A DNA stretch of 64,000 nt, taken from an uncultured Mycoplasmatota bacterium. GTDB taxonomy: Bacteria > Bacillota_I > Bacilli_A > RF39 > UBA660. A program made the position numbers and the translations under genes. The stretch is taken from positions 1 to 64,000 of the forward strand of contig CANOTJ010000001.1 of NCBI GenBank assembly GCA_947570175.1. The letters are read 5' to 3'. Shown here in pieces: positions 1 to 64,000 of this stretch. The notes beneath the pieces are model-generated. The model had not been told where the DNA came from, searched no databases, and saw nothing but the letters and a program-made list of their open reading frames with translations. Each line of letters starts with the position of its first letter. The stretch's first letter is position 1.

Positions 1-83
1 ATCGAAGAAAAGATATTGATCAATATAGGGAATTTAATGGTATTTTCTTTGTTCAGAAAACTAGATTTCAATACAAAAAATAA
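1..83 (+). CDS. Possible C-terminal tail of an upstream gene
   Basis: From position 3 a reading frame is open to a TAA at 81-83 and gives a basic, aromatic tail of 26 residues (ending FQYKK). The stop sits inside the left arm of the hairpin at 76-110, as expected for a gene that ends at a terminator and converges on agrD. The fragment is too short to identify. A second frame is also open to 150, so the choice of frame is an inference. Confidence 0.3.
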   Translation, partial: RRKDIDQYREFNGIFFVQKTRFQYKK

Positions 84-110
84 AATAAGAGGAGATCTTA
101 TTTTATTTTT
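76..110. terminator. Bidirectional AT-rich terminator hairpin
   Basis: A perfect 15-bp inverted repeat (76-90 against 96-110) surrounds the 5-nt loop GGAGA. On the minus strand the right arm of the transcript is U-rich. The agrD stop codon lies within it. It probably ends transcription of agrBD from one side and of the convergent upstream gene from the other. Confidence 0.6.
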
Positions 111-231
111 CTATTATACATTTTGGGCATTCCGGCTCATCATAGAATAGTACCCAACAAGCAGTATTAGTACTATTACTAATAGTATTTAACCCTCCAA
201 TTAGACCAAATATTTTAGCAAATATTCCCAT
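103..231 (-). CDS. agrD: AgrD-like autoinducing-peptide precursor (42 aa)
   Basis: A 42-codon minus-strand ORF (ATG at 231, TAA at 103) starts 45 bp after the agrB stop and has a strong Shine-Dalgarno (AAGGAGGG). The layout matches AgrD: an amphipathic N-terminal helix (MGIFAKIFGLIGG), a spacer with several Asn/Ser/Thr, then ACWVLFY followed by an acidic tail DEPECPK. In known AgrD proteins the Cys forms a thiolactone with the residue before the conserved Asp-Glu, and AgrB removes the tail. The predicted ring is Cys25 to Tyr30, six residues. Two extra Cys in the tail (35 and 38) are unusual. No receptor kinase or response regulator is visible in the window, so the listener must be elsewhere. 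Identification rests on pattern and on the adjacent agrB. Confidence 0.85.
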   Translation of the reverse strand: MGIFAKIFGLIGGLNTISNSTNTACWVLFYDEPECPKCIIEK

Positions 232-276
232 GGTTTCCCTCCTTCTTTTTATTCTTTTATTAAACATTTTAAATGT

Positions 277-891
277 TTAACCTAAATTGTGTTCTAAAAT
301 ATATGTCTTATAATTGTTATAACTTAAATGAAATATTTTATATGTAATTGGAAGAATTAAGAATACTTCATTCCAAATACCAAATAACAATAAATTAGAA
401 ATAATTTCGTTTCTAATCATTAAAGTAAATATTACTAATAAAATACATTTTATCGTTGTTTTAAATTTATATAAGTCTCTTCTTTCTTTCCTTATTAAAG
501 GCCTTTTTTTTGTATCTGCTGGTGCATATTTGTAAATTAACACAATAGCACCAATACATAATGCAATCTTTATATTAAAAGGAATGATTATGAACTTTGC
601 AATAAAAGGAAAAAATAAGAATACAATAGAGGATGATAATAAACAAATCCAACTTTTTGTAGCATGTAATCCAAATCCTGTTGATCTTAATATGTTAAAT
701 ACGACCAACATAATAATCATTTCTTTTAATATATTCAATAATATTGCTAAAGCGATAATAATAATAAGTTTTGTAAAAGATAAATAAAAACCTTCTAAAT
801 TGTACTTTATTTCTGCTAACTTGTTGTCATCATAAGTTGGATTATTTTCTTTTATACTTTTCATAGCAAAAGATAAAAACTTTTTTTTCAC
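277..891 (-). CDS. agrB: AgrB-family peptide-processing membrane protease
   Basis: AgrB is a membrane cysteine endopeptidase that cuts the AgrD tail and helps form the thiolactone. This protein has the family signature: GFGLHATKSWIC gives the catalytic His and, seven residues later, the catalytic Cys. The basic stretch YAPADTKKRPLIRKERR is typical, and about four to five hydrophobic segments are present. An upstream ATG at 921 is in frame, but the Shine-Dalgarno AAGGAG at 902-907 lies inside that extension. The start is therefore GTG at 891 (10-nt spacing), or GTG at 897 (4-nt), giving 204-206 residues, normal for AgrB. agrD follows on the same strand. Confidence 0.92.
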   Translation of the reverse strand: MKKKFLSFAMKSIKENNPTYDDNKLAEIKYNLEGFYLSFTKLIIIIALAILLNILKEMIIMLVVFNILRSTGFGLHATKSWICLLSSSIVFLFFPFIAKFIIIPFNIKIALCIGAIVLIYKYAPADTKKRPLIRKERRDLYKFKTTIKCILLVIFTLMIRNEIISNLLLFGIWNEVFLILPITYKIFHLSYNNYKTYILEHNLG

Positions 892-1220
892 TATCACACC
901 GCTCCTTATTTCCATTATCATGCTATCATAAAATGTTTGTAAAAATGGGAAATTTGTTTATCTTGTTTATTTTTTGGTACGAATTGTTTAATTTAACATA
1001 AAAATATGTTTTCAAAATGCAACTTGTGCGAAAATAATTACTTTTTTGACAACTTTTGTTGTATCAGGGTTTTGAATTTGATAATATCAAGACGTGCCCT
1101 TTTTCGCACAACCTTCATAAATTGTCGATTTTTGAAGACTAGAATTTATTGAAAAGGAGAGACGAAACGATGTATAGTAATAATGTAATAGGGAACATTA
1201 CTAGAAGGGAGATGTCTGTA

Positions 1221-1433
1221 TTGAAAGGAAAAGTAAAATGGTTCAATAATGAAAAGGGATTTGGATTTATTGAATATAATGATTGCGAAGATATTTTTGT
1301 ACATTATTCTTCAATTTTATCTGAAGGTTATAAAACATTAGTAGAAGGACAATATGTTGAGTTTGAATTAGTTAGAACCGATAAAGGATTACAAGCTAAA
1401 AATGTTGTCGAGATTAAAACTACTTTAGTTTAG
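1221..1433 (+). CDS. Cold-shock-domain RNA chaperone
   Basis: This is a CspA-family single-stranded nucleic-acid-binding protein that loosens mRNA structure. The sequence has the RNP1 motif (KGFGFIEY) and RNP2 motif (IFVHYSSI) after the standard opening [10 protein letters not shown]. Starting at TTG 1221, preceded by AAGGGAG at 9-nt spacing, it is 70 residues, the usual length. An in-frame ATG at 1170 has its own AAAAGGAG and would add 17 unconserved residues; ATG 1212 touches the Shine-Dalgarno and is less likely. The 5' region is long, as for many csp genes. The gene ends in a terminator hairpin overlapping the stop codon. Confidence 0.88.
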
Positions 1434-1443
1434 TAGTTTTTTT
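1416..1443 (+). terminator. Rho-independent terminator of the csp gene
   Basis: A 9-bp perfect stem (AAAACTACT with AGTAGTTTT) and a 7-nt loop are followed by a T run. The stem includes the csp stop codon. Confidence 0.8.
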
Positions 1444-1483
1444 GTTTGATTTTTAAAATTATCTTTATGTTTAATATTATCCA

Positions 1484-1492
1484 TGTTATAAT
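1484..1492 (+). promoter_or_regulatory. Extended -10 promoter of hpf
   Basis: TGTTATAAT (TG, one base, TATAAT) lies about 20 bp before the hpf start. No good -35 is visible, as is common for extended -10 promoters. Confidence 0.6.
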
Positions 1493-1512
1493 GAGGTTAG
1501 GATGGTGATTAT

Positions 1513-2043
1513 ATGAGATTCAATATTCGTGGAAGTAAAGAAATTATGGATGAATCTGTAAAAAGCTACATTGAAGCTAAAATTGGGAAAATAGGTAAAT
1601 ATTTTGAACATCCAGAAGAAATTATTGCGAATGTATTAGTCAAAACAGTTGGTGTACAAGAAGCAATTGAAATTACAATTCCTATTAAAAAAGCAATTTT
1701 AAGGGCAGAAGTCATGCATAAGGATATTTATGCAGCTATTGATTTATCAGTAGAAAAACTAGAAAGACAAATTAGAAAAAACAAGACGAAAATCAAACAT
1801 AGAGTGAATAGAGAAAATATAGATGTATTTAATGACTTTACAACAACAGAAGAAGAACAACAAGAGGGTAGTATTATCAAAAGAAAGAAAATAGAAAGTA
1901 AACCTATGAACGAAGAAGAGGCCATTTTACAAATGGATTTATTAGGGCATAATTTCTTTATGTTTAATAATAATCAAACAGGAAAGATATCTGTAGTGTA
2001 CAGAAGAAATGATGAGAATTACGGAATTATAGAGATGAATTAG
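1513..2043 (+). CDS. hpf: Long-form ribosome hibernation promoting factor HPF
   Basis: Long HPF binds the 30S decoding region through its N-terminal domain and dimerises 70S ribosomes into inactive 100S particles through its C-terminal domain. Residues 1-100 form the RaiA/HPF fold, rich in basic residues (RQIRKNKTKIKHR). A charged linker follows. The C-terminal 55 residues have the conserved dimerisation motif (EEAILQMDLLGHNFFMFNN...VVYRRND..YGIIE). The length of 176 is typical of Firmicute long HPF. It is monocistronic, with an extended -10 promoter before it and a terminator after it. secA is next, an order common in Firmicutes. Confidence 0.96.
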   Translation: MRFNIRGSKEIMDESVKSYIEAKIGKIGKYFEHPEEIIANVLVKTVGVQEAIEITIPIKKAILRAEVMHKDIYAAIDLSVEKLERQIRKNKTKIKHRVNRENIDVFNDFTTTEEEQQEGSIIKRKKIESKPMNEEEAILQMDLLGHNFFMFNNNQTGKISVVYRRNDENYGIIEMN

Positions 2044-2045
2044 TG

Positions 2046-2071
2046 AAAAATCCCACATTGGGGATTTTTTT
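2046..2071 (+). terminator. Rho-independent terminator of hpf
   Basis: The stem AAAAATCCC / GGGATTTTT has a 6-nt loop and a T tail immediately after the hpf stop. Confidence 0.85.
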
Positions 2072-2109
2072 CATAAATAACTATGATTTTCTTTCTATTT
2101 TTGATAAAA

Positions 2110-2115
2110 TATAAT
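2110..2115 (+). promoter_or_regulatory. -10 box upstream of secA
   Basis: A consensus TATAAT lies 26 bp before the secA start, just after the hpf terminator. The -35 is weak. Confidence 0.5.
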
Positions 2116-2140
2116 AGAGTTATCTAGAAGGGATGATATC

Positions 2141-4633
2141 ATGAAATTTTTTAAAAAAGTATTTGATCATGAATATAAAGAATTAGAAAAATTTAAAAAA
2201 ATAGCAGATCAAATTGTTGAATTAGATCCTGTCATTAGTAAATTAACAGATAAACAATTGACCGCAAAAACAAAAGAATTTAGATCTCGATTAGAAAATG
2301 GCGAAACTTTAGAGGATATAAAAGTGGAAGCATTCGCAGTTGCAAGAGAAGCTGCCTATCGTGTTATTGGCGAAAAACCTTACTATGTTCAAATTTTAGG
2401 GGGACTAGCTATTCACTATGGAAATATCGCCGAAATGAAAACAGGAGAAGGAAAAACATTAACTTCTACTATGCCAGCTTATTTAAATGCTTTATCTGGG
2501 GATGGCGTTCATATTATTACAGTCAATGAGTATTTAGCAGGTAGAGATGCTGAATGGATGGGAGAAATATATCGTTTCCTAGGACTTACAGTAGGAATTA
2601 ATTACCGTGAAAATAGTCAACAAGAAAAAAGAGAAGCTTATAATTCAGATATTATGTATACGACTAATAATGAACTTGGCTTTGATTATTTAAGGGATAA
2701 TATGGTAGTAAAAGCAGAAGATAGAGTTCAACGCCCTCTTAATTTTGTTATTGTAGATGAAGTGGACTCTGTTTTAATAGATGAAGCGAGAACTCCTCTT
2801 ATTATATCTGGAGGACATATGGAATCTGCCAATTTATATGTGGATGCTGATCGTTTTGTAAAACAATTAAAAGAGAATAATGGGTATATTTATGATGAGA
2901 AAAGTAAATCTGTTACTTTGGATGAAGAGGGAATTCGATTAGGTGAAAGGTATTTCAAGGTAAGTAATTTATATGATGTTAATAATACAAACTTAGTTCA
3001 TTATATTAATCAAGCATTAAAAGCAAATTATTCTATGAAAAATGATTTTGACTATGTTGTAAAAGATGGTAAAGTAGTAATTGTTGATCCATTTACAGGA
3101 AGATTAATGCCAGGAAGAAGTTATTCTGATGGATTACATCAAGCAATTGAAGCTAAAGAAGGCGTAGAAATTGAACAAGAGACAAAGACTTTAGCTACTA
3201 TAACATTTCAAAATTTATTTAGAATGTATAGAAAAATATCGGGTATGACTGGTACTGCTAAGACAGAAGAAGAGGAATTTAGAGAAATTTATAATATGTA
3301 TGTTATTACAATACCAACTAATAAGTCTGTCTCTAGAGAAGATTTTGGAGATTTGATATTTGCGACCCAGAAAGGTAAATATAAAGCAATTGTAAATGAA
3401 ATTAGAGAGAGACATGAAAAAGGGCAACCTGTTTTAGTTGGTACTATAGCTGTTGAAACAAGTGAATTAATTAGTTCTATGTTAAAAAAGGAGAAAATCA
3501 AACATGAAGTCCTAAATGCGAAAAATCATGCAAGGGAAGCTGAAATTATTGCTAATGCTGGGAAAAAGGGCTCTGTTACTATTGCAACAAATATGGCTGG
3601 ACGTGGAACAGATATTAAAATTGATGACGAAGTTCGCAAGTTAGGTGGATTATGTGTACTTGGAACTGAACGTCATGAATCAAGACGTATTGATAATCAG
3701 TTAAGAGGGCGTTCAGGACGTCAAGGAGACCCGGGAATGTCTCAATTCTGTGTTTCGTTTGAAGATGATTTAATGGTTCGTTTTGGAACGGATAAAGCAA
3801 AAGGAATTTTAGCTCGAGCAGGATTTGATGAAAATGCTTCTATTCGAATAGGAATGTTATCAAAATCGATAGAATCTGCTCAGAAAAGAGTAGAAGGAAA
3901 CAATTTCGACATTCGAAAAACTCTACTTCAATATGATGATGTAATTAATCAGCAACGTGAATATATTTATGAAAAAAGAAATGAAATTCTAGACTCGGAA
4001 TCTATTCATTTAACAATCTTAGAAACATTTAAAAATTTTATATCTGATTTTGTTAATGAACATATCATGCCAGAAGGTTATTTAACTGAAAATGATTTAA
4101 ATGAAATTCTAGAATTTACAAATGAACATTTATTGAAAAGAAAATTAGATATCATTGATATAAAGGATCGTGAACCAGAAGAATTGATTGAGTATTTGTA
4201 TGAAAGAGTAGTAAATGAATATGAAGAAAAATTAAAAGAAATCCCAGAAGAGATTGCGAATGAATTTGAAAAGGCAATTTCACTTCGCGTTATTGATACA
4301 CATTGGATGAATCATATTAATACCATGTCACATTTACGAGAAGGTATTGGGCTTCGAAGTTATGCACAGGAGAATCCTTTAAGAGCATATACAAATGAAG
4401 GGTTTGATCTTTATGATGAGTTACTTGCAACTATTGATAAAGAAACAACTATGTTCCTATTAAAATCAGAGATTAGGCAAAATATTGAAAGAAAAGAAGT
4501 TGCAAAGGGAAAAGCAGTAACAGATAATAATAAGGTTAAGAAAGCTAGTCCTAAAAGAGTCAAGAAAGTTGGTAGGAACGAATTGTGCCCTTGCGGGAGT
4601 GGCCGCAAGTATAAAATGTGCCATGGGAGATAG
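2141..4633 (+). CDS. secA: Protein translocase ATPase SecA
   Basis: SecA drives preproteins through SecYEG using ATP. The protein shows the whole family layout: nucleotide-binding domain 1 with Walker A (MKTGEGKT, about residue 100) and Walker B (VIVDEVDSVLIDEART, about 200), the preprotein-crosslinking domain, nucleotide-binding domain 2 (MAGRGTDI and QLRGRSGRQGDPG), and the helical scaffold. The last 20 residues hold the zinc-binding CPCGSGRKYKMCHG that contacts SecB or ribosomes. At 830 aa it has normal length. The start has a GAAGGGATG Shine-Dalgarno. Transcription starts after the hpf terminator and stops at its own hairpin. Confidence 0.99.
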   Translation: MKFFKKVFDHEYKELEKFKKIADQIVELDPVISKLTDKQLTAKTKEFRSRLENGETLEDIKVEAFAVAREAAYRVIGEKPYYVQILGGLAIHYGNIAEMKTGEGKTLTSTMPAYLNALSGDGVHIITVNEYLAGRDAEWMGEIYRFLGLTVGINYRENSQQEKREAYNSDIMYTTNNELGFDYLRDNMVVKAEDRVQRPLNFVIVDEVDSVLIDEARTPLIISGGHMESANLYVDADRFVKQLKENNGYIYDEKSKSVTLDEEGIRLGERYFKVSNLYDVNNTNLVHYINQALKANYSMKNDFDYVVKDGKVVIVDPFTGRLMPGRSYSDGLHQAIEAKEGVEIEQETKTLATITFQNLFRMYRKISGMTGTAKTEEEEFREIYNMYVITIPTNKSVSREDFGDLIFATQKGKYKAIVNEIRERHEKGQPVLVGTIAVETSELISSMLKKEKIKHEVLNAKNHAREAEIIANAGKKGSVTIATNMAGRGTDIKIDDEVRKLGGLCVLGTERHESRRIDNQLRGRSGRQGDPGMSQFCVSFEDDLMVRFGTDKAKGILARAGFDENASIRIGMLSKSIESAQKRVEGNNFDIRKTLLQYDDVINQQREYIYEKRNEILDSESIHLTILETFKNFISDFVNEHIMPEGYLTENDLNEILEFTNEHLLKRKLDIIDIKDREPEELIEYLYERVVNEYEEKLKEIPEEIANEFEKAISLRVIDTHWMNHINTMSHLREGIGLRSYAQENPLRAYTNEGFDLYDELLATIDKETTMFLLKSEIRQNIERKEVAKGKAVTDNNKVKKASPKRVKKVGRNELCPCGSGRKYKMCHGR

Positions 4634-4634
4634 T

Positions 4635-4665
4635 AAAAAATCCTTTATTTATAAAGAATTTTTTC
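4635..4665 (+). terminator. Terminator of secA
   Basis: An imperfect AT-rich stem (AAAAAATCCTTTAT against ATAAAGAATTTTTT) begins two bases after the stop codon and is followed by a T-rich tract. Confidence 0.65.
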
Positions 4666-4762
4666 TTTATTAGGAAATAAAGATTTTTGAATTTTAAGAT
4701 AATATTTGCAAATGATGTTAAAATTAAAAGTGCTTACAAGATTCTAAATAAAGGAGAAAATT

Positions 4763-5395
4763 ATGTTAAATAATGTATCAGTTTTATATCATAGTAGTAT
4801 AAAAATTAATAAGAAGAAAGTAATATATATAGATCCTTATAATATTGATAACACTTATAATGATGCAGATATTATATTTATAACTCATGATCATTATGAT
4901 CATTATTCAGAGGAAGATATCGATAAAATAAAGAAAGAGAATACAATAATAATTGTTCCAAAAAATATGTATGAGAAACTTTCAAAATATGGGTTTAAAG
5001 AAAAAAATATTATTGTAGTAGAACCGAATAAAAAATATTCAGTTGAAGAAATAAATTTTGAGACGTTACCCGCATATAACATGAACAAAGAATTCCATCC
5101 AAAGGAAAATAACTGGGTTGGATATATTATAGAAATAGAAAATATTAAATACTATATTGCTGGAGATACAGATATAGTTAATGAAAATAGGAAAGTAAGA
5201 TGTGATATTGCTTTTGTTCCAATAGGAGGGACATTTACTATGGATTTTAAGGAGGCGGCAATTTTAATAAATGAAATAAAACCTAAAATTGCAGTTCCTA
5301 TTCATTATGGAAGTCTTGTTGGTACAAAACAAGATGCATTGGAATTTTCGAAACTTTTAGATTCTTCAATAGAATGTAAGATATTAATGAGTTGA
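4763..5395 (+). CDS. MBL-fold metal-dependent hydrolase (UlaG-like)
   Basis: This is a metallo-beta-lactamase-fold protein of the short UlaG/YtkL-like group, cytoplasmic and without a signal peptide. Visible metal ligands are THDHYDH (HxHxDH, residues 37-43), the Asp of AGDTD near 135, and the His of PIHYG near 181. The compact 210-residue size fits the group. The substrate cannot be told; members act on phosphodiester or lactone bonds. It has an AAAGGAGAA Shine-Dalgarno and stands alone between secA and a broken peptidase gene. Confidence 0.85.
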   Translation: MLNNVSVLYHSSIKINKKKVIYIDPYNIDNTYNDADIIFITHDHYDHYSEEDIDKIKKENTIIIVPKNMYEKLSKYGFKEKNIIVVEPNKKYSVEEINFETLPAYNMNKEFHPKENNWVGYIIEIENIKYYIAGDTDIVNENRKVRCDIAFVPIGGTFTMDFKEAAILINEIKPKIAVPIHYGSLVGTKQDALEFSKLLDSSIECKILMS

Positions 5396-5513
5396 TATAT
5401 AAATAAGGTTTGAAAATAGAGATATTATAGTAGCGATAATATTATAAATATTGGATTTTAATATGTGATAGTGGGATAAGAGTAAATGTCAAAGTAAATT
5501 TAGGAGGAAAAAA

Positions 5514-6119
5514 GTGAACAAAAATAGAATTAGATATAGGCAACTAGACTACACAATAGATGAGTTTCGTGCTGAATTGGGTGATTGGGATATTCCTCAT
5601 AGAGGTTGTGGACCAACATCAATCGCAATTATACTTTCTAATTATGGTATAAAAAAAGATCCTGTGGAATTAGTAAAAAAAATAATAGTGAATAAAGATG
5701 GATGCTTGGATTATACTTATTTAAAGCCAACGGGGATACGACATGAAGGATTACTATATTGTCTAGATAGGTTAATCAATGAAGATAAAATAAATATTGA
5801 ATATGAGATAGTAAAGATAAATTTCAATAATCCTGAAGAACAAAAACAATAAATTATTAGCAATCTTAAAAATGGAGATATGGCAATTATTCATGTTGGG
5901 CCAAAAAATGGTTATGAAAATTATCAAGGAACATTTTCTCTTTATGGTCATTATCTAGTTGTAAGCGATGTAGATGAAAAGAATAATTTTTATGTTATCA
6001 ACCCTAATGAGATTGGAGATGGACAAATTGGTGTTCCATTTTCCTATGAGTGTTTGATTCGGGAAATTTATGGAAGAAAAGAATCATTTAATTTTCTGTT
6101 TATTAAAAGAGTACTATAA
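5514..6119 (+). pseudogene. C39-like cysteine peptidase split by an in-frame stop
   Basis: Two ORFs in the same frame form one papain-like C39_2-type peptidase interrupted by TAA at 5850-5852. The first part (GTG 5514, good AGGAGG) has the catalytic-Cys motif HRGCGPTSIAIIL. The second has the His box GHYLVVSD and the later Asn-Pro motif VINPNE. Both halves of the active site survive on opposite sides of the stop, so the break is recent or a sequencing error. An ATG at 5880 could start the second half but would make no complete enzyme. There is no signal peptide, so an intact version would act inside the cell. Confidence 0.75.
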
Positions 6120-6194
6120 ATAGATTTTATAGGTGTTAATATATATCAAATTTATAATTTTTTTTCAAATGAAATATAAAGTAGGAGGTTATTT

Positions 6195-6626
6195 ATGGGA
6201 AGAGTTTATATAGAAGATATAACATCGATAGCACTTCTTTATAATTATGAAGCAACATCTTCTATCTCGATGATGCTACCACACGATATGATAAAAGAGT
6301 ATGCTAAAATAGTTGAATTAAATCTTGATGAGATGGAAAGTAATTTTAATGGAGTATATTCATTAGATAACGAAGTGCTTATATATTTTAATACACAAGA
6401 TGAAAATGGAAAGTGGTATTCAGTATTAAAATCTGATATTGATATAAAAAAGGCTAGATATGATTATGGTTATATAAGATCATATGATTTGATAACTGCA
6501 TCACGTATGGCAAATGCTTTAGAAGTCCTTGATATTGAATTAGTAGGTGAAAGAATGAAAAGAATAGAACATAAAAAACCAAAGAAGTTGTCATTAGTAT
6601 TACCAAAAACAAAAGGAAAGGAATAA
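6195..6626 (+). CDS. Conserved hypothetical protein (143 aa)
   Basis: I do not recognise a family. It is a soluble mixed alpha/beta protein with no signal peptide or membrane segment. The opening (ITSIALLYNY...) resembles the start of the 189-residue protein at 30401 (SIILVALMYNY...), so the two may belong to one family; this is by eye only. The C-terminus is basic (KRIEHKKPKKLSL). The start has a strong AGGAGG. Only 3 bp separate it from the next gene, so it probably shares an operon with the two small genes downstream. Confidence 0.6.
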   Translation: MGRVYIEDITSIALLYNYEATSSISMMLPHDMIKEYAKIVELNLDEMESNFNGVYSLDNEVLIYFNTQDENGKWYSVLKSDIDIKKARYDYGYIRSYDLITASRMANALEVLDIELVGERMKRIEHKKPKKLSLVLPKTKGKE

Positions 6627-6629
6627 TAA

Positions 6630-6881
6630 TTGTTGAAAACAGATTTATTAACTATACCAAATATAGGAAAAAGAATGAAAGAAAGTCTTCTAAATATAGG
6701 AATTACCTGTGTTGAAGATTTAAAAGGAAAAAATCCAGAAGATCTTTATCATCAGGATTGTAAAGTAAAAGGATTTCAAGAAGACAGATGTGCTTTGTAT
6801 GTATTTAGAATGGCCGTTTATTATGCTGAAAATGAAAATCCAGAAGAAGAAAAATTAAAATGGTGGTATTGGAAAGATTAG
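6630..6881 (+). CDS. Helix-hairpin-helix protein, Cdd1/pathogenicity-locus family
   Basis: A small 83-residue protein with a helix-hairpin-helix core: LTIPNIGKRMKESLLNIGI, then VEDLKGKNPEDLY. Conserved Cys residues follow, then a WWYWKD tail. This matches the family named pathogenicity locus/Cdd1, related to the TfoX C-terminal domain. HhH motifs usually contact DNA without sequence specificity; the biological role is not established. TTG is the likely start, 3 bp after the previous stop. The following gene overlaps slightly or follows at once, so the three form one operon. Confidence 0.75.
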   Translation: MLKTDLLTIPNIGKRMKESLLNIGITCVEDLKGKNPEDLYHQDCKVKGFQEDRCALYVFRMAVYYAENENPEEEKLKWWYWKD

Positions 6882-6910
6882 AATATTTATCTGTGAAAGA
6901 AGGAATTGAA

Positions 6911-7366
6911 ATGAAAGAAAATGAAAATAACCTAGATTATATGGATCGATTTTGGGATTCAAAATTTACGCCTTATGATTTTATGAGTCTGTTTTGTGCA
7001 GTGCTAGGATCACAAAAACAATATTCCTTTAGTAGGAATTGTTTAATTGAATTTATCCAGAATTGTAAAGAAAGTTGTCAATATACTGATTTACTAGAAA
7101 CAATCCCTTTACAAAATAATGGCATTGTTATTTTTTCAAGTAAATTAGAAGAAGCAATTACAAAGTTAAAATTCGGGCACATTTTATATACCATATCACC
7201 TGAGAAGGATTCTGAGATTTTTATTTTTCAAGATATTCCTATTTCAGATCTAATGAAATCAAGGGTTCGTTATATAAATTCTATGCTTCAATTTGTAGAT
7301 AATTATAATAAATATAAATTGGAAAAATCTCCAACAGCCCCAGTAAAAACGTATGTCAATAATTAA
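6911..7366 (+). CDS. Hypothetical protein (151 aa)
   Basis: I cannot assign a family. The ATG at 6911 with GAAGGAATTG before it is preferred over an in-frame ATG at 6860 that would overlap the previous gene. The protein is soluble, with a hydrophobic first third (FTPYDFMSLFCAVLGS) and a predicted helical end. The plain start DYMDRFWDSKFTPYDFM and the length recall small uncharacterised proteins near toxin-antitoxin or SocA/GepA-like genes, but I cannot support that. It is the last gene of the trio at 6195-7366 and is followed by a terminator-like hairpin. Confidence 0.55.
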   Translation: MKENENNLDYMDRFWDSKFTPYDFMSLFCAVLGSQKQYSFSRNCLIEFIQNCKESCQYTDLLETIPLQNNGIVIFSSKLEEAITKLKFGHILYTISPEKDSEIFIFQDIPISDLMKSRVRYINSMLQFVDNYNKYKLEKSPTAPVKTYVNN

Positions 7367-7403
7367 TTGTAATACTGACGCAATATATATTTATAGAGAA
7401 TAG

Positions 7404-7436
7404 AAATATACTAAATATAGTTTTGGTATATTTTTT
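7404..7436 (+). terminator. Terminator of the 6195-7366 trio
   Basis: The stem AAATATAC / GTATATTT encloses a 14-nt loop and is followed by a T run. Confidence 0.55.
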
Positions 7437-7559
7437 AATTATAATAATACTAGATAAAGAACGTTCTTGAAGTATAAAAATTTAAACTTATGTACATAAA
7501 GAGTATAAAATGTGACATATTTGATTATAGGTTTAATATAATTTAGTGATGGTGATGAT

Positions 7560-8930
7560 ATGAAGAGAAAGAATTTAATTATTACTGGATTACTTGTTGC
7601 TTTCATAGTATTAATAGGGATAATATTTTTTGTTAGCAAAAACAAATCCAAAGAAAAAACAAAAGAATTACTTGGTATGGTTATGCAGTATGATGAAAAT
7701 ATAGTTACAGTTCAAGATGCTAATTCTGCAATTTATACATTTAATGTAGAAGATGCTAATTTAGATGTTGGAGATAACGTCATGATAGAGTACACAGGAT
7801 TATTAAATAAGGAAGGAAAAGAACAAAAATGTGAAGTGATTGCTTATACAGTGATGAATGAAACAACAGATGAAAATGGAATTCCAAAAAGTTGGTCAGA
7901 CAATGGTATATTTAGTGATTATTATAAGTTAGCTTATGAAAAACTTCAGGGACTAACTTTAGATGAAAAAATTGGTCAATTATTATTAGTTCGCTATCCA
8001 TCCACTAATCAACAGGAAGTGCTAAAAAAATATAAACTTGGAGGTTTTGTCTTTTTTGAAAAAGATTTTAAGGATAAAACAGAAACTGAAGTAAAACAAA
8101 TGATGAATAGCCTTCAGGATGCTGCTAATATTCCTTTATTAACAGCAGTTGATGAAGAGGGTGGGAAAGTAGTTAGAATCAGTAGTAATCCAAATTTGGT
8201 TTCTGAAAAATTTAAATCGCCAAGCGAATTATATACAGCAGGTGGGTTTGGAAAAATTACACAGGACACCATTGATAAAAGTAGAGTATTATATAATTTA
8301 GGTTTAAACTTAAATCTGGCTCCAGTCGTTGATGTTTCTACTAACCCAAGTGATTATATGTATGATCGAACATTAAAACAAAATACACAATTAACTTCTA
8401 CCTATGCTAAAACAGTAATTGATGCAAGTAAAGGAACTGGTGTTTCGTACACACTAAAACATTTTCCAGGTTATGGAAATAACCCTGATACACATACAGG
8501 AACATCTGTAGATAGTAGGGATTATGATACCATTGTAAAAACGGACTTACCACCATTTGAGGCAGGAATACAAGCAGGTGCAGAGGCAGTTTTAGTAAGT
8601 CATAATATTGTAAATAGTATTGACAGTAATAATCCAGCGTCCTTATCAATTGGTGTTCATAACCTTTTACGAAATCAGTTATCATTTACAGGAATTATTA
8701 TATCGGATGATATTGCTATGGGCGCTTTATCTAGTATAGATGATGTAACAGTTAAGGCTATTTTAGCAGGAAACGACTTAATTATAACGACTGATTATGA
8801 AGAAAGTTTTAATAGTATCAAAAATGCCATTACAACAGGGAGAATAAGTGAAGAACAAATTAACAAATTAGCTTTTCGAGTACTAGCATGGAAATACTAT
8901 AAATTGTTAATGTTTGCCAACCAAAAGTAA
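7560..8930 (+). CDS. nagZ: Membrane-anchored GH3 beta-N-acetylhexosaminidase
   Basis: GH3 enzymes of this type remove N-acetylglucosamine from peptidoglycan fragments. Residues 8-26 form one hydrophobic segment without a clear cleavage site, so the enzyme is probably tethered outside the membrane. A short beta-rich linker domain (about 30-95) comes next. The GH3 TIM barrel spans about 125-445, with DEEGGKVVR, LAPVVDV, the catalytic His motif KHFPGYG, and the nucleophile region IISDDIAMGA. The 456-residue length fits a tethered Gram-positive NagZ. TATAAT at 7537-7542 lies just before it, and a terminator follows. Confidence 0.93.
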   Translation: MKRKNLIITGLLVAFIVLIGIIFFVSKNKSKEKTKELLGMVMQYDENIVTVQDANSAIYTFNVEDANLDVGDNVMIEYTGLLNKEGKEQKCEVIAYTVMNETTDENGIPKSWSDNGIFSDYYKLAYEKLQGLTLDEKIGQLLLVRYPSTNQQEVLKKYKLGGFVFFEKDFKDKTETEVKQMMNSLQDAANIPLLTAVDEEGGKVVRISSNPNLVSEKFKSPSELYTAGGFGKITQDTIDKSRVLYNLGLNLNLAPVVDVSTNPSDYMYDRTLKQNTQLTSTYAKTVIDASKGTGVSYTLKHFPGYGNNPDTHTGTSVDSRDYDTIVKTDLPPFEAGIQAGAEAVLVSHNIVNSIDSNNPASLSIGVHNLLRNQLSFTGIIISDDIAMGALSSIDDVTVKAILAGNDLIITTDYEESFNSIKNAITTGRISEEQINKLAFRVLAWKYYKLLMFANQK

Positions 8931-8942
8931 TTTCTTCTATAC

Positions 8943-8968
8943 AAAAAAGGGAAATTGTTCTCTTTTTT
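8943..8968 (+). terminator. Terminator of the GH3 gene
   Basis: The stem AAAAAAGGGA / TCTCTTTTTT contains one G-T pair and has a short loop. It lies 12 bp after the stop. Confidence 0.7.
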
Positions 8969-9024
8969 CGTATGTGGAAATGAAAACGATAAGATTTTTA
9001 TAGCTTGAATAAGTATGACGAATA

Positions 9025-9033
9025 TGGTATAAT
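9025..9033 (+). promoter_or_regulatory. Extended -10 promoter
   Basis: TGGTATAAT lies 33 bp before the 9066 gene. Confidence 0.55.
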
Positions 9034-9065
9034 TTTATATATATTTCCGCTAGGAGGAATGAAAG

Positions 9066-9500
9066 ATGTCAGTATATGAAAGTATTAGAGAATTTAAAAA
9101 CAAGTATCCAATGACAGTTGGCTGGCGCCTTAGTAAACATGCTAAAATTATAGAAAAACACCTAAATCCAGAAGAAGAGATTGAATATGCTTTTGTAGCT
9201 CAAAAAAATGATAATCCTTTGGATATTATAACTACATTTGCGGTTGTTTTAACAAATAAAAGAATATTACTAGGAGAAAAAAGATTGCTCTTTGGTTATT
9301 TTTTTACTGCGATTACTCCAGATATGTTTAATGATTTGCAAGTAAAAATGGGAATGATTTGGGGAAAAGTATGTATTGATACAGTAAAAGAAGTAGTTAC
9401 TTTATCAAATATTCAACGTGAAGCTTTACCAGAGATAGAAACAAAAATTACAGAGTATATGATGCGTGAAAAACAAAAATATGGATTAGATAAAAAATAG
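9066..9500 (+). CDS. Bacterial PH-like domain protein (144 aa)
   Basis: The central part (EIEYAFVAQKNDNPLDIITTFAVVLTNKRILL) has the strand pattern and the T-N-K-R-I-L signature seen in bacterial pleckstrin-homology-like domains. There is no signal peptide; the aromatic segment around LLFGYFFTAITP may touch membrane. Its biochemical role is unknown. AGGAGG precedes the ATG. It lies 55 bp before trpS with no terminator between, so the two may be co-transcribed. Confidence 0.6.
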   Translation: MSVYESIREFKNKYPMTVGWRLSKHAKIIEKHLNPEEEIEYAFVAQKNDNPLDIITTFAVVLTNKRILLGEKRLLFGYFFTAITPDMFNDLQVKMGMIWGKVCIDTVKEVVTLSNIQREALPEIETKITEYMMREKQKYGLDKK

Positions 9501-9554
9501 AGAAGGGAGACTTTCTTCTTTTTTAACAAGTGATTGAAAGATGGGGTGATATCC

Positions 9555-10568
9555 ATGAATAAAAAAACAGTATTAACAGGAATTAGACCAACTGGAAATT
9601 TACATTTTGGGCATTATTTCGGAGCAGGAAAAAACTGGTTAAAATTACAAGAAAATTATGAATTTTATTTGGAGTTAGCGGATGTTCAGGCTCTAACTGA
9701 TAATTTTCAAGAACCTACTAAAATTAGGGAAAATGTTTATGAGATTACAAAAGATATACTATCGATTGGAATTGATCCAAAGAAGGTACATATTTTTATC
9801 CAATCAAAAATTCCAGAAATTGCCGAATTAACAGTATTCTATTCTAATTTAGTAACTATGGCAAGGCTGTATAGAAATCCTACTGTTAAAACCGAAATTT
9901 CTCAAAAAAAAGGTTTATTTGGTGCGAATGGAGAGGGGGTAACTTATGGCTTTGTTGGGTATCCTGTAAGTCAAGCAGCGGATATAACGGCTTTTCGTGG
10001 AGAATTAGTTCCGGCAGGGGATGACCAAAAACCTTTAGTAGAACAATGTCGGGAAATTGTTCGCAAATTTAATTCTATTTATGGAGATGTACTAAAGGAA
10101 CCAGATATTTTATTATCGAAAGAATCTCGAATTAAAGGATTAGATGGAAATGACAAAATGGGTAAGAGTTTAGGCAATGCGATATATTTAAAGGATGATG
10201 AAAAAACGATTCATAATAAGGTGATGAAAGCGATTACAGACCCTAATAAAATTCGAAAAGATGATCCAGCAAATCCTGAGGTTTGTATGGTTTATTATTA
10301 TCATAAGTTATTTAATCAAGAAAATTTGTCTACAGTTTGTCAAGAGTGTAAAAAAGGGCGCCGTGGATGTGTAGCATGCAAAAAAGAACTAATTGAGAAA
10401 ATCAATGAATTCCTACAACCAATTCGAGAGAAGAGAGCGTATTATGATCAACATCCAGAACTAATTGACCAAATTTTAAAAGATGGCAGTGAGGTGGCAA
10501 GAGAAATAGCGAAAGAGGTGGTTTTTGAAATAAAACAGAAAATGAGTATCGATTATTTTTCCGAGTAG
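9555..10568 (+). CDS. trpS: Tryptophanyl-tRNA synthetase
   Basis: TrpRS charges tRNA-Trp. This class I synthetase has the HIGH-type motif HFGHYFGA near residue 15, the KMSKS-type loop GNDKMGKSLGN near 205, and the tryptophan-pocket region. A Cys-rich stretch (CQECKKGRRGCVACKKEL) near residue 265 is typical of one Firmicute TrpRS branch. GGGGTGATATCC before ATG 9555 decides the start over an upstream in-frame ATG at 9534; the protein is then 337 aa. No T-box leader is seen in the 55 bp upstream. Confidence 0.97.
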   Translation: MNKKTVLTGIRPTGNLHFGHYFGAGKNWLKLQENYEFYLELADVQALTDNFQEPTKIRENVYEITKDILSIGIDPKKVHIFIQSKIPEIAELTVFYSNLVTMARLYRNPTVKTEISQKKGLFGANGEGVTYGFVGYPVSQAADITAFRGELVPAGDDQKPLVEQCREIVRKFNSIYGDVLKEPDILLSKESRIKGLDGNDKMGKSLGNAIYLKDDEKTIHNKVMKAITDPNKIRKDDPANPEVCMVYYYHKLFNQENLSTVCQECKKGRRGCVACKKELIEKINEFLQPIREKRAYYDQHPELIDQILKDGSEVAREIAKEVVFEIKQKMSIDYFSE

Positions 10569-10592
10569 AAACACAAGTTGATTTGTTTTTTA
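10569..10592 (+). terminator. Weak terminator after trpS
   Basis: An imperfect AAACACAA / TTTGTTT stem is followed by six Ts directly behind the trpS stop. Confidence 0.4.
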
Positions 10593-10662
10593 ACAAATAC
10601 CTTAAAAATGTTGTAAAAACCTACTTCTTATGATATTATTTTTATAGAAGGGAGAAGTAGGA

Positions 10663-11007
10663 ATGATTAAAGAGAAAAATATTGTAACCTGCATTCTATT
10701 AAGTTTAGTTACTTGTGGAATTTATGGAATTATTTGGTATATCAGTATGACTGATGATGCTGCTTATACAAATGAGGATCGAGATTTTTCAGGAGGGAAG
10801 GCCTTCTTGTTTACATTGGTTACATGCGGAATTTATACATTTTACTGGAACTATAAAATGGGAAAAGAATTATATGAAGCAAAAACCAAAAAAGGATTGC
10901 AAGCTAGCGATAATTCCATATTATACTTAATTCTTAGTATTATTGGCTTAGGAATCGTAAATTATTGCTTAATTCAATCAGATCTTAATGATTTAGCTAA
11001 GGCATAA
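10663..11007 (+). CDS. DUF4234 membrane protein
   Basis: A 114-residue membrane protein with three hydrophobic segments. It contains the repeated DUF4234 motif LVTCGIYGIIWY and, about 40 residues later, LVTCGIYTFYWNYKMGKEL. The function of the family is unknown. The gene has an AGGGAGAAGTAGG Shine-Dalgarno region and ends in a strong terminator. The next gene, another small membrane protein, starts just after that hairpin. Confidence 0.85.
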   Translation: MIKEKNIVTCILLSLVTCGIYGIIWYISMTDDAAYTNEDRDFSGGKAFLFTLVTCGIYTFYWNYKMGKELYEAKTKKGLQASDNSILYLILSIIGLGIVNYCLIQSDLNDLAKA

Positions 11008-11035
11008 AATTGTTGATTTTTCAACAATTTTTTAC
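11006..11035 (+). terminator. Rho-independent terminator between DUF4234 and DUF2752 genes
   Basis: An 11-bp perfect stem (AAAATTGTTGA / TCAACAATTTT) with a 4-nt loop is followed by Ts. It ends 5 bp before the DUF2752 start, so that gene may be read only by transcripts that pass the hairpin. Confidence 0.8.
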
Positions 11036-11039
11036 TAGA

Positions 11040-11432
11040 ATGAAAAAGAGAATTATTAGGATTATCCTTTTTCCATTAGTTTTATTAGTATTTTATGTAT
11101 TATTTATCCATCATATTGCAATTAAATGTCCATTTTACGAAATTACAAAACTATATTGTCCTGGTTGTGGAATTAGTAGATGTCTTATTAGTATACTTCA
11201 CCTTGATTTTTATCAGGCTTTTCGTTATAATCCATTATTATTTATATTACTTCCCTTTTTCGTCCCTTATGCATTTTATTTATATATTATATATGTTTTT
11301 GAAAGAGAAGATCAAATTACTAAAAGAATACCGAATCAATTTTGGAATATTTTATTATTTTTTGTGACTTTATTTGGTGTACTTAGAAATATTCCTTTAT
11401 TTTCGTTTCTTGCCCCAACAATTATTCATTAA
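11040..11432 (+). CDS. DUF2752 membrane protein
   Basis: This small membrane protein has the DUF2752 signature CPFYEITKLYCPGCGISR (C-x-x-C-G with nearby Arg) between hydrophobic segments, followed by HLDFYQAFRYNPLL. Three transmembrane segments are predicted by eye. The ATG at 11040 gives 130 residues; an upstream TTG at 11010 lies inside the terminator stem and is unlikely. The role is unknown; the Cys pair suggests metal or redox binding. Confidence 0.8.
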   Translation: MKKRIIRIILFPLVLLVFYVLFIHHIAIKCPFYEITKLYCPGCGISRCLISILHLDFYQAFRYNPLLFILLPFFVPYAFYLYIIYVFEREDQITKRIPNQFWNILLFFVTLFGVLRNIPLFSFLAPTIIH

Positions 11433-11437
11433 ATTTC

Positions 11438-11466
11438 TTGAAAAATATAATAAACATTGTTATAAT
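11438..11466 (+). promoter_or_regulatory. Promoter of the 11496 gene
   Basis: TTGAAA, 17 bp, then TATAAT, with TG one base before the -10. The match to a sigma-A promoter is strong. Confidence 0.75.
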
Positions 11467-11495
11467 AGATTTTAGAATAAAAGGATGGGATTGGT

Positions 11496-12035
11496 ATGGA
11501 GAAAATAAATCTATTTGATATTAATAATAAAAGGGTTCAAGTGTATCTAGTAAGATTTTTTAAATATAATAATGATAAATATTTAATATATACGTTAAAT
11601 GAGCAAGATATAAAAGGTTATGTTAAACTTTATTTGGTAAAAGTCATCCAAGATTTTGGGCGCTCTATGAGCTACCATATCAGTGATAATGAAGAATGGA
11701 AACATACACAAACAATATTAAAAAATATTTTATCAGAATTGAAGTATAATAAACCTAGAGCTTTTGAAGATTTAAATATTAATTTAATTAATGGGATGCG
11801 AGTTGAAAAAACACGAGTATTTAAATTTGAAAAAAAATTAGTAGATTTATTGTCGAGTTCTAATCCAACTAATTCTTTAGATAGTTCAAAAAAGGAGGAT
11901 ACCACAGATAATACAGAATGGAAAAATCAATATGAAGTGGCACAAAGGGAGATTGAACGATTAAATAGTATTATGGGAGATTTATTAGCAGAGAATATTC
12001 GATATAAAACGAAATATGGCGAATTGGATTCGTGA
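11496..12035 (+). CDS. Hypothetical protein with C-terminal coiled coil (179 aa)
   Basis: I do not recognise a named family with confidence. Residues 1-60 form a beta-rich segment (YLVRFFKYNNDKYLIYTLNEQDIKGYVKLYLVKV) that resembles small domains handling protein-protein contacts. A charged, Ser-rich linker (about 122-140) leads to a predicted coiled coil (EWKNQYEVAQREIERLNSIM). There is no signal peptide. The gene is monocistronic, with its own good promoter and a strong terminator. Confidence 0.6.
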   Translation: MEKINLFDINNKRVQVYLVRFFKYNNDKYLIYTLNEQDIKGYVKLYLVKVIQDFGRSMSYHISDNEEWKHTQTILKNILSELKYNKPRAFEDLNINLINGMRVEKTRVFKFEKKLVDLLSSSNPTNSLDSSKKEDTTDNTEWKNQYEVAQREIERLNSIMGDLLAENIRYKTKYGELDS

Positions 12036-12040
12036 TTTAT

Positions 12041-12076
12041 AAAAACAATGTAAATTTTAGATAACATTGTTTTTTC
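12041..12076 (+). terminator. Rho-independent terminator
   Basis: An 11-bp perfect stem AAAAACAATGT / ACATTGTTTTT surrounds a 12-nt loop and is followed by T residues. Confidence 0.85.
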
Positions 12077-12126
12077 TATGTTTAATATTTTTTAATGAAT
12101 TACATAAACTAAATTGAGGTGAATAT

Positions 12127-13035
12127 ATGAAAAATGTACTTCGTTATTATTACAATTTACATTTGGAGGATATTCACCAAAACGATGGTATATACCGTTT
12201 TGAATGGAATGGTATTCATTATGCGTTTCTATTATATAATCGGGATTTAGAAGAACTTGAAGATCTATATAATTTATCTGTAAATTTAATTCAGTCGGGG
12301 ATTTACTCTCATCAATTTGTTTTCAATAAAGATAATCAGTTAATAACATATGTAAATCAAAAACCATATATATTGTTTCAACTTTATCATTATGAAAAGC
12401 AAATGATAACAATAGAGGAAATAAAACAGTTTAGTTTTCTTTCTACACAAATCATTCAACCAGAAAAATTGAAGAGAAATAATTGGGCTGATTTGTGGAG
12501 TAGTAAAATAGATTATTTTGAATATCAAGTAAACCAATTTGGTAAAAAAAATTCCCTTATTCGAGAGAGTTTTAGTTATTTTTCTGGCTTAGTAGAGAAT
12601 GGAATTTCTCTTTTTCAAACAATAGAATTAGATGATATAGAATTGTCAGTTTGTCATAGAAGAATTAAAATGAATGATACTTTATTTGAATTTTATAATC
12701 CACTAAATTTTATCATTGATTATAAAGTCCGAGATGCATGTGAATATTTTAAAGAAAAATTTAAAAGTAATGGGGATTCTTTAAATGAGATTATAGATTA
12801 TTTGACAGATAAACATCTCACAGGTTATGAGCTTCTTCTTTTTTATATTCGTTTGTTTTATCCTTCTTTTTATTTTGATCAATATGAACATATTATCAAT
12901 AATCAAAAAGATGATTATGTTTTAAAGGATACCATTTCTTTAGTGAATCAATATGAAAACCTTTTGAAACAATTGTATAGATTTTTATCTCAATATATCA
13001 TTATGCCTGATATAGAATGGATAAAAAAAACATAA
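12127..13035 (+). CDS. CotS/YutH-like kinase-fold protein
   Basis: The 302-residue protein looks like a divergent member of the CotS/YutH family, spore-coat-associated proteins with an aminoglycoside-phosphotransferase-type fold. The best evidence is the CHRRIKMND segment followed by NPLNFIIDYKVRDACEYF, which stands where the kinase loop and metal-binding Asp lie. The N-terminal half has a small beta-rich lobe. Catalytic residues look incomplete, so it may be a pseudokinase. A NifU-type gene ends head-on 2 bp away. Whether this organism sporulates cannot be told from the window. Confidence 0.55.
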   Translation: MKNVLRYYYNLHLEDIHQNDGIYRFEWNGIHYAFLLYNRDLEELEDLYNLSVNLIQSGIYSHQFVFNKDNQLITYVNQKPYILFQLYHYEKQMITIEEIKQFSFLSTQIIQPEKLKRNNWADLWSSKIDYFEYQVNQFGKKNSLIRESFSYFSGLVENGISLFQTIELDDIELSVCHRRIKMNDTLFEFYNPLNFIIDYKVRDACEYFKEKFKSNGDSLNEIIDYLTDKHLTGYELLLFYIRLFYPSFYFDQYEHIINNQKDDYVLKDTISLVNQYENLLKQLYRFLSQYIIMPDIEWIKKT

Positions 13036-13037
13036 AT

Positions 13038-13265
13038 TTAATTTATGTTGATTACTTCTTTTACTGTAGGTACCTCTTCTTTGATAGCTGCTTCAATTCC
13101 ATCTTTTAGGGTTAAATCTAGCATCTCACAATTGGAACATGCGCCCATCATTTGTATATATACAATATTATCTTCATATTTTACAAATTCAATATTCCCT
13201 CCATCATTAATTAAATAAGGCCTTAAAGCATCAATAACATCTATAATTTTTTCCTTTTCTGTCAT
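13038..13265 (-). CDS. NifU C-terminal-domain iron-sulfur protein
   Basis: A 75-residue stand-alone NifU C-terminal (Nfu) domain, which holds a [4Fe-4S] cluster between two subunits and passes it to apoproteins. The signature is complete: LRPYLINDGGNIEFVKY, then the cluster-binding CSNCEM (CxxC), then LKDGIEAAIKEEVP. The size matches YutI-like proteins in Bacilli. It is transcribed towards the kinase-fold gene, with only 2 bp between the stops. Confidence 0.93.
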   Translation of the reverse strand: MTEKEKIIDVIDALRPYLINDGGNIEFVKYEDNIVYIQMMGACSNCEMLDLTLKDGIEAAIKEEVPTVKEVININ

Positions 13266-13331
13266 TTTATCACCGGCTTTATTATAACTTAAATGTATAA
13301 AATAGTAAACCTTTTTATTTTATAAAAAATA

Positions 13332-13340
13332 TGTTATAAT
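13332..13340 (+). promoter_or_regulatory. Extended -10 promoter of the S1-domain gene
   Basis: TGTTATAAT lies 19 bp before the ATG at 13360. Confidence 0.55.
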
Positions 13341-13359
13341 TTTATTGAGGTGTCGTATT

Positions 13360-13734
13360 ATGACGTATAAAAAAGGAAAGATTGTCAAGGGGACTGTTAG
13401 TGGTGTAGAGTCATATGGGATTTTTGTCCGTTTTGATGAATATTATAGTGGCTTAATACATATATCTGAAATATCTAATAATTTTGTTAGAAACCCTAAT
13501 AGATTTGTGGAAATTGGAGAAACTATATATACAGAGATTATCGATGTAGATTCAGAAAAATTTCATTTAAAATTGAGTATTAAAAATATTGATTATAAAG
13601 AAGGAAAAAGTTTAAATAGGAGAAGAATAATAGAGACAAAATCTGGTTTTCAAACCTTGCGTGATCAATTACCTTTTTGGATTGAGGAAAATCTAAAAAA
13701 TCATAAAAAAGAAATAAATGCTATTGACAAATAG
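13360..13734 (+). CDS. S1-domain RNA-binding protein (CvfD/YugI-like)
   Basis: One S1 RNA-binding domain fills residues 1-75: KGKIVKGTVSGVESYGIFVRFDEYYSGLIHISEIS, then VGETIYTEIIDVD. A basic tail (RRRIIETKSGFQTL) follows, as in CvfD/YugI general stress proteins, which bind RNA or ribosomes and influence translation. ATG 13360 has GAGGTG at the right spacing and gives 124 residues. The tRNA promoter begins inside its last codons. Confidence 0.85.
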   Translation: MTYKKGKIVKGTVSGVESYGIFVRFDEYYSGLIHISEISNNFVRNPNRFVEIGETIYTEIIDVDSEKFHLKLSIKNIDYKEGKSLNRRRIIETKSGFQTLRDQLPFWIEENLKNHKKEINAIDK

Positions 13735-13752
13735 AATTATAACTATTATAAT
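13724..13752 (+). promoter_or_regulatory. Consensus promoter of the tRNA array
   Basis: TTGACA, exactly 17 bp, TATAAT: a perfect sigma-A consensus. It starts 20 bp before the first tRNA, and its -35 overlaps the end of the S1-domain gene. Confidence 0.9.
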
Positions 13753-13771
13753 TAAATACGTCCAGATATTT

Positions 13772-13848
13772 GGGCGATTAGCTCAGTTGGTTAGAGCACC
13801 TGCCTTACAAGCAGGGGGTCATAGGTTCGAGTCCTATATCGCCCACCA
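13772..13848 (+). tRNA. tRNA-Val (TAC)
   Basis: A complete cloverleaf. The acceptor arms GGGCGAT / ATCGCCC pair, the anticodon loop CTTACAA reads TAC, the T-loop is GGTTCGAGTCC and CCA is encoded. First gene of the array. Confidence 0.97.
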
Positions 13849-13855
13849 TTGTTAT

Positions 13856-13931
<76 letters not shown>

Positions 13932-13940
13932 TTTTTTTAT

Positions 13941-14024
13941 GGAGGGGTAGCGAAGTGGTCAAACGCGGCAGACTGTAAATCTGTTCCTTCGGGTTCGATG
14001 GTTCAAATCCATCTCCCTCCACCA
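13941..14024 (+). tRNA. tRNA-Tyr (GTA)
   Basis: The acceptor stem GGAGGGG pairs with the 3' arm TCCCTCC (one G-T). The anticodon loop CTGTAAA gives GTA. A long variable arm is present, as in bacterial tRNA-Tyr, and CCA is encoded. Confidence 0.96.
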
Positions 14025-14036
14025 TTTAAATTTTAT

Positions 14037-14112
14037 TGCCTCGTAGCCAAGCGGTAAGGCACCACACTTTGACTGTGGCATTTCGCTAGTTCGAATCTAG
14101 CCGAGGCAGCCA
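14037..14112 (+). tRNA. tRNA-Gln (TTG)
   Basis: The acceptor arms TGCCTCG / CGAGGCA pair with discriminator G. The anticodon loop CTTTGAC gives TTG. CCA is encoded. Confidence 0.96.
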
Positions 14113-14125
14113 TTATTTAATATTT

Positions 14126-14201
14126 GTCCTGTTAGCTCAGCCGGTAGAGCATCTGACTTTTAATCAGAGGGTCACAGATTCGAATTCTGTACAGGACACC
14201 A
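14126..14201 (+). tRNA. tRNA-Lys (TTT)
   Basis: The acceptor arms GTCCTGT / ACAGGAC pair. The anticodon loop CTTTTAA gives TTT. CCA is encoded. Confidence 0.97.
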
Positions 14202-14210
14202 TTTATTGTT

Positions 14211-14299
14211 GCCTGAGTGGCGAAATTGGTAGACGCACAGGACTTAAAATCCTGCGGGAGTCATATCCCGTGCCGGTTCAAGTCCGGCCTTAGGCACCA
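14211..14299 (+). tRNA. tRNA-Leu (TAA)
   Basis: The acceptor arm GCCTGAG pairs with CTTAGGC (one G-T). The anticodon loop CTTAAAA gives TAA. A long variable arm marks a class II tRNA, and CCA is encoded. Confidence 0.96.
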
Positions 14300-14310
14300 T
14301 TTAAAATTTT

Positions 14311-14401
14311 GGAGAAATACCCAAGTCTGGTTGAAGGGACTGGTCTTGAAAACCAGGAGGTCGGCAACGGCGCGGGGGTTCGAATCCCTCTTTCTCCGCC
14401 A
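14311..14401 (+). tRNA. tRNA-Ser (TGA)
   Basis: The acceptor arms GGAGAAA / TTTCTCC pair, with discriminator G. The anticodon loop CTTGAAA gives TGA. The long variable arm (class II) fits Ser, and CCA is encoded. Confidence 0.96.
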
Positions 14402-14409
14402 TTTAATAT

Positions 14410-14486
14410 CGCGGAATGGAGCAGTTTGGTAGCTCGCCGGGCTCATAACCCGGAGGTCGATGGTTCAAATCCATCTTCCGCAACCA
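14410..14486 (+). tRNA. Initiator tRNA-fMet (CAT)
   Basis: The anticodon loop CTCATAA gives CAT and sits on three consecutive G-C pairs (GGG/CCC). The first base, C, is mismatched with A at position 72. Both are initiator hallmarks. CCA is encoded. Confidence 0.97.
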
Positions 14487-14492
14487 TAATTT

Positions 14493-14568
14493 GGTCCCGT
14501 GGTGTAGCGGTTATCACGTCTGCCTGTCACGCAGAAGATCGCGAGTTCAATTCTCGTCGGGACCGCCA
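14493..14568 (+). tRNA. tRNA-Asp (GTC)
   Basis: The acceptor stem GGTCCCG pairs with CGGGACC. The anticodon loop CTGTCAC gives GTC, discriminator G, CCA encoded. Confidence 0.97.
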
Positions 14569-14577
14569 TTTATTTTT

Positions 14578-14653
14578 GGCTCTATAGCTCAGTCGGTAGA
14601 GCAAGGGACTGAAAATCCCTGTGTCGGTGGTTCGATTCCACCTGGAGCCACCA
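14578..14653 (+). tRNA. tRNA-Phe (GAA)
   Basis: The acceptor stem GGCTCTA pairs with TGGAGCC (one G-T). The anticodon loop CTGAAAA gives GAA. CCA is encoded. Confidence 0.97.
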
Positions 14654-14688
14654 TTTATAATGAATTCTTTTTTTATATGGTAAAAAAT

Positions 14689-14765
14689 GCGCTCGTAGCT
14701 CAGCTGGATAGAGTGTTTGGCTACGAACCAAAAGGTCAGGGGTTCGAATCCCTTCGAGCGCACCA
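14689..14765 (+). tRNA. tRNA-Arg (ACG), last tRNA before the island
   Basis: The acceptor arms GCGCTCG / CGAGCGC pair perfectly. The anticodon loop CTACGAA gives ACG and CCA is encoded. Its 3' end is the left border of the mobile region and merges into copy A of the recurring CACCA-hairpin element. Confidence 0.97.
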
Positions 14766-14794
14766 TTGGGAAATCTGTTCTAACTTTTTAGAAC
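14757..14794 (+). repeat. Recurring island element, copy A
   Basis: The CACCA here is the real 3' end of tRNA-Arg. It is followed by GAAATCTG and a perfect 7-bp hairpin GTTCTAA-CTTT-TTAGAAC (14777-14794). Related sequences stand at 18987, 25964, 26610 and 27397. A terminator and then a gene follow each time or nearly so. Candidate attachment site or leader RNA part. Confidence 0.5.
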
Positions 14795-14810
14795 TTTATA
14801 TACAAAAAGT

Positions 14811-14841
14811 ATCAATTTCAAAAAGAAGTTGATATTTTTTT
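14811..14841 (+). terminator. Terminator after the tRNA array
   Basis: The stem ATCAATTTC / GAAGTTGAT (one wobble pair) with loop AAAAA is followed by seven Ts. It closes the tRNA transcript and lies 25 bp before the 91-residue gene. Confidence 0.8.
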
Positions 14842-14866
14842 GTGATTTAAAGAAAGGACAGATAAA

Positions 14867-15142
14867 ATGGTAAGTATAGTTAGTAAAGAATTACACTTTG
14901 ATGAGGAACTAAAAAAGAAAATAGAGTTTATTTGTGATTTTTGTAATACTACTCCAACTATAATAAATGGTTGTATCAAGAATATTAAGAGGACAAATCT
15001 CTCCTACATAGAACCTCATAGAGTTATTATTAAAGGTATTACATTTCTAGTATTTAACTATTCTAAAACTATTTATATTGGAAATTTACGAAATAGTATT
15101 GAAATCAAAGATTTAGAGGGTTTTATTAAATCGTTAGATTAA
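14867..15142 (+). CDS. Conserved 91-aa protein paired with serine recombinase 1
   Basis: I know no named family. Its closest visible relative is the 91-residue protein at 19124, which also lies directly before a serine recombinase. Conserved blocks are KIEFIC.FCNTTPTI.NG (with CxxC), EPHRVIIKG.TFLVFNY and DLE..IKSL. The pattern suggests a compact alpha/beta domain, possibly metal- or nucleic-acid-binding; a regulator or directionality factor for the recombinase is an inference from position. GAAAGGA precedes the ATG. The gene follows the tRNA terminator. Confidence 0.75.
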   Translation: MVSIVSKELHFDEELKKKIEFICDFCNTTPTIINGCIKNIKRTNLSYIEPHRVIIKGITFLVFNYSKTIYIGNLRNSIEIKDLEGFIKSLD

Positions 15143-15208
15143 ATGTATTAAATTGTATCAACTTCTTTTAAAATTGCCTTTAAATAGGCAAAATATGGTA
15201 ATTATGTC

Positions 15209-15236
15209 TTGACTTTACATTAAAAGAATCTATAAT
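15209..15236 (+). promoter_or_regulatory. Promoter of recombinase 1 leader
   Basis: TTGACT, 16 bp, TATAAT. It drives a roughly 150-nt leader that contains a short ORF and a terminator before the recombinase start. Confidence 0.75.
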
Positions 15237-15259
15237 AGGAAAGCAATAAAGGAAGTTTT

Positions 15260-15343
15260 ATGTTTTGTGGGGTTAATATAAAACAAATTAATAAGCAACA
15301 TAATGAAATTTATAGAGGTGTCAAAGACATAAAACAAAATTAA
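15260..15343 (+). CDS. Possible leader peptide (27 aa) of recombinase 1
   Basis: A 27-codon ORF with its own AAAGGAAG Shine-Dalgarno begins about 18 nt after the expected transcription start. Its last codons lie in the ascending arm of the terminator at 15314-15366, and its stop falls in the loop. A ribosome on this ORF would block the terminator, the geometry of translational attenuation. The peptide is basic with no obvious codon runs, so what it would sense is unknown. Confidence 0.35.
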   Translation: MFCGVNIKQINKQHNEIYRGVKDIKQN

Positions 15344-15366
15344 ATGTCTTTGTCGCCTCTTTTTTG
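15314..15366 (+). terminator. Attenuator-like terminator in the recombinase 1 leader
   Basis: A long stem (AGAGGTGTCAAAGACAT / ATGTCTTTGTCGCCTCT, nearly perfect) and a 13-nt loop are followed by six Ts. It lies between the promoter at 15209 and the recombinase start at 15395, so most transcripts should stop unless it is opened. Confidence 0.8.
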
Positions 15367-15370
15367 ATGA

Positions 15371-17320
<1,950 letters not shown>

Positions 17321-17331
17321 AATTATGAGAA

Positions 17332-17557
17332 CTTTTACTTACGAAGTTTGTAAAAGGTACGAATAATTTTCAAGAGATAAAATAATAAGCAGTGCTTACT
17401 ATTTTATCAATAGTCTTGTGTAGTTTTACTCTATTACGAAGTTTTAGAGTATTACAAAATAAGACAAGGTGGATTCTAAGGTTGCCTAAACCTTAGCCCC
17501 CAGATTTTGATATGAGCGAAGTGAAATGTCAAAATCTATAGGGGGTTAGAGATTTTG
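17332..17557. repeat. Cluster of five inverted repeats after recombinase 1
   Basis: Five hairpins in 226 bp. (1) 17332-17356, stem CTTTTAC/GTAAAAG. (2) 17376-17408, 16-bp palindrome with one mismatch. (3) 17427-17451, stem TACTCTA/TAGAGTA. (4) 17476-17496, stem CTAAGGTT/AACCTTAG. (5) 17497-17545, CCCCC+AGATTTTGA / TCAAAATCT+GGGGG. Hairpins 1 and 3 share the same 11-nt loop TTACGAAGTTT. AGATTTTGA recurs at 17549, giving hairpin 5 an alternative partner. This fills the gap before the convergent 385-residue gene. Confidence 0.8.
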
Positions 17558-17684
17558 ACAGAGCAAAATTTATTTAAGATTGTGAACATAATCGATGATA
17601 TAGAATTATTAAAATATTTTCTTTAATTAATATTATAAATGTTAAAAATATAATCTTAGCAAGTACATTACTAAGATTATATTT

Positions 17685-18842
17685 TTATTTTCTTCTTAAT
17701 TTCATTTCTAATATTTTACTATTAATTTCTGGATTTGCAGTATAACAATCATAGAAAATAGCATCATTGTTCCTATGACTAGAATCAAAATAACCACTAT
17801 TAACTCTGAAATCTGAATCTGATAGATTATAGTATGCTTTTGTTAATGCGATTTTTTCATCTTCGTTAATTGTTTCTTTTAGCAATGTTGGAATATGTTC
17901 ACCTGATAGAATTAAAATTTCATATTTGGCAGTTTTGCATTGTTCTATTAATAATGGTTTAAATCTAGAATTTGTTTTTTGTATCTCATCAAGTTCTTTT
18001 TCAAGATTTTCTAATAATTCTTTCTTTTTATCATCAGATAAATATTTTGGATTTTTAACTTTTACTTTTTGACCTTCATATGTTTGAGCATCCAACATAT
18101 GTGCTCTTGCTAGAGATATTCTTAATTCAGTGAATTCATATTCATCATCATAAAATTGTTCTTCTGCTTTATCTAAATAATCTTCCGCTAATATATCTAG
18201 TTCTGGTCTTAAACTTCTTCTGTAATTTTGTTTTTCGATGATAACTTGTAATAGTGGCCAATCTTCTTTTTTGAATTCTTCTAATAGTATTCCACGTTGT
18301 TTTGCGCACAAAACTAAAAATTCAAATTCTTCTTTGCTTAATGGGTAATCTTTTGTTGTAGCACCACAATATACACATTTTAATTCATTTTCTTCTACAA
18401 CAAAACTATGACTTTCTAAACAATGTTCACTATAAGATTCACTATTAAAACAATTAAAGGTTATATCTTCATTAATTATATCTCTTCTTCTTTCTTCTAA
18501 AGTATTTATTCCTCCTATAACACTTAAATATTCATATAAGTCATTATATAAATATTCAAATTTTGATTTTAATGAATATAAGTCTATGCCAAAGTAAGTT
18601 TGTTCTTTATCTCTTAAAATAGCATTTTTTATCATTGTATAAATAACATACTTTTCTTTAAACGTTAAATCGCTAGAATCATTTTTTTCATTAGAATTAA
18701 TTAAATCATCATACTGTTTCTTTTTTAATTTTAATGCTTCAATATTTTTATTAATTTTGTTATATTCTTCTATATAATCTTTTAGTGTTCCACTTTGTTT
18801 GTCAAAAAAGTTTGTATTCACAAAATCATTTACATTTTTCAT
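17685..18842 (-). CDS. Hypothetical island protein with a zinc-binding motif (385 aa)
   Basis: I do not recognise a family. The N-terminal third is helical and charged with a likely coiled coil (YNKINKNIEALKLKKKQYDDL). Near residues 142-160 a His/Cys pair and CVYCG (C-E..H..CxxC pattern) suggest a small zinc finger. The rest is helical and rich in Glu and Lys. There is no signal peptide. It is the only minus-strand gene in the island, placed between the two recombinase modules, so it is likely cargo of module 1. Its AGGGAGG Shine-Dalgarno is strong. A defence or regulatory role is possible but unsupported. Confidence 0.7.
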   Translation of the reverse strand: MKNVNDFVNTNFFDKQSGTLKDYIEEYNKINKNIEALKLKKKQYDDLINSNEKNDSSDLTFKEKYVIYTMIKNAILRDKEQTYFGIDLYSLKSKFEYLYNDLYEYLSVIGGINTLEERRRDIINEDITFNCFNSESYSEHCLESHSFVVEENELKCVYCGATTKDYPLSKEEFEFLVLCAKQRGILLEEFKKEDWPLLQVIIEKQNYRRSLRPELDILAEDYLDKAEEQFYDDEYEFTELRISLARAHMLDAQTYEGQKVKVKNPKYLSDDKKKELLENLEKELDEIQKTNSRFKPLLIEQCKTAKYEILILSGEHIPTLLKETINEDEKIALTKAYYNLSDSDFRVNSGYFDSSHRNNDAIFYDCYTANPEINSKILEMKLRRK

Positions 18843-18904
18843 AAAGTAAACCTCCCTTAATTACTTATTATTTTATCATAAATAATATAAAATTTTTTAT
18901 TTTT

Positions 18905-18934
18905 TTGTACAATTTAATAAATTTAGAGTATAAT
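18905..18934 (+). promoter_or_regulatory. Promoter of module 2 small gene
   Basis: TTGTAC, 18 bp, TATAAT. It would give a leader of about 180 nt containing element copy B and a terminator before the 19124 gene. Confidence 0.6.
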
Positions 18935-18986
18935 GATTTTAGAAATTGATACAAATTTTGTATTGATTTGCCTGATTTTGTGAAAA

Positions 18987-19048
18987 GTTGTAGATAACAA
19001 CCACTATCGCACCAGAGAAGAATCTGCTCGAACTTTTATAGTTTTGAG
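18987..19048 (+). repeat. Recurring island element, copy B
   Basis: A hairpin GTTGT-AGATA-ACAAC is followed by CGCACCA (19008-19014), AGAATCTG and a second hairpin CTCGAAC...GTTTTGAG (19027-19048). It matches copy A in CGCACCA, AATCTG and the position and first arm of the second hairpin. It lies 76 bp before the second 91-residue gene, as A does (73 bp) before the first. Confidence 0.5.
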
Positions 19049-19061
19049 CTTAATGATAAAT

Positions 19062-19091
19062 ATCAATTCTAGAAATGGAATTGATTTTTTT
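19062..19091 (+). terminator. Terminator in the leader of the module 2 small gene
   Basis: A perfect 8-bp stem ATCAATTC / GAATTGAT is followed by a run of six Ts. It matches the terminator after copy A in sequence and position. Confidence 0.75.
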
Positions 19092-19123
19092 AATGTTCAA
19101 AAGAAAGTGAGGAGATTCTTAAA

Positions 19124-19399
19124 ATGGTAACAATTAAGAATGAAAAAATCGAAATGGAAGAAGCACTTAAAAATAAGATAGAGTTTATTTGTAGTTTTTG
19201 TAATACCACTCCTACTATTTATAATGGAAATATAAAGATGATAGAACACACGAATTTGCAATATGTAGAACCTCATAGAGTTATTATTAAAGGTGTAACT
19301 TTTCTAGTATTTAATTATGAACCTAATATCTATGTTGAAAATTTAACTAAATCTATTCCACTAAAAGATTTAGAAGAATATATTAAGTCATTAAATTAA
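19124..19399 (+). CDS. Conserved 91-aa protein paired with serine recombinase 2
   Basis: A second copy of the 91-residue family seen at 14867, the same length and roughly 55-60 percent identical by eye. It has KIEFICSFCNTTPTIYNG, EPHRVIIKGVTFLVFNY and KDLEEYIKSLN. The CxxC pair (FICSFC) is kept, but a further Cys of the first copy is absent. It precedes recombinase 2 with a phased repeat array between. Function unknown; a role with the recombinase is inferred from the two matching contexts. GTGAGGAG precedes the ATG. Confidence 0.75.
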   Translation: MVTIKNEKIEMEEALKNKIEFICSFCNTTPTIYNGNIKMIEHTNLQYVEPHRVIIKGVTFLVFNYEPNIYVENLTKSIPLKDLEEYIKSLN

Positions 19400-19471
19400 A
19401 CTAGCATTTATAAAAAATCATTCCATTTTAACAAGTTATTTAAGATTTTCTAAAGTGTTCAGTTTATGAAA

Positions 19472-19542
19472 TTGCATACTTTTTGCAAGAATTTTGCAAC
19501 TTTTTTGCAGGAAATTTGCAACAATTTTGCCTAGACATTGCA
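19472..19542 (+). repeat. Seven TTGCA motifs at exact 11-bp spacing
   Basis: TTGCA begins at 19472, 19483, 19494, 19505 and 19516, TTGCC at 19527 and TTGCA at 19538, each exactly 11 bp apart. The repeat consensus is close to TTTTGCAANAA. The last copy may overlap a -35 (TTGCAG, 18 bp, TATATG) for recombinase 2. One-turn spacing suggests cooperative binding of a protein along one face of the helix. Confidence 0.9.
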
Positions 19543-19603
19543 GGTAATACAGGTAAAATAATATATGCTAATGGATAAATAGCAAGTAAATATATTAAAT
19601 TAG

Positions 19604-21523
<1,920 letters not shown>

Positions 21524-21528
21524 ATACA

Positions 21529-21616
21529 TTTGTATATACGATTTTTCCTTTTAAAATAAGGAATTTAGGTGTAAAAAAGTTCGTTTGTATATACAAAAAT
21601 ACAGATTTGTACATAC
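21529..21616 (+). repeat. Three TTTGTAYATAC direct repeats
   Basis: TTTGTATATAC occurs at 21529 and 21584 and TTTGTACATAC at 21606, directly after the recombinase 2 stop. A TTCCTT/AAGGAA hairpin lies between the first two. These could be recombinase or regulator binding sites. Confidence 0.6.
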
Positions 21617-21687
21617 ATTTCGCAAGTGCGAAATGCTTCGTGGTGCACCAAAAATCGTTAGAAAGCCTTTATTTATAAGACTTTCTA
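21616..21687. repeat. Hairpins after recombinase 2
   Basis: A perfect 9-bp stem CATTTCGCA / TGCGAAATG with a 2-nt loop (21616-21635), a GGTGCACC palindrome, then TAGAAAG / CTTTCTA (21659-21687). As with the cluster behind recombinase 1, this lies just downstream of the gene. The rest of the gap to 21860 shows nothing clear. Confidence 0.65.
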
Positions 21688-21860
21688 GATTTCGTGGTGT
21701 TTTCTCATATCCTGTTGTTTTTTTCAATGTATTTTTTGAGTAAAAACCATCTATTAATTAACAATTATGTATTTAGCTATATTAATGAATATAGGATAAC
21801 AAGAATAGAAAATAATAATTATAAAATTATAGTAAATATACTGATTAAATTGCTTAAAAC

Positions 21861-21869
21861 TGATATAAT
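21861..21869 (+). promoter_or_regulatory. Extended -10 promoter of a possible small RNA
   Basis: TGATATAAT. A terminator-like hairpin follows about 45-60 bp downstream with no coding gene between. Confidence 0.45.
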
Positions 21870-21875
21870 ATAGGT

Positions 21876-21936
21876 GCATCGAGGTTGTGTACAAATAGTA
21901 ATTTGTTGAGCAGAATTGTTTTATTCTGTTTTTTGT
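21876..21936 (+). ncRNA. Candidate small RNA of about 60 nt
   Basis: Between an extended -10 and the alkylation-repair operon lie a perfect hairpin ACAAAT-AGTA-ATTTGT and a terminator CAGAAT-TGTTTT-ATTCTG plus six Ts. This is the layout of a short independent transcript, or of a leader attenuated before the repair operon, which has its own extended -10 at 21975-21983. No known RNA family is recognised. Confidence 0.3.
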
Positions 21937-21974
21937 TTATATGTCCGAAAATGGCAAGAAATATTTTGGCAATA

Positions 21975-21983
21975 TGATATAAT
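21975..21983 (+). promoter_or_regulatory. Extended -10 promoter of the alkylation-repair operon
   Basis: TGATATAAT lies 20 bp before the ATG of the AdaA-AlkA gene. No inverted-repeat operator is obvious. Confidence 0.55.
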
Positions 21984-22003
21984 TGTTATTGAAGGAGGAC
22001 ATT

Positions 22004-23473
22004 ATGGATACTAAAAGTTTTAATTCCTTTTATGAAGCATTTAAGTCAAAAGATAAAAGATTAGATGGTAAGTATTTTATGGGTGTATCTTCTACTGGTA
22101 TTTATTGCAGACCTGTATGTACTGCTAAAATGCCTAAAAAAGAAAACTGTACTTTTTATAAAAGTGCAGCTGAAGCAGAATTAAATGGATATAGACCTTG
22201 TTTAACTTGCCGTCCTGAGCTTGCTCCTGGAAATGCTAAAGTAGATTCTTCCAAAACAATTCTCAAAAAAGCATTAAAATTGATTGATGATGGATTATTA
22301 GAAGAAAATAACTTGCAAGAATTATCTTTAAAGCTAGGTGTTAGTGATCGACATTTAAGAAGAATATTTAATGATGAATTAAATGTATCTCCAATAGATT
22401 ATATTGAAACATCACGATTATTGCTTGCAAAAAATCTACTAACTGATACAAAATTAAGTATTTTAGATGTAGCGTTTGCATCAGGTTTTAAAAGTTTACG
22501 AAGATTTAATGCTTCATTTAAAGATAAATATAAGATACCACCTAGTCATTTTAGAAAAGAAAATAGCAATATTAAAACTGATACTATTACTTTAAAATTA
22601 GGATATAAAGAACCCTTTAGGTATGAAGCATTATTAAAGTTTTTAGAACATCGTGTTATTCCTAAAGTTGAAAAAGTAGAAGAAAATAAATATTATAAAA
22701 CTCTTGCCATTAAAAAAGATAATGAATATGTATATGGATATATCATTGTAGCAAATAACAAAGATAAATCAGCATTAGAAATTACTTTATCTGAAAGTTT
22801 GGTTAAAGTGCTACCACAAGTATTGAGTGTTATTAGAAATATGTTTGATTTAAACTCTGATCCCTATACAGTTTATGATGTGTTAAAAAGTGCAAATGAT
22901 ATTATCCCAAATTGTTTTAAATTAGGAACAAGAATACCTGGTTCACCAAGTGATTTTGAAATGGTTGTAAGGGCAATTATAGGACAGTTAATCAGTGTTG
23001 AAAAAGCAACAGAAGTATTATCTAATTTTTGTAAAAAATATGGTAAAAAACTAGAAACAAATATTGATGGATTAGAATATATCTTCCCTATACCAGAGTC
23101 TATATCACAACTTAATAATATTTATGATGAATTATGTTCTCTAAAAATGACTAGAACAAAGGCAGATGCCATAAAAGGAATGGCAGAAATACTCACAAAT
23201 GAAAAGTTAAGTTTTAAAGGAATTATTGATTCTAAAGAAACAATGGATAAAATGTTAAAAGTGAAAGGTATTGGTAAATGGACAGTAGATTATGTTGCTA
23301 TGAGAGGTATGAATGAAACTGATATATTACTAGACACCGATTACGCTATAAAAAAGATTATGAAAATTAAGAATACTGAAGATGTTAGTATCTTTGATAA
23401 ATACAAACCATATAGAACTTATTTAACAATAGGTTTATGGGAAACAGAAAAGGAGATTTTAGAAAATGAATAA
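22004..23473 (+). CDS. AdaA-AlkA fusion: methyl-phosphotriester sensor and 3-methyladenine glycosylase
   Basis: A three-part protein. The Ada zinc domain (about 1-75) has the four Cys ligands in YCRPVC and RPCLTC; one of these accepts a methyl group from DNA phosphotriesters. An AraC-type helix-turn-helix region follows (about 85-185, LSLKLGVSDRHLRRIFND and SGFKSLRRFN). The AlkA part (about 200-489) has the HhH-GPD motif VKGIGKWTVDYVAMRG and catalytic Asp region LLDTDYAIKK. It lacks the O6-methylguanine transferase domain, which is supplied by ogt two genes later. ATG 22004 has GGAGG. It is probably a methylation-activated regulator of its own operon. Confidence 0.93.
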   Translation: MDTKSFNSFYEAFKSKDKRLDGKYFMGVSSTGIYCRPVCTAKMPKKENCTFYKSAAEAELNGYRPCLTCRPELAPGNAKVDSSKTILKKALKLIDDGLLEENNLQELSLKLGVSDRHLRRIFNDELNVSPIDYIETSRLLLAKNLLTDTKLSILDVAFASGFKSLRRFNASFKDKYKIPPSHFRKENSNIKTDTITLKLGYKEPFRYEALLKFLEHRVIPKVEKVEENKYYKTLAIKKDNEYVYGYIIVANNKDKSALEITLSESLVKVLPQVLSVIRNMFDLNSDPYTVYDVLKSANDIIPNCFKLGTRIPGSPSDFEMVVRAIIGQLISVEKATEVLSNFCKKYGKKLETNIDGLEYIFPIPESISQLNNIYDELCSLKMTRTKADAIKGMAEILTNEKLSFKGIIDSKETMDKMLKVKGIGKWTVDYVAMRGMNETDILLDTDYAIKKIMKIKNTEDVSIFDKYKPYRTYLTIGLWETEKEILENE

Positions 23474-23825
23474 AAATGTAATTGTATTATTTGAAGTAAC
23501 TGTGCGTGATGGAAAGATGGATGACTACTTGGCTCGTGCAAGCAAGTTAAAAGAACATTTAAAAAGCATGAAAAGATTTATTAGTGCAGAAAGATTTTCT
23601 TCTTTATCAACCGAAGGAAAGTTACTCAGTATGTCAGTATGGGAAAATGAAGATGTTGTTAAGGAATGGCGTAACTTTGAAGCACATAGAGAAAGTCAAC
23701 AAGCAGGAAGAATGGATGATTTTGTAGATTACAAGATCACTGTTGTAACACCAATTAGAACCTATACGATGGATTCAAGAGAAAATGCACCAGTTGATTC
23801 TAATGATTATTTTAAAGTAAATTAG
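23466..23825 (+). CDS. ABM-domain (antibiotic-biosynthesis-monooxygenase-like) protein
   Basis: A 119-residue ferredoxin-like protein. VIVLFEVTVRDGKMDDYLARAS starts the dimeric alpha/beta barrel, and SVWENEDVVKEWRNFEAHRESQQAGR matches ABM/YdhR-type small monooxygenases. It starts inside the 3' end of the AdaA-AlkA gene (8-bp overlap), so it is translationally coupled. Such proteins act on varied substrates; in this operon it may detoxify or process an alkylating compound, which is an inference. Confidence 0.8.
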   Translation: MNKNVIVLFEVTVRDGKMDDYLARASKLKEHLKSMKRFISAERFSSLSTEGKLLSMSVWENEDVVKEWRNFEAHRESQQAGRMDDFVDYKITVVTPIRTYTMDSRENAPVDSNDYFKVN

Positions 23826-23836
23826 GAGGTATTATT

Positions 23837-24376
23837 ATGGTTTATAAATGGGTATATAAAACACCTGATGGATTCGATGATATGTTGATGAATAGTGATG
23901 GAGAATATCTAACTGGACTATGGTTTATAGGTTCAAGAGATGCTTCTAAACATATCGTAGATTGTGAAGAAAAAAACTTGCCAATATTCAAAGAAACAAG
24001 TAAATGGTTAGACATTTATTTTAGTGGTAAAAATCCAGATTTTACACCAAAATATAAAATAAAAAATTTAACACCATTTAGAGAAGAAGTATCAGATATA
24101 ATGAATTCTATTCCATTTGGTGAAACTTTAACTTATAATGATATATCAAAAATGATTGCTGAAAAAAGAGGGCTTAAAAGAATGTCTAGTCAAGCAGTTG
24201 GAGGAGCTGTAGGATGGAATCCTATTTGCATTATTATTCCCTGCCATAGAGTTGTTGGATCGAATGGAAGTTTAACAGGTTATGGTGGAGGAATAAAAAA
24301 TAAAGTAGCTCTTTTAACTCACGAACAAAATGATATGAGTAAATATTTTGTTCCCAAAAAAGGAACTGCCTTATGA
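23837..24376 (+). CDS. ogt: O6-methylguanine-DNA methyltransferase
   Basis: It removes methyl groups from O6-methylguanine by irreversible transfer to its own Cys. The active site PCHRVVG is present in IIIPCHRVVGSNGSLTGYGGG, with the preceding helix-turn-helix (FGETLTYNDISKMIAEKRGLKRMSSQAVGGAVGWNP). At 179 aa the protein is typical. AGGAGG precedes it, 11 bp after the ABM gene. The next gene overlaps by 4 bp. Confidence 0.95.
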   Translation: MVYKWVYKTPDGFDDMLMNSDGEYLTGLWFIGSRDASKHIVDCEEKNLPIFKETSKWLDIYFSGKNPDFTPKYKIKNLTPFREEVSDIMNSIPFGETLTYNDISKMIAEKRGLKRMSSQAVGGAVGWNPICIIIPCHRVVGSNGSLTGYGGGIKNKVALLTHEQNDMSKYFVPKKGTAL

Positions 24377-24918
24377 AAAGATGTAAATGGTGTAATTTAG
24401 AAAATCCTTTATATGTAGAATATCATGATAGAGAATGGGGAGTACCTAATTTTGATGATAAGTATTTATTTGAAATGTTGATATTAGAATCATTTCAAGC
24501 AGGACTATCTTGGGAGTGTGTTTTAAATAAAAGAGAAGATTTTAGGATTGCTTATGATAACTTTGATATAGATAAAGTGATAAATTATGATGAAGATAAA
24601 ATAAATGAACTACTATCTAATGAAAAAATCATAAGAAATAAGTTAAAAATAAACATTAGTGTAGGCAATGCAAAAATATTTAAAAATATTCAAAAAGAAT
24701 ATGGAAGTTTTTATAATTATTTAATCACATTTACAAAGGACAAATTATTGTGTGAAGTAGATAAAGTAACGAACGATTTATCAGATGCTATCTCAAAAGA
24801 CTTGATTAAAAGAGGAATGAAGTTTGTAGGTTCTACCATTATATATTCTTACTTACAAGCAACAGGTTTTATTTATTCCCACGAAAAAGACTGTTTTATG
24901 TATAAGGAAAAACTATGA
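24373..24918 (+). CDS. tag: DNA-3-methyladenine glycosylase I
   Basis: Tag excises 3-methyladenine. The N-terminal zinc Cys and signature KRCKWCNLENPLYVEYHDREWG are clear, as are ESFQAGLSWECVLNKRE and the closing KFVGSTIIYSYLQATG with a His before the last Cys. The length is 181 aa. ATGA overlaps with both neighbours show tight translational coupling. It complements the broader AlkA activity of the first gene. Confidence 0.96.
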   Translation: MKRCKWCNLENPLYVEYHDREWGVPNFDDKYLFEMLILESFQAGLSWECVLNKREDFRIAYDNFDIDKVINYDEDKINELLSNEKIIRNKLKINISVGNAKIFKNIQKEYGSFYNYLITFTKDKLLCEVDKVTNDLSDAISKDLIKRGMKFVGSTIIYSYLQATGFIYSHEKDCFMYKEKL

Positions 24919-25847
24919 TAATCAATACTGGTTGTAGAACTGATATACCTGCTTTTTATTCAAAGTGGTTTATGAATAGAATAAAAGAAGGATATGTATA
25001 TGTTAGAAATCCTTATTATCCTAAACAAGTAACAAAATATATACTTGACCCTAGTGTTGTTGATTGTATTGATTTTTGTACTAAAAATCCAGAACCTATG
25101 CTCAAGTATTTAGATGAAATAAGCCATTTTAAACAATTTTGGTTTGTAACTATTACACCTTATGGAAAAGATATAGAACCAAATGTACCTGATAAAAATA
25201 AAGTGATAAATAGTTTTCAAAAATTATCTACAAAACTAGGAAATAGTTTTGTTGGTTGGAGATATGATCCTATTTTCTTTAATGATGAATTTGATATAGG
25301 AAAGCACATTAAAGAATTTGAGTATATTGCTAATCAGTTAAAAGGATATACAAATTATTGCACCATTAGCTTTTTAGATTTATATGAAAAAGTGAAAAGA
25401 AATGCACCTGATTTAAGACCACCTACAAAAGAAGAACAAATCACATTAGCTTCATCAATTGTTGAAATTGGTAGAAAAAATAATATAGAAATTTACTCTT
25501 GTTGTGAGGGAACATTTTTAAAAGAATATGGTGTAAATATATCAGGATGTAGAAATCAAAAATTGGTTGAACAAAGTATTGAGTGTAAATTAGATTATCC
25601 TAAAATTAAAAATATGAGAAGTGAATGTAATTGTCTTATGGGAAATGATATAGGGGCTTATGATTCTTGTGGACACTTATGCAGATATTGTTATGCCAAT
25701 ACAAACAAAAATAATGTTATATCCAATATGAAAAAGCATATCCCAACTTCTCCACTTTTAATTGGAAGTATCAAAATTGATGATAAAATCACAATAGCAA
25801 AACAAAAAAGCTATAAAATAAAACAAGAACAAGTAACATTGTTTTAG
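24915..25847 (+). CDS. DUF1848 protein in an alkylation-repair operon
   Basis: The 310-residue protein matches DUF1848. It starts with IINTGCRTDIPAFYSKWFMNRI, has the central SFVGWRYDPIFF segment, and ends with a Cys-rich block, CNCLMGNDIGAYDSCGHLCRYCYANT, which looks like a metal or iron-sulfur site related to the photolyase/radical-SAM-like TIM-barrel proteins. The family is uncharacterised. Its ATG overlaps the tag stop by 4 bp, so it is made together with four repair-related proteins. A role in repairing or sensing alkylation damage is an inference from context. Confidence 0.85.
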   Translation: MIINTGCRTDIPAFYSKWFMNRIKEGYVYVRNPYYPKQVTKYILDPSVVDCIDFCTKNPEPMLKYLDEISHFKQFWFVTITPYGKDIEPNVPDKNKVINSFQKLSTKLGNSFVGWRYDPIFFNDEFDIGKHIKEFEYIANQLKGYTNYCTISFLDLYEKVKRNAPDLRPPTKEEQITLASSIVEIGRKNNIEIYSCCEGTFLKEYGVNISGCRNQKLVEQSIECKLDYPKIKNMRSECNCLMGNDIGAYDSCGHLCRYCYANTNKNNVISNMKKHIPTSPLLIGSIKIDDKITIAKQKSYKIKQEQVTLF

Positions 25848-25963
25848 AACGACAAATTACAATTTCTGCGAGAGATTTAAAATATTTATAAAGGCTATTG
25901 CAAATTAAATTATAATTCGTTAAAATATAAGTAGATTTGATATTTATCAGTCTACTTTTGTGT

Positions 25964-26030
25964 AAGAGTTCAAAATAGGCTCTTTAATCGCACCAGATTG
26001 ATAGGAAACTCGAACTTTTATGTTTCGAGT
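25964..26030 (+). repeat. Recurring island element, copy C
   Basis: Hairpin AAGAG...CTCTT with TTCAAAATA in the loop (like a tRNA T-loop), then AATCGCACCA (25986-25995), GGAA and hairpin ACTCGAAC...GTTTCGAGT (26008-26030). AGATTGA after the CACC can pair with TCAATTT at about 26075, forming an outer stem. The Nudix gene starts 113 bp later. The remaining gap shows nothing else. Confidence 0.45.
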
Positions 26031-26142
26031 TTTAATATGACTTTAAATGTGATAAAATATTTATAGATATTAAATTGATTTTGTCAATTTAGTAAACACA
26101 CTTGTATATTGCAAAAGTAATATATCTTTTTGGAGGAAATTT

Positions 26143-26592
26143 ATGGAATATATAAAAATGATGCGAAAATATGTAGGTCATGCACCGCTCATGATATGTG
26201 CATGCGGTTGTTTGATATTTAACGACAAAGGCCAAGTCCTACTTCAAAAAAGATCTGATGATGGTTTATGGGGAAATCCAGGAGGCTCTATGGATTTAGG
26301 AGAAAATATATATGAAACCATTATTAGAGAAGTAAAAGAAGAAACAAATTTGCATATTAAAAAAGAAAATTTAAAAATATTCAATATATATTCAGGAGAA
26401 GAACAACACCATATTTATCCTAATAGAGATGAAGTTTATTTTGTTAATATTATATTTGAAACAAACATTTACAATGGCGAAATAGTAAGTGATTCTGAGA
26501 GTTATGAATTGAAGTTTTTTGACATTGATAAATTACCATCTAATATCACTAAACCATTTGAATCAGTATCAAAAGATTTAAAAAAAGGATAA
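26143..26592 (+). CDS. Nudix hydrolase
   Basis: It hydrolyses nucleoside-diphosphate-linked compounds. The Nudix box is complete: GGSMDLGENIYETIIREVKEETNL fits GX5EX7REUXEEXGU except that Asn replaces the second-last Gly. It follows VLLQKRSDDGLWGNPG, as in MutT/ADP-ribose-type enzymes. The length of 149 aa is normal. GGAGG precedes ATG 26143. In an island with DNA-repair genes it might clean damaged nucleotides, but the substrate is unknown. Confidence 0.92.
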   Translation: MEYIKMMRKYVGHAPLMICACGCLIFNDKGQVLLQKRSDDGLWGNPGGSMDLGENIYETIIREVKEETNLHIKKENLKIFNIYSGEEQHHIYPNRDEVYFVNIIFETNIYNGEIVSDSESYELKFFDIDKLPSNITKPFESVSKDLKKG

Positions 26593-26609
26593 AAAATAGT
26601 GATATATAA

Positions 26610-26668
26610 AAGTTGTTGTACTTCTTTCTTTCGGACACCATTGACGAATCTGTTTGAACTATTCGAAC
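26610..26668 (+). repeat. Recurring island element, copy D
   Basis: Hairpin AAGT...ACTT, then CGGACACCA (26632-26640), GACGAATCTG, then GTTTGAA-CTA-TTCGAAC (26652-26668). CATTGAC just after the CAC can pair with GTCAATG at about 26688, enclosing that hairpin. The next gene starts 123 bp later. Confidence 0.45.
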
Positions 26669-26790
26669 TTAATATAAATTAACACCAGTCAATGTAATTG
26701 GCGTTTCTTGTTTCCACAGGTAGTTTTGTTATTTATGGCGAAATACAGGGTGAGTTAAATATTTTAACAAAGCAAAATATAGGAGGATTT

Positions 26791-27394
26791 ATGGGAAAAT
26801 ATAAAATTGGCATGGGTCAATATAGTAATATTATTAAAATAGAGGCTTTTTATGAATTTTTGTGTAGTATTCCATCAGATAATTTAGATGACATTAGAAA
26901 AATATATATGTGTTATCATAGTTTTGCTAATAGTTATATCTATACAATAATTAAATATGAAGATGGGTATAATTATAAAAAACACAATGGTTGGTCTGAT
27001 AGAGCTTTTTTTGGAAAAGGAACGACAAAAACGTGAATTAATGATAAGATTAACGCATGACTGTTATCTTGCTATTTTACTTCATAAATTAGATTATGAC
27101 AATTATAAAAATATTATCAAAGGTTTGTATGGCTATTTTGAACATAGTGATGCTGAACTAACTGCTCCTTTACTCAATTGTAAAACTAAAGAATATATAT
27201 TAACAAAAGAACGATATATGCAAGGTTTGATAAATGCTCAAGATGAATCTACAAATGTTGGGGATTATTTACATACGCCTTCTTTAGGTAGTATAATAGA
27301 AATTGAGAAACAAATAATTAGTCCTAATGAAAAAATAAAATGTTTGCGTTTAGACCAAAAAATACATTATGGGGATTTAGAGATATTTAAATAA
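26791..27394 (+). pseudogene. Hypothetical gene with a frameshift at a T7 run
   Basis: The start ATG 26791 has AGGAGG. Reading continues to about 27005 in frame 1 and should go on in the next frame (LEKERQKRELMIRLTHDC...) to 27394. The switch lies at seven Ts at 27006-27012, in AGCTTTTTTTGG, so one base has been gained or lost there, or the ribosome slips. The joined product would be about 200 residues with no recognised domain. It follows element copy D. Without the frameshift the first part stops at 27036. Confidence 0.65.
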
Positions 27395-27396
27395 AA

Positions 27397-27464
27397 AAGT
27401 TGTAAATAACTTCGTCGTTTATACCAGTAGGAAATACATTCTAACTCTTAAAAATAGCTAGAAT
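27397..27464 (+). repeat. Recurring island element, copy E
   Basis: Hairpin AAGTT...AACTT, then TATACCA (27420-27426), GGAAATACATTCTAAC, and stem ATTCTA / TAGAAT (27438-27464). The terminator ATCAATC...ACTTGAT follows at 27476, as in copy A. This is the most degenerate copy. The next gene is 80 bp away. Confidence 0.4.
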
Positions 27465-27475
27465 TTGAACATAAG

Positions 27476-27503
27476 ATCAATCCTTTAAAAAGAACTTGAT
27501 TTA
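27476..27503 (+). terminator. Terminator-like hairpin after copy E
   Basis: ATCAA / TTGAT with partial internal pairing and an AT-rich tail, equivalent in position to the terminator of copy A. It is weaker than A and B. Confidence 0.4.
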
Positions 27504-27543
27504 TATTAGGCAGTTTATTGATTAGAAAGAAAGAGGTAAAAGT

Positions 27544-27996
27544 ATGGTACATTTAGTATATTGTGATGATAAGTCAAAAGAATTAAATAAAATTTTAGAT
27601 GGTGGTAAAACTATGATTATAAGAGGGGCCGCAGGAAGAAAAATTCCACATAGTAGAGTGTTCAAAGATGAAATATTATATTTTATGGAAAAAGGAACAA
27701 AAAAAATAACAGCCAAAGCAATTGTGGAAGATGTTCAAAATTTTGTTAAATTAACAGAAGAAGAAATAACAAAAACTATTGAGGATAATAATAGTAAATT
27801 ACAATTGACTGATAAGCAAAAAGAAAGATGGCACAAAAAGTGTTTATGTTTAGTGGAGTTTAAAGATGTAGAGGAAATAATTCCTTTAGACTTCGACCAT
27901 CAAGGAAATATGGATGACTGGCTAATTATAGAAAAAATAGAAGATGTTGTTGTGGGTACAAGTATTCCTTACAATTATGAAAAATCAAGATTTTAA
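27544..27996 (+). CDS. PUA/ASCH-like domain protein
   Basis: It begins MVHLVYCDDKSKELNKILDGGKTMIIRGAAGRKIPHSRV and continues with DEILYFMEKGTKKITAKAIVEDV, the fold pattern of small PUA/ASCH/EVE-like domains that bind RNA or modified bases. The NMDDWLIIEKIEDV end is typical of the uncharacterised group. 150 aa, no signal peptide. It starts a run of four closely spaced genes. The family call is by pattern; the ligand is unknown. Confidence 0.65.
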   Translation: MVHLVYCDDKSKELNKILDGGKTMIIRGAAGRKIPHSRVFKDEILYFMEKGTKKITAKAIVEDVQNFVKLTEEEITKTIEDNNSKLQLTDKQKERWHKKCLCLVEFKDVEEIIPLDFDHQGNMDDWLIIEKIEDVVVGTSIPYNYEKSRF

Positions 27997-28032
27997 TTAA
28001 AGGATTTTATTAAATTATGGAGTTGAGAGTAT

Positions 28033-28278
28033 ATGAATAAAGATGTGTTGTTATCGAATATAGATAAAGTTCATACTACTTCAATGGGTATTGATAGAAT
28101 TAAAAAAAATCTTACATTAAATAACAATGATGTAGTTGGATATTGTAAGAATAAAATTTTAGATAAAAATTGCAATATTTATAAGCAAGGAAAGAACTGG
28201 TATTGTGAAATTGATAATATAAAAATAACTGTCAACTCATATAGTTATACAATTATTACAGCACATACAATTCGTTAA
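28033..28278 (+). CDS. DUF3781 protein
   Basis: The 81-residue protein matches DUF3781: LLSNIDKVHTTSMGIDRIKKNL, VVGYCKNKILDKNCNIYKQGKNWYCEIDNIKITVN, and YSYTIITAH. The family has no known function. It is short, soluble and often found beside acetyltransferases in mobile or variable regions, as here with the GNAT gene 24 bp downstream. Confidence 0.88.
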   Translation: MNKDVLLSNIDKVHTTSMGIDRIKKNLTLNNNDVVGYCKNKILDKNCNIYKQGKNWYCEIDNIKITVNSYSYTIITAHTIR

Positions 28279-28302
28279 ATTTAATATAAAAGGTAGATAG
28301 AC

Positions 28303-28791
28303 ATGAAAATAATTGAAATACAAGAAAGAACAGAAATGCTAGTAAATCAATTATTAGAAGTATGGGAAGATTCAGTAAAAGCGACACATAATTTTTTGTC
28401 AAATGAGGAGATTTTAGAGATTAAGAAATATGTGCCACAAGCATTAAATGAAATATCATACCTAATTATTGCCGAAAACGATAATAATATACCTATAGCA
28501 TTTATGGGAATTGACAATCAAAAGTTAGAAATGTTATTTATTTTAAACAATGAAAGAGGAAAAGGACTAGGAAAAAAGTTACTTCACTATGGTATAGAAA
28601 ATTATAATGTGAAGGAATTAACTGTAAATGAGCAAAATCCTAAGGCAATAGGTTTTTATGAACACATGGGATTTATTACTTATAAAAGAACAGAACTAGA
28701 TGAACAAGGTAATCCATATCCTATCTTATATATGAAATTACGTTTTAAAAGTGAGGTTAATGATGAAATTAAAAGATATGACTATAGATGA
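28303..28791 (+). CDS. GNAT family N-acetyltransferase
   Basis: GNAT enzymes transfer an acetyl group from acetyl-CoA. The acetyl-CoA loop is ERGKGLGKKLL (about 86-96), followed by NEQNPKAIGFYEHMGF, typical of YiaC/YpeA-like proteins. The length of 162 aa is normal. The substrate is unknown; resistance or protein acetylation are possible. Its end overlaps the next gene by 29 bp. Confidence 0.9.
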   Translation: MKIIEIQERTEMLVNQLLEVWEDSVKATHNFLSNEEILEIKKYVPQALNEISYLIIAENDNNIPIAFMGIDNQKLEMLFILNNERGKGLGKKLLHYGIENYNVKELTVNEQNPKAIGFYEHMGFITYKRTELDEQGNPYPILYMKLRFKSEVNDEIKRYDYR

Positions 28792-29317
28792 ATTATGGGA
28801 TTTGTTTCCCATAACTTTTGTTGATTCAAATACTAAATTTAAAAATATTTATTTAGAAGAAGAGCAGAACTTAAAATCATTGCTAGGTAATTTTGTTAAA
28901 AGGATAAATCATATAGGTAGCACTTCAATTAAAAATATAAAGACAAAACCTATTATAGATATTTTAATAGAAATTGATTTTGATAATAAAAGTGTTGTAA
29001 AAGAGATATTGCTTAATAATAATTATCTTTTAATGAATGAAGATACAAACAAGATATCTTTTAATAAAGGATATACTATAAATGGTTATGCTGATAAAGT
29101 ATTTCATATTCATATAAAGAAATATGGAGATTGTGATGAACTATATTTTAGAGATTATCTCAATGATAATATAGATAAATCTAAAGAATATGAAAAGTTA
29201 AAATTAGAATTATATAATAAGTATAAACCAAATAGAGATTTATATACAAAGGGTAAAACTCAATTTGTTAAGAAAATCGTTAGTTTTGCAAAAGAGAAAT
29301 ATAAAGATAGATATTGA
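28763..29317 (+). CDS. GrpB/UPF0157 nucleotidyltransferase-like protein
   Basis: The GrpB signature is present: RINHIGSTSIKNIKTKPIIDILIEI, followed by FHIHI and LYFRDYLNDN. These proteins have a nucleotidyltransferase-like fold (GS and paired Asp motif) and an unclear role. ATG 28763, with GTGAGG upstream, gives 184 residues. It overlaps the GNAT gene and ends a probable four-gene operon. The DNA after it is decayed. Confidence 0.87.
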   Translation: MKLKDMTIDELWDLFPITFVDSNTKFKNIYLEEEQNLKSLLGNFVKRINHIGSTSIKNIKTKPIIDILIEIDFDNKSVVKEILLNNNYLLMNEDTNKISFNKGYTINGYADKVFHIHIKKYGDCDELYFRDYLNDNIDKSKEYEKLKLELYNKYKPNRDLYTKGKTQFVKKIVSFAKEKYKDRY

Positions 29318-29446
29318 TAAATTTATTTGTAAAAAAGAATTATATGATTATTAGTTAATGATGGATATGATAAATTAAATTTAGAAGATTATTTTGAAAT
29401 GGGGACTCTATTTTGTAGATAAACTAAAAAGCCAAGAAAATGTGAG

Positions 29447-29887
29447 AGAAAAATAGGGATTCCAACCATAGGTGATAAATCAACGTTAACTCAATATTGG
29501 TTTGATGATAGCCAAGAAATGAACGGTGTTGATCCCATTAGTATGGAACAAGCCGCCAAAGATGTTCAAAAAATGTTAAATTCAAACAAATTTTATATAT
29601 AGCAAAATGAAGAAGAAAAAATTGTTTGTATGACTAATTATAGTGAAGTAGATGGGCAAGCTAAATTAAGTTATGTTTATACTCCTATTGACGATCGAGG
29701 AAAAGGATTTGCTGCAAATTTAATTTATAGTATGACAAGCGATTTATTAAAGAGAGGTTTAGTACCTTTATTATATACTGATTATAATTATATACCATCT
29801 AATAAGGCATATATAAATGTTGAATATGAAGATACAGGAATATTAATAAATTTTTCATGTTCAAAAAAGAAGAACTTTGGTAAATAA
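29447..29887 (+). pseudogene. Decayed GNAT acetyltransferase
   Basis: One frame from about 29447 reads GIPTIGDKSTLTQYWFDD... and, after a TAG at 29600-29602, continues with YVYTPIDDRGKGFAANLIYSM, an acetyl-CoA-binding loop, to 29887. Other stops lie upstream, and no complete start is seen. An ATG at 29630 could give 85 residues, but this is only the C-terminal part of a GNAT domain. Confidence 0.65.
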
Positions 29888-30400
29888 TGATTCATTTTGA
29901 AATTTTGGGAACCTAAGAAGATTATGATATTATTAGCATGCAAGTAAGGGAAAATGTATACAATAAAAAAGGAGGAACATTCGATCATGTAAGTGAATGC
30001 CACCTCTAAAAAATTAGTTTAGACATTCTATTAACGTTGAAGAGTGTCTATTTTTTTATAGATAAAAATGGGCTAATCTCTAAAATTGAAGATGGCGCAA
30101 TAGACATAGAAATAATTGGAAAAATATTTTTTGCCATTGGTGATAAAGACATTTAGTACATTATTTAGTAGTACTTATTGTTAATTTAACAATTTGGATA
30201 GAATTTAAGTTTAAACTTTCCAGAATTAAATTTTTAAAATGAAGAAAAAAATCAATATTACAACATAGGTTGTATTAGTCAAAACAATGCAAATATTAAT
30301 CAGTGTATTAGAGAAAACTGAAGTTTATATGATAATTTATAAAATTTGTTGTATTATTTGTATATTTTTGTTACAATATTTTAAAATTTGAGGTGATATT
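29888..30400. other. Decayed, largely non-coding stretch
   Basis: Short remnant reading frames with stops (for example GGTFDHVSEC near 29970 and a frame ending IGDKDI near 30155) suggest broken genes. A hairpin AGACATTCT...AGAGTGTCT followed by Ts at 30022-30058 is terminator-like. Nothing complete is visible. Confidence 0.4.
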
Positions 30401-30970
30401 ATGGAAATAGTTCGAGGGGAAAGTATTATATTAGTAGCTCTTATGTATAACTATATAGCAAATCATGAAACAAATTTATCTAGTCGAGAAATCAATAAGT
30501 TTATTGAGGCGGTTAACAATAGTTTGCAAAAAAACGGTAACCATTACGAAATTCAGATGAACGATTCAAACTTTGCTGAAGCTTTCTTTGGATTTGCTTT
30601 TGATAAAGAAAAAGAGCAATACATACTTATATCATTACGTTTTATAGAATGGGTATATGATTGTCAACCAGAGGAAGTAATAACAGCAACTTTAAAGGAA
30701 TCTGCCTTATCCGCAATAGGTGTTGATAGAAAGAGCCTAAAGATTGAAAAACAATACAGACCAGAGGGTGGTCAAATGGATATTTATTCATTAAAGGCAA
30801 CGGATGCCCAAGAACATACTAAAAAAATTTTAGAATCTGAGGGGTGTAGAAAAATAATAATAGACTCTACTATACCTGATATGTTAGGAGATGATAAAGG
30901 ATATCATGTTTCTTATAGTTGTGAAAGACCGTTTGAAAAAGTAAATGGTTTGGAGAAAACTAAAGAATAA
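30401..30970 (+). CDS. Hypothetical protein (189 aa)
   Basis: No named family recognised. It is a soluble alpha/beta protein opening with RGESIILVALMYNYIANHETNL, similar by eye to the start of the 143-residue protein at 6195. GAGGTG precedes the ATG. It is the last gene before tRNA-Pro, so it may be the right end of the island or the first native gene beyond it. There is no signal peptide; the C-terminus is acidic and basic mixed. Confidence 0.6.
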   Translation: MEIVRGESIILVALMYNYIANHETNLSSREINKFIEAVNNSLQKNGNHYEIQMNDSNFAEAFFGFAFDKEKEQYILISLRFIEWVYDCQPEEVITATLKESALSAIGVDRKSLKIEKQYRPEGGQMDIYSLKATDAQEHTKKILESEGCRKIIIDSTIPDMLGDDKGYHVSYSCERPFEKVNGLEKTKE

Positions 30971-31173
30971 AATTATTAAAAATAAAACTAAATTTAAAAA
31001 GGTGGAATCATTAATGGCAATTTGCATAAAATATAAAGAAATTGTAAAAAATATGTAAAAATAATAAAAAAGTATTCACAAAGTTATGATTTTATGGTAG
31101 GATAATATTTGTATGGAATGAATATTTTATGCATATAAAAAATTGTGTAATTATTGATTTTGTCATTTAAAAT

Positions 31174-31250
31174 CGGGATGTGGCTCAACTTGGTAGAGCA
31201 CGTGGTTTGGGACCATGGGGTTGCAGGTTCAAATCCTGTCATCCCGACCA
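31174..31250 (+). tRNA. tRNA-Pro (TGG), right side of the island
   Basis: The acceptor arms CGGGATG / CATCCCG pair perfectly. The anticodon loop TTTGGGA gives TGG, the T-loop is normal and CCA is encoded. It stands alone, 16.4 kb from the array, with its own terminator. Confidence 0.97.
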
Positions 31251-31262
31251 TTTGATATTATA

Positions 31263-31287
31263 GAACTTTTATCAAGTTCTTTTTTTG
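31263..31287 (+). terminator. Terminator of tRNA-Pro
   Basis: The stem GAACTT / AAGTTC with loop TTATC is followed by eight Ts. Confidence 0.85.
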
Positions 31288-31367
31288 TTTTTCCAACTTT
31301 TTGAGTTAGGGTTAAATATACATAAATAGTCGGTTTATTTGATTGATAAAACTTAAGTATTTCTTAT

Positions 31368-31396
31368 TTGCCTCTGCGATTGTGTTTTGATATAAT
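31368..31396 (+). promoter_or_regulatory. Promoter of the GtrA gene
   Basis: TTGCCT, 17 bp, TATAAT with an upstream TG (extended -10). It begins the surface-polysaccharide region. Confidence 0.65.
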
Positions 31397-31414
31397 ATCT
31401 TTATGGAGGATGCT

Positions 31415-31795
31415 ATGAAGAAATTGGTTGTTCAAATATTACGCTTTGGTGTAGTTGGTGTTTTAGCTTTTATTGTTGATTATGGTATTTTATATTTTTT
31501 AACAGAATATGTACATTTATATTATTTATTATCATCGATTATATCATTTTTGATTTCACTTGTTGTGAATTATATCCTTAGTATAAAATGGGTCTTTGAT
31601 GTTCAAAAGAAACAAACTGTAAAAGATGTTATTATATTTGCAGTTTTGAGTACCATAGGACTTTTGATTAATTCACTAGTCATGTATTTATCCGTAGAAC
31701 TCTTTAGTATTTATTATATGATAGGAAAAATTATTGCTACATTTATTGTTATGGTATGGAATTTTATAACTAGAAAAATATTTGTGGAAAAATGA
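31415..31795 (+). CDS. GtrA-family membrane protein
   Basis: GtrA-like proteins have four membrane segments and are thought to flip undecaprenyl-phosphate-linked sugars. The family pattern is clear: LRFGVVGVLAFIVDYGILYFL, then ISFLISLVVNYILSIKWVF, then a last segment ending WNFITRKIFV. ATG 31415 has GGAGG and gives 126 residues. With GtrII and GT2 proteins nearby it probably takes part in adding side sugars to a surface polymer. Confidence 0.92.
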   Translation: MKKLVVQILRFGVVGVLAFIVDYGILYFLTEYVHLYYLLSSIISFLISLVVNYILSIKWVFDVQKKQTVKDVIIFAVLSTIGLLINSLVMYLSVELFSIYYMIGKIIATFIVMVWNFITRKIFVEK

Positions 31796-31877
31796 TTTTG
31801 TAAATTCAATGAATGTATATGATAAGATAAAATTGATTTTTATCTTAAAGAATTAAATTAGCTTTTTTTGCTGTAGG

Positions 31878-31906
31878 TTGTCAGGCAAAATTTTATCCTG
31901 TATAAT
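31878..31906 (+). promoter_or_regulatory. Promoter of the first polysaccharide operon
   Basis: TTGTCA, 17 bp, TATAAT, 15 bp before the polymerase-GT4 gene. Confidence 0.7.
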
Positions 31907-31921
31907 GAAATTGGTGATTGT

Positions 31922-34279
31922 ATGTTACGAATAAATCAATTTATTGAAAGAAATATTGTAAAAATAGTAATGATTATATTATTGTTAAATCCAATTATTG
32001 ATTTATTTTCCTCTGTTTTTACTAATATATTATCTATAAAGATTTCTATTGGAGTTATTCTTCGCGCTGGGTTTCTTTTACTAGCAATTTATTATATGGG
32101 AATCATTGATAAATCAAAAGACAAAAAAAGAAATATTATCTATTTAATTCTTTTATTTTTGTATTTTTTGATTTTTTTAATACTAGAAATAGGAAATAAT
32201 AATCTTTCTCAATTTATCGCAGAATTAAAATTTATGAGCAAGAGCTTTTTCTTCCCTATATTTTTAATATTTCTCTATACAATCCGAAATAAATTTTTAA
32301 AGATGAATTTTTTTCTTCTATTAATTATGTATATATATATATTATTGATAGGTATTTTTATGTTATTAGGTATTGGATTGGATAGCTATGATATAGCAAA
32401 GGTAGGAACTGTAGGATTATTTAATTCTGCCAACGAAATTAGTTGTATTATAGGTATTCTTACACCTTTCTATATATATTGGTTATTAAATGACTTAAAT
32501 AAAAAAAATGCTATTTTTAGGTTTATTACTTTTATATTCTACTTATTTGTAATCCTCTCTATTGGGACTAAGGTACCATTATTATCCCTTTTTATCACAT
32601 TATTATGTGTTTTACTAAAAAAGTTTATTGGTTTTATTAAATATAGAAGATGGGGGATGCTTTTTCTGTACTTAATAGTGCTTATTTTACTTACTTTTTT
32701 AATTACAATTATTATTCCTAAAACTAATTTTTATAAAAATTTAAAAATCCATGCTGATTATTTAAATATTACTAAAGCACAGGATGTTATAAAAGATTCA
32801 GAACTAATTGATCATTTTGTATTTAGTCAAAGAATAAAATTCTATCATAATGTAAATGATATTTATAAACAGGCCCCTCTTTTACAAAAATTATTTGGAA
32901 TGGGATATGTTAAGGGAGAAAGTAATTATACAAAAATGGTTGAAATGGACTATTATGATATATTCTATGCTCATGGAGTAATTGGATTTTTATTGTATTA
33001 TAGTGTAATTGCATTTTTTATATATTGTATAATAAAGGATGATTTGTTTAATTGGGTTCCTAAAAAGCAGTTGTATGGTTTATCAATTTTTTTGATCCTT
33101 ATTCTTTCTCTTTTCTCTGGGCATGTTATGACCTCTCCATCTGTTAGTATCTATTGTGCCATAATTTTTAGTATAATTCTTTCTAATCCTAAAAGAAAAC
33201 TAGTTTTCATTGCTAATGATTTGAGAGTAGGAGGAATAGAAACTTCATTAGTTAATTTATTAGACAAGATAGATTATAAAAAATATCAAGTAACGCTGAT
33301 ATTAGAAAAAAAAGAAGGGGAATTCCTTTTAGAAATAAATCATCATATATCTATTTTTTCATACAATATTTCATATCATAAGAACATTCTTGTTAGAAAA
33401 AGTTATAATTTTTTGAAACGCGTTTTATTTGGGTTATTATATTATAATAGTTATGATTTTAGCTGTTGTTATGCAACATACTCATTAATGGGAAATAAAT
33501 TAGCTAGATTAATGTCTAGCAATGATACAATTTTTATTCATGGAGACTATACGAATATATATCCTATAGAATCAGAATTTAGACAGTTTTTTGATCATAG
33601 AAAAATTGATAAATTTAAAAAAATAGTTTTCGTTTCAAATGAATCAAAATGTCATTTTTTAAATTATTATCCTAATTTAGTTAAACAATGTCTAGTTATC
33701 AATAATTTTGTGAATGAGAAAAAAATATTAAGTTTATCCCACCAAACGATTAGCATGCAAAAAAGAAAGAATACATTGTTTGTTTATGTTGGGAGACTAG
33801 AAGAGAAATCAAAAAAAATTTCTAAAATGTTAAAGTTAATGAAAGAATTAAAAAACGATTATTCTGTTGAATTATGGATAGTTGGAGATGGGTCTGATAG
33901 ATTAAAATATGAACAAATGATTTTGGATTATCAAATAAAAGATGTAGTTAAACTACTAGGCAGTAAAAAAAATCCATTCCCATATATGCGATGTGCCGAT
34001 TATATATTAATGACTTCTGATTATGAGGGTTTTCCTGTTGTATACATGGAAGCAATTATCTTAAGAAAAAAAATATTAACTACAATTGATGTGACAGATT
34101 CTTTTATCTCTATTCCAAATAAATTGGGTTATATTCTTTCTAAGAGTGAAAAGAAAATGATAAATCAAGTAAAAAAAATATTAAATAAGGATAACTTGAT
34201 TTATACAGAAATTTGTGTGAGTCAAATGGACAAAGAGAAAATGAAATTATTAGAAGAAATATTTGATGAGGTGATATAA
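31922..34279 (+). CDS. Fusion of an O-antigen polymerase/ligase-like protein and a GT4 glycosyltransferase
   Basis: Residues 1-420 form about eleven membrane segments in the style of Wzy/O-antigen-ligase proteins, with a large outside loop around 280-340. Residues about 425-785 are a GT4-type transferase: FIANDLRVGGIETSLVNLLDK at its start, FVYVGRLEEKSKKISKMLKL, WIVGDGSDRLKYEQM, and TSDYEGFPVVYMEAI with the sugar-nucleotide Glu. Both parts are in one frame with no stop. A polymerase tied to a transferase is unusual; the two may share a substrate lipid. ATG 31922 follows GGTGATT. The next gene overlaps by one base (TAATG). Confidence 0.88.
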   Translation: MLRINQFIERNIVKIVMIILLLNPIIDLFSSVFTNILSIKISIGVILRAGFLLLAIYYMGIIDKSKDKKRNIIYLILLFLYFLIFLILEIGNNNLSQFIAELKFMSKSFFFPIFLIFLYTIRNKFLKMNFFLLLIMYIYILLIGIFMLLGIGLDSYDIAKVGTVGLFNSANEISCIIGILTPFYIYWLLNDLNKKNAIFRFITFIFYLFVILSIGTKVPLLSLFITLLCVLLKKFIGFIKYRRWGMLFLYLIVLILLTFLITIIIPKTNFYKNLKIHADYLNITKAQDVIKDSELIDHFVFSQRIKFYHNVNDIYKQAPLLQKLFGMGYVKGESNYTKMVEMDYYDIFYAHGVIGFLLYYSVIAFFIYCIIKDDLFNWVPKKQLYGLSIFLILILSLFSGHVMTSPSVSIYCAIIFSIILSNPKRKLVFIANDLRVGGIETSLVNLLDKIDYKKYQVTLILEKKEGEFLLEINHHISIFSYNISYHKNILVRKSYNFLKRVLFGLLYYNSYDFSCCYATYSLMGNKLARLMSSNDTIFIHGDYTNIYPIESEFRQFFDHRKIDKFKKIVFVSNESKCHFLNYYPNLVKQCLVINNFVNEKKILSLSHQTISMQKRKNTLFVYVGRLEEKSKKISKMLKLMKELKNDYSVELWIVGDGSDRLKYEQMILDYQIKDVVKLLGSKKNPFPYMRCADYILMTSDYEGFPVVYMEAIILRKKILTTIDVTDSFISIPNKLGYILSKSEKKMINQVKKILNKDNLIYTEICVSQMDKEKMKLLEEIFDEVI

Positions 34280-35211
34280 TGCCAAAATATAGTATCATAA
34301 TTCCGGTTTATAATACAGAAGAATATTTAAAAAAATGCTTGGAAAGTGTTGTGAATCAAACATATAAAGATTTTGAAGTTATTATAGTAAATGATGGAAC
34401 AGAGGATAATAGTCAATCTATTATTGATGCCTATACTCAAAAATACAAAAATGTGAGTTATATTATTCAAAAAAATCAAGGATTAAGTATGGCTAGAAAT
34501 AATGGTATTAAAAAAAGTAAGGGGAAGTTTTTTTTGCTATTGGATAGTGATGATTATATTGAATTAGATTTATTGAATGTATTAAACCAAGAAATAGAGA
34601 AAAATGAGAATATGGAATTACTTCGATTTCAAGTTCGGAATATATCTAAAAATACAATAGAGTATCATGAAGAACCATTTAAGTTGTTAGATGGAAATAG
34701 GGCTTTTGAAAAAATTGCTAAATATCATTATGTGGAATTGGCTACTTGCTATTTATATAATAAAGAGTATTTTCAAAAAAATAACTTTAAATATCAAAAA
34801 GGGATTTACCACGAGGATTTTGGGCTTACTCCACTAGTTATTGAAAAAGCAAATTTAGTTTCTTCCATTGATTTTTTAGGGTATAATTATGTAGAAAGAG
34901 AAAACAGCATTATGACAAATTGTTCTTATGAAAAAGTACAAAAAAGAGTTTCTGATTTTTATCACAATTATTTATACCTTATGAATGAGATAGATAAATT
35001 GCCAGGGGAGCATAAAGTTTTTAAAAGTTATATTTCTAATTGTTTAATAGTAAAAATTTTAGAACTAAATAATCAAGATTATAAAATATATTTAAAAAAA
35101 TTAAGAGAGAATAAAGTTTTCGATTATATATTAACAGATACTATTTTCAGAAAATTGAAAAAAATATTGATACTAATTAGTCCAAAACTATATTATAGGA
35201 GGATATTATGA
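34279..35211 (+). CDS. Family 2 glycosyltransferase
   Basis: A GT-A inverting transferase. The fold starts YSIIIPVYNTEEYLKKCLESVVNQTYKDFEVIIVNDGT; the metal-binding motif LLLDSDDY and GLSMARNNGI are intact. There is no strong membrane segment, so it acts at the inner face. It overlaps the previous gene by one base and the next by four. The sugar it transfers is unknown. Confidence 0.93.
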   Translation: MPKYSIIIPVYNTEEYLKKCLESVVNQTYKDFEVIIVNDGTEDNSQSIIDAYTQKYKNVSYIIQKNQGLSMARNNGIKKSKGKFFLLLDSDDYIELDLLNVLNQEIEKNENMELLRFQVRNISKNTIEYHEEPFKLLDGNRAFEKIAKYHYVELATCYLYNKEYFQKNNFKYQKGIYHEDFGLTPLVIEKANLVSSIDFLGYNYVERENSIMTNCSYEKVQKRVSDFYHNYLYLMNEIDKLPGEHKVFKSYISNCLIVKILELNNQDYKIYLKKLRENKVFDYILTDTIFRKLKKILILISPKLYYRRIL

Positions 35212-36146
35212 TAAGTATTATTATTCCGTGCTATAATGCAGAAAAAACAATCAAGAAATGCTTAGACAGCGTTGTAAATCAAAGTTATAAGAATATAGAG
35301 ATAATTCTTATAAATGATGGCTCTACGGATCAGACAGATAAGATTATTCAAAAATTTTTGAAGGATCATCGAATAAAATATTATGACCGAAAAAACCACG
35401 GAATTGGAAAAACAAGAAATTTTGGAATTCAAAGAGCTACAGGGGATTATATTACGTTTTTAGATAGTGATGATTATTTAGATAATAGCGCGATTGAAAA
35501 ATTTTATAAATTTGCAAGTGAGAAACAGTTAGATATGGTTATTAGTGATTATTATATCGTTGAAAAAAATCAAATAGAATATGAAAAGATTCCATCATTT
35601 GCGATTGGAAATATTCACAATCTCCCTAATTTAATTTTAGATGTTAATTTATCTCCTTGGAATAAGTTATATAAAACGGAATGTATTAAGGGAATTTTTT
35701 TTGAAGAAAATTTGAAATATGAAGATGCTCCCTTTGTAATTAGAGCATTATTGACAGCAAAAAGAATAGGAAAATTAAACGAACCAACACATTATTATGT
35801 AATTAATTCAAATAGTGAAACAACTATTCGAGATGAAAGAATATTTGATGTCTTTGAAATATTAAATATTATAGGTGAGCATTTAAAAAATTACTCTTTT
35901 TTGGAGGACGTTTATAAGACTTTAGTTGTTAGAATTTTATGCAACTATAATATCCAACAAAGATATCAGAAGAAAATCAAAGTTTGTCACCATTTTATTA
36001 ATAAAAGCTTTAAATATATGAAAAGCGTAGATAAAAATTATAAAAATAATAGATATTTTAATTCACGCAGTAAACTAAAAGCACTTATTGAAAAAAGTCA
36101 ATTTTTAACAAAATTTTATTGCACCATTTATATTATTTTAAGGTAA
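35208..36146 (+). CDS. Family 2 glycosyltransferase
   Basis: Another GT-A enzyme: MISIIIPCYNAEKTIKKCLDSVVNQ, NDGSTDQT and the metal site FLDSDDYLD. It overlaps the previous transferase by ATGA, with GGAGG before the ATG. It is the last gene of the first operon, which ends in an 18-bp terminator. Substrate unknown. Confidence 0.93.
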   Translation: MISIIIPCYNAEKTIKKCLDSVVNQSYKNIEIILINDGSTDQTDKIIQKFLKDHRIKYYDRKNHGIGKTRNFGIQRATGDYITFLDSDDYLDNSAIEKFYKFASEKQLDMVISDYYIVEKNQIEYEKIPSFAIGNIHNLPNLILDVNLSPWNKLYKTECIKGIFFEENLKYEDAPFVIRALLTAKRIGKLNEPTHYYVINSNSETTIRDERIFDVFEILNIIGEHLKNYSFLEDVYKTLVVRILCNYNIQQRYQKKIKVCHHFINKSFKYMKSVDKNYKNNRYFNSRSKLKALIEKSQFLTKFYCTIYIILR

Positions 36147-36148
36147 AC

Positions 36149-36190
36149 CTATTATTAAAAGCAACCATTAACGGTTGCTTTTAATAATAG
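36149..36190. terminator. Perfect 18-bp bidirectional terminator
   Basis: CTATTATTAAAAGCAACC / GGTTGCTTTTAATAATAG, loop ATTAAC, lies between the converging GT2 and GtrII genes. A and T tracts in the arms allow it to act in both directions. Confidence 0.88.
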
Positions 36191-36204
36191 AAAAGATGTT
36201 TAAA

Positions 36205-37728
36205 TTATTTTAGAGTTATTAATATATAATCTTTTTTATTAGTTTCTATTTTGTGATAAACGGTATCCTCTGCTAGTGTTAAATTATTTGGTGTTAAAGA
36301 ACTATCGTTATTGATTGAAATATTCGGCAGTTTGAAATAATCTAAAAAATATTTTGTATCCCAATACCAATCACCACTAAATGATTGACAAACAAGTCTG
36401 GTTAGTATATTTTTATATTCAGCTGGCATGTTTTCAATAGAAGGTGCATGACCAATATTTCCTTTTATTCTAACTGTTTTTAAAGTATTCGTTTTCATTA
36501 TCTCTAATTTATTGAGATCAACTATTACTGACTGTACTCTAAAATCTATATATCTTTTTTGCTCACTTAAAGCATTTCCATATGTAAATGGGAAAGTAAA
36601 TAAACACCAACATAAACATAAACTTATAAATTTAGGAATACATAGTTTTTTATCATTTGTTGCATTCACTCCAATCAGTGCGATTAAAACACCAAATCCA
36701 TACATTGCTCTAGGTGGAAATATTGGTTTGCTTAAGGCTGGATATAATCCAAATGCAGAAAATCCAGCAATTGTAAGTAAAATTATTGAAATAGTCGCAG
36801 CGAACACTTTATTTTGCTTACTTTGTTTGGATTGAACAATTACAAAGCATATAGATATAAATACTATTAATATTAGTCGCAATTCTTTAAAATCACTTAT
36901 TACAAGTTTATAGTAAATTTTTAAATTTTTTAAAAATCCTGGAACTAATTCTTTTATAGGTAATAAAGAATTTGATGCATATGTATCCGTAGGTATCATA
37001 ATGAATAGTTTAAATATTATCAATCCCAACAAGTAGCCTATTGATGTTGAAACTACAATCTTAAGAGCATCTTTTCCTTCTTTTTTATTCCATGCTTTAA
37101 ATGCCAAAAATATTGTTATTAGAGGGATTATTCCAGAAGCAGCTTGATAGGAAGTACACATAATGATAGTTCCTAAAAAAGTCATTAATAAAAAGCCTAA
37201 ATTATATTTGCTGTTTTTGTTGTAAAATAAGAATGGAAATGTACTGGCTAATATTGATAGTGCCATGTATGGTGAATCATATTTATATGATATACATTCC
37301 AAAAAATATGGTGATAATCCAAGTGGAATCACTGTGACTAGGTTTAGGAATGTTATTTTTTTATTATTTTTAAATAAATGTAGTATTATAATACTTGATA
37401 TGACAAGAAAGAATATCGCTATAATCTGAGTTAATGGAGAAATATCAGTTAAATATTTATTAGAATGGATAAATATGGATAAGTATTCGGAGATAAACCT
37501 ACTAAAATTTTTCCATCCACGCAGACCAAATTGTACTCTTGATAAATCATCTATGTAATTGAAGTTAGCTCTTATAATAGGATAAACAGCTAGCAAGTAA
37601 ATGATAGTTAAAATAAAAAAAGGTTTAGTTAAGTATGCATACTCTTTCTTTTGATTCTTAAATGATTTGGTTAAAAAATTTTTAAATTTATCATAGTTTA
37701 TATGTATATTTTTTATTAATTGATTCAT
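36205..37728 (-). CDS. GtrII-type membrane glucosyltransferase
   Basis: This 507-residue membrane protein resembles GtrII glucosyltransferases, which add a lipid-linked sugar to an outside polymer. NFNYIDDLSRVQFGLRGW near residue 60 holds the typical outside acidic/aromatic motif, followed by about ten membrane segments and a C-terminal outside domain (PAEYKNILTRLVCQSFSGDWYW). It is transcribed against its neighbours. AAGGAAG lies before the start. With GtrA at 31415 it may form a side-chain modification pair. Confidence 0.82.
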   Translation of the reverse strand: MNQLIKNIHINYDKFKNFLTKSFKNQKKEYAYLTKPFFILTIIYLLAVYPIIRANFNYIDDLSRVQFGLRGWKNFSRFISEYLSIFIHSNKYLTDISPLTQIIAIFFLVISSIIILHLFKNNKKITFLNLVTVIPLGLSPYFLECISYKYDSPYMALSILASTFPFLFYNKNSKYNLGFLLMTFLGTIIMCTSYQAASGIIPLITIFLAFKAWNKKEGKDALKIVVSTSIGYLLGLIIFKLFIMIPTDTYASNSLLPIKELVPGFLKNLKIYYKLVISDFKELRLILIVFISICFVIVQSKQSKQNKVFAATISIILLTIAGFSAFGLYPALSKPIFPPRAMYGFGVLIALIGVNATNDKKLCIPKFISLCLCWCLFTFPFTYGNALSEQKRYIDFRVQSVIVDLNKLEIMKTNTLKTVRIKGNIGHAPSIENMPAEYKNILTRLVCQSFSGDWYWDTKYFLDYFKLPNISINNDSSLTPNNLTLAEDTVYHKIETNKKDYILITLK

Positions 37729-37964
37729 ATTCGCACTTCCTTATAAAAATCTCATTTATAATATTATTTAAATTATATCATTTGCTTTTTGTTTTGTAAA
37801 TTTATTTAGATTGATTCATCAAGAGAAAAATTTATATTGCAAAAATGCTATTTCTTTTTTTGAAAGTATCACTGATTTCCTGGAAAATATTATCTGATTT
37901 TATCTAAATCGTGTTCTTTGAGAAAATTTAGTCTGATATTTATACCATTTTCAAATTGAGTTCC

Positions 37965-37993
37965 TTGTAAATGGGACTTTTTCTTGATATAAT
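37965..37993 (+). promoter_or_regulatory. Promoter of the main polysaccharide operon
   Basis: TTGTAA, 17 bp, TATAAT with TG one base upstream. The rest of the 298-bp gap before wzt shows no other clear feature. Confidence 0.7.
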
Positions 37994-38026
37994 GGTTTAT
38001 AGAATGTAATGAAAGGAAAGGATCAA

Positions 38027-38767
38027 ATGAAAGACAAGAATGCAATTGTTGTTAGTCATGTTAATAAAGACTTTAAGTTATATTATGATCGAGCAAATAC
38101 TTTAAAAGAAAAAATATTGTTTTTCACTAAGAATAAAAGTAAAGATGATATCTTACACATCCTTAAAGATATTAATTTAACAATAGAAAAGGGAGAAAGT
38201 GTTGCATTAATTGGCACAAATGGAAGCGGGAAGTCAACATTACTAAAGTTAATGACAAAAATTATTTATCCTAATAAAGGTAAAATTACAATTGATGGAA
38301 AGTTGACCTCTCTATTAGAACTAGGGGCAGGATTTCATCCGGATTTTTCGGGTCGTGAAAATATTTATTTTAATTCCGCCATATTTGGACTAACAAGAAA
38401 AGAAATTGATTCAAGAATTGATGAGATTATTGAATTTTCGGAGCTTCAAAATTTTATTGATAATCCTGTTAGAACATACTCTTCTGGTATGTATATGCGT
38501 CTTGCTTTTTCAATTGCAATAAATGTGGATGCAGATATTTTATTGATTGATGAAATTTTAGCTGTTGGAGATCAGCATTTTCAAGAAAAATGTTTTAATA
38601 GATTAAGAGAATTAAAAAAATCTGGAAAAACAATTGTTATTGTAACGCATAGTATGGGGCAGGTTAAAGCTTTTTGTGATCGAGCTATTTGGTTGTACAA
38701 TGGAAAAATAAGAATGGATGGGAATGTCCATGATGTACTAGAAGAATATATCAAAGTCTGTGGGTGA
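38027..38767 (+). CDS. ABC transporter ATPase for polysaccharide or teichoic acid export (Wzt/TagH type)
   Basis: Walker A is GTNGSGKS, the signature is YSSGMYMRLAFS, and Walker B is ILLIDEILAVGD with the H-loop THSM. The N-terminal KDFKLYYDRANTLKEKILF is typical of the Wzt/TagH/RfbB exporter group. At 246 aa it has no C-terminal carbohydrate-binding domain, unlike some Wzt. GAAAGGA at good spacing supports ATG 38027. The permease follows 4 bp after the stop. Confidence 0.94.
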   Translation: MKDKNAIVVSHVNKDFKLYYDRANTLKEKILFFTKNKSKDDILHILKDINLTIEKGESVALIGTNGSGKSTLLKLMTKIIYPNKGKITIDGKLTSLLELGAGFHPDFSGRENIYFNSAIFGLTRKEIDSRIDEIIEFSELQNFIDNPVRTYSSGMYMRLAFSIAINVDADILLIDEILAVGDQHFQEKCFNRLRELKKSGKTIVIVTHSMGQVKAFCDRAIWLYNGKIRMDGNVHDVLEEYIKVCG

Positions 38768-38771
38768 TGAA

Positions 38772-39545
38772 ATGAATTTGATTAGAGAATTATATAATTA
38801 TAGAGAATTATTAAAGACAAACATAAAAAAGGAAATTAGGGGAAAATATAAAGGGTCTTGGTTAGGGATCGTTTGGACATTTTTGAACCCATTGCTTCAA
38901 TTATTAGTGTATTCATTTGTTTTTCCTTTTATTTTAAGAGTTAATGTTGAGCATTATACAATATTTATGATAGTAGCCTTAATGCCATGGAATTTTTTTA
39001 CAGTAGCAGTACAACAAGGATGTGGGTGCATTGTTGCAAATGAAGGTATATTAAAAAAAGTGTATTTTCCAAGGGAGATTTTACCAGTTTCTATTGTTAC
39101 TAGCACTTTAGTAAATTTCTTTATAACATGTATTATTATGTTTTTGTTTATTATTTTTGGTGGTGTTGGCATAACTTGGCATTTACTTCTTTTTCCACTG
39201 ATTGTTTTAATTCAATATGTTATTACACTAGCACTAGTATTTATTTTATCTGCTATTGTAGTTTTTGTAAGAGATATTGATCATTTTGTAAGTATTGTTT
39301 TAATGTTAGCTTTTTATATAACACCAATTATATATACCCCAAACATGTTACCAGATAAATATCAGTGGGCAATTACTTTTAATCCTATGGCTCAAATTAT
39401 AGGGGCCTATAGAGATATTTTATATTATCATCAAATGCCAAATATGTTATCACTTGTAATTGTTGCACTTGCTAGTATTATTTTTCTGGGAGTAGGGTAT
39501 ATGATTTTTAAAAAATTAGAAAGAAACTTTGTTGAGGAGTTGTAG
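38772..39545 (+). CDS. ABC-2 type permease for polysaccharide or teichoic acid export (Wzm/TagG type)
   Basis: Six membrane segments over 258 residues and the family opening LLKTNIKKEIRGKYKGSWLGIVWTFLNPLLQLLVYSFVF. FVRDIDHFVSIVLMLAFYITPIIY matches the ABC-2 transporter group, and NPMAQIIGAYRDILYY is the usual C-terminal motif. With the ATPase just upstream it moves a finished, lipid-linked chain across the membrane. ATG 38772 has GGGTGATG at suitable spacing. Confidence 0.94.
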   Translation: MNLIRELYNYRELLKTNIKKEIRGKYKGSWLGIVWTFLNPLLQLLVYSFVFPFILRVNVEHYTIFMIVALMPWNFFTVAVQQGCGCIVANEGILKKVYFPREILPVSIVTSTLVNFFITCIIMFLFIIFGGVGITWHLLLFPLIVLIQYVITLALVFILSAIVVFVRDIDHFVSIVLMLAFYITPIIYTPNMLPDKYQWAITFNPMAQIIGAYRDILYYHQMPNMLSLVIVALASIIFLGVGYMIFKKLERNFVEEL

Positions 39546-39547
39546 TT

Positions 39548-41344
39548 ATGGAAAAAAAAGTAATTCATTATTGTTGGTTTGGAAATAATCCATTACCAAA
39601 GTTAGCTAAAAAATGTATAAAAAGTTGGAAAAAATATTTACCTGATTATGAAATCATTAGATGGTCCGAAGAGAATGTAGATTTGGAAGCGTGTCCCTTT
39701 ATAAAAGAAGCTTATGCCAATAAAAAATGGGCATTTGTAGCAGATTATGCTAGAACAAAAGCAATGTATGAATATGGTGGTATCTATTTTGATACAGATA
39801 TGTTAGTAAAAAAAGACATTCGCTTTTTACTTGAAAATGGGACAATTTTAGGCATGGAAGATTCTAGAATGGCTGCTGCTGGCGTTTGGGTAGAAAATCA
39901 GCCAAAAAGTTGGTTCTCTAAACAGATGTTGGATTTTTATCAAAAGCAAGAACATTTTAATATACATGATATGTTTTCAATTAGTATTCCAAGAATTATT
40001 AATAAAATTATTCGCCCACTAGGATTTGATCATAGTATAGATGAGATTCAGTATTTAAAACATAACGTTATTATTTATCCTAGAGAATATTTTTATCCTT
40101 TTTCCTATGATCATCAAAATAATATTTTTACAGAAAATACTTGTATGATTCATTATTTTGATGCTAGTTGGATTTCTAAAAAAGCTAGGTTAGAAAATAA
40201 ACTACAAAGGTGTGTTGGGAAAGAGAACTCTTTTCGAATTTTAAATACTTACCGATTTATTAAAAGAAACTCGAAAAGGGTACTTAAAGTATGCCTGTTT
40301 CCTATTGTCCTTTATCGTAGATATAAAAGAAAATACACCCCTGAGTATAAAAAATTAATAATAGATGCTATAGATAAAATTAAAAATTATCAAAATTTCA
40401 TAGTTTTTCATAACCCTGCATGGTTGGGAGTTACAAGTGCTACTATAGAACTCTTTGATAATCGAGTTCCTTGTGGGGAATTATTTAGAAAACGCGATGT
40501 AAAATTAATTGGAGATGCCGTTCTTCATAATGATATTAATCAAGTGATTTTTAGTTCTATGTGCATAGGTTGGAAAGATCTTGCTATTTACTTAAAACAA
40601 CAGAATCCAGAAATTAAAATTAAAACATTTTGGCATGGCAGTCATTCCCAAGTTTTAGAACCTTATGGATGGTCCAGAAACACAGAAATTATTGAACTTC
40701 ATAAACAGGGAATTATTGATGTAATGGGAATCTGTAAGCGAAGTTTACTTGAATTTTATCAAAAGGAAGGTTATAAAGCGGCTTTTATTACGAATAGAGT
40801 AAATTTACCAAAAAAAGTAACCAGAACTCAAAATAATAGTAAAGAGATAAGAATTGGTTTATATGCAGCGAAAAGTGATGATTGTCGAAAAAATATGTTT
40901 ACTCAAATTGCAGCTATGTCTTTAATTGAAAATGTAGTTTTGGACATGGTACCACTTAATCCAGATGCAATCGAGTTTGCTAAGGTTTTGGGAGTAAAAT
41001 TAGATGGAATAGAAAATTCAATTCCCCGTCAAGAACTAATTCAGAGGTTAGCAAATAACGATTTAAACTTATATGTAACATTTTCTGAATGTGCCCCAAT
41101 GTTACCACTTGAAAGTTTTGAGGCAGGAGTGCCGTGTTTAACAGGAAATAATCATCACTATTTTAAGAATCATGAACTTGAAAAATATTTAGTAGTTAAT
41201 AATGAGGCAGATATAGAAGAGATAGCAAAAAAAGCAAAAATATGTCTTGAAAATAAAGAAGAAGTCATGAAACTGTGCAAAAATTGGGTAAAAGAGAATA
41301 ATAAGAATAGTAAGAATGATGTAACAAAATTTATGAATATGTGA
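39548..41344 (+). CDS. GT32-type glycosyltransferase fused to a GT-B-like domain
   Basis: Residues 1-215 form a GT32/Och1-like capsular transferase: IHYCWFGNNPLPKLAKKCIKSWKKYLPDYEI, AFVADYARTKAMYEYGGIYFDTDM (DxD). Residues about 275-598 are another domain: WLGVTSATIELF, FWHGSHSQVLE, LYAAKSDDCRKNMF, LYVTFSECAPMLPLESFEAGVPCLTGNN, the late GT-B sugar-nucleotide motif. The second part is the same kind as the free protein at 41353. So it may add two different sugars. GAGGAG lies upstream, 2 bp after wzm. Confidence 0.82.
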   Translation: MEKKVIHYCWFGNNPLPKLAKKCIKSWKKYLPDYEIIRWSEENVDLEACPFIKEAYANKKWAFVADYARTKAMYEYGGIYFDTDMLVKKDIRFLLENGTILGMEDSRMAAAGVWVENQPKSWFSKQMLDFYQKQEHFNIHDMFSISIPRIINKIIRPLGFDHSIDEIQYLKHNVIIYPREYFYPFSYDHQNNIFTENTCMIHYFDASWISKKARLENKLQRCVGKENSFRILNTYRFIKRNSKRVLKVCLFPIVLYRRYKRKYTPEYKKLIIDAIDKIKNYQNFIVFHNPAWLGVTSATIELFDNRVPCGELFRKRDVKLIGDAVLHNDINQVIFSSMCIGWKDLAIYLKQQNPEIKIKTFWHGSHSQVLEPYGWSRNTEIIELHKQGIIDVMGICKRSLLEFYQKEGYKAAFITNRVNLPKKVTRTQNNSKEIRIGLYAAKSDDCRKNMFTQIAAMSLIENVVLDMVPLNPDAIEFAKVLGVKLDGIENSIPRQELIQRLANNDLNLYVTFSECAPMLPLESFEAGVPCLTGNNHHYFKNHELEKYLVVNNEADIEEIAKKAKICLENKEEVMKLCKNWVKENNKNSKNDVTKFMNM

Positions 41345-41352
41345 GGTATAGT

Positions 41353-42288
41353 ATGATAGAAACAGATTTAAATAAAATTAAAAATAATGGTATTTTGACT
41401 TTGTTACCGGATTATGATATCGATCAACAGGAAAGCTTCCAATATATGTTTGGAGAGACTATTGTTATTCATAATAATGTAAATAAAGGTATAGTACATA
41501 GTTTTATTGAAAAAACAAATAAAAAACTTTCCCAATTAATTTTGGTAAATTACTCAGATGTTTATCGAGATATATTGCCTTATATTAGTTCAAAAATAAA
41601 AGTAAAATGGATTTTTACCCACTATTTGGCAGATCTTACTAATGCTATGCTTATGGATATACTAAGAACAATTTTAACCTATTATGATCGAGGCTTAGTG
41701 TCTAAGATAGGATGTTTTGATCATAGTATGTATCTTGCATTAAAGAAATCAAAACATGTAACAGATCATATTCTTCCAGATATTCAATTTTCACCAAAGA
41801 AGTCACCTAAATCTAAGGATATTGCTATCATTAGCAATGATTATGATGTAACACATAGTTATTATAATATATTAAGTGCTTTTCAATTAATAGATTATAA
41901 AAGATTAAAAATAAATCCTACACTACCTGTTACAAAGCAATTTGTTGAAATTTTTAATATCAAGACAGATTCAGTTTTGGATATTGAAAGGTTAGAAGCA
42001 AATAATGAATTGAATCTGTATGTTAACTTTACTAATTCTAAATATTATAAAGTTTTAAAAAGTATGGATCGGGGAATTCCATGTATTGTAGGAAATATTA
42101 ATTTATTTAATAGTAATAAAGTATTAAAATCTATGCTTGTTATGGAAAGTACTGATGATATTAATGAAATAGCAAGAAGAATAGAGTGTGTTAGAAAGAA
42201 TAAAGAATTAATTTTAAAGGAATATAGTAAATTTAGACAAGATTATATAAAGAAATCAAAAAAATCATTAGAAAAATTTTTTGCATAA
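41353..42288 (+). CDS. GT-B-like glycosyltransferase, relative of the preceding fusion's second half
   Basis: Its C-terminal 110 residues (NELNLYVNFTNSKYYKVLKSMDRGIPCIVGN...DDINEIARRI) line up with NDLNLYVTFSECAPMLPLESFEAGVPCLTGN...ADIEEIAKKA in the upstream protein. The acidic residues of the donor motif are weaker here (S-K-Y-Y-K in place of E-C-A-P), so it may have altered or lost catalysis. ATG 41353 follows GTGAGG; a GTG at 41341 is also possible. 311 aa. It probably arose by duplication of the domain. Confidence 0.65.
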   Translation: MIETDLNKIKNNGILTLLPDYDIDQQESFQYMFGETIVIHNNVNKGIVHSFIEKTNKKLSQLILVNYSDVYRDILPYISSKIKVKWIFTHYLADLTNAMLMDILRTILTYYDRGLVSKIGCFDHSMYLALKKSKHVTDHILPDIQFSPKKSPKSKDIAIISNDYDVTHSYYNILSAFQLIDYKRLKINPTLPVTKQFVEIFNIKTDSVLDIERLEANNELNLYVNFTNSKYYKVLKSMDRGIPCIVGNINLFNSNKVLKSMLVMESTDDINEIARRIECVRKNKELILKEYSKFRQDYIKKSKKSLEKFFA

Positions 42289-42305
42289 AATGAAAGCGTG
42301 AGTAT

Positions 42306-43634
42306 ATGAAAAAACTTAATATTTTATTTCAAAGTAGTCCTAATTATTCTGGAAATTCGAAAATTATGTATGATTATATTAAGAAAAAATATAAAAATAA
42401 GGTAAATTTATATTGGGCCATAGGGAGTAGAATTGATTATGATAGATTAAAGGATAAACTAAATTGTGTTATGTATGGAAGTACAGAAATGATTGATTTA
42501 ATGGATACCATTGATGTAATTTTTACTACACATGGTCAACTTAGAGAATATAAAAAAGAGGGGCAAATTTATATAAATCTATGGCATGGCATTGGAATGA
42601 AAAAATTGGGTTATATGCTACAACAGAAAAATTTAGCCCCTCAAGATCAAAGGTATTTAGAACAGTTGCAAATGAAAACAGACTATATAATAGTTCCTTC
42701 GAAATTTTGGCAATTAATATTTTGTGCAATTTTTAGTGTAAATTATAATCAAATATTACCAATTGGTTGTCCTAAATTAGATCCATTAGTCAAAACAAAT
42801 GGAAAAGATAATCTAGAAAAAATTTTAAATATGAATTTAAGCCATTATAAAAAAATTATTTATTATATGCCAACTTTTCGAAAAGGGTGTAATCGTTTAG
42901 ATTCAAATCCTAATCTAAATAATATTTTGAATTTGGAGGAATATGATGAATCTTTGTTAATTAATTATTTAGAAGAAAATGATTATTTATTATGTATAAA
43001 ATATCATCCAGATGAAGAGGAACTCTTTAATTTTAATATTTATGATAATGTTAAGATAATAAAAGAGGAACAACTTCAAGAATATGAATATTCTGTTTAT
43101 GATATATTAAATGCAGCAGATATGCTAATTACTGATTATTCTTCCTTAGGAATAGAGTTTACAATAATTGATAAACCTGTAATATATATTGATAGTGACA
43201 TTGAAGACTATCAAAAGAATAGAGGGCTTATCTTTGATGATAAAAATTTTTGGTTTCAAAATAACAATGTTAGTAGTATTGACGGGTTATTAGAAAAATT
43301 ATCAATAGGCTTAAAAAACAAAAAATATCATAGTGAAATGAAAAAACTTTGGTTTGGCAATTTAAATGATGGAGGATTAGAAAATATCTGTAATTATTTT
43401 TTTACCGCAAAAGGTGAGTTAAGAGCAAATATTTGTAGTATTGATAATTTCCCCGCTAGGCAAGAAAAAGAGATTACAAAGTTAAAAGAAAAAAAAGATT
43501 TTTTGGAAAGATTAACTAATCAGTATGAAAGTGAATTAAATATGATATATAATTCTAAATCATGGAAAATATTAGAAAAGTTAAGAAAAATCAAAAATAA
43601 GATTTTTCATCATAAAAAGGAGGTGACAAAATGA
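42306..43634 (+). CDS. CDP-glycerol glycerophosphotransferase-like protein (TagF family)
   Basis: The TagF/TarF fold adds glycerol- or ribitol-phosphate units from CDP donors. Key motifs: INLWHGIGMKKLG (catalytic His), PIGCPKLDPL, YMPTFRKGC, KYHPDEEE, and ADMLITDYSSLGIEFTIIDKPVIY. It is 442 aa, mostly a single GT-B domain, with a basic helical tail (KSWKILEKLRKIKNKIFHHKK) for membrane contact. It suggests a phosphate-containing surface polymer. The lysozyme gene overlaps its stop by 4 bp. Confidence 0.92.
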   Translation: MKKLNILFQSSPNYSGNSKIMYDYIKKKYKNKVNLYWAIGSRIDYDRLKDKLNCVMYGSTEMIDLMDTIDVIFTTHGQLREYKKEGQIYINLWHGIGMKKLGYMLQQKNLAPQDQRYLEQLQMKTDYIIVPSKFWQLIFCAIFSVNYNQILPIGCPKLDPLVKTNGKDNLEKILNMNLSHYKKIIYYMPTFRKGCNRLDSNPNLNNILNLEEYDESLLINYLEENDYLLCIKYHPDEEELFNFNIYDNVKIIKEEQLQEYEYSVYDILNAADMLITDYSSLGIEFTIIDKPVIYIDSDIEDYQKNRGLIFDDKNFWFQNNNVSSIDGLLEKLSIGLKNKKYHSEMKKLWFGNLNDGGLENICNYFFTAKGELRANICSIDNFPARQEKEITKLKEKKDFLERLTNQYESELNMIYNSKSWKILEKLRKIKNKIFHHKKEVTK

Positions 43635-45685
43635 GAAAATTTATTTTTGCTTTGCTCGTTTTAAATTTTTTAACATTAAATGTTAACGCTCAAGAAATAG
43701 AACTAGAAAATTTTGATGAGGAATCGCAAATACAACAAATTGAAATAAATGACAAAGAACAACAATTCGAAGATTCTAATACAGAAACCTCAACTACTCT
43801 AATGGCAGAGCCTGCTAAATCTAATGTATTAAATGGACTTCAAAAAATAAATGGAAATATGTATTTTTATAAAAATGGCGTCATGCAAAAAGGAATTCAA
43901 ATAATAGATGGTAAGAAATATTTCTTTGGAGAAGTACAAGGCGGCTTAAAATACGGATTTGTAACAGCATTAAATGGAGATAAATATTATACAGGAACCG
44001 ATGGAATCATAAAAACAGGAATTCAACCAATCAATGGGACAACTTATTATTTTAATGAAAATGGAGTTATGCAAAAAGGAATTCAAATAATGGATGGTAA
44101 GAAATATTTCTTTGGAGAAATACAAGGCGGCTTAAAATACGGGTTTGTAACAGCATTAAACGGAGATAAATATTATACAGGAACCGATGGAATCATAAAA
44201 ACAGGAATTCAACCAATCAATGGGACAACTTATTATTTTAATGAAAATGGAGTTATGCAAAAAGGAATCCAAATAATAGATGGTAAGAAATATTTCTTTG
44301 GAGAAATACAAGGTGGCTTAAAATATGGATTTGTAACAGCATTAAATGGAAATATATATTATACAGGAACTGATGGAATCATAAAAACAGGAATCCAACC
44401 AATTAATGATAAAAAATACTTTTTTGGAGAAGTACAAGGAACTTTAAAGTATGGATTTGTGACTGCATTAAATGGAGATAAATATTATACAGGGACCGAT
44501 GGAATTATTAAAACAGGAATCCAAACGATTAACGGTAAAAAATATGGCTTCAATGAAGATGGAGTTATGCAAGTAGGAATGCAATCAATTGGTGGAATAA
44601 CTTATTATTTTAATGAAGATGGAGTTATGCAAAAAGGAATCCAAATAATAGATGGTAAGAAATATTTCTTTGGAGAAATACAAGGTGGCTTAAAATATGG
44701 ATTTGTAACAGCATTAAATGGAAATATATATTATACAGGAACTGATGGAATCATAAAAACAGGAATCCAACCAATTAATGATAAAAAATACTTTTTTGGA
44801 GAAGTACAAGGAACTTTAAAGTATGGATTTGTAACAGCGTTAAATGGAAAAGTCTATTATACAGGAACCGATGGAATTATTAAAACAGGAAGACAACCAA
44901 TTAATGGAGTTTATTATGATTTTGATAGTGAAGGTATATTACAAAGTGGGTGGACCACAGGTACTAATGGAAGTACTTATTATGTAAAGGACGATGGAAG
45001 ACTCGCAAATGATTGGATAATAATAGATGGGCAAAGATGTTTTTTTAACTCACTGGGTGTACTTATTGGTAAAAATGTAGAGAGAATTATTGACATATCT
45101 ACCCATCAGAAAACTATTGATTGGAATACTTTATGGAAATCTAATTTAATTGATGGCGTGATTGTTAGAATAGGATATGGAAGTGAAAATTTAGATGGAC
45201 AATGGTACAATAATATCGCTGAGATTCAGAGATTAGGTATACCATATGGTATTTATTTGTTTAGTTATGCAGAAAATGCTGCTGGTGCAAAATCAGAGGC
45301 AAATTTTATAATTGATAATTTTAAAGGATTAAATCCAACTTTAGGAATATATTATGATATAGAAAGTTGGAGCTACTATGAAAATGGGATTTTTCATACT
45401 ACGGATAATATAAGTGCAGGAACTTATGAACAAATAATAGGAACATTTGTAGATACCATTAAAAATTCTAATACAACAAAGAATTATAATGTGGAAGTTT
45501 ATTCTGGTAAAAAATTTGCTGAAACTAGATTTACTGCAAAAAGCAGAGAATTTGTTACATGGATTGCTCAATATAATCATTATTGTACATATACTGGTTC
45601 TATATATAATATGTGGCAGTATGGTGGTGAGTATTATCCAGGGATAGATGGAATTGTAGATACAAATGTTAGATGGAAAAACTAA
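43631..45685 (+). CDS. Secreted GH25 lysozyme with 62-residue cell-wall-binding repeats
   Basis: A signal peptide (1-20, cleavage near NVNA/QE) and a short acidic linker come first. Residues about 68-480 consist of glucan/choline-binding-type repeats, with a near-perfect 62-residue unit (GIQIIDGKKYFFGE... to ...NENGVMQK). The GH25 muramidase domain is at 483-684: IIDISTHQKTIDW, IVRIGYGSE, GIYYDIESW (catalytic DxE) and WQYGGEYYPGIDGIVDTN. GH25 enzymes cleave the MurNAc-GlcNAc bond. The gene overlaps the TagF-like gene by 4 bp, so its product likely acts where the new polymer is attached. A terminator follows. Confidence 0.95.
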   Translation: MRKFIFALLVLNFLTLNVNAQEIELENFDEESQIQQIEINDKEQQFEDSNTETSTTLMAEPAKSNVLNGLQKINGNMYFYKNGVMQKGIQIIDGKKYFFGEVQGGLKYGFVTALNGDKYYTGTDGIIKTGIQPINGTTYYFNENGVMQKGIQIMDGKKYFFGEIQGGLKYGFVTALNGDKYYTGTDGIIKTGIQPINGTTYYFNENGVMQKGIQIIDGKKYFFGEIQGGLKYGFVTALNGNIYYTGTDGIIKTGIQPINDKKYFFGEVQGTLKYGFVTALNGDKYYTGTDGIIKTGIQTINGKKYGFNEDGVMQVGMQSIGGITYYFNEDGVMQKGIQIIDGKKYFFGEIQGGLKYGFVTALNGNIYYTGTDGIIKTGIQPINDKKYFFGEVQGTLKYGFVTALNGKVYYTGTDGIIKTGRQPINGVYYDFDSEGILQSGWTTGTNGSTYYVKDDGRLANDWIIIDGQRCFFNSLGVLIGKNVERIIDISTHQKTIDWNTLWKSNLIDGVIVRIGYGSENLDGQWYNNIAEIQRLGIPYGIYLFSYAENAAGAKSEANFIIDNFKGLNPTLGIYYDIESWSYYENGIFHTTDNISAGTYEQIIGTFVDTIKNSNTTKNYNVEVYSGKKFAETRFTAKSREFVTWIAQYNHYCTYTGSIYNMWQYGGEYYPGIDGIVDTNVRWKN
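43892..45060 (+). repeat. 186-bp tandem repeats in the lysozyme gene
   Basis: Full units begin at 43892, 44078 and 44264 with almost the same DNA sequence; rearranged and partial units continue to about 45060. A near-identical block at 44267-44460 recurs at 44638-44830. High DNA identity suggests recent expansion and possible length variation by slippage or recombination. Confidence 0.85.
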
Positions 45686-45705
45686 AGCAAATTTTTGCTT
45701 TTTTC
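45684..45705 (+). terminator. Terminator after the lysozyme gene
   Basis: The stem AAAGCAA / TTGCTTT with loop ATTT is followed by a T run. It overlaps the stop codon. Confidence 0.8.
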
Positions 45706-45815
45706 TTTTGTAAATCAACTTGAATGTATAGTATTCTAAGTATTGAAAAAATACTGCTATCTTATAAATATTGATATAATAACGAATTTCATGTATAATA
45801 AACCTAGGTGGTAAA

Positions 45816-47969
45816 ATGAAAAAAGTAATAAAAAAATATTATAAAGATGCTATTGTATTTCTAATTCCATTTATTTTCTTTTTTCTTCTATTGTTGGCGT
45901 ATTATCCAGGGATTATTACATATGATGGTAATTTTCAGTGGAATCAAGTACAAAGTAAATTGATTAGTGATGCCCACCCCTTTTTCAGTACATATTTTAT
46001 GTATTTAGTTTCAAAAATATGGAATAGTCCGAGAGCAATACTCTCTTTCCAAATTTTTATTTTTAGTTTCTTTTGGACTTTTATCTGCCATAAAACAAGA
46101 AATAATAATTTTAAGAGACAAGTAATTTATACATGCTTCATAAGTTTGATTCCAATTATTAGTATATATTCTATAACCTTATGTAAAGATATTTTATATT
46201 CTTATTATTTAATGATGCTTGCATTTTTAACCTATTATTATATTAATGATAAGCTCTATAATACTAATAGATTTCAAATGATATTAATTGGACTATTGTT
46301 ATTTTTGATTTATAGCTATCGACATAATGCAATTGTAATAGTAATACTATATTTGATTATAATAACTTTTTTATTTTTAAAAAATAATAAAAAAAATATT
46401 CGAAAAATTTTTATTATATTTATAACTTTTCTCATTTTATTTGGAGTATTTTCAATTCCTAAGAAAATATATTTAGAAAGATTTGCTAAAGAAACTGAAT
46501 CAAAGGCAAGTGAAGATTCAGAAGTTAAACTTAATATTGGAACCATTAATCGTTATATGACATGGATTTTTGGAGCTTATATAAAAGAGGATAAAATATC
46601 TAAGAAAGATCAAATATTTCTAAATAATATTATGAATATAAAACATTGGAAAAAGGCTTATGATCCATATTTAATTAATGGCACTTTTAATCCTGATAAA
46701 TTAAATGAGAAATATTTATTGGACCATCAGGATAAGTATCAATCGATGTTTATGAAATATACCCTAAAGTATCCGCAAATTTTATTAGATCATTATTTAA
46801 TAGCAGATTCTTTACTAATTAGCATTGATTCTATAGATCATGGATATATATATATATACCCATTTAGAAAATGGAAAACAGGACATTATGGATTTGGTTC
46901 TATGTTAGAAAGTAGGTTTCCAAAATTAGAAAAAAAATATACTGAATTGATTAATTTTACTTATGAGGAACCACTAAAATATTTATATCAACCAGGTTTA
47001 ATTTTATACATTTCTATTGCAGGCGTTTTGTATTTAAGATTTAGTAGAAAAAATAAAAATTATTATTTAATATTGCTTCCTATGATATTGAATACGATTT
47101 CGTTGTTACCAGTAAATTTAGCTCAAGATTTGCGCTATGTTTATATTAACTATTTAACTATTATAGTGATTGGATTGTTGTTAATAGCGAAAAAAGAAAA
47201 TCGTCCCCAAATTATAAATGAGTTAAAGAAACAAAATAATTTGGCAACAAAAAGATTAAAAGTTTTATTAATTATACCCGCTTATAATGAAGAAAAAAAT
47301 ATATTAAGAACATATCAATCTATTGTTAATTATAATAAAAAGGCTAATTTAAAATATGATGTTATTGTGATTAATGATGGATCAACGGATCAAACGAAAG
47401 ATATTTGTTTAGAAAATAATATTCCTACAATTCATTTAATCCATAATTTGGGAATTGGTGGAGCAGTTCAAACAGGCTATAAGTATGCTTATGAGAACAA
47501 TTATGATATTGCTGTTCAATTTGATGGAGATGGACAACACAATGTAAAATATATAAAAAATGTAATTGGGCCCATTATAGAAGATAAAGCAGATTTTGTA
47601 ATAGGATCAAGATTTTTAAAGAAAGAATATGATAATTTTAGATCTACATTTGTTAGAAGAATTGGAATTAATATTATTTCATTTTTCATTCAGTTGGTTG
47701 CAAAACAAAAGATATATGATACGACTTCAGGATTTAGAGCATGTAATAAAGATATTATAGCTGAATTTTCAAGAGAATATCCACTTGAATATCCAGAACC
47801 AATTACTACTGTTGAATTAATTAAAAAGCAGTATCAGGTAAAAGAAGTTCCTGTAAAAATGAATAAAAGAGAAGAAGGAACCTCTTCTATTCATTCATGG
47901 AAAAAGATTTATTATATGGTTAATGTAATACTATCTATATTAATAGTGGGGGCAAGGAGGTATAAATAA
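45816..47969 (+). CDS. Membrane protein (DUF6020-like) fused to a family 2 glycosyltransferase
   Basis: Residues 1-470 contain about ten membrane segments. The outside motif YYPGIITYDGNFQWNQ is characteristic of DUF6020/GT-C-like membrane transferases. Residues 480-717 are a soluble GT2 of the dolichyl-phosphate-mannose-synthase type: LLIIPAYNEEKNI, VINDGSTDQT, QFDGDGQHN, and DTTSGFRACN. The GT2 part may charge undecaprenyl phosphate with a sugar that the membrane part transfers outside. The next gene is DUF2304, a usual partner of such GT2 proteins, overlapping by one base. Confidence 0.85.
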   Translation: MKKVIKKYYKDAIVFLIPFIFFFLLLLAYYPGIITYDGNFQWNQVQSKLISDAHPFFSTYFMYLVSKIWNSPRAILSFQIFIFSFFWTFICHKTRNNNFKRQVIYTCFISLIPIISIYSITLCKDILYSYYLMMLAFLTYYYINDKLYNTNRFQMILIGLLLFLIYSYRHNAIVIVILYLIIITFLFLKNNKKNIRKIFIIFITFLILFGVFSIPKKIYLERFAKETESKASEDSEVKLNIGTINRYMTWIFGAYIKEDKISKKDQIFLNNIMNIKHWKKAYDPYLINGTFNPDKLNEKYLLDHQDKYQSMFMKYTLKYPQILLDHYLIADSLLISIDSIDHGYIYIYPFRKWKTGHYGFGSMLESRFPKLEKKYTELINFTYEEPLKYLYQPGLILYISIAGVLYLRFSRKNKNYYLILLPMILNTISLLPVNLAQDLRYVYINYLTIIVIGLLLIAKKENRPQIINELKKQNNLATKRLKVLLIIPAYNEEKNILRTYQSIVNYNKKANLKYDVIVINDGSTDQTKDICLENNIPTIHLIHNLGIGGAVQTGYKYAYENNYDIAVQFDGDGQHNVKYIKNVIGPIIEDKADFVIGSRFLKKEYDNFRSTFVRRIGINIISFFIQLVAKQKIYDTTSGFRACNKDIIAEFSREYPLEYPEPITTVELIKKQYQVKEVPVKMNKREEGTSSIHSWKKIYYMVNVILSILIVGARRYK

Positions 47970-48313
47970 TGACAGTTAGTTTAAGATGTGGCTTGGTTTT
48001 AGTATCTCTTATATTATTAATTATTATTTTTATTATTTTGAAAAAAGGGAGAATTCCTGTTAAATATTCTTTGATTTGGATTTTTGCTAGTATTATTATT
48101 TTATTACTTGGACTTATTCCTAATCTATTTTGGTCAATTTCTAAATTTATTGGATTTGTTACAATGTCTAATATGATAATAGGGATATTTATATTTGTAC
48201 TATTGTTGATTACTTTATCTTTAACGGTCATTGTTTCAGGTCAAAAAAAGAAAAATACATTACTGATTCAGGAGATTTCTATATTGAAACAGAAAATGGG
48301 GGAGAATGAATGA
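47969..48313 (+). CDS. DUF2304 membrane protein
   Basis: Three membrane segments in 114 residues, with the family pattern RIPVKYSLIWIFASIIILLLGLIPNLF and SNMIIGIFIFVLLLITLSLTVIVSGQKKKNTLLIQEISILK. DUF2304 proteins typically accompany GT2 enzymes, and here the gene starts in the preceding GT2-fusion stop (TAATG). It probably helps flip or position the lipid-linked sugar. The next GT2 overlaps it by 4 bp. Confidence 0.9.
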   Translation: MTVSLRCGLVLVSLILLIIIFIILKKGRIPVKYSLIWIFASIIILLLGLIPNLFWSISKFIGFVTMSNMIIGIFIFVLLLITLSLTVIVSGQKKKNTLLIQEISILKQKMGENE

Positions 48314-49107
48314 AAAATAATTTACATACATTTGTTGTTTTAGCTTATAAAGAATCAAAATATTTAGAGGAATGTATAAAATCTGTTTTGAATCAAAAAT
48401 ATAAAAGTAAGGTAGTGATTGCGACTACAACACCAAATGACTATATTACTTCTTTAGTAAAAAAATATAACTTGGAGATAACCATTAGTAGCGAAGGTCA
48501 TAAAAGTATTGGTGGTGATTTTGATTTTGGAGTATCTTGTGGTAATACAGATTTAGTAACAGTTGTACATCAAGATGACATTTATGATTATGAGTATAGT
48601 TACAATATGGTTCAAGCTTATTGTAAAAATAAAGATAGTTTAATTCTTTTTCCGCATTATTATGAAATAAGAGGAAAAAAGAAGGTCCACAAAAATATAA
48701 ATTTAAATATTAAAAGCTTGCTTTTAACACCTATAAAAATAACTGGATTAGGGAAATTTAAATTTATTAAAAGATTGATACTTAGATTTGGGAATCCAAT
48801 CTGTTGTCCAGCTGTTACATTTAATAAAAATAAGATTCCACTTCCATTATTTGAATATGATTTTAAATGTGACGTTGATTGGCATGCTTGGGAGACGCTT
48901 AGTAAAAAAAAGGGTTCCTTTACTTTTATTAATAAACAATTAATGGGACACCGAGTACATGATGAATCTACAACTACGGAATTAATTCATGATCGAACTA
49001 GGACGAAGGAAGATTTAGAAATGTTTAAAAGATTTTGGCCCGAATGGTTGGCAAAGTTTATTAATAATTTTTATGTAAAAGCGGAAAAAAGTAATGAAAA
49101 AAAGTAG
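48310..49107 (+). CDS. Family 2 glycosyltransferase
   Basis: Its N-terminus is THFVVLAYKESKYLEECIKSVLNQ-like and the acidic motif is VVHQDDIYD, with DVDWHAWE later. The acceptor part is short, total 265 aa. It matches GT2 proteins of the rhamnosyl/galactosyl capsular type, but the sugar is unknown. It overlaps the DUF2304 gene by 4 bp, in the same operon. Confidence 0.88.
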   Translation: MKNNLHTFVVLAYKESKYLEECIKSVLNQKYKSKVVIATTTPNDYITSLVKKYNLEITISSEGHKSIGGDFDFGVSCGNTDLVTVVHQDDIYDYEYSYNMVQAYCKNKDSLILFPHYYEIRGKKKVHKNINLNIKSLLLTPIKITGLGKFKFIKRLILRFGNPICCPAVTFNKNKIPLPLFEYDFKCDVDWHAWETLSKKKGSFTFINKQLMGHRVHDESTTTELIHDRTRTKEDLEMFKRFWPEWLAKFINNFYVKAEKSNEKK

Positions 49108-49114
49108 GTGCTGT

Positions 49115-50086
49115 ATGGAAAATAACCCTGTAGTTAGTATTGTTATTCCAGTGTATAATGTTGAAAAATATATAAACAGGTGTATTGATAGTTTATTAAA
49201 TCAAACCTATAAGAACATTGAGATTATTTTGATAAATGATGGATCACAGGATAATTCTTTAAAGATTCTAAAACAATATGAAAAAAAATACAATTTTATA
49301 AAAGTATTGGATCAAAAAAATTCTGGCCCAGCAGTTGCTAGAAATAATGGAATTATGATGGTGAACACAGAATATTTAATGTTTATAGATTCTGATGATT
49401 ATGTTGAAGATGATTATGTTGAAACATTTTATAATGCGATAAAGGATACAGAGTATGATGTAGTAATGGGAGGATTTAAAAAAACAGATGGAATCTCTAT
49501 TTCATTTCAAAGGGAAATACCTGAAGGAGAATTTTCTAAATATATTGTTACTGGACCAGTATCTAAGATTTATAGAACCTCTTTTATCAAGAAGAATCAT
49601 ATTTATTTTTTGGATACTAATAGTAGTGAGGATATTTATTTTAATTTAAAAATTATTAATTTAAATGCTAACATTAAAACTTTTAATTATATAGGATATT
49701 ATTATTTTGATAATTTAAGTTCTATTTCTAATACTAAACATAAAGGATTTAATCAAGATATAAAGATACTGGAATTTTTAGATCAAATTAATTTTAGGGA
49801 TGGACAAAATGTTGAACTGAATGAATATTATATTATTCGATACTGTATTTGGTATTTATTATATTCAGGAAGAAATGTTGCTCCTATAAAATTTGAAAAG
49901 GAATATAATAAACTATTTAGTTGGTTGCAGAAAAATATACCAAATTATAAAAAAAATAAATATATAAAGATTAATGGGCCAAAAGGAGAGATAAATAAAA
50001 TAGGAAATATTATATTTATCTTTATGTTTCTTAGCAAATTTCATTTAATTGGTTTATTTTCTAAGGTTTATTGTAAGGGGAAATGA
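49115..50086 (+). CDS. Family 2 glycosyltransferase
   Basis: A standard GT-A opening (SIVIPVYNVEKYINRCIDSLLNQTYK), NDGSQDNS, and metal motif FIDSDDYVEDDY. SSEDIYFNLKI is the usual catalytic-base region. ATG 49115 with TAGGTG is chosen over an in-frame ATG at 49094 that overlaps the previous gene. 323 aa. It is most like the next gene, so the pair may come from duplication. Confidence 0.92.
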   Translation: MENNPVVSIVIPVYNVEKYINRCIDSLLNQTYKNIEIILINDGSQDNSLKILKQYEKKYNFIKVLDQKNSGPAVARNNGIMMVNTEYLMFIDSDDYVEDDYVETFYNAIKDTEYDVVMGGFKKTDGISISFQREIPEGEFSKYIVTGPVSKIYRTSFIKKNHIYFLDTNSSEDIYFNLKIINLNANIKTFNYIGYYYFDNLSSISNTKHKGFNQDIKILEFLDQINFRDGQNVELNEYYIIRYCIWYLLYSGRNVAPIKFEKEYNKLFSWLQKNIPNYKKNKYIKINGPKGEINKIGNIIFIFMFLSKFHLIGLFSKVYCKGK

Positions 50087-50088
50087 GA

Positions 50089-51051
50089 ATGAGAAAAGTT
50101 TCTGTAATTATACCTGTCTATAATGCTGAAAAATTTATTGATAGATGCATTAATAGTGTACTAGATCAAACATATAAAGATATTGAAGTTATTTTGATAA
50201 ATGATGGTTCACAAGATAGTTCTTTAAAAATTATAGAAAAGTATAGTATGGAGCATGATAATATTCACTATTTTACTCAATCTAATAAAGGACCTGGTGC
50301 TGCAAGGAATAAAGGAATAGGTTTAGCTAATGGAGAATATATCACATTCATAGATGCAGATGATTATATAGAAAAGGAGTACATAAAAAATTTAGTTTCT
50401 AATTCAAGTAATATGGACATAGTTGTTTGTGGTTATAAACGTTTTGATCAGGGTCACCATTTGATTTTAGAACAAACCCCTAATGAGAATATTATTAGTC
50501 ATTTTAAATTTATCTCTACTGTCTGTAAGTTATACAATAAAAATTTTCTGATAGATAATAATTTAAAGTTTTCAGATCGAAAAATTGGTGAAGATATGTT
50601 ATTCACATTAAAATGTTATTCCTTAACTAATAAAATTAAATTTATTCAATCAACTGGATATTGTAATGAGGAAAATTTAGAATCGATTACACATGTTATT
50701 AATTCTGAAAAAAAAGTGAATATGTTCGATTTAGTTAAAGAAATTGATGCAACAATCGATTTAAAAAAGTTTGGAAATTTATATCTTTTTTTCTATTTAA
50801 AAACAATTATTATAAATTTATTAATGCAACCTAAAACAATGATTTTTAAGGAGTACTATCAAATATATTTAGAGAGTTTTCAATGGCTTGATCAAGTGTA
50901 TACAAGAGATAACCAAAAAATAAAAATAACCTGGATTAAGGGTGAAGAATTTAAAATTAATTTATGTGTAAATGTATTTATTGTTTTAAGGAAAGTTCAT
51001 CTTATAAAACCATTTTTATTTATTTTGAAGAAGATTAATATAAGATTATAA
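50089..51051 (+). CDS. Family 2 glycosyltransferase
   Basis: KVSVIIPVYNAEKFIDRCINSVLDQ, NDGSQDSS, FIDADDYIEKEY (DxD variant) and KIGEDMLFTLK show an intact GT-A enzyme. ATG 50089 follows AAGGGGAAATG; 320 aa. It clearly resembles the GT2 at 49115 in both halves, including the KWIKGEEFKIN-like end, consistent with tandem duplication and divergence. Confidence 0.92.
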   Translation: MRKVSVIIPVYNAEKFIDRCINSVLDQTYKDIEVILINDGSQDSSLKIIEKYSMEHDNIHYFTQSNKGPGAARNKGIGLANGEYITFIDADDYIEKEYIKNLVSNSSNMDIVVCGYKRFDQGHHLILEQTPNENIISHFKFISTVCKLYNKNFLIDNNLKFSDRKIGEDMLFTLKCYSLTNKIKFIQSTGYCNEENLESITHVINSEKKVNMFDLVKEIDATIDLKKFGNLYLFFYLKTIIINLLMQPKTMIFKEYYQIYLESFQWLDQVYTRDNQKIKITWIKGEEFKINLCVNVFIVLRKVHLIKPFLFILKKINIRL

Positions 51052-51062
51052 AGGATGATTTT

Positions 51063-52586
51063 ATGCGTACAGAAAAGTCTATATTAAATGTAAGTTCTAA
51101 CTTTTTTATATATACTTTTAGAACTATTATGATGTTTATTGTTCGAACTGTTTTTATCAAAGTATTGGGAGAGGAAATATTAGGATTAGATGGTTTGTTT
51201 ACGAATATTTTATTAATGCTTTCTATAACTGAATTGGGAATTAGTAATGCTATTAACTTTAGTTTGTATAAACCACTGGCAGAAAAGGATTATAAAAAAA
51301 TTAGTATTTTAATGAGTTTTTATAAAAGGATTTATAGGATAATTGGCTTCGTTGTACTATTATTAGGCTTAATAGTAATGATTTTTTTAAATCATATTGT
51401 GAGTAGTGTATCAAATATTAATATATATATAGTTTATTTAATTTACTTATTTGATACAGTGACCTTATATTTTGTTTCATATAAGGATACACTTATTATA
51501 GCAGATCAAAATAATTACAAATTAATAAAATATAATTTTATTTTTTATTTAATTATGTATATTTTACAAATTATAGTTTTAATTATAGCAAAAAGTTTTA
51601 TATTGTATTTATTAGTAAAAATATTAATTATGTTTATTCAAAGAATTTATATCAATAGGTACATTACAAAAAAGTATAATCAAATTTCTTTTAATTCTAA
51701 TGAGAAACTAAACGCAAATGATTTACAAATTATTAAAACAAATGTAAAAGGAATGTTTTTTCATAAAATTGGTTATTATTTTATTAATGGCACAGATAAT
51801 ATTGTGATATCTAAATTTTTGAATATAGTTACTGTTGGTATCTATACAAATTATTTATCATTAATTACAATGACCAGCACATTATTAAGTAGTTTATATA
51901 AAGGAATAACAGCTAGTTTTGGAAATTTAATTGTTTTAGAAAATAGAAAATTACAAGAGCAAATTTTTGAAAGAATTAGCTTTGCAGGACATATTATTTA
52001 TAGCTTTGTAGCTATTGCGTTTATGGTTTTAATAAATCCTTTTATTACATTATGGTTAGGATCTAAATATACATTTTCTACATCAGTTGTCATTATTATA
52101 TGTATTAATTTCTATATAGATGGAATGAGATTAGCTGTTGATTCTATTAAAGATGCTGCAGGTGTATATAACCAAGACAAGTATGTGCCTATTGTTCAGG
52201 CTATTATTAATATTATTATTTCAGTTTTTTTGGTTCAAAAGATAGGCCTTATAGGAGTAGTTATAGGAACTTTAATTAGTAATATAGTATTACCATGTTG
52301 GAATAGACCATATATTATTTATAAATATGTATTTAAAGATTCACCAAAAAATTATTACATTAATTATATTAAAAATTTTATAATAGGATTTATAACAGCC
52401 TTTTTAATTTCATTAATAATGAGTTTCATTGATTTAAAGATAAGCGTTATTAATTTTATTATATCAATTTTTATATATTGTATTCTTTATTTTATTATGA
52501 CTTCGATTTTCTATATTAAGAATAGTAATTATAAATTTTATATTCATTTGGTAACATCTAAAATCAAAATGATTTTAGGCTTGTGA
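51063..52586 (+). CDS. Wzx-type polysaccharide flippase
   Basis: A 507-residue MOP-superfamily transporter with about twelve to fourteen membrane segments. NVSSNFFIYTFRTIMMFIVRTVFIKVLGEEILGLDGLFTNIL is the classic N-terminal signature, and GTDNIVISKFLNIVTVGIYTNY lies at the centre. It flips lipid-linked repeat units, to be polymerised by a Wzy such as the fusion at 31922. AAGGATG precedes the ATG. It ends the forward operon. Confidence 0.94.
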   Translation: MRTEKSILNVSSNFFIYTFRTIMMFIVRTVFIKVLGEEILGLDGLFTNILLMLSITELGISNAINFSLYKPLAEKDYKKISILMSFYKRIYRIIGFVVLLLGLIVMIFLNHIVSSVSNINIYIVYLIYLFDTVTLYFVSYKDTLIIADQNNYKLIKYNFIFYLIMYILQIIVLIIAKSFILYLLVKILIMFIQRIYINRYITKKYNQISFNSNEKLNANDLQIIKTNVKGMFFHKIGYYFINGTDNIVISKFLNIVTVGIYTNYLSLITMTSTLLSSLYKGITASFGNLIVLENRKLQEQIFERISFAGHIIYSFVAIAFMVLINPFITLWLGSKYTFSTSVVIIICINFYIDGMRLAVDSIKDAAGVYNQDKYVPIVQAIINIIISVFLVQKIGLIGVVIGTLISNIVLPCWNRPYIIYKYVFKDSPKNYYINYIKNFIIGFITAFLISLIMSFIDLKISVINFIISIFIYCILYFIMTSIFYIKNSNYKFYIHLVTSKIKMILGL

Positions 52587-52619
52587 TAATATTATATTCT
52601 AAATTAAATTGTAATAAAA

Positions 52620-52637
52620 AAGAGTTAGATTACTCTT
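52620..52637. terminator. Hairpin between converging Wzx and LicD genes
   Basis: AAGAGT / ACTCTT with loop TAGATT, flanked by A and T tracts, overlaps the end of the licD-like gene. Confidence 0.55.
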
Positions 52638-53457
52638 CTGGAAATTTTAATTCTGCAATAAGATGTTCTGAACATCTTTTTTCTTTTGGTGGTAATTCCA
52701 TATAATTGCCATATACAAATGACAGATAATTATCATAGTTTTTTGTAATATAGAATTCATATTCTTCAAATTTATGGAGAATACGATTTTCAATATAATT
52801 ATTTGGCAGAATTTCTCGCAGTAAATATCTTCCGCCATAACAGATAATTTTGTTTGTCTTTTGATTATTAAATTTAGTCATATTTTTATATAATTTTTTT
52901 TTACATTTATTTGTTGAAATAAAAAATGATGCCCATTTAATTAATTTTAAAATGAAGTTTTTAATTTTACTATCACTAAAACTTTGATTGCCAAGTTTAT
53001 TTGAGTACATCATTTTTAATATGAATACCTTTATGAAATAGTATTTCATTATGATTTCATTGTTAGAAATATTATCGCATGGAAATATATCAATCCAAAT
53101 TCCTTGTTTATTTTTGTCTATATTAGAAATCCATTCTGCATAAATTGAATTTTTCCTTCTTATTTTTCCAAAAGGAGAAGCGAAGTCCTCATCTGTTTCA
53201 AATGATTGAAAATAATATTTATTATCTAATTCTTTTTTTTGAATCTCAATGAATTTTTTGTAATCTTTTCTATACATGTGAATATCGATATCATCGTCCC
53301 AAGGAATAAAACCATTATGTCTTATAGCACCAATGCAACTTCCTCCAGCTAGAACATATTTTAGGTTATATTTTTTACAGATCCTATCAAATTCTATTAG
53401 CATTTCTATTTCTATTTTTTGCAGCTTTTTAATTTCGTCTTTGGTTATATTTCTCAT
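52630..53457 (-). CDS. LicD-family phosphotransferase
   Basis: LicD-type enzymes transfer phosphocholine or other diesters to surface glycans. The motif YVLAGGSCIGAIRHNGFIPWDDDIDIHMYRKDY (nucleotidyltransferase-like GGS and DDDID) is complete, then GIWIDIFPCD. The length of 275 aa is usual. It has AGGAAG upstream. The operator strand is opposite to its neighbours, so it may be regulated alone. With repeat-bearing lysozyme at 43631 it may decorate the same polymer that the repeats bind (inference). Confidence 0.94.
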   Translation of the reverse strand: MRNITKDEIKKLQKIEIEMLIEFDRICKKYNLKYVLAGGSCIGAIRHNGFIPWDDDIDIHMYRKDYKKFIEIQKKELDNKYYFQSFETDEDFASPFGKIRRKNSIYAEWISNIDKNKQGIWIDIFPCDNISNNEIIMKYYFIKVFILKMMYSNKLGNQSFSDSKIKNFILKLIKWASFFISTNKCKKKLYKNMTKFNNQKTNKIICYGGRYLLREILPNNYIENRILHKFEEYEFYITKNYDNYLSFVYGNYMELPPKEKRCSEHLIAELKFPEE

Positions 53458-53595
53458 ATAGTCACTTCCTATATTTCTATTTTAACACATTTCAGTTGTA
53501 ATGAAATGGAAATTATTTAAAATGCTTATAAAATCTAGAAAATACTTTTGTTTTTATTTATTTTAGTATATAATAATTTCAGGGAGTTGTGGTTT

Positions 53596-54714
53596 ATGAA
53601 AAAAACGCTCAGGGAGTCTAACTATGAATTATTAAGAATTATTGCAATGTTTATGATTATTTTAGGACATGTGATAGGCTATGGTCGCTTACGTATTAAT
53701 ATATTGGGGGTAGGAAATTATATTTTGAATTCGATTATGGCAATTTGTATTGTCCATGTTAATTTATTTATGTTATTAACTGGTTACTTTTTAAGTAATT
53801 CTCGATTCAAATTAAAAAAAGTGATTTCTTTTGTTTTACAACTTGCTTTTTATAATTTTATAATTAATATTATTCTTATTTTAATTGGAGTTGTTGATTC
53901 CTTTAATGTAGAATTTATCACTCAGATTTTCTTCTTAAATTTTAAAAATTATTGGTTTTTTAGTTGTTATATAATACTTTATTTTCTGAGTCCATTTATT
54001 AATAAATTTATATCATTAATTGATAGAAAAACATTTAAAAAATTGATTATTTGCTTATTAGTTTGTTTCAGTATATTGCCATTCCTAACAACGAATTTGT
54101 TTTTTGAAACAAATGGTTATACTGTTTATCAATTTGTTATGATGTACTTCATTGGAGCATATATAAAAAAATATGATGTAGTAAGTGAGATTAAAGGAAA
54201 TCTAACCAAAAAAAGATTAACGTTTTTTTCTATATATATTGTATGTGCCATTATAAACCTATTTTCATTTTATACTTCAGTAGGAATGAAAAATATAGGT
54301 AACGAAATGCTAACGTATATTGCTGATAACATGATTAATTATTTTTTGAACTATAATAATCCTATCATAATTATACAATCTATTTCATTTTTTCTATTAT
54401 TTGGTACTTTTCAATTTAAAAACAAAACTATCAACAAAATCAGTTCTTTAACTTTTGGAATATATTTAATTCATGAGAACTATTATATTAGGCAGAAGTT
54501 ATATAAGTGGTTAGGGATTGTTATAGAACATACGACATATCAAGGAACAATCATATTTAAAGTATTTTTATTAGCTATGGTTATTTTTGTTGGATGTTCC
54601 ATTATAGAATGGTTACGACAGCTATTATTTAAATCGATTTCGACATTAAAAATATTAAAAAAGATAGATAAAAAATTATTAACCTGGTTAAATAATTTAA
54701 TAGAGGTAAATTAG
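53596..54714 (+). CDS. Acyltransferase family 3 membrane protein
   Basis: About ten membrane segments and the acyltransferase-3 start RESNYELLRIIAMFMIILGHVIGYG, with the conserved His for acetyl transfer in ILGH. It is 372 aa without an extra SGNH domain. It probably O-acetylates the surface polysaccharide. ATG 53596 follows GGGAGTTG; an in-frame upstream ATG at 53548 overlaps no gene but lacks a Shine-Dalgarno. Confidence 0.9.
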   Translation: MKKTLRESNYELLRIIAMFMIILGHVIGYGRLRINILGVGNYILNSIMAICIVHVNLFMLLTGYFLSNSRFKLKKVISFVLQLAFYNFIINIILILIGVVDSFNVEFITQIFFLNFKNYWFFSCYIILYFLSPFINKFISLIDRKTFKKLIICLLVCFSILPFLTTNLFFETNGYTVYQFVMMYFIGAYIKKYDVVSEIKGNLTKKRLTFFSIYIVCAIINLFSFYTSVGMKNIGNEMLTYIADNMINYFLNYNNPIIIIQSISFFLLFGTFQFKNKTINKISSLTFGIYLIHENYYIRQKLYKWLGIVIEHTTYQGTIIFKVFLLAMVIFVGCSIIEWLRQLLFKSISTLKILKKIDKKLLTWLNNLIEVN

Positions 54715-54717
54715 TAT

Positions 54718-55066
54718 AAGTTCAGTGGGTGGAAGGTTATTAATGGAAATAAGTATTATATTCAATCCAATAAAAAAGTATCAACAGGAATCGTAAATAT
54801 AAATGATAAAAATTATATTTTTAATTCAAATGGTATATTTCTAGGGATTCAAATTACTATAATCAAAAAGATCCAAATTGGGCCTCCATATATTATGGGC
54901 GTGGAAGTCTTGGAAGTACAGGTTGTTTACCAACTAGTGTTGCAATGGCTTTATCTGGAGTGCTACCAAAAATGGATGGATAAGTACTTATGATGTTTGG
55001 AATCAGCGTAGTTTTGATTCTTATGATCTACGAGGAGGATATGCATTTTATGCGTTGAGTCTTTAG
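54718..55066 (+). pseudogene. Remnant of a cell-wall-binding C39 peptidase
   Basis: Fragments in changing frames: FSGWKVINGNKYYIQSN and STGIVNINDKNYIFNSNGIF (cell-wall-binding repeats), then QKDPNWASIYYGRGSLGSTG with GCLPTSVAMALSG, the catalytic Cys region of C39_2 peptidases, then DVWNQRSFDSYDLRGG. At least two frameshifts or stops interrupt it and the C-terminal His half is missing. It resembles the broken peptidase at 5514 in type but not in sequence. Confidence 0.7.
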
Positions 55067-55134
55067 AGAAAGGATTTATATAGGATAATTTTAAGATGGT
55101 AATATAATTATATATAGAATAGAGGAAATAGAAT

Positions 55135-56136
55135 ATGAAAATATTAGTTACAGGTGGTGCAGGATATATAGGAAGTCATACCTGTGTAGAACTTCTCAAT
55201 AAGAATTATCAAGTTATTATTTTAGATAATTTTAGTAATAGCAAAAAAGAAGTACTAGATAAGATTCGATTTCTAACTGGAAAAGATATGAAGCTATATG
55301 AAGGCAATATGTTGGATAAAAAATTTTTAATGAATATATTTCAGGAAAATGAAATCGACTGTGTGATTGATTTTGCTGCTTATAAAGCTGTTGGGGAATC
55401 TGTTAAAAAACCAGTTGAATATTATACCAATAATGTTTCTAGTGTTTTAAATCTTTTAGATGTTATGCAAAAGTCTAATTGTAAATCTTTGGTCTTCAGT
55501 AGTAGTGCTACAGTATATGGAGACCCTAAAACTGTTCCTATAACAGAAGAGGCTGAAATAGGTGGGACAACTAATCCATATGGGACTAGCAAGCTTTTTG
55601 TTGAACAGATTTTAAAGGATTTATATCAATCTGATAATGAATGGAATATTTGTATTTTAAGATATTTTAATCCAGTTGGAGCCCATCCTTCTGGACTAAT
55701 TGGTGAAGATCCAAAGGGAATACCAGCTAATTTAGTTCCATACATTTCGAAAGTTGCAAGTGGGAAATTAGAAAGTTTAAGTATATTTGGAAATGATTAT
55801 GATACAAAAGATGGAACAGGGATTCGAGATTATATTCATGTTGTTGATCTTGCGCTTGGCCATATTAAAGCTGTTGAAAAACTTTGTAAAGTAAAAAAAG
55901 GGTTACATATTTATAATTTAGGTATAGGAATTGGATATAGTGTACTTGATTTAGTAAAAACATTTGAATCTGTAAATTGTGTTAAAATAAATTACAAAAT
56001 TTCCCCTAGAAGGGCAGGAGATATTGCAATCTGTTATAGCGATCCAACCAAAGCTAAAAAGGAACTAGGATTTGAACCAAGTAAAACTTTAGAAGATATG
56101 TTGAAGGACGCATGGAACTATGAAAAAAATAGTTAA
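55135..56136 (+). CDS. galE: UDP-glucose 4-epimerase
   Basis: GalE interconverts UDP-glucose and UDP-galactose (or N-acetyl forms) for the polysaccharide locus. NAD-binding motif: TGGAGYIGSH; catalytic SSSATVYG with YGTSK (YxxxK); and PVGAHPSGLIGEDP, RDYIHVVDLALGH are standard. The length of 333 aa is normal. AGAGGAAATAG precedes the ATG. A terminator with a GAGGG/CCCTC stem follows. Confidence 0.97.
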   Translation: MKILVTGGAGYIGSHTCVELLNKNYQVIILDNFSNSKKEVLDKIRFLTGKDMKLYEGNMLDKKFLMNIFQENEIDCVIDFAAYKAVGESVKKPVEYYTNNVSSVLNLLDVMQKSNCKSLVFSSSATVYGDPKTVPITEEAEIGGTTNPYGTSKLFVEQILKDLYQSDNEWNICILRYFNPVGAHPSGLIGEDPKGIPANLVPYISKVASGKLESLSIFGNDYDTKDGTGIRDYIHVVDLALGHIKAVEKLCKVKKGLHIYNLGIGIGYSVLDLVKTFESVNCVKINYKISPRRAGDIAICYSDPTKAKKELGFEPSKTLEDMLKDAWNYEKNS

Positions 56137-56185
56137 ATGAGTGCTAAAAAACATAGAAGACATAAATATATAAAAATTGGAATTT

Positions 56186-56208
56186 GAGGGTAAAATATCC
56201 CTCTTTTT
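56186..56208 (+). terminator. Terminator of galE
   Basis: GAGGG / CCCTC with an 8-nt loop is followed by TTTTT. Confidence 0.75.
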
Positions 56209-56255
56209 CTTTACTCTACAATAAATATAAAGTATAATTATGGTAGGTGATAAGT

Positions 56256-57449
56256 GTGAAAAAAATAACCATATTAACTCTTCATCTTGGATATGGCGGA
56301 ATTGAAAGATGTATTTCAAATCTTGCAAATACACTTGTAAATGATTATGAAATCAATATTATTTCAACATATAAATTATATAATCAACCAGGATTTAAAA
56401 TAGATAAAAAAGTGAAAATAGATTATTTAATTAATGATGATTTAGCAATAAAAGTAGATTCTTATAAACGGAATTTATTACATTTTTATTGGTGTCAATT
56501 ATTTAAAGAGTTATTTGATGACTATTTAAAAAAAGGAAAAATTTTTCAATTATTATTAGATACATTAAACAGTTGGAAAATCGTTAAATTAAAAAAGAAA
56601 TTAATGATTCAAGCAATTCAAGATTGTAATAGTGATATTATTATTTCAACTAGAGACATTCATAATTTATGGCTTTCTAAATATGGAAAAAAAGAAACAC
56701 TGAAAATTGGCTGGGAACATAATCATCATCATGGCAATAAAAACTATATTCATAAACTTGTAAAATCTGTGTATAATTTAGATTACTTTGTTTTAGTTTC
56801 TAAAGATTTAACACAATTCTATACTTCCAAATTAAAAAGTTATCCTGTAGAATGTGTATACATTCCTAATAGTATTGATTATTTTCCAAAAGAAAAGGCA
56901 AAATTGGAAACAGAAAATTTAGTATCTATCGGAAGATTATCTAAGGAAAAAGGATATCTTGATTTAATTGATGTGTTTAAGGATGTTCATCAAAAATACC
57001 CAAATGCGAAACTAAATATTATAGGAGATGGTCCAGAAAGAATTAAAATTGAAAAAAAAATCCAAAATTTCCATTTAACGAATTCCATTACTTTACATGG
57101 ATTTCAAGAAAGAAATTATATGAATAAAATTTTACAAGAATCATCTGTTTATTTGATGACTTCTTATACAGAATCGTTTGGATTAGTTTTGATAGAAGCC
57201 TTCTCTCATGGACTTCCCTGTGTTGCTTATAGTAGTGCGGAAGGGGCTAATGAAATTATCAGTAATAATTGGGATGGTTATTTAATTCAAGAAAGAAATC
57301 AAGAAAAAATGGTGAAACGAATTTGTGAATTACTTGCTAACCGCAATCGAAGACTAGTCATGGGGGCTAATGGAATAAAAAAAGCTAAAGAATTTACTAC
57401 AGAAAAGACGAAAGAAAAATGGCTTCAAATTTTAAACAGAAAGAAATGA
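56256..57449 (+). CDS. Family 4 glycosyltransferase
   Basis: A retaining GT-B enzyme. KKITILTLHLGYGGIERCISNLAN is the acceptor-side start; LVSIGRLSKEKGYLDLIDVFKDV begins the donor half; IIGDGPERIKIEKKI; and TESFGLVLIEAFSHGLPCVAY holds the E-x7-E donor motif. GTG 56256 or GTG 56247 could start it (397 or 400 aa). TATAAT at about 56234 gives it a promoter of its own. It is followed by the PssD/PssE pair. Confidence 0.92.
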   Translation: MKKITILTLHLGYGGIERCISNLANTLVNDYEINIISTYKLYNQPGFKIDKKVKIDYLINDDLAIKVDSYKRNLLHFYWCQLFKELFDDYLKKGKIFQLLLDTLNSWKIVKLKKKLMIQAIQDCNSDIIISTRDIHNLWLSKYGKKETLKIGWEHNHHHGNKNYIHKLVKSVYNLDYFVLVSKDLTQFYTSKLKSYPVECVYIPNSIDYFPKEKAKLETENLVSIGRLSKEKGYLDLIDVFKDVHQKYPNAKLNIIGDGPERIKIEKKIQNFHLTNSITLHGFQERNYMNKILQESSVYLMTSYTESFGLVLIEAFSHGLPCVAYSSAEGANEIISNNWDGYLIQERNQEKMVKRICELLANRNRRLVMGANGIKKAKEFTTEKTKEKWLQILNRKK

Positions 57450-57453
57450 TATT

Positions 57454-57927
57454 ATGAAAAAAGTTTTGTTTATATCTAGTACAGGTGGACATTTAAATGA
57501 ACTTTTACAACTAAAAGAAATCATGAAACAATATGATTCTTATTTAATTACTGAAAAAACAAAATCTACCGAGTCTTTAAAAGAGGAATATCAAGATAGA
57601 ATACAGTATTTAATTTACGGGAGTAGACATAGGATTTTTACTTACCCATTTAAATTACTTGCGAATTGTTTTAAAAGTTTATACTACTATTTTAAAATAA
57701 GACCCAACGTTATTATTACAACTGGTGCCCATACAGCTGGACCTATGTGTTGTATTGGCAAAATTTTTAAAAGCAAAATTATTTACATAGAAACATTCGC
57801 AAATATTCATTCTAAAACAGTAACTGGAAGAATTGTTTATCTGTTTGCAGATTTATTTATTGTTCAATGGGAAAGTATGTTAAAACTTTATCCAAAAGCC
57901 ATTTATGGGGGGTGGATTTTTAAATGA
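57454..57927 (+). CDS. PssD/Cps14F-like (Alg14-type) glycosyltransferase subunit
   Basis: The Alg14-like part that recruits the catalytic subunit to the membrane: FISSTGGHLNELLQL, LLANCFKSLYYYFKIRPNVIITTGAHTAGPMCCIGK and KIIYIETFANIHSKTVTGRIVY. 157 aa, the usual size of Cps14F/PssD. ATGA overlap with the next gene shows coupling. Together the two make one transferase, often a beta-galactosyl or glucuronosyl enzyme. Confidence 0.93.
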   Translation: MKKVLFISSTGGHLNELLQLKEIMKQYDSYLITEKTKSTESLKEEYQDRIQYLIYGSRHRIFTYPFKLLANCFKSLYYYFKIRPNVIITTGAHTAGPMCCIGKIFKSKIIYIETFANIHSKTVTGRIVYLFADLFIVQWESMLKLYPKAIYGGWIFK

Positions 57928-58403
57928 TATTTGTTGTATTGGGAACTCAAGATAAGAGCTTTAAAAGACTTCTTATCGCAATAGAAGATTATATTAAAAA
58001 AGGAAGTATTAAACAAAAAGTAGTTGTTCAAGCAGGACATACTATATATAAAAGTGACTATATGGATATTTTAGATTTTATTCCTATGAAAGAATTTAAT
58101 CAATATATTAAGAAAAGTGATTTGATTATTACTCATGGTGGGGTTGGAACCATTTTGGATGCTTTAAAAGAAGGAAAGAAAATTATAGCGGTACCACGTC
58201 TTAAAGAATATGCAGAACATGAGAATAATCATCAATTACAAATTATCGAACAATTTGAACAAGAAGGCTATATATTGTCTTGCTTGAAATTAGAAAATTT
58301 AGATCAGAAAATAAAAAAAATTCAAACATTTCAACCTAAAAAATATATTGGAGATAATCAAAAAATGATTCAAATTATTACGAATTATATTAATCAAATA
58401 TAG
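57924..58403 (+). CDS. PssE/Cps14G-like (Alg13-type) glycosyltransferase subunit
   Basis: The Alg13-like catalytic partner: IFVVLGTQDKSFKRLLIAIEDY, VVQAGHTIYKSDYMDILDFIPMKEFNQYI and ITHGGVGTILDALKEGKKIIAVPRLKEYAEHENNHQ with the donor-site HGG and ENNHQ. 159 aa. Its start lies in the stop of the PssD-like gene. It is the last polysaccharide gene; a toxin-antitoxin pair follows 9 bp later. Confidence 0.94.
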   Translation: MIFVVLGTQDKSFKRLLIAIEDYIKKGSIKQKVVVQAGHTIYKSDYMDILDFIPMKEFNQYIKKSDLIITHGGVGTILDALKEGKKIIAVPRLKEYAEHENNHQLQIIEQFEQEGYILSCLKLENLDQKIKKIQTFQPKKYIGDNQKMIQIITNYINQI

Positions 58404-58412
58404 GAGGAAAAT

Positions 58413-58583
58413 ATGGAAGAAGAAAATAACATGATTCAAAAAGCTTTAGATTATGCAAAGTCTTCTAGTAAAATAGAAAATTTAGAACCAAAAAAAGAAG
58501 AAGAAGCAAAAATTAAGTTAATGCTTAAAAATTCAGTACATGTTAGAAAAAGGAGTAATAAAGAAAATGGCAAGAATAAATGA
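58413..58583 (+). CDS. Small antitoxin (56 aa) of the Fic protein
   Basis: A 56-codon ORF with GGAGG directly before ATG 58413 overlaps the fic gene by 17 bp. Near residue 18 it has SSKIEN, which fits the Fic-inhibition motif (S/T)xxxE(G/N) found in VbhA-type class I antitoxins; the Glu reaches into the Fic ATP site and blocks it. The remainder is helical and highly charged. The downstream protein has no such motif of its own near its ends, as expected for class I. The overlap suggests coupled synthesis. Confidence 0.7.
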   Translation: MEEENNMIQKALDYAKSSSKIENLEPKKEEEAKIKLMLKNSVHVRKRSNKENGKNK

Positions 58584-59202
58584 TGTAATTAATTATCAAT
58601 CAAGTTATAGTGATTCATCAGATGTACTTAAAAATAAATTTGGTTTAAATAAGAAAGAATTATTAGAAGAAAAAGAAAGACTCCTTACAAATTACAAATT
58701 AGCTGATTTATATATAACAGGAATTACTGGGGATTTTGACGTAAAACATTATTTAAGTATCCATGAATATTTATTTTCAGATATTTATGAGTTTGCGGGA
58801 GAAATCCGTTCTGAAAATATTCAAAAAGTGCTACCATTTTGCCTTCCAAATTTAATTTATCCTAATTTAGAGGACACTTTAAGAAGAGCCAAAAGAGATA
58901 GCACACGTATTCAAAATGAGGAGGAATTAATTCATTTTTTTGCGTATTATTATTCTGAATTAGATATCATTCACCCTTTTATGGAAGGAAACGGTAGAGC
59001 AGAAAGAGAGTTTTTTCGTCAATATATACTTAAAATTAATGAGATAATTGATTTTGGAGAGTATGAAGTGGATTATAGTAAAATAGAATCAAAAGATCAG
59101 TTTATCCAAGCGTTAATTATTGCGGATGCAACATGTGATTTAACAGAATTAAAAAAATATATTAAAAATATCCTAGTAAATAAAAAGATACTTAGTAAAT
59201 AG
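58567..59202 (+). CDS. fic: Fic-domain AMP-transferase toxin
   Basis: Fic proteins transfer AMP from ATP to target proteins. The core motif HPFMEGNGRAERE fits HPFx(D/E)GNGRxxR, with the flap region FSDIYEFAGEIRSENI before it. Starting at ATG 58567 (AAAAAGGAG, 11-nt spacing) the protein is 211 aa; an upstream GTG at 58540 lacks support. It follows the antitoxin in an overlapping pair. VbhT-like class I toxins of this form often modify gyrase and topoisomerase IV; the target here is unknown. Confidence 0.93.
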   Translation: MARINDVINYQSSYSDSSDVLKNKFGLNKKELLEEKERLLTNYKLADLYITGITGDFDVKHYLSIHEYLFSDIYEFAGEIRSENIQKVLPFCLPNLIYPNLEDTLRRAKRDSTRIQNEEELIHFFAYYYSELDIIHPFMEGNGRAEREFFRQYILKINEIIDFGEYEVDYSKIESKDQFIQALIIADATCDLTELKKYIKNILVNKKILSK

Positions 59203-59209
59203 GTGAAAT

Positions 59210-61297
59210 ATGTTAGCCAATTTAAATGATAAACAAAAGGAAGCTGTAATAACGACAGGAGGTCCACTTTTGGTATTAGCTGGTGCTGGAAGTGGAAAAA
59301 CTAGGGTTTTAACCACCAGAATTAGTTATTTAGTTCAAGAAAAAAATATTTCTCCTTCCCATATTTTGGCAATTACTTTTACAAATAAAGCTGCAAAAGA
59401 AATGAAAAATAGAGTTTTACAAATGCTTGGGAGTATTGCATATGATATTCAAATTTCCACTTTTCATTCTTTTGGACTTTTATTAATAAAGGAAAATTAT
59501 GAAAAACTAGGATTCCAATCTAATTTCACTATTTTGGATAGTGATGATTCTCTAACTGTTATTAAGAAGATTATGAAAGAAATGAATTTAGACTTTAAAG
59601 TCTATAATCCTAAAGCGATACGTAATAAAATTAGTAGTTGTAAAAATGAATTAATAGATGCAGGCGAATTTGAGAAATATGCTCTTACAGATTTTGATAA
59701 AATTGTTCAAAGGATATATAGAAAATATACTACTAAACTTCTTACCAATAATTCACTAGATTTCGATGATTTATTAATGCTACCTATTTTTCTTTTAAAA
59801 TCTAATCCAATCATTTTGAAACATTACCAAGAGAAATATCAATATGTTTTGATTGATGAATACCAGGATACGAATGAAGCACAATATATTTTAAGTAAGA
59901 TGATTAGTGCAAGATATAAAAATATTTGTGTAGTTGGGGATGAATCTCAGTCCATCTATAGTTTTCGAGGTTCCAACTATAGAAATATTTTAAATTTTGA
60001 GAAAGATTATCATCATCCCAAAGTAGTTTTATTAGAAGAAAATTATCGATCAACTGGAAATATTTTAAATGCTGCTAATAGTGTTATAAAACATAATAAA
60101 CAGAGAAAAGAGAAAAATCTTTGGACGAGTAAAGAAAACGGGGAAAAAATTAAGTATCATAAAGCGCTTAATGAGAAAGATGAAGCAAATTATGTATTAG
60201 AGGAAATCCAGCACTTAATAGAAGTAGGGGTTCCAAGAAAGGAAATTGCTATCTTATATCGCACAAATGCACAATCACGAGTTATGGAAGAGGCCTTACT
60301 TAAAAACAATATCCCATATAAGGTAGTAGGAAGCTTTTATTTTTATAATAGAAAAGAAATAAAAGATTTGATTTCTTATTTAAAATTAATTTATAATTCC
60401 TCTGATGATGTAAGTTTAATGCGTGTTATTAACGTTCCCAAGCGAGGAATTGGACTAAAAACTGTTTCTGATATTGGAATAAGATCTATGGAACAAGCTT
60501 GCTCTATGTATGAAGCAATTTTTTCAGGAAAAGAACTTATATTTAAGAAAATAATAGAAGAGATAAAACAAATTCAAGATAATTTAACAATTACAGAATT
60601 AATTGATGTCATTTTAGAAAAAACGGGAATGAAAGAAGAGTATATGAATGAGAAGTCGTTAGAAGCCGATATTCGATTGGAAAATCTAGAGGAATTTAAA
60701 ACGATTACACGTAATTTTGAAGAACAAAATGGAGTTGTATCTTTGGGAGAATTTTTAGAAGAAATTAGTTTGGTATCTGATATAGAGGAGCATAAGAACA
60801 ATGATGATGTTATCACTTTAATGACTGTACATTCTGCGAAGGGATTAGAATTTGAAAATGTCTTTATCATTGGTTTAGAAGAAGGAATTTTTCCACATGC
60901 GAATTCTATGTTTGATGAGGAGCAAATTGAAGAGGAGAGACGGCTTTGTTATGTTGCTATTACTCGGGCAAAAGAAAAATTATTTTTAATTAATTCCAGA
61001 AAAAGAGCTATTTATGGGGATATTAATTGTAATCCTCCAAGTCGATTTATTAGTGAAATTGATGATATATATTTAGATAAAGATACAACAGAAATTCAGG
61101 AAATAAGTAGTTTTTCAAAAGAAAAAGTTGATACTTCATCTAATATCGTTTATAATATAGGTGATAAAATTATTCATGAAGTATTTGGAAAAGGTATGAT
61201 TGTTCAAGTAGATAAAAGTATTTTAACAGTTGCATTTCCCCATCCCTATGGAATTAAGAAATTATTAAAAGGACATCACACCTTTAGAAAGGAATGA
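59210..61297 (+). CDS. pcrA: ATP-dependent DNA helicase PcrA/UvrD
   Basis: A superfamily 1A 3'-5' helicase. Motif I GAGSGKTR (about 26), motif Ia FTNKAAKEM, motif II LIDEYQDTN, motif III VVGDESQSIYSFRG, motif IV ENYRSTGNIL, motif V TVHSAKGLEFENVFIIG and motif VI VAITRAKEKLF are all present. The C-terminal GDKIIHEVFGKGMIVQVD is the Tudor-like RNA-polymerase-binding domain. 695 aa, slightly short but complete. It precedes a 48-residue protein and ligA, as in many Firmicutes. Confidence 0.98.
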   Translation: MLANLNDKQKEAVITTGGPLLVLAGAGSGKTRVLTTRISYLVQEKNISPSHILAITFTNKAAKEMKNRVLQMLGSIAYDIQISTFHSFGLLLIKENYEKLGFQSNFTILDSDDSLTVIKKIMKEMNLDFKVYNPKAIRNKISSCKNELIDAGEFEKYALTDFDKIVQRIYRKYTTKLLTNNSLDFDDLLMLPIFLLKSNPIILKHYQEKYQYVLIDEYQDTNEAQYILSKMISARYKNICVVGDESQSIYSFRGSNYRNILNFEKDYHHPKVVLLEENYRSTGNILNAANSVIKHNKQRKEKNLWTSKENGEKIKYHKALNEKDEANYVLEEIQHLIEVGVPRKEIAILYRTNAQSRVMEEALLKNNIPYKVVGSFYFYNRKEIKDLISYLKLIYNSSDDVSLMRVINVPKRGIGLKTVSDIGIRSMEQACSMYEAIFSGKELIFKKIIEEIKQIQDNLTITELIDVILEKTGMKEEYMNEKSLEADIRLENLEEFKTITRNFEEQNGVVSLGEFLEEISLVSDIEEHKNNDDVITLMTVHSAKGLEFENVFIIGLEEGIFPHANSMFDEEQIEEERRLCYVAITRAKEKLFLINSRKRAIYGDINCNPPSRFISEIDDIYLDKDTTEIQEISSFSKEKVDTSSNIVYNIGDKIIHEVFGKGMIVQVDKSILTVAFPHPYGIKKLLKGHHTFRKE

Positions 61298-61301
61298 TAA
61301 T

Positions 61302-61448
61302 ATGATGGATTGGTTAGAAAATATATCAGGTGATTTTAAAGATTGGATTACAGCTCATGGTTCAAATCCTTTTCTATGGGTTGTTATATTTTTAGTTGGG
61401 CTTATAATTTTTGCAATTACATATAATGCTCTTACAAAACATCATTAA
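61302..61448 (+). CDS. Small single-pass membrane protein (48 aa)
   Basis: A short ORF directly after pcrA (4-bp gap, AAGGAATG upstream). Its first 20 residues are soluble (MMDWLENISGDFKDWITAHG) and residues 24-41 form a hydrophobic helix, ending LTKHH. A terminator follows at once, so it is the last gene of the pcrA transcript. No family is recognised; the size and layout recall small membrane modulators. Confidence 0.6.
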   Translation: MMDWLENISGDFKDWITAHGSNPFLWVVIFLVGLIIFAITYNALTKHH

Positions 61449-61457
61449 TAATAAACG

Positions 61458-61482
61458 AAATAGCACAATTTTGCTATTTTTT
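61458..61482 (+). terminator. Terminator of the pcrA transcript
   Basis: AAATAGCA / TGCTATTT, loop about 6 nt, then a T run. Confidence 0.8.
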
Positions 61483-61503
61483 ATTTATTCAAAATATTAA
61501 AAA

Positions 61504-61512
61504 TGTTATAAT
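61504..61512 (+). promoter_or_regulatory. Extended -10 promoter of ligA
   Basis: TGTTATAAT lies 17 bp before the ligA ATG. Confidence 0.6.
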
Positions 61513-61523
61513 GTGAATGGTGA

Positions 61524-63515
<1,992 letters not shown>

Positions 63516-63604
63516 ATAGGAATTATTTTTTCTTTACAAATGACTATTTTTTAATAGTTAATTAGTGTAAAAGGTAAGAACAATTATATTAAGATGTCAA
63601 TTTG

Positions 63605-63613
63605 TGGTATAAT
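63605..63613 (+). promoter_or_regulatory. Extended -10 promoter of the last gene
   Basis: TGGTATAAT lies about 26 bp before GTG 63639. Confidence 0.55.
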
Positions 63614-63638
63614 GATGCTAGATATTTTAGGTGGTAGC

Positions 63639-64000
63639 GTGGATAAATATATTATAAATAAAAAAGACATTGAAAAAAATTTTTTTCATTTTACGGATGA
63701 AAAAAAATTAAATAGCATTAGTAAAAATGGATTAATTCCTTATATTGGTAGCCATTCAAAATATATTGAAAAAAGTAAAAAAGTTTTCTTTGTAGAGGGA
63801 TTAGATAATTTATTGATATTATTTGATTGCTGGATTAACTGTTGGTATTATATGCCTGTTATTCCATTTATTTATACATTGGGTTCTCATTTTCTTAGAC
63901 AGAAATGGTTTCCACAGATTATAGCAGATGGTTATTTTGGGGTTCTTAAAAAAAGTAAGATTCATCGAAAACGTGCTTTTAAAATATTTAACAAAATATT
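63639..64000 (+). CDS. 5' part of an unidentified gene
   Basis: The frame is open from GTG 63639 (AGGTGG at good spacing) to the end of the window, at least 120 codons. The start HFTDEKKLNSISKNGLIPYIG followed by KKVFFVEGLDNLL recalls the opening of ADP-ribosyltransferase-like or KptA/DUF4433-type domains, in which an N-terminal His and a later GL-I motif lead into the NAD site. The similarity is weak. It is independent of ligA because it has its own promoter. Confidence 0.6.
   Translation, partial: MDKYIINKKDIEKNFFHFTDEKKLNSISKNGLIPYIGSHSKYIEKSKKVFFVEGLDNLLILFDCWINCWYYMPVIPFIYTLGSHFLRQKWFPQIIADGYFGVLKKSKIHRKRAFKIFNKI

Follow-up and report, generated by a model that had tools for sequence, protein, structure and literature searches.

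The stretch of DNA analysed here (the window) comprises 64,000 nucleotides from an uncultured Mycoplasmatota bacterium and carries two recombinase modules, the second of which bears a phased repeat array ahead of its recombinase gene. The element that holds this second module contains only two genes, encoding a 91-residue protein (p91) and a large serine recombinase (recombinase 2), and the element at locus L042 looks alike. Its features are as follows.

19010-19014, plus strand: CACCA at the element's left edge (element start ~19015).
19062-19090, plus strand: hairpin resembling a terminator, ATCAATTCTAGAAATGGAATTGATTTTTT, located between the left edge and p91; read from the sequence and also conserved at homologous loci.
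19124-19399, plus strand: p91, a 91-aa protein of an unnamed family linked to these recombinases, with conserved G35, N44, P50 and a TNL-Y-EPH motif.
19472-19542, plus strand: TTGC(A) repeat array, 7 copies at an 11-bp step, from sequence, simulation and unit alignment.
19532-19537, plus strand: −35 element TAGACA, from a promoter scan, directly after TTGCC of copy 6 and ahead of copy 7.
19538-19542, plus strand: copy 7 (TTGCA), within the −35/−10 spacer, its end 11 bp upstream of the −10.
19554-19559, plus strand: −10 element TAAAAT, from the promoter scan, aligning with homologous promoters.
19606-19633, plus strand: intrinsic-terminator-like hairpin in the recombinase leader, 5′ of the ribosome-binding site, a possible attenuator.
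19661-21523, plus strand: large serine recombinase 2, 620 aa (Resolvase, Recombinase and zinc ribbon), from a family search.

Structure prediction for p91 was of good confidence (pLDDT 90.7), and comparison with Pfam, PHROG, NCBIfam, PDB sequences and known folds returned no match. The promoter region had no match in plasmids and p91 none in plasmids or phages, so a plasmid or phage origin was rejected. Between the tRNA and p91 (19015-19124) we observed the terminator hairpin and no clear promoter; p91 may owe its expression to transcripts that begin at the tRNA promoter and read through.

The seven copies start at 19472, 19483, 19494, 19505, 19516, 19527 (TTGCC) and 19538, and every step is exactly 11 bp, as a preliminary description of this DNA had reported. 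That description also held such phasing to be improbable by chance, and simulation agrees: allowing any 4-mer with at least two G/C at any step of 8-15 bp, the longest run is 7 in the window versus 2-3 (maximum 3) in 60 Markov-simulated windows. No second TTGC array was found in the window or elsewhere in the 1.38-Mb genome. Apart from the array, the genome has three TTGC copies in phase at a single isolated position (G000:C21:16337), and the array alone contains an exact double TTTGCA box. With neither a second array nor a second exact double box in the genome, a host regulon was rejected as an explanation.

The array had further been said to differ from CRISPR and from usual iterons. The first half of this statement stands, as a period of 11 bp with 5-7 bp conserved does not match the CRISPR layout of ~25-40-bp repeats with unique spacers; the second half is less clear, as 11-bp TTTGCA arrays are also present in phage replication-initiator genes. 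The array could be an origin or partition site (iterons or a centromere) of the excised circle rather than an operator. TTTGCA at 11-bp steps occurs in viral contigs, in arrays of 4-11 copies, several of them inside genes matching replication-initiation or primosomal families, and L121, from the same bacterial family, has an 11-bp array beside a DnaD/phage-O-like gene. Unlike those phage arrays that lie inside replication genes, the present one surrounds a −35; moreover, the element has no Rep or Par gene, no replication initiator gene within it is linked to the array, and at every homologous locus the array is locked to the recombinase −35, a place that other words can occupy. We consider an origin or partition site quite unlikely. 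L121 (1380-1560, from G174) in fact holds two 11-bp arrays near that gene, one TGTACC-type and one of nine TTAG/TTAC/TTAT units, in another element. Two further queries of viral contigs were discarded: TTTGCCTAGACATTGCA retrieved one unrelated sequence without repeats, and a loose four-copy TTGC scan was too unspecific to use.

The best promoter in the scan is TAGACA, 16 bp, TAAAAT, with transcription predicted to start near 19566. Its −35 thus takes up the variable part of copy 6 (TTGCC-TAGACA), and the array runs from ~−90 into the recombinase core promoter. It had been suggested that the last copy may overlap the −35, and this placement is corrected here: the −35 lies between copies 6 and 7, with copy 7 in the spacer. 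Across 57 upstream units, TTGC is present in 57/57, A5 in 54/57, T11 in 53/57 and T10 in 45/57, with columns 6-9 free, which gives a 7+4 layout of conserved TTTTGCA (columns 10, 11 and 1-5) followed by about four free bases. In all TTGC arrays except that of L271, offset 5 of the penultimate unit is where the −35 begins; in the window, L033 and L099, 11-12 bp separate the end of the last repeat from the −10. Alignment of a protein strictly on one face of the DNA, as suggested earlier, is not required: a step of 11 bp falls gradually out of phase with a helical turn of 10.5 bp, and in a sister array, located on a homologous promoter, the step is 12 bp.

Spacing and sequence also bear on an explanation that invokes no specific protein, in which phased T-tracts bend the DNA and serve as an upstream promoter element offsetting weak core boxes. 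Weak core boxes suit such a helper, and the arrays fall in the top 1-2% of shuffles for compaction in a simple wedge model. However, the curvature is far below that of an A-tract control in the same model, an exact 11-bp step (12 in the sister array) is ill suited to planar bending, and bending needs neither a TTGC invariant across all upstream units nor its repetition within the core promoter. Curvature as the sole function thus strikes us as improbable.

Module 1 lacks the array, in line with the preliminary description, and has instead a near-consensus promoter (TTGACT-16-TATAAT, 15209-15236); the module directly follows tRNA-Arg (14689-14765). Upstream of its promoter, at 15172-15196, we observed a TTGCC...GGCAA inverted repeat (TTGCCTTTAAATAGGCAA), the half-word of which equals array copy 6 but is arranged as a palindrome.

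Comparison of the upstream regions of homologous recombinases, which the preliminary description had proposed as a check, revealed conservation of both motif and spacing in register, so the idea survived the refutation that the description itself had set. Among ~110 loci fetched by recombinase homology, the array lies in register upstream of close relatives of recombinase 2 (80-96% identical) and of the recombinase at L099 (37%). Register and copy number are kept at G029, L031, L032, L033, L079, G065, G087 and G102 and, with a 37%-identical recombinase, at L099, G114 and G094, while G263 and G268 have shorter or variant arrays. Across loci the copy number ranges from 5 to 7, the step is invariably 11 bp, and the promoter-proximal copies are always retained. 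All of these G-numbered arrays other than G029 were added, at recombinases or p91 genes, by a scan of 291 genomes of the family, in which 15 genomes (some of them with unrelated repeats) contained a four-copy match versus 3 for a reversed control pattern. The array of the window and that of L099 are 82% identical, whereas the 60-bp flanks on both sides are 40-47% identical, against a random level of 42%; the array is therefore common to otherwise unrelated promoter regions. Among 100 genomes of the class, the promoter junction was found in the window's own genome only.

The repeats might instead serve as accessory sites in recombination, with the recombinase itself as their binder, in the way that IS607-family TnpA dimers bind helically phased motifs. 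The IS1535 serine transposase TnpA binds four such motifs and spreads as a filament (PMC6188088), and here too a serine recombinase element carries phased motifs. TnpA motifs, in contrast, lie at the transposon ends and are read by a different DNA-binding domain, whereas this array is ~450 bp inside the element and not at its edge. In addition, related recombinases at 59-62% identity are without the array, yet one that is 37% identical has it. We therefore assign accessory sites a very low probability.

Words other than TTGC form comparable arrays. In a survey of 73 intergenic regions, perfect 11-bp TACT and TTAC arrays and a 12-bp TTAC array were found, besides TTGC, in L099 and/or L137; shuffled regions, used as the control, gave perfect-array matches at period 11 about once in 1460. 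TACT and TTAC arrays are rare in the bacterial family, and the TTAC arrays place the −35 at the same offset as the TTGC arrays do (TTACC-TAGACT-TTAC). L034 has a short GTAC array with an 11-bp step, read by eye from the unit alignment. The window promoter is homologous, from the −35 through the leader to the terminator, to the third promoter (P3) of L032, L119 and L034, where TAYCAG at 12-bp steps (the unit being read by eye) replaces TTGC at 11. The array is therefore an exchangeable block; since different words occupy one homologous promoter, elements of this kind may evolve their inputs by swapping operators. In a broader and rather speculative proposal, which we think unlikely to hold, the arrays would be exchangeable input modules of at least five words, at 11- or 12-bp steps. 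Mobilizable elements that target tRNA CCA ends would trade them around the −35 of their recombinase promoters and stack up to four ahead of a single recombinase, letting each element respond to regulators of different partner elements or hosts.

Both p91 and the recombinase had been named as proteins to try for binding to the array, and the comparisons disfavour both. The TTGC array is shared with elements in which the recombinase is 37% and p91 ~24% identical to the window's, yet L034, with a recombinase 81% and p91 ~66% identical, has a GTAC array. Because the array word is mismatched to protein identity, it is unlikely that either protein sets the word; moreover, no family or fold match was found for p91. 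Judged from these sequence comparisons, the putative binder is probably a protein of the host or one that regulates a different mobile element.

Given these data, we infer that a DNA-binding protein would occupy the repeats head-to-tail, one subunit per 11-bp unit, contacting TTTTGCA and leaving ~4 bp free in each. Binding would be cooperative, would extend from upstream into the recombinase core promoter, and would control recombinase transcription and, through it, excision or integration. Direct repeats in helical phase are already known from Apl operators, R1 parC, IS607-family ends and iterons; unusual here are the locking of the array on a serine recombinase −35 and the swapping of words.

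The sign of control is hinted at by PhoB/OmpR boxes, which are direct repeats of ~7 conserved and 4 free bp at an 11-bp step, with the last box ~11 bp before the −10 and a weak −35; pho boxes usually number 2-4 copies. The array resembles these operators in its 11-bp direct repeats and 7+4 layout, in the distance of the last repeat from the −10, and in a suboptimal −35 (TAGACA). Unlike a pho box, it has seven copies, its TTTTGCA is no pho box, the −35 still scores 5/6, and no candidate regulator gene is linked to it. The resemblance weakly suggests activation in the PhoB/OmpR-box manner. Our leading explanation, held tentatively, is thus a promoter-linked operator array on which a protein assembles cooperatively and activates recombinase transcription. 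Two features tip the balance slightly towards activation rather than repression: array promoters have poorer −35 and −10 boxes, and the last repeat lies 11-12 bp upstream of the −10. Consensus matches average 8.9/12 in array promoters versus 10.8/12 in array-less homologues (p = 1.6e-4, an optimistic value for a hand-picked sample of related, non-independent promoters), with counter-examples in an array promoter with a consensus −35 (L270) and in the 12-bp P3 array, which sits on a good promoter (11/12). A protein bound between −35 and −10 usually blocks polymerase, which counts against activation, as copy 7 sits there.

Repression is possible, if somewhat doubtful: an Apl/Xis-like or ParR-like filament would nucleate on the repeats and cover the −35 and spacer, keeping the recombinase off while the element is integrated. 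The bracketing of the −35 by copies 6 and 7 favours this arrangement, and the weaker core boxes of array promoters relative to array-less homologues speak against it. Phage 186 Apl, a recombination directionality factor and repressor, binds seven direct repeats 10-11 bp apart, one monomer per turn and with strong neighbour cooperativity, and from these operators, located between pR and pL, it represses both promoters cooperatively (PMC7498355). The array likewise comprises seven tandem direct repeats one helical turn apart at a promoter. Apl, however, is the partner of a tyrosine integrase and has att among its binding sites, its spacing is 10-11 rather than exactly 11 bp, and the word differs. 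No directionality factor gene (HTH_17/AlpA/Cox-like) was found in the window element, which has only p91 and the recombinase, and no Xis-, Apl- or ParR-like gene was seen in the element of the window or of L042. ParR of plasmid R1 needs at least two 11-bp repeats, ten of which flank the par promoter, and among related systems the repeat words and spacings differ and define specificity classes (PMC9426499). Like R1 parC, the array places many 11-bp direct repeats at a promoter in a mobile element; unlike it, the element is integrative and not a plasmid, and no parM or parR genes were found beside the repeats among the ORFs and families around the array.

According to a 2017 review, a directionality factor had not been proposed for a single serine-recombinase mobilizable element (PMC5704250). 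A conserved, exactly phased putative operator locked to a recombinase promoter offers a ready bait for finding the switch, which is relevant to the control of such elements in uncultured gut Bacilli.

Many of these mobilizable elements have a Mob_Pre relaxase. A tRNA gene ending in CCA lies 79-146 bp before p91 in 69/103 p91 upstream regions (a few counted twice), covering at least 20 anticodon classes, and elements with p91 and a serine recombinase begin directly after the tRNA CCA (14765/14766 and 19014/19015 in the window), with a T-arm-like TTCGAA just inside. The 3′ CCA ends of tRNA genes thus seem to be general targets of these p91-recombinase elements. Multi-target insertion at such ends is unusual for serine recombinases; the 2017 review assigned tRNA 3′ ends to tyrosine-integrase IMEs and described serine-recombinase IMEs as inserting within genes (PMC5704250). 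In several cases a second serine-recombinase element (~616-628 aa) lies inside the tRNA-targeting recombinase gene (L031:150-5001, L033:1100-4990, G094 (L269) and G000:C6 (L264)). It adjoins the catalytic RVSTEDQ codons, with junctions seen in L031 and L033, and its target seems to be the recombinase of other mobile elements.

Hairpins like that at 19606-19633 precede the recombinase in most homologous loci. A terminator-like hairpin just 5′ of the ribosome-binding site was observed in nearly all these recombinase genes (window 15142-15395 and 19560-19660; L036, L037 and L100), overlapped in some loci by a short leader ORF, such as MFKRRYIIDSLFKRSQEY in L036. The combination of leader hairpins and leader ORFs suggests attenuation control of the recombinase genes. 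Right after the window element, at 21983-24918, lies a DNA-alkylation repair-like gene run (Ada/AlkA-like, Ogt-like and Tag-like, read from the translation).
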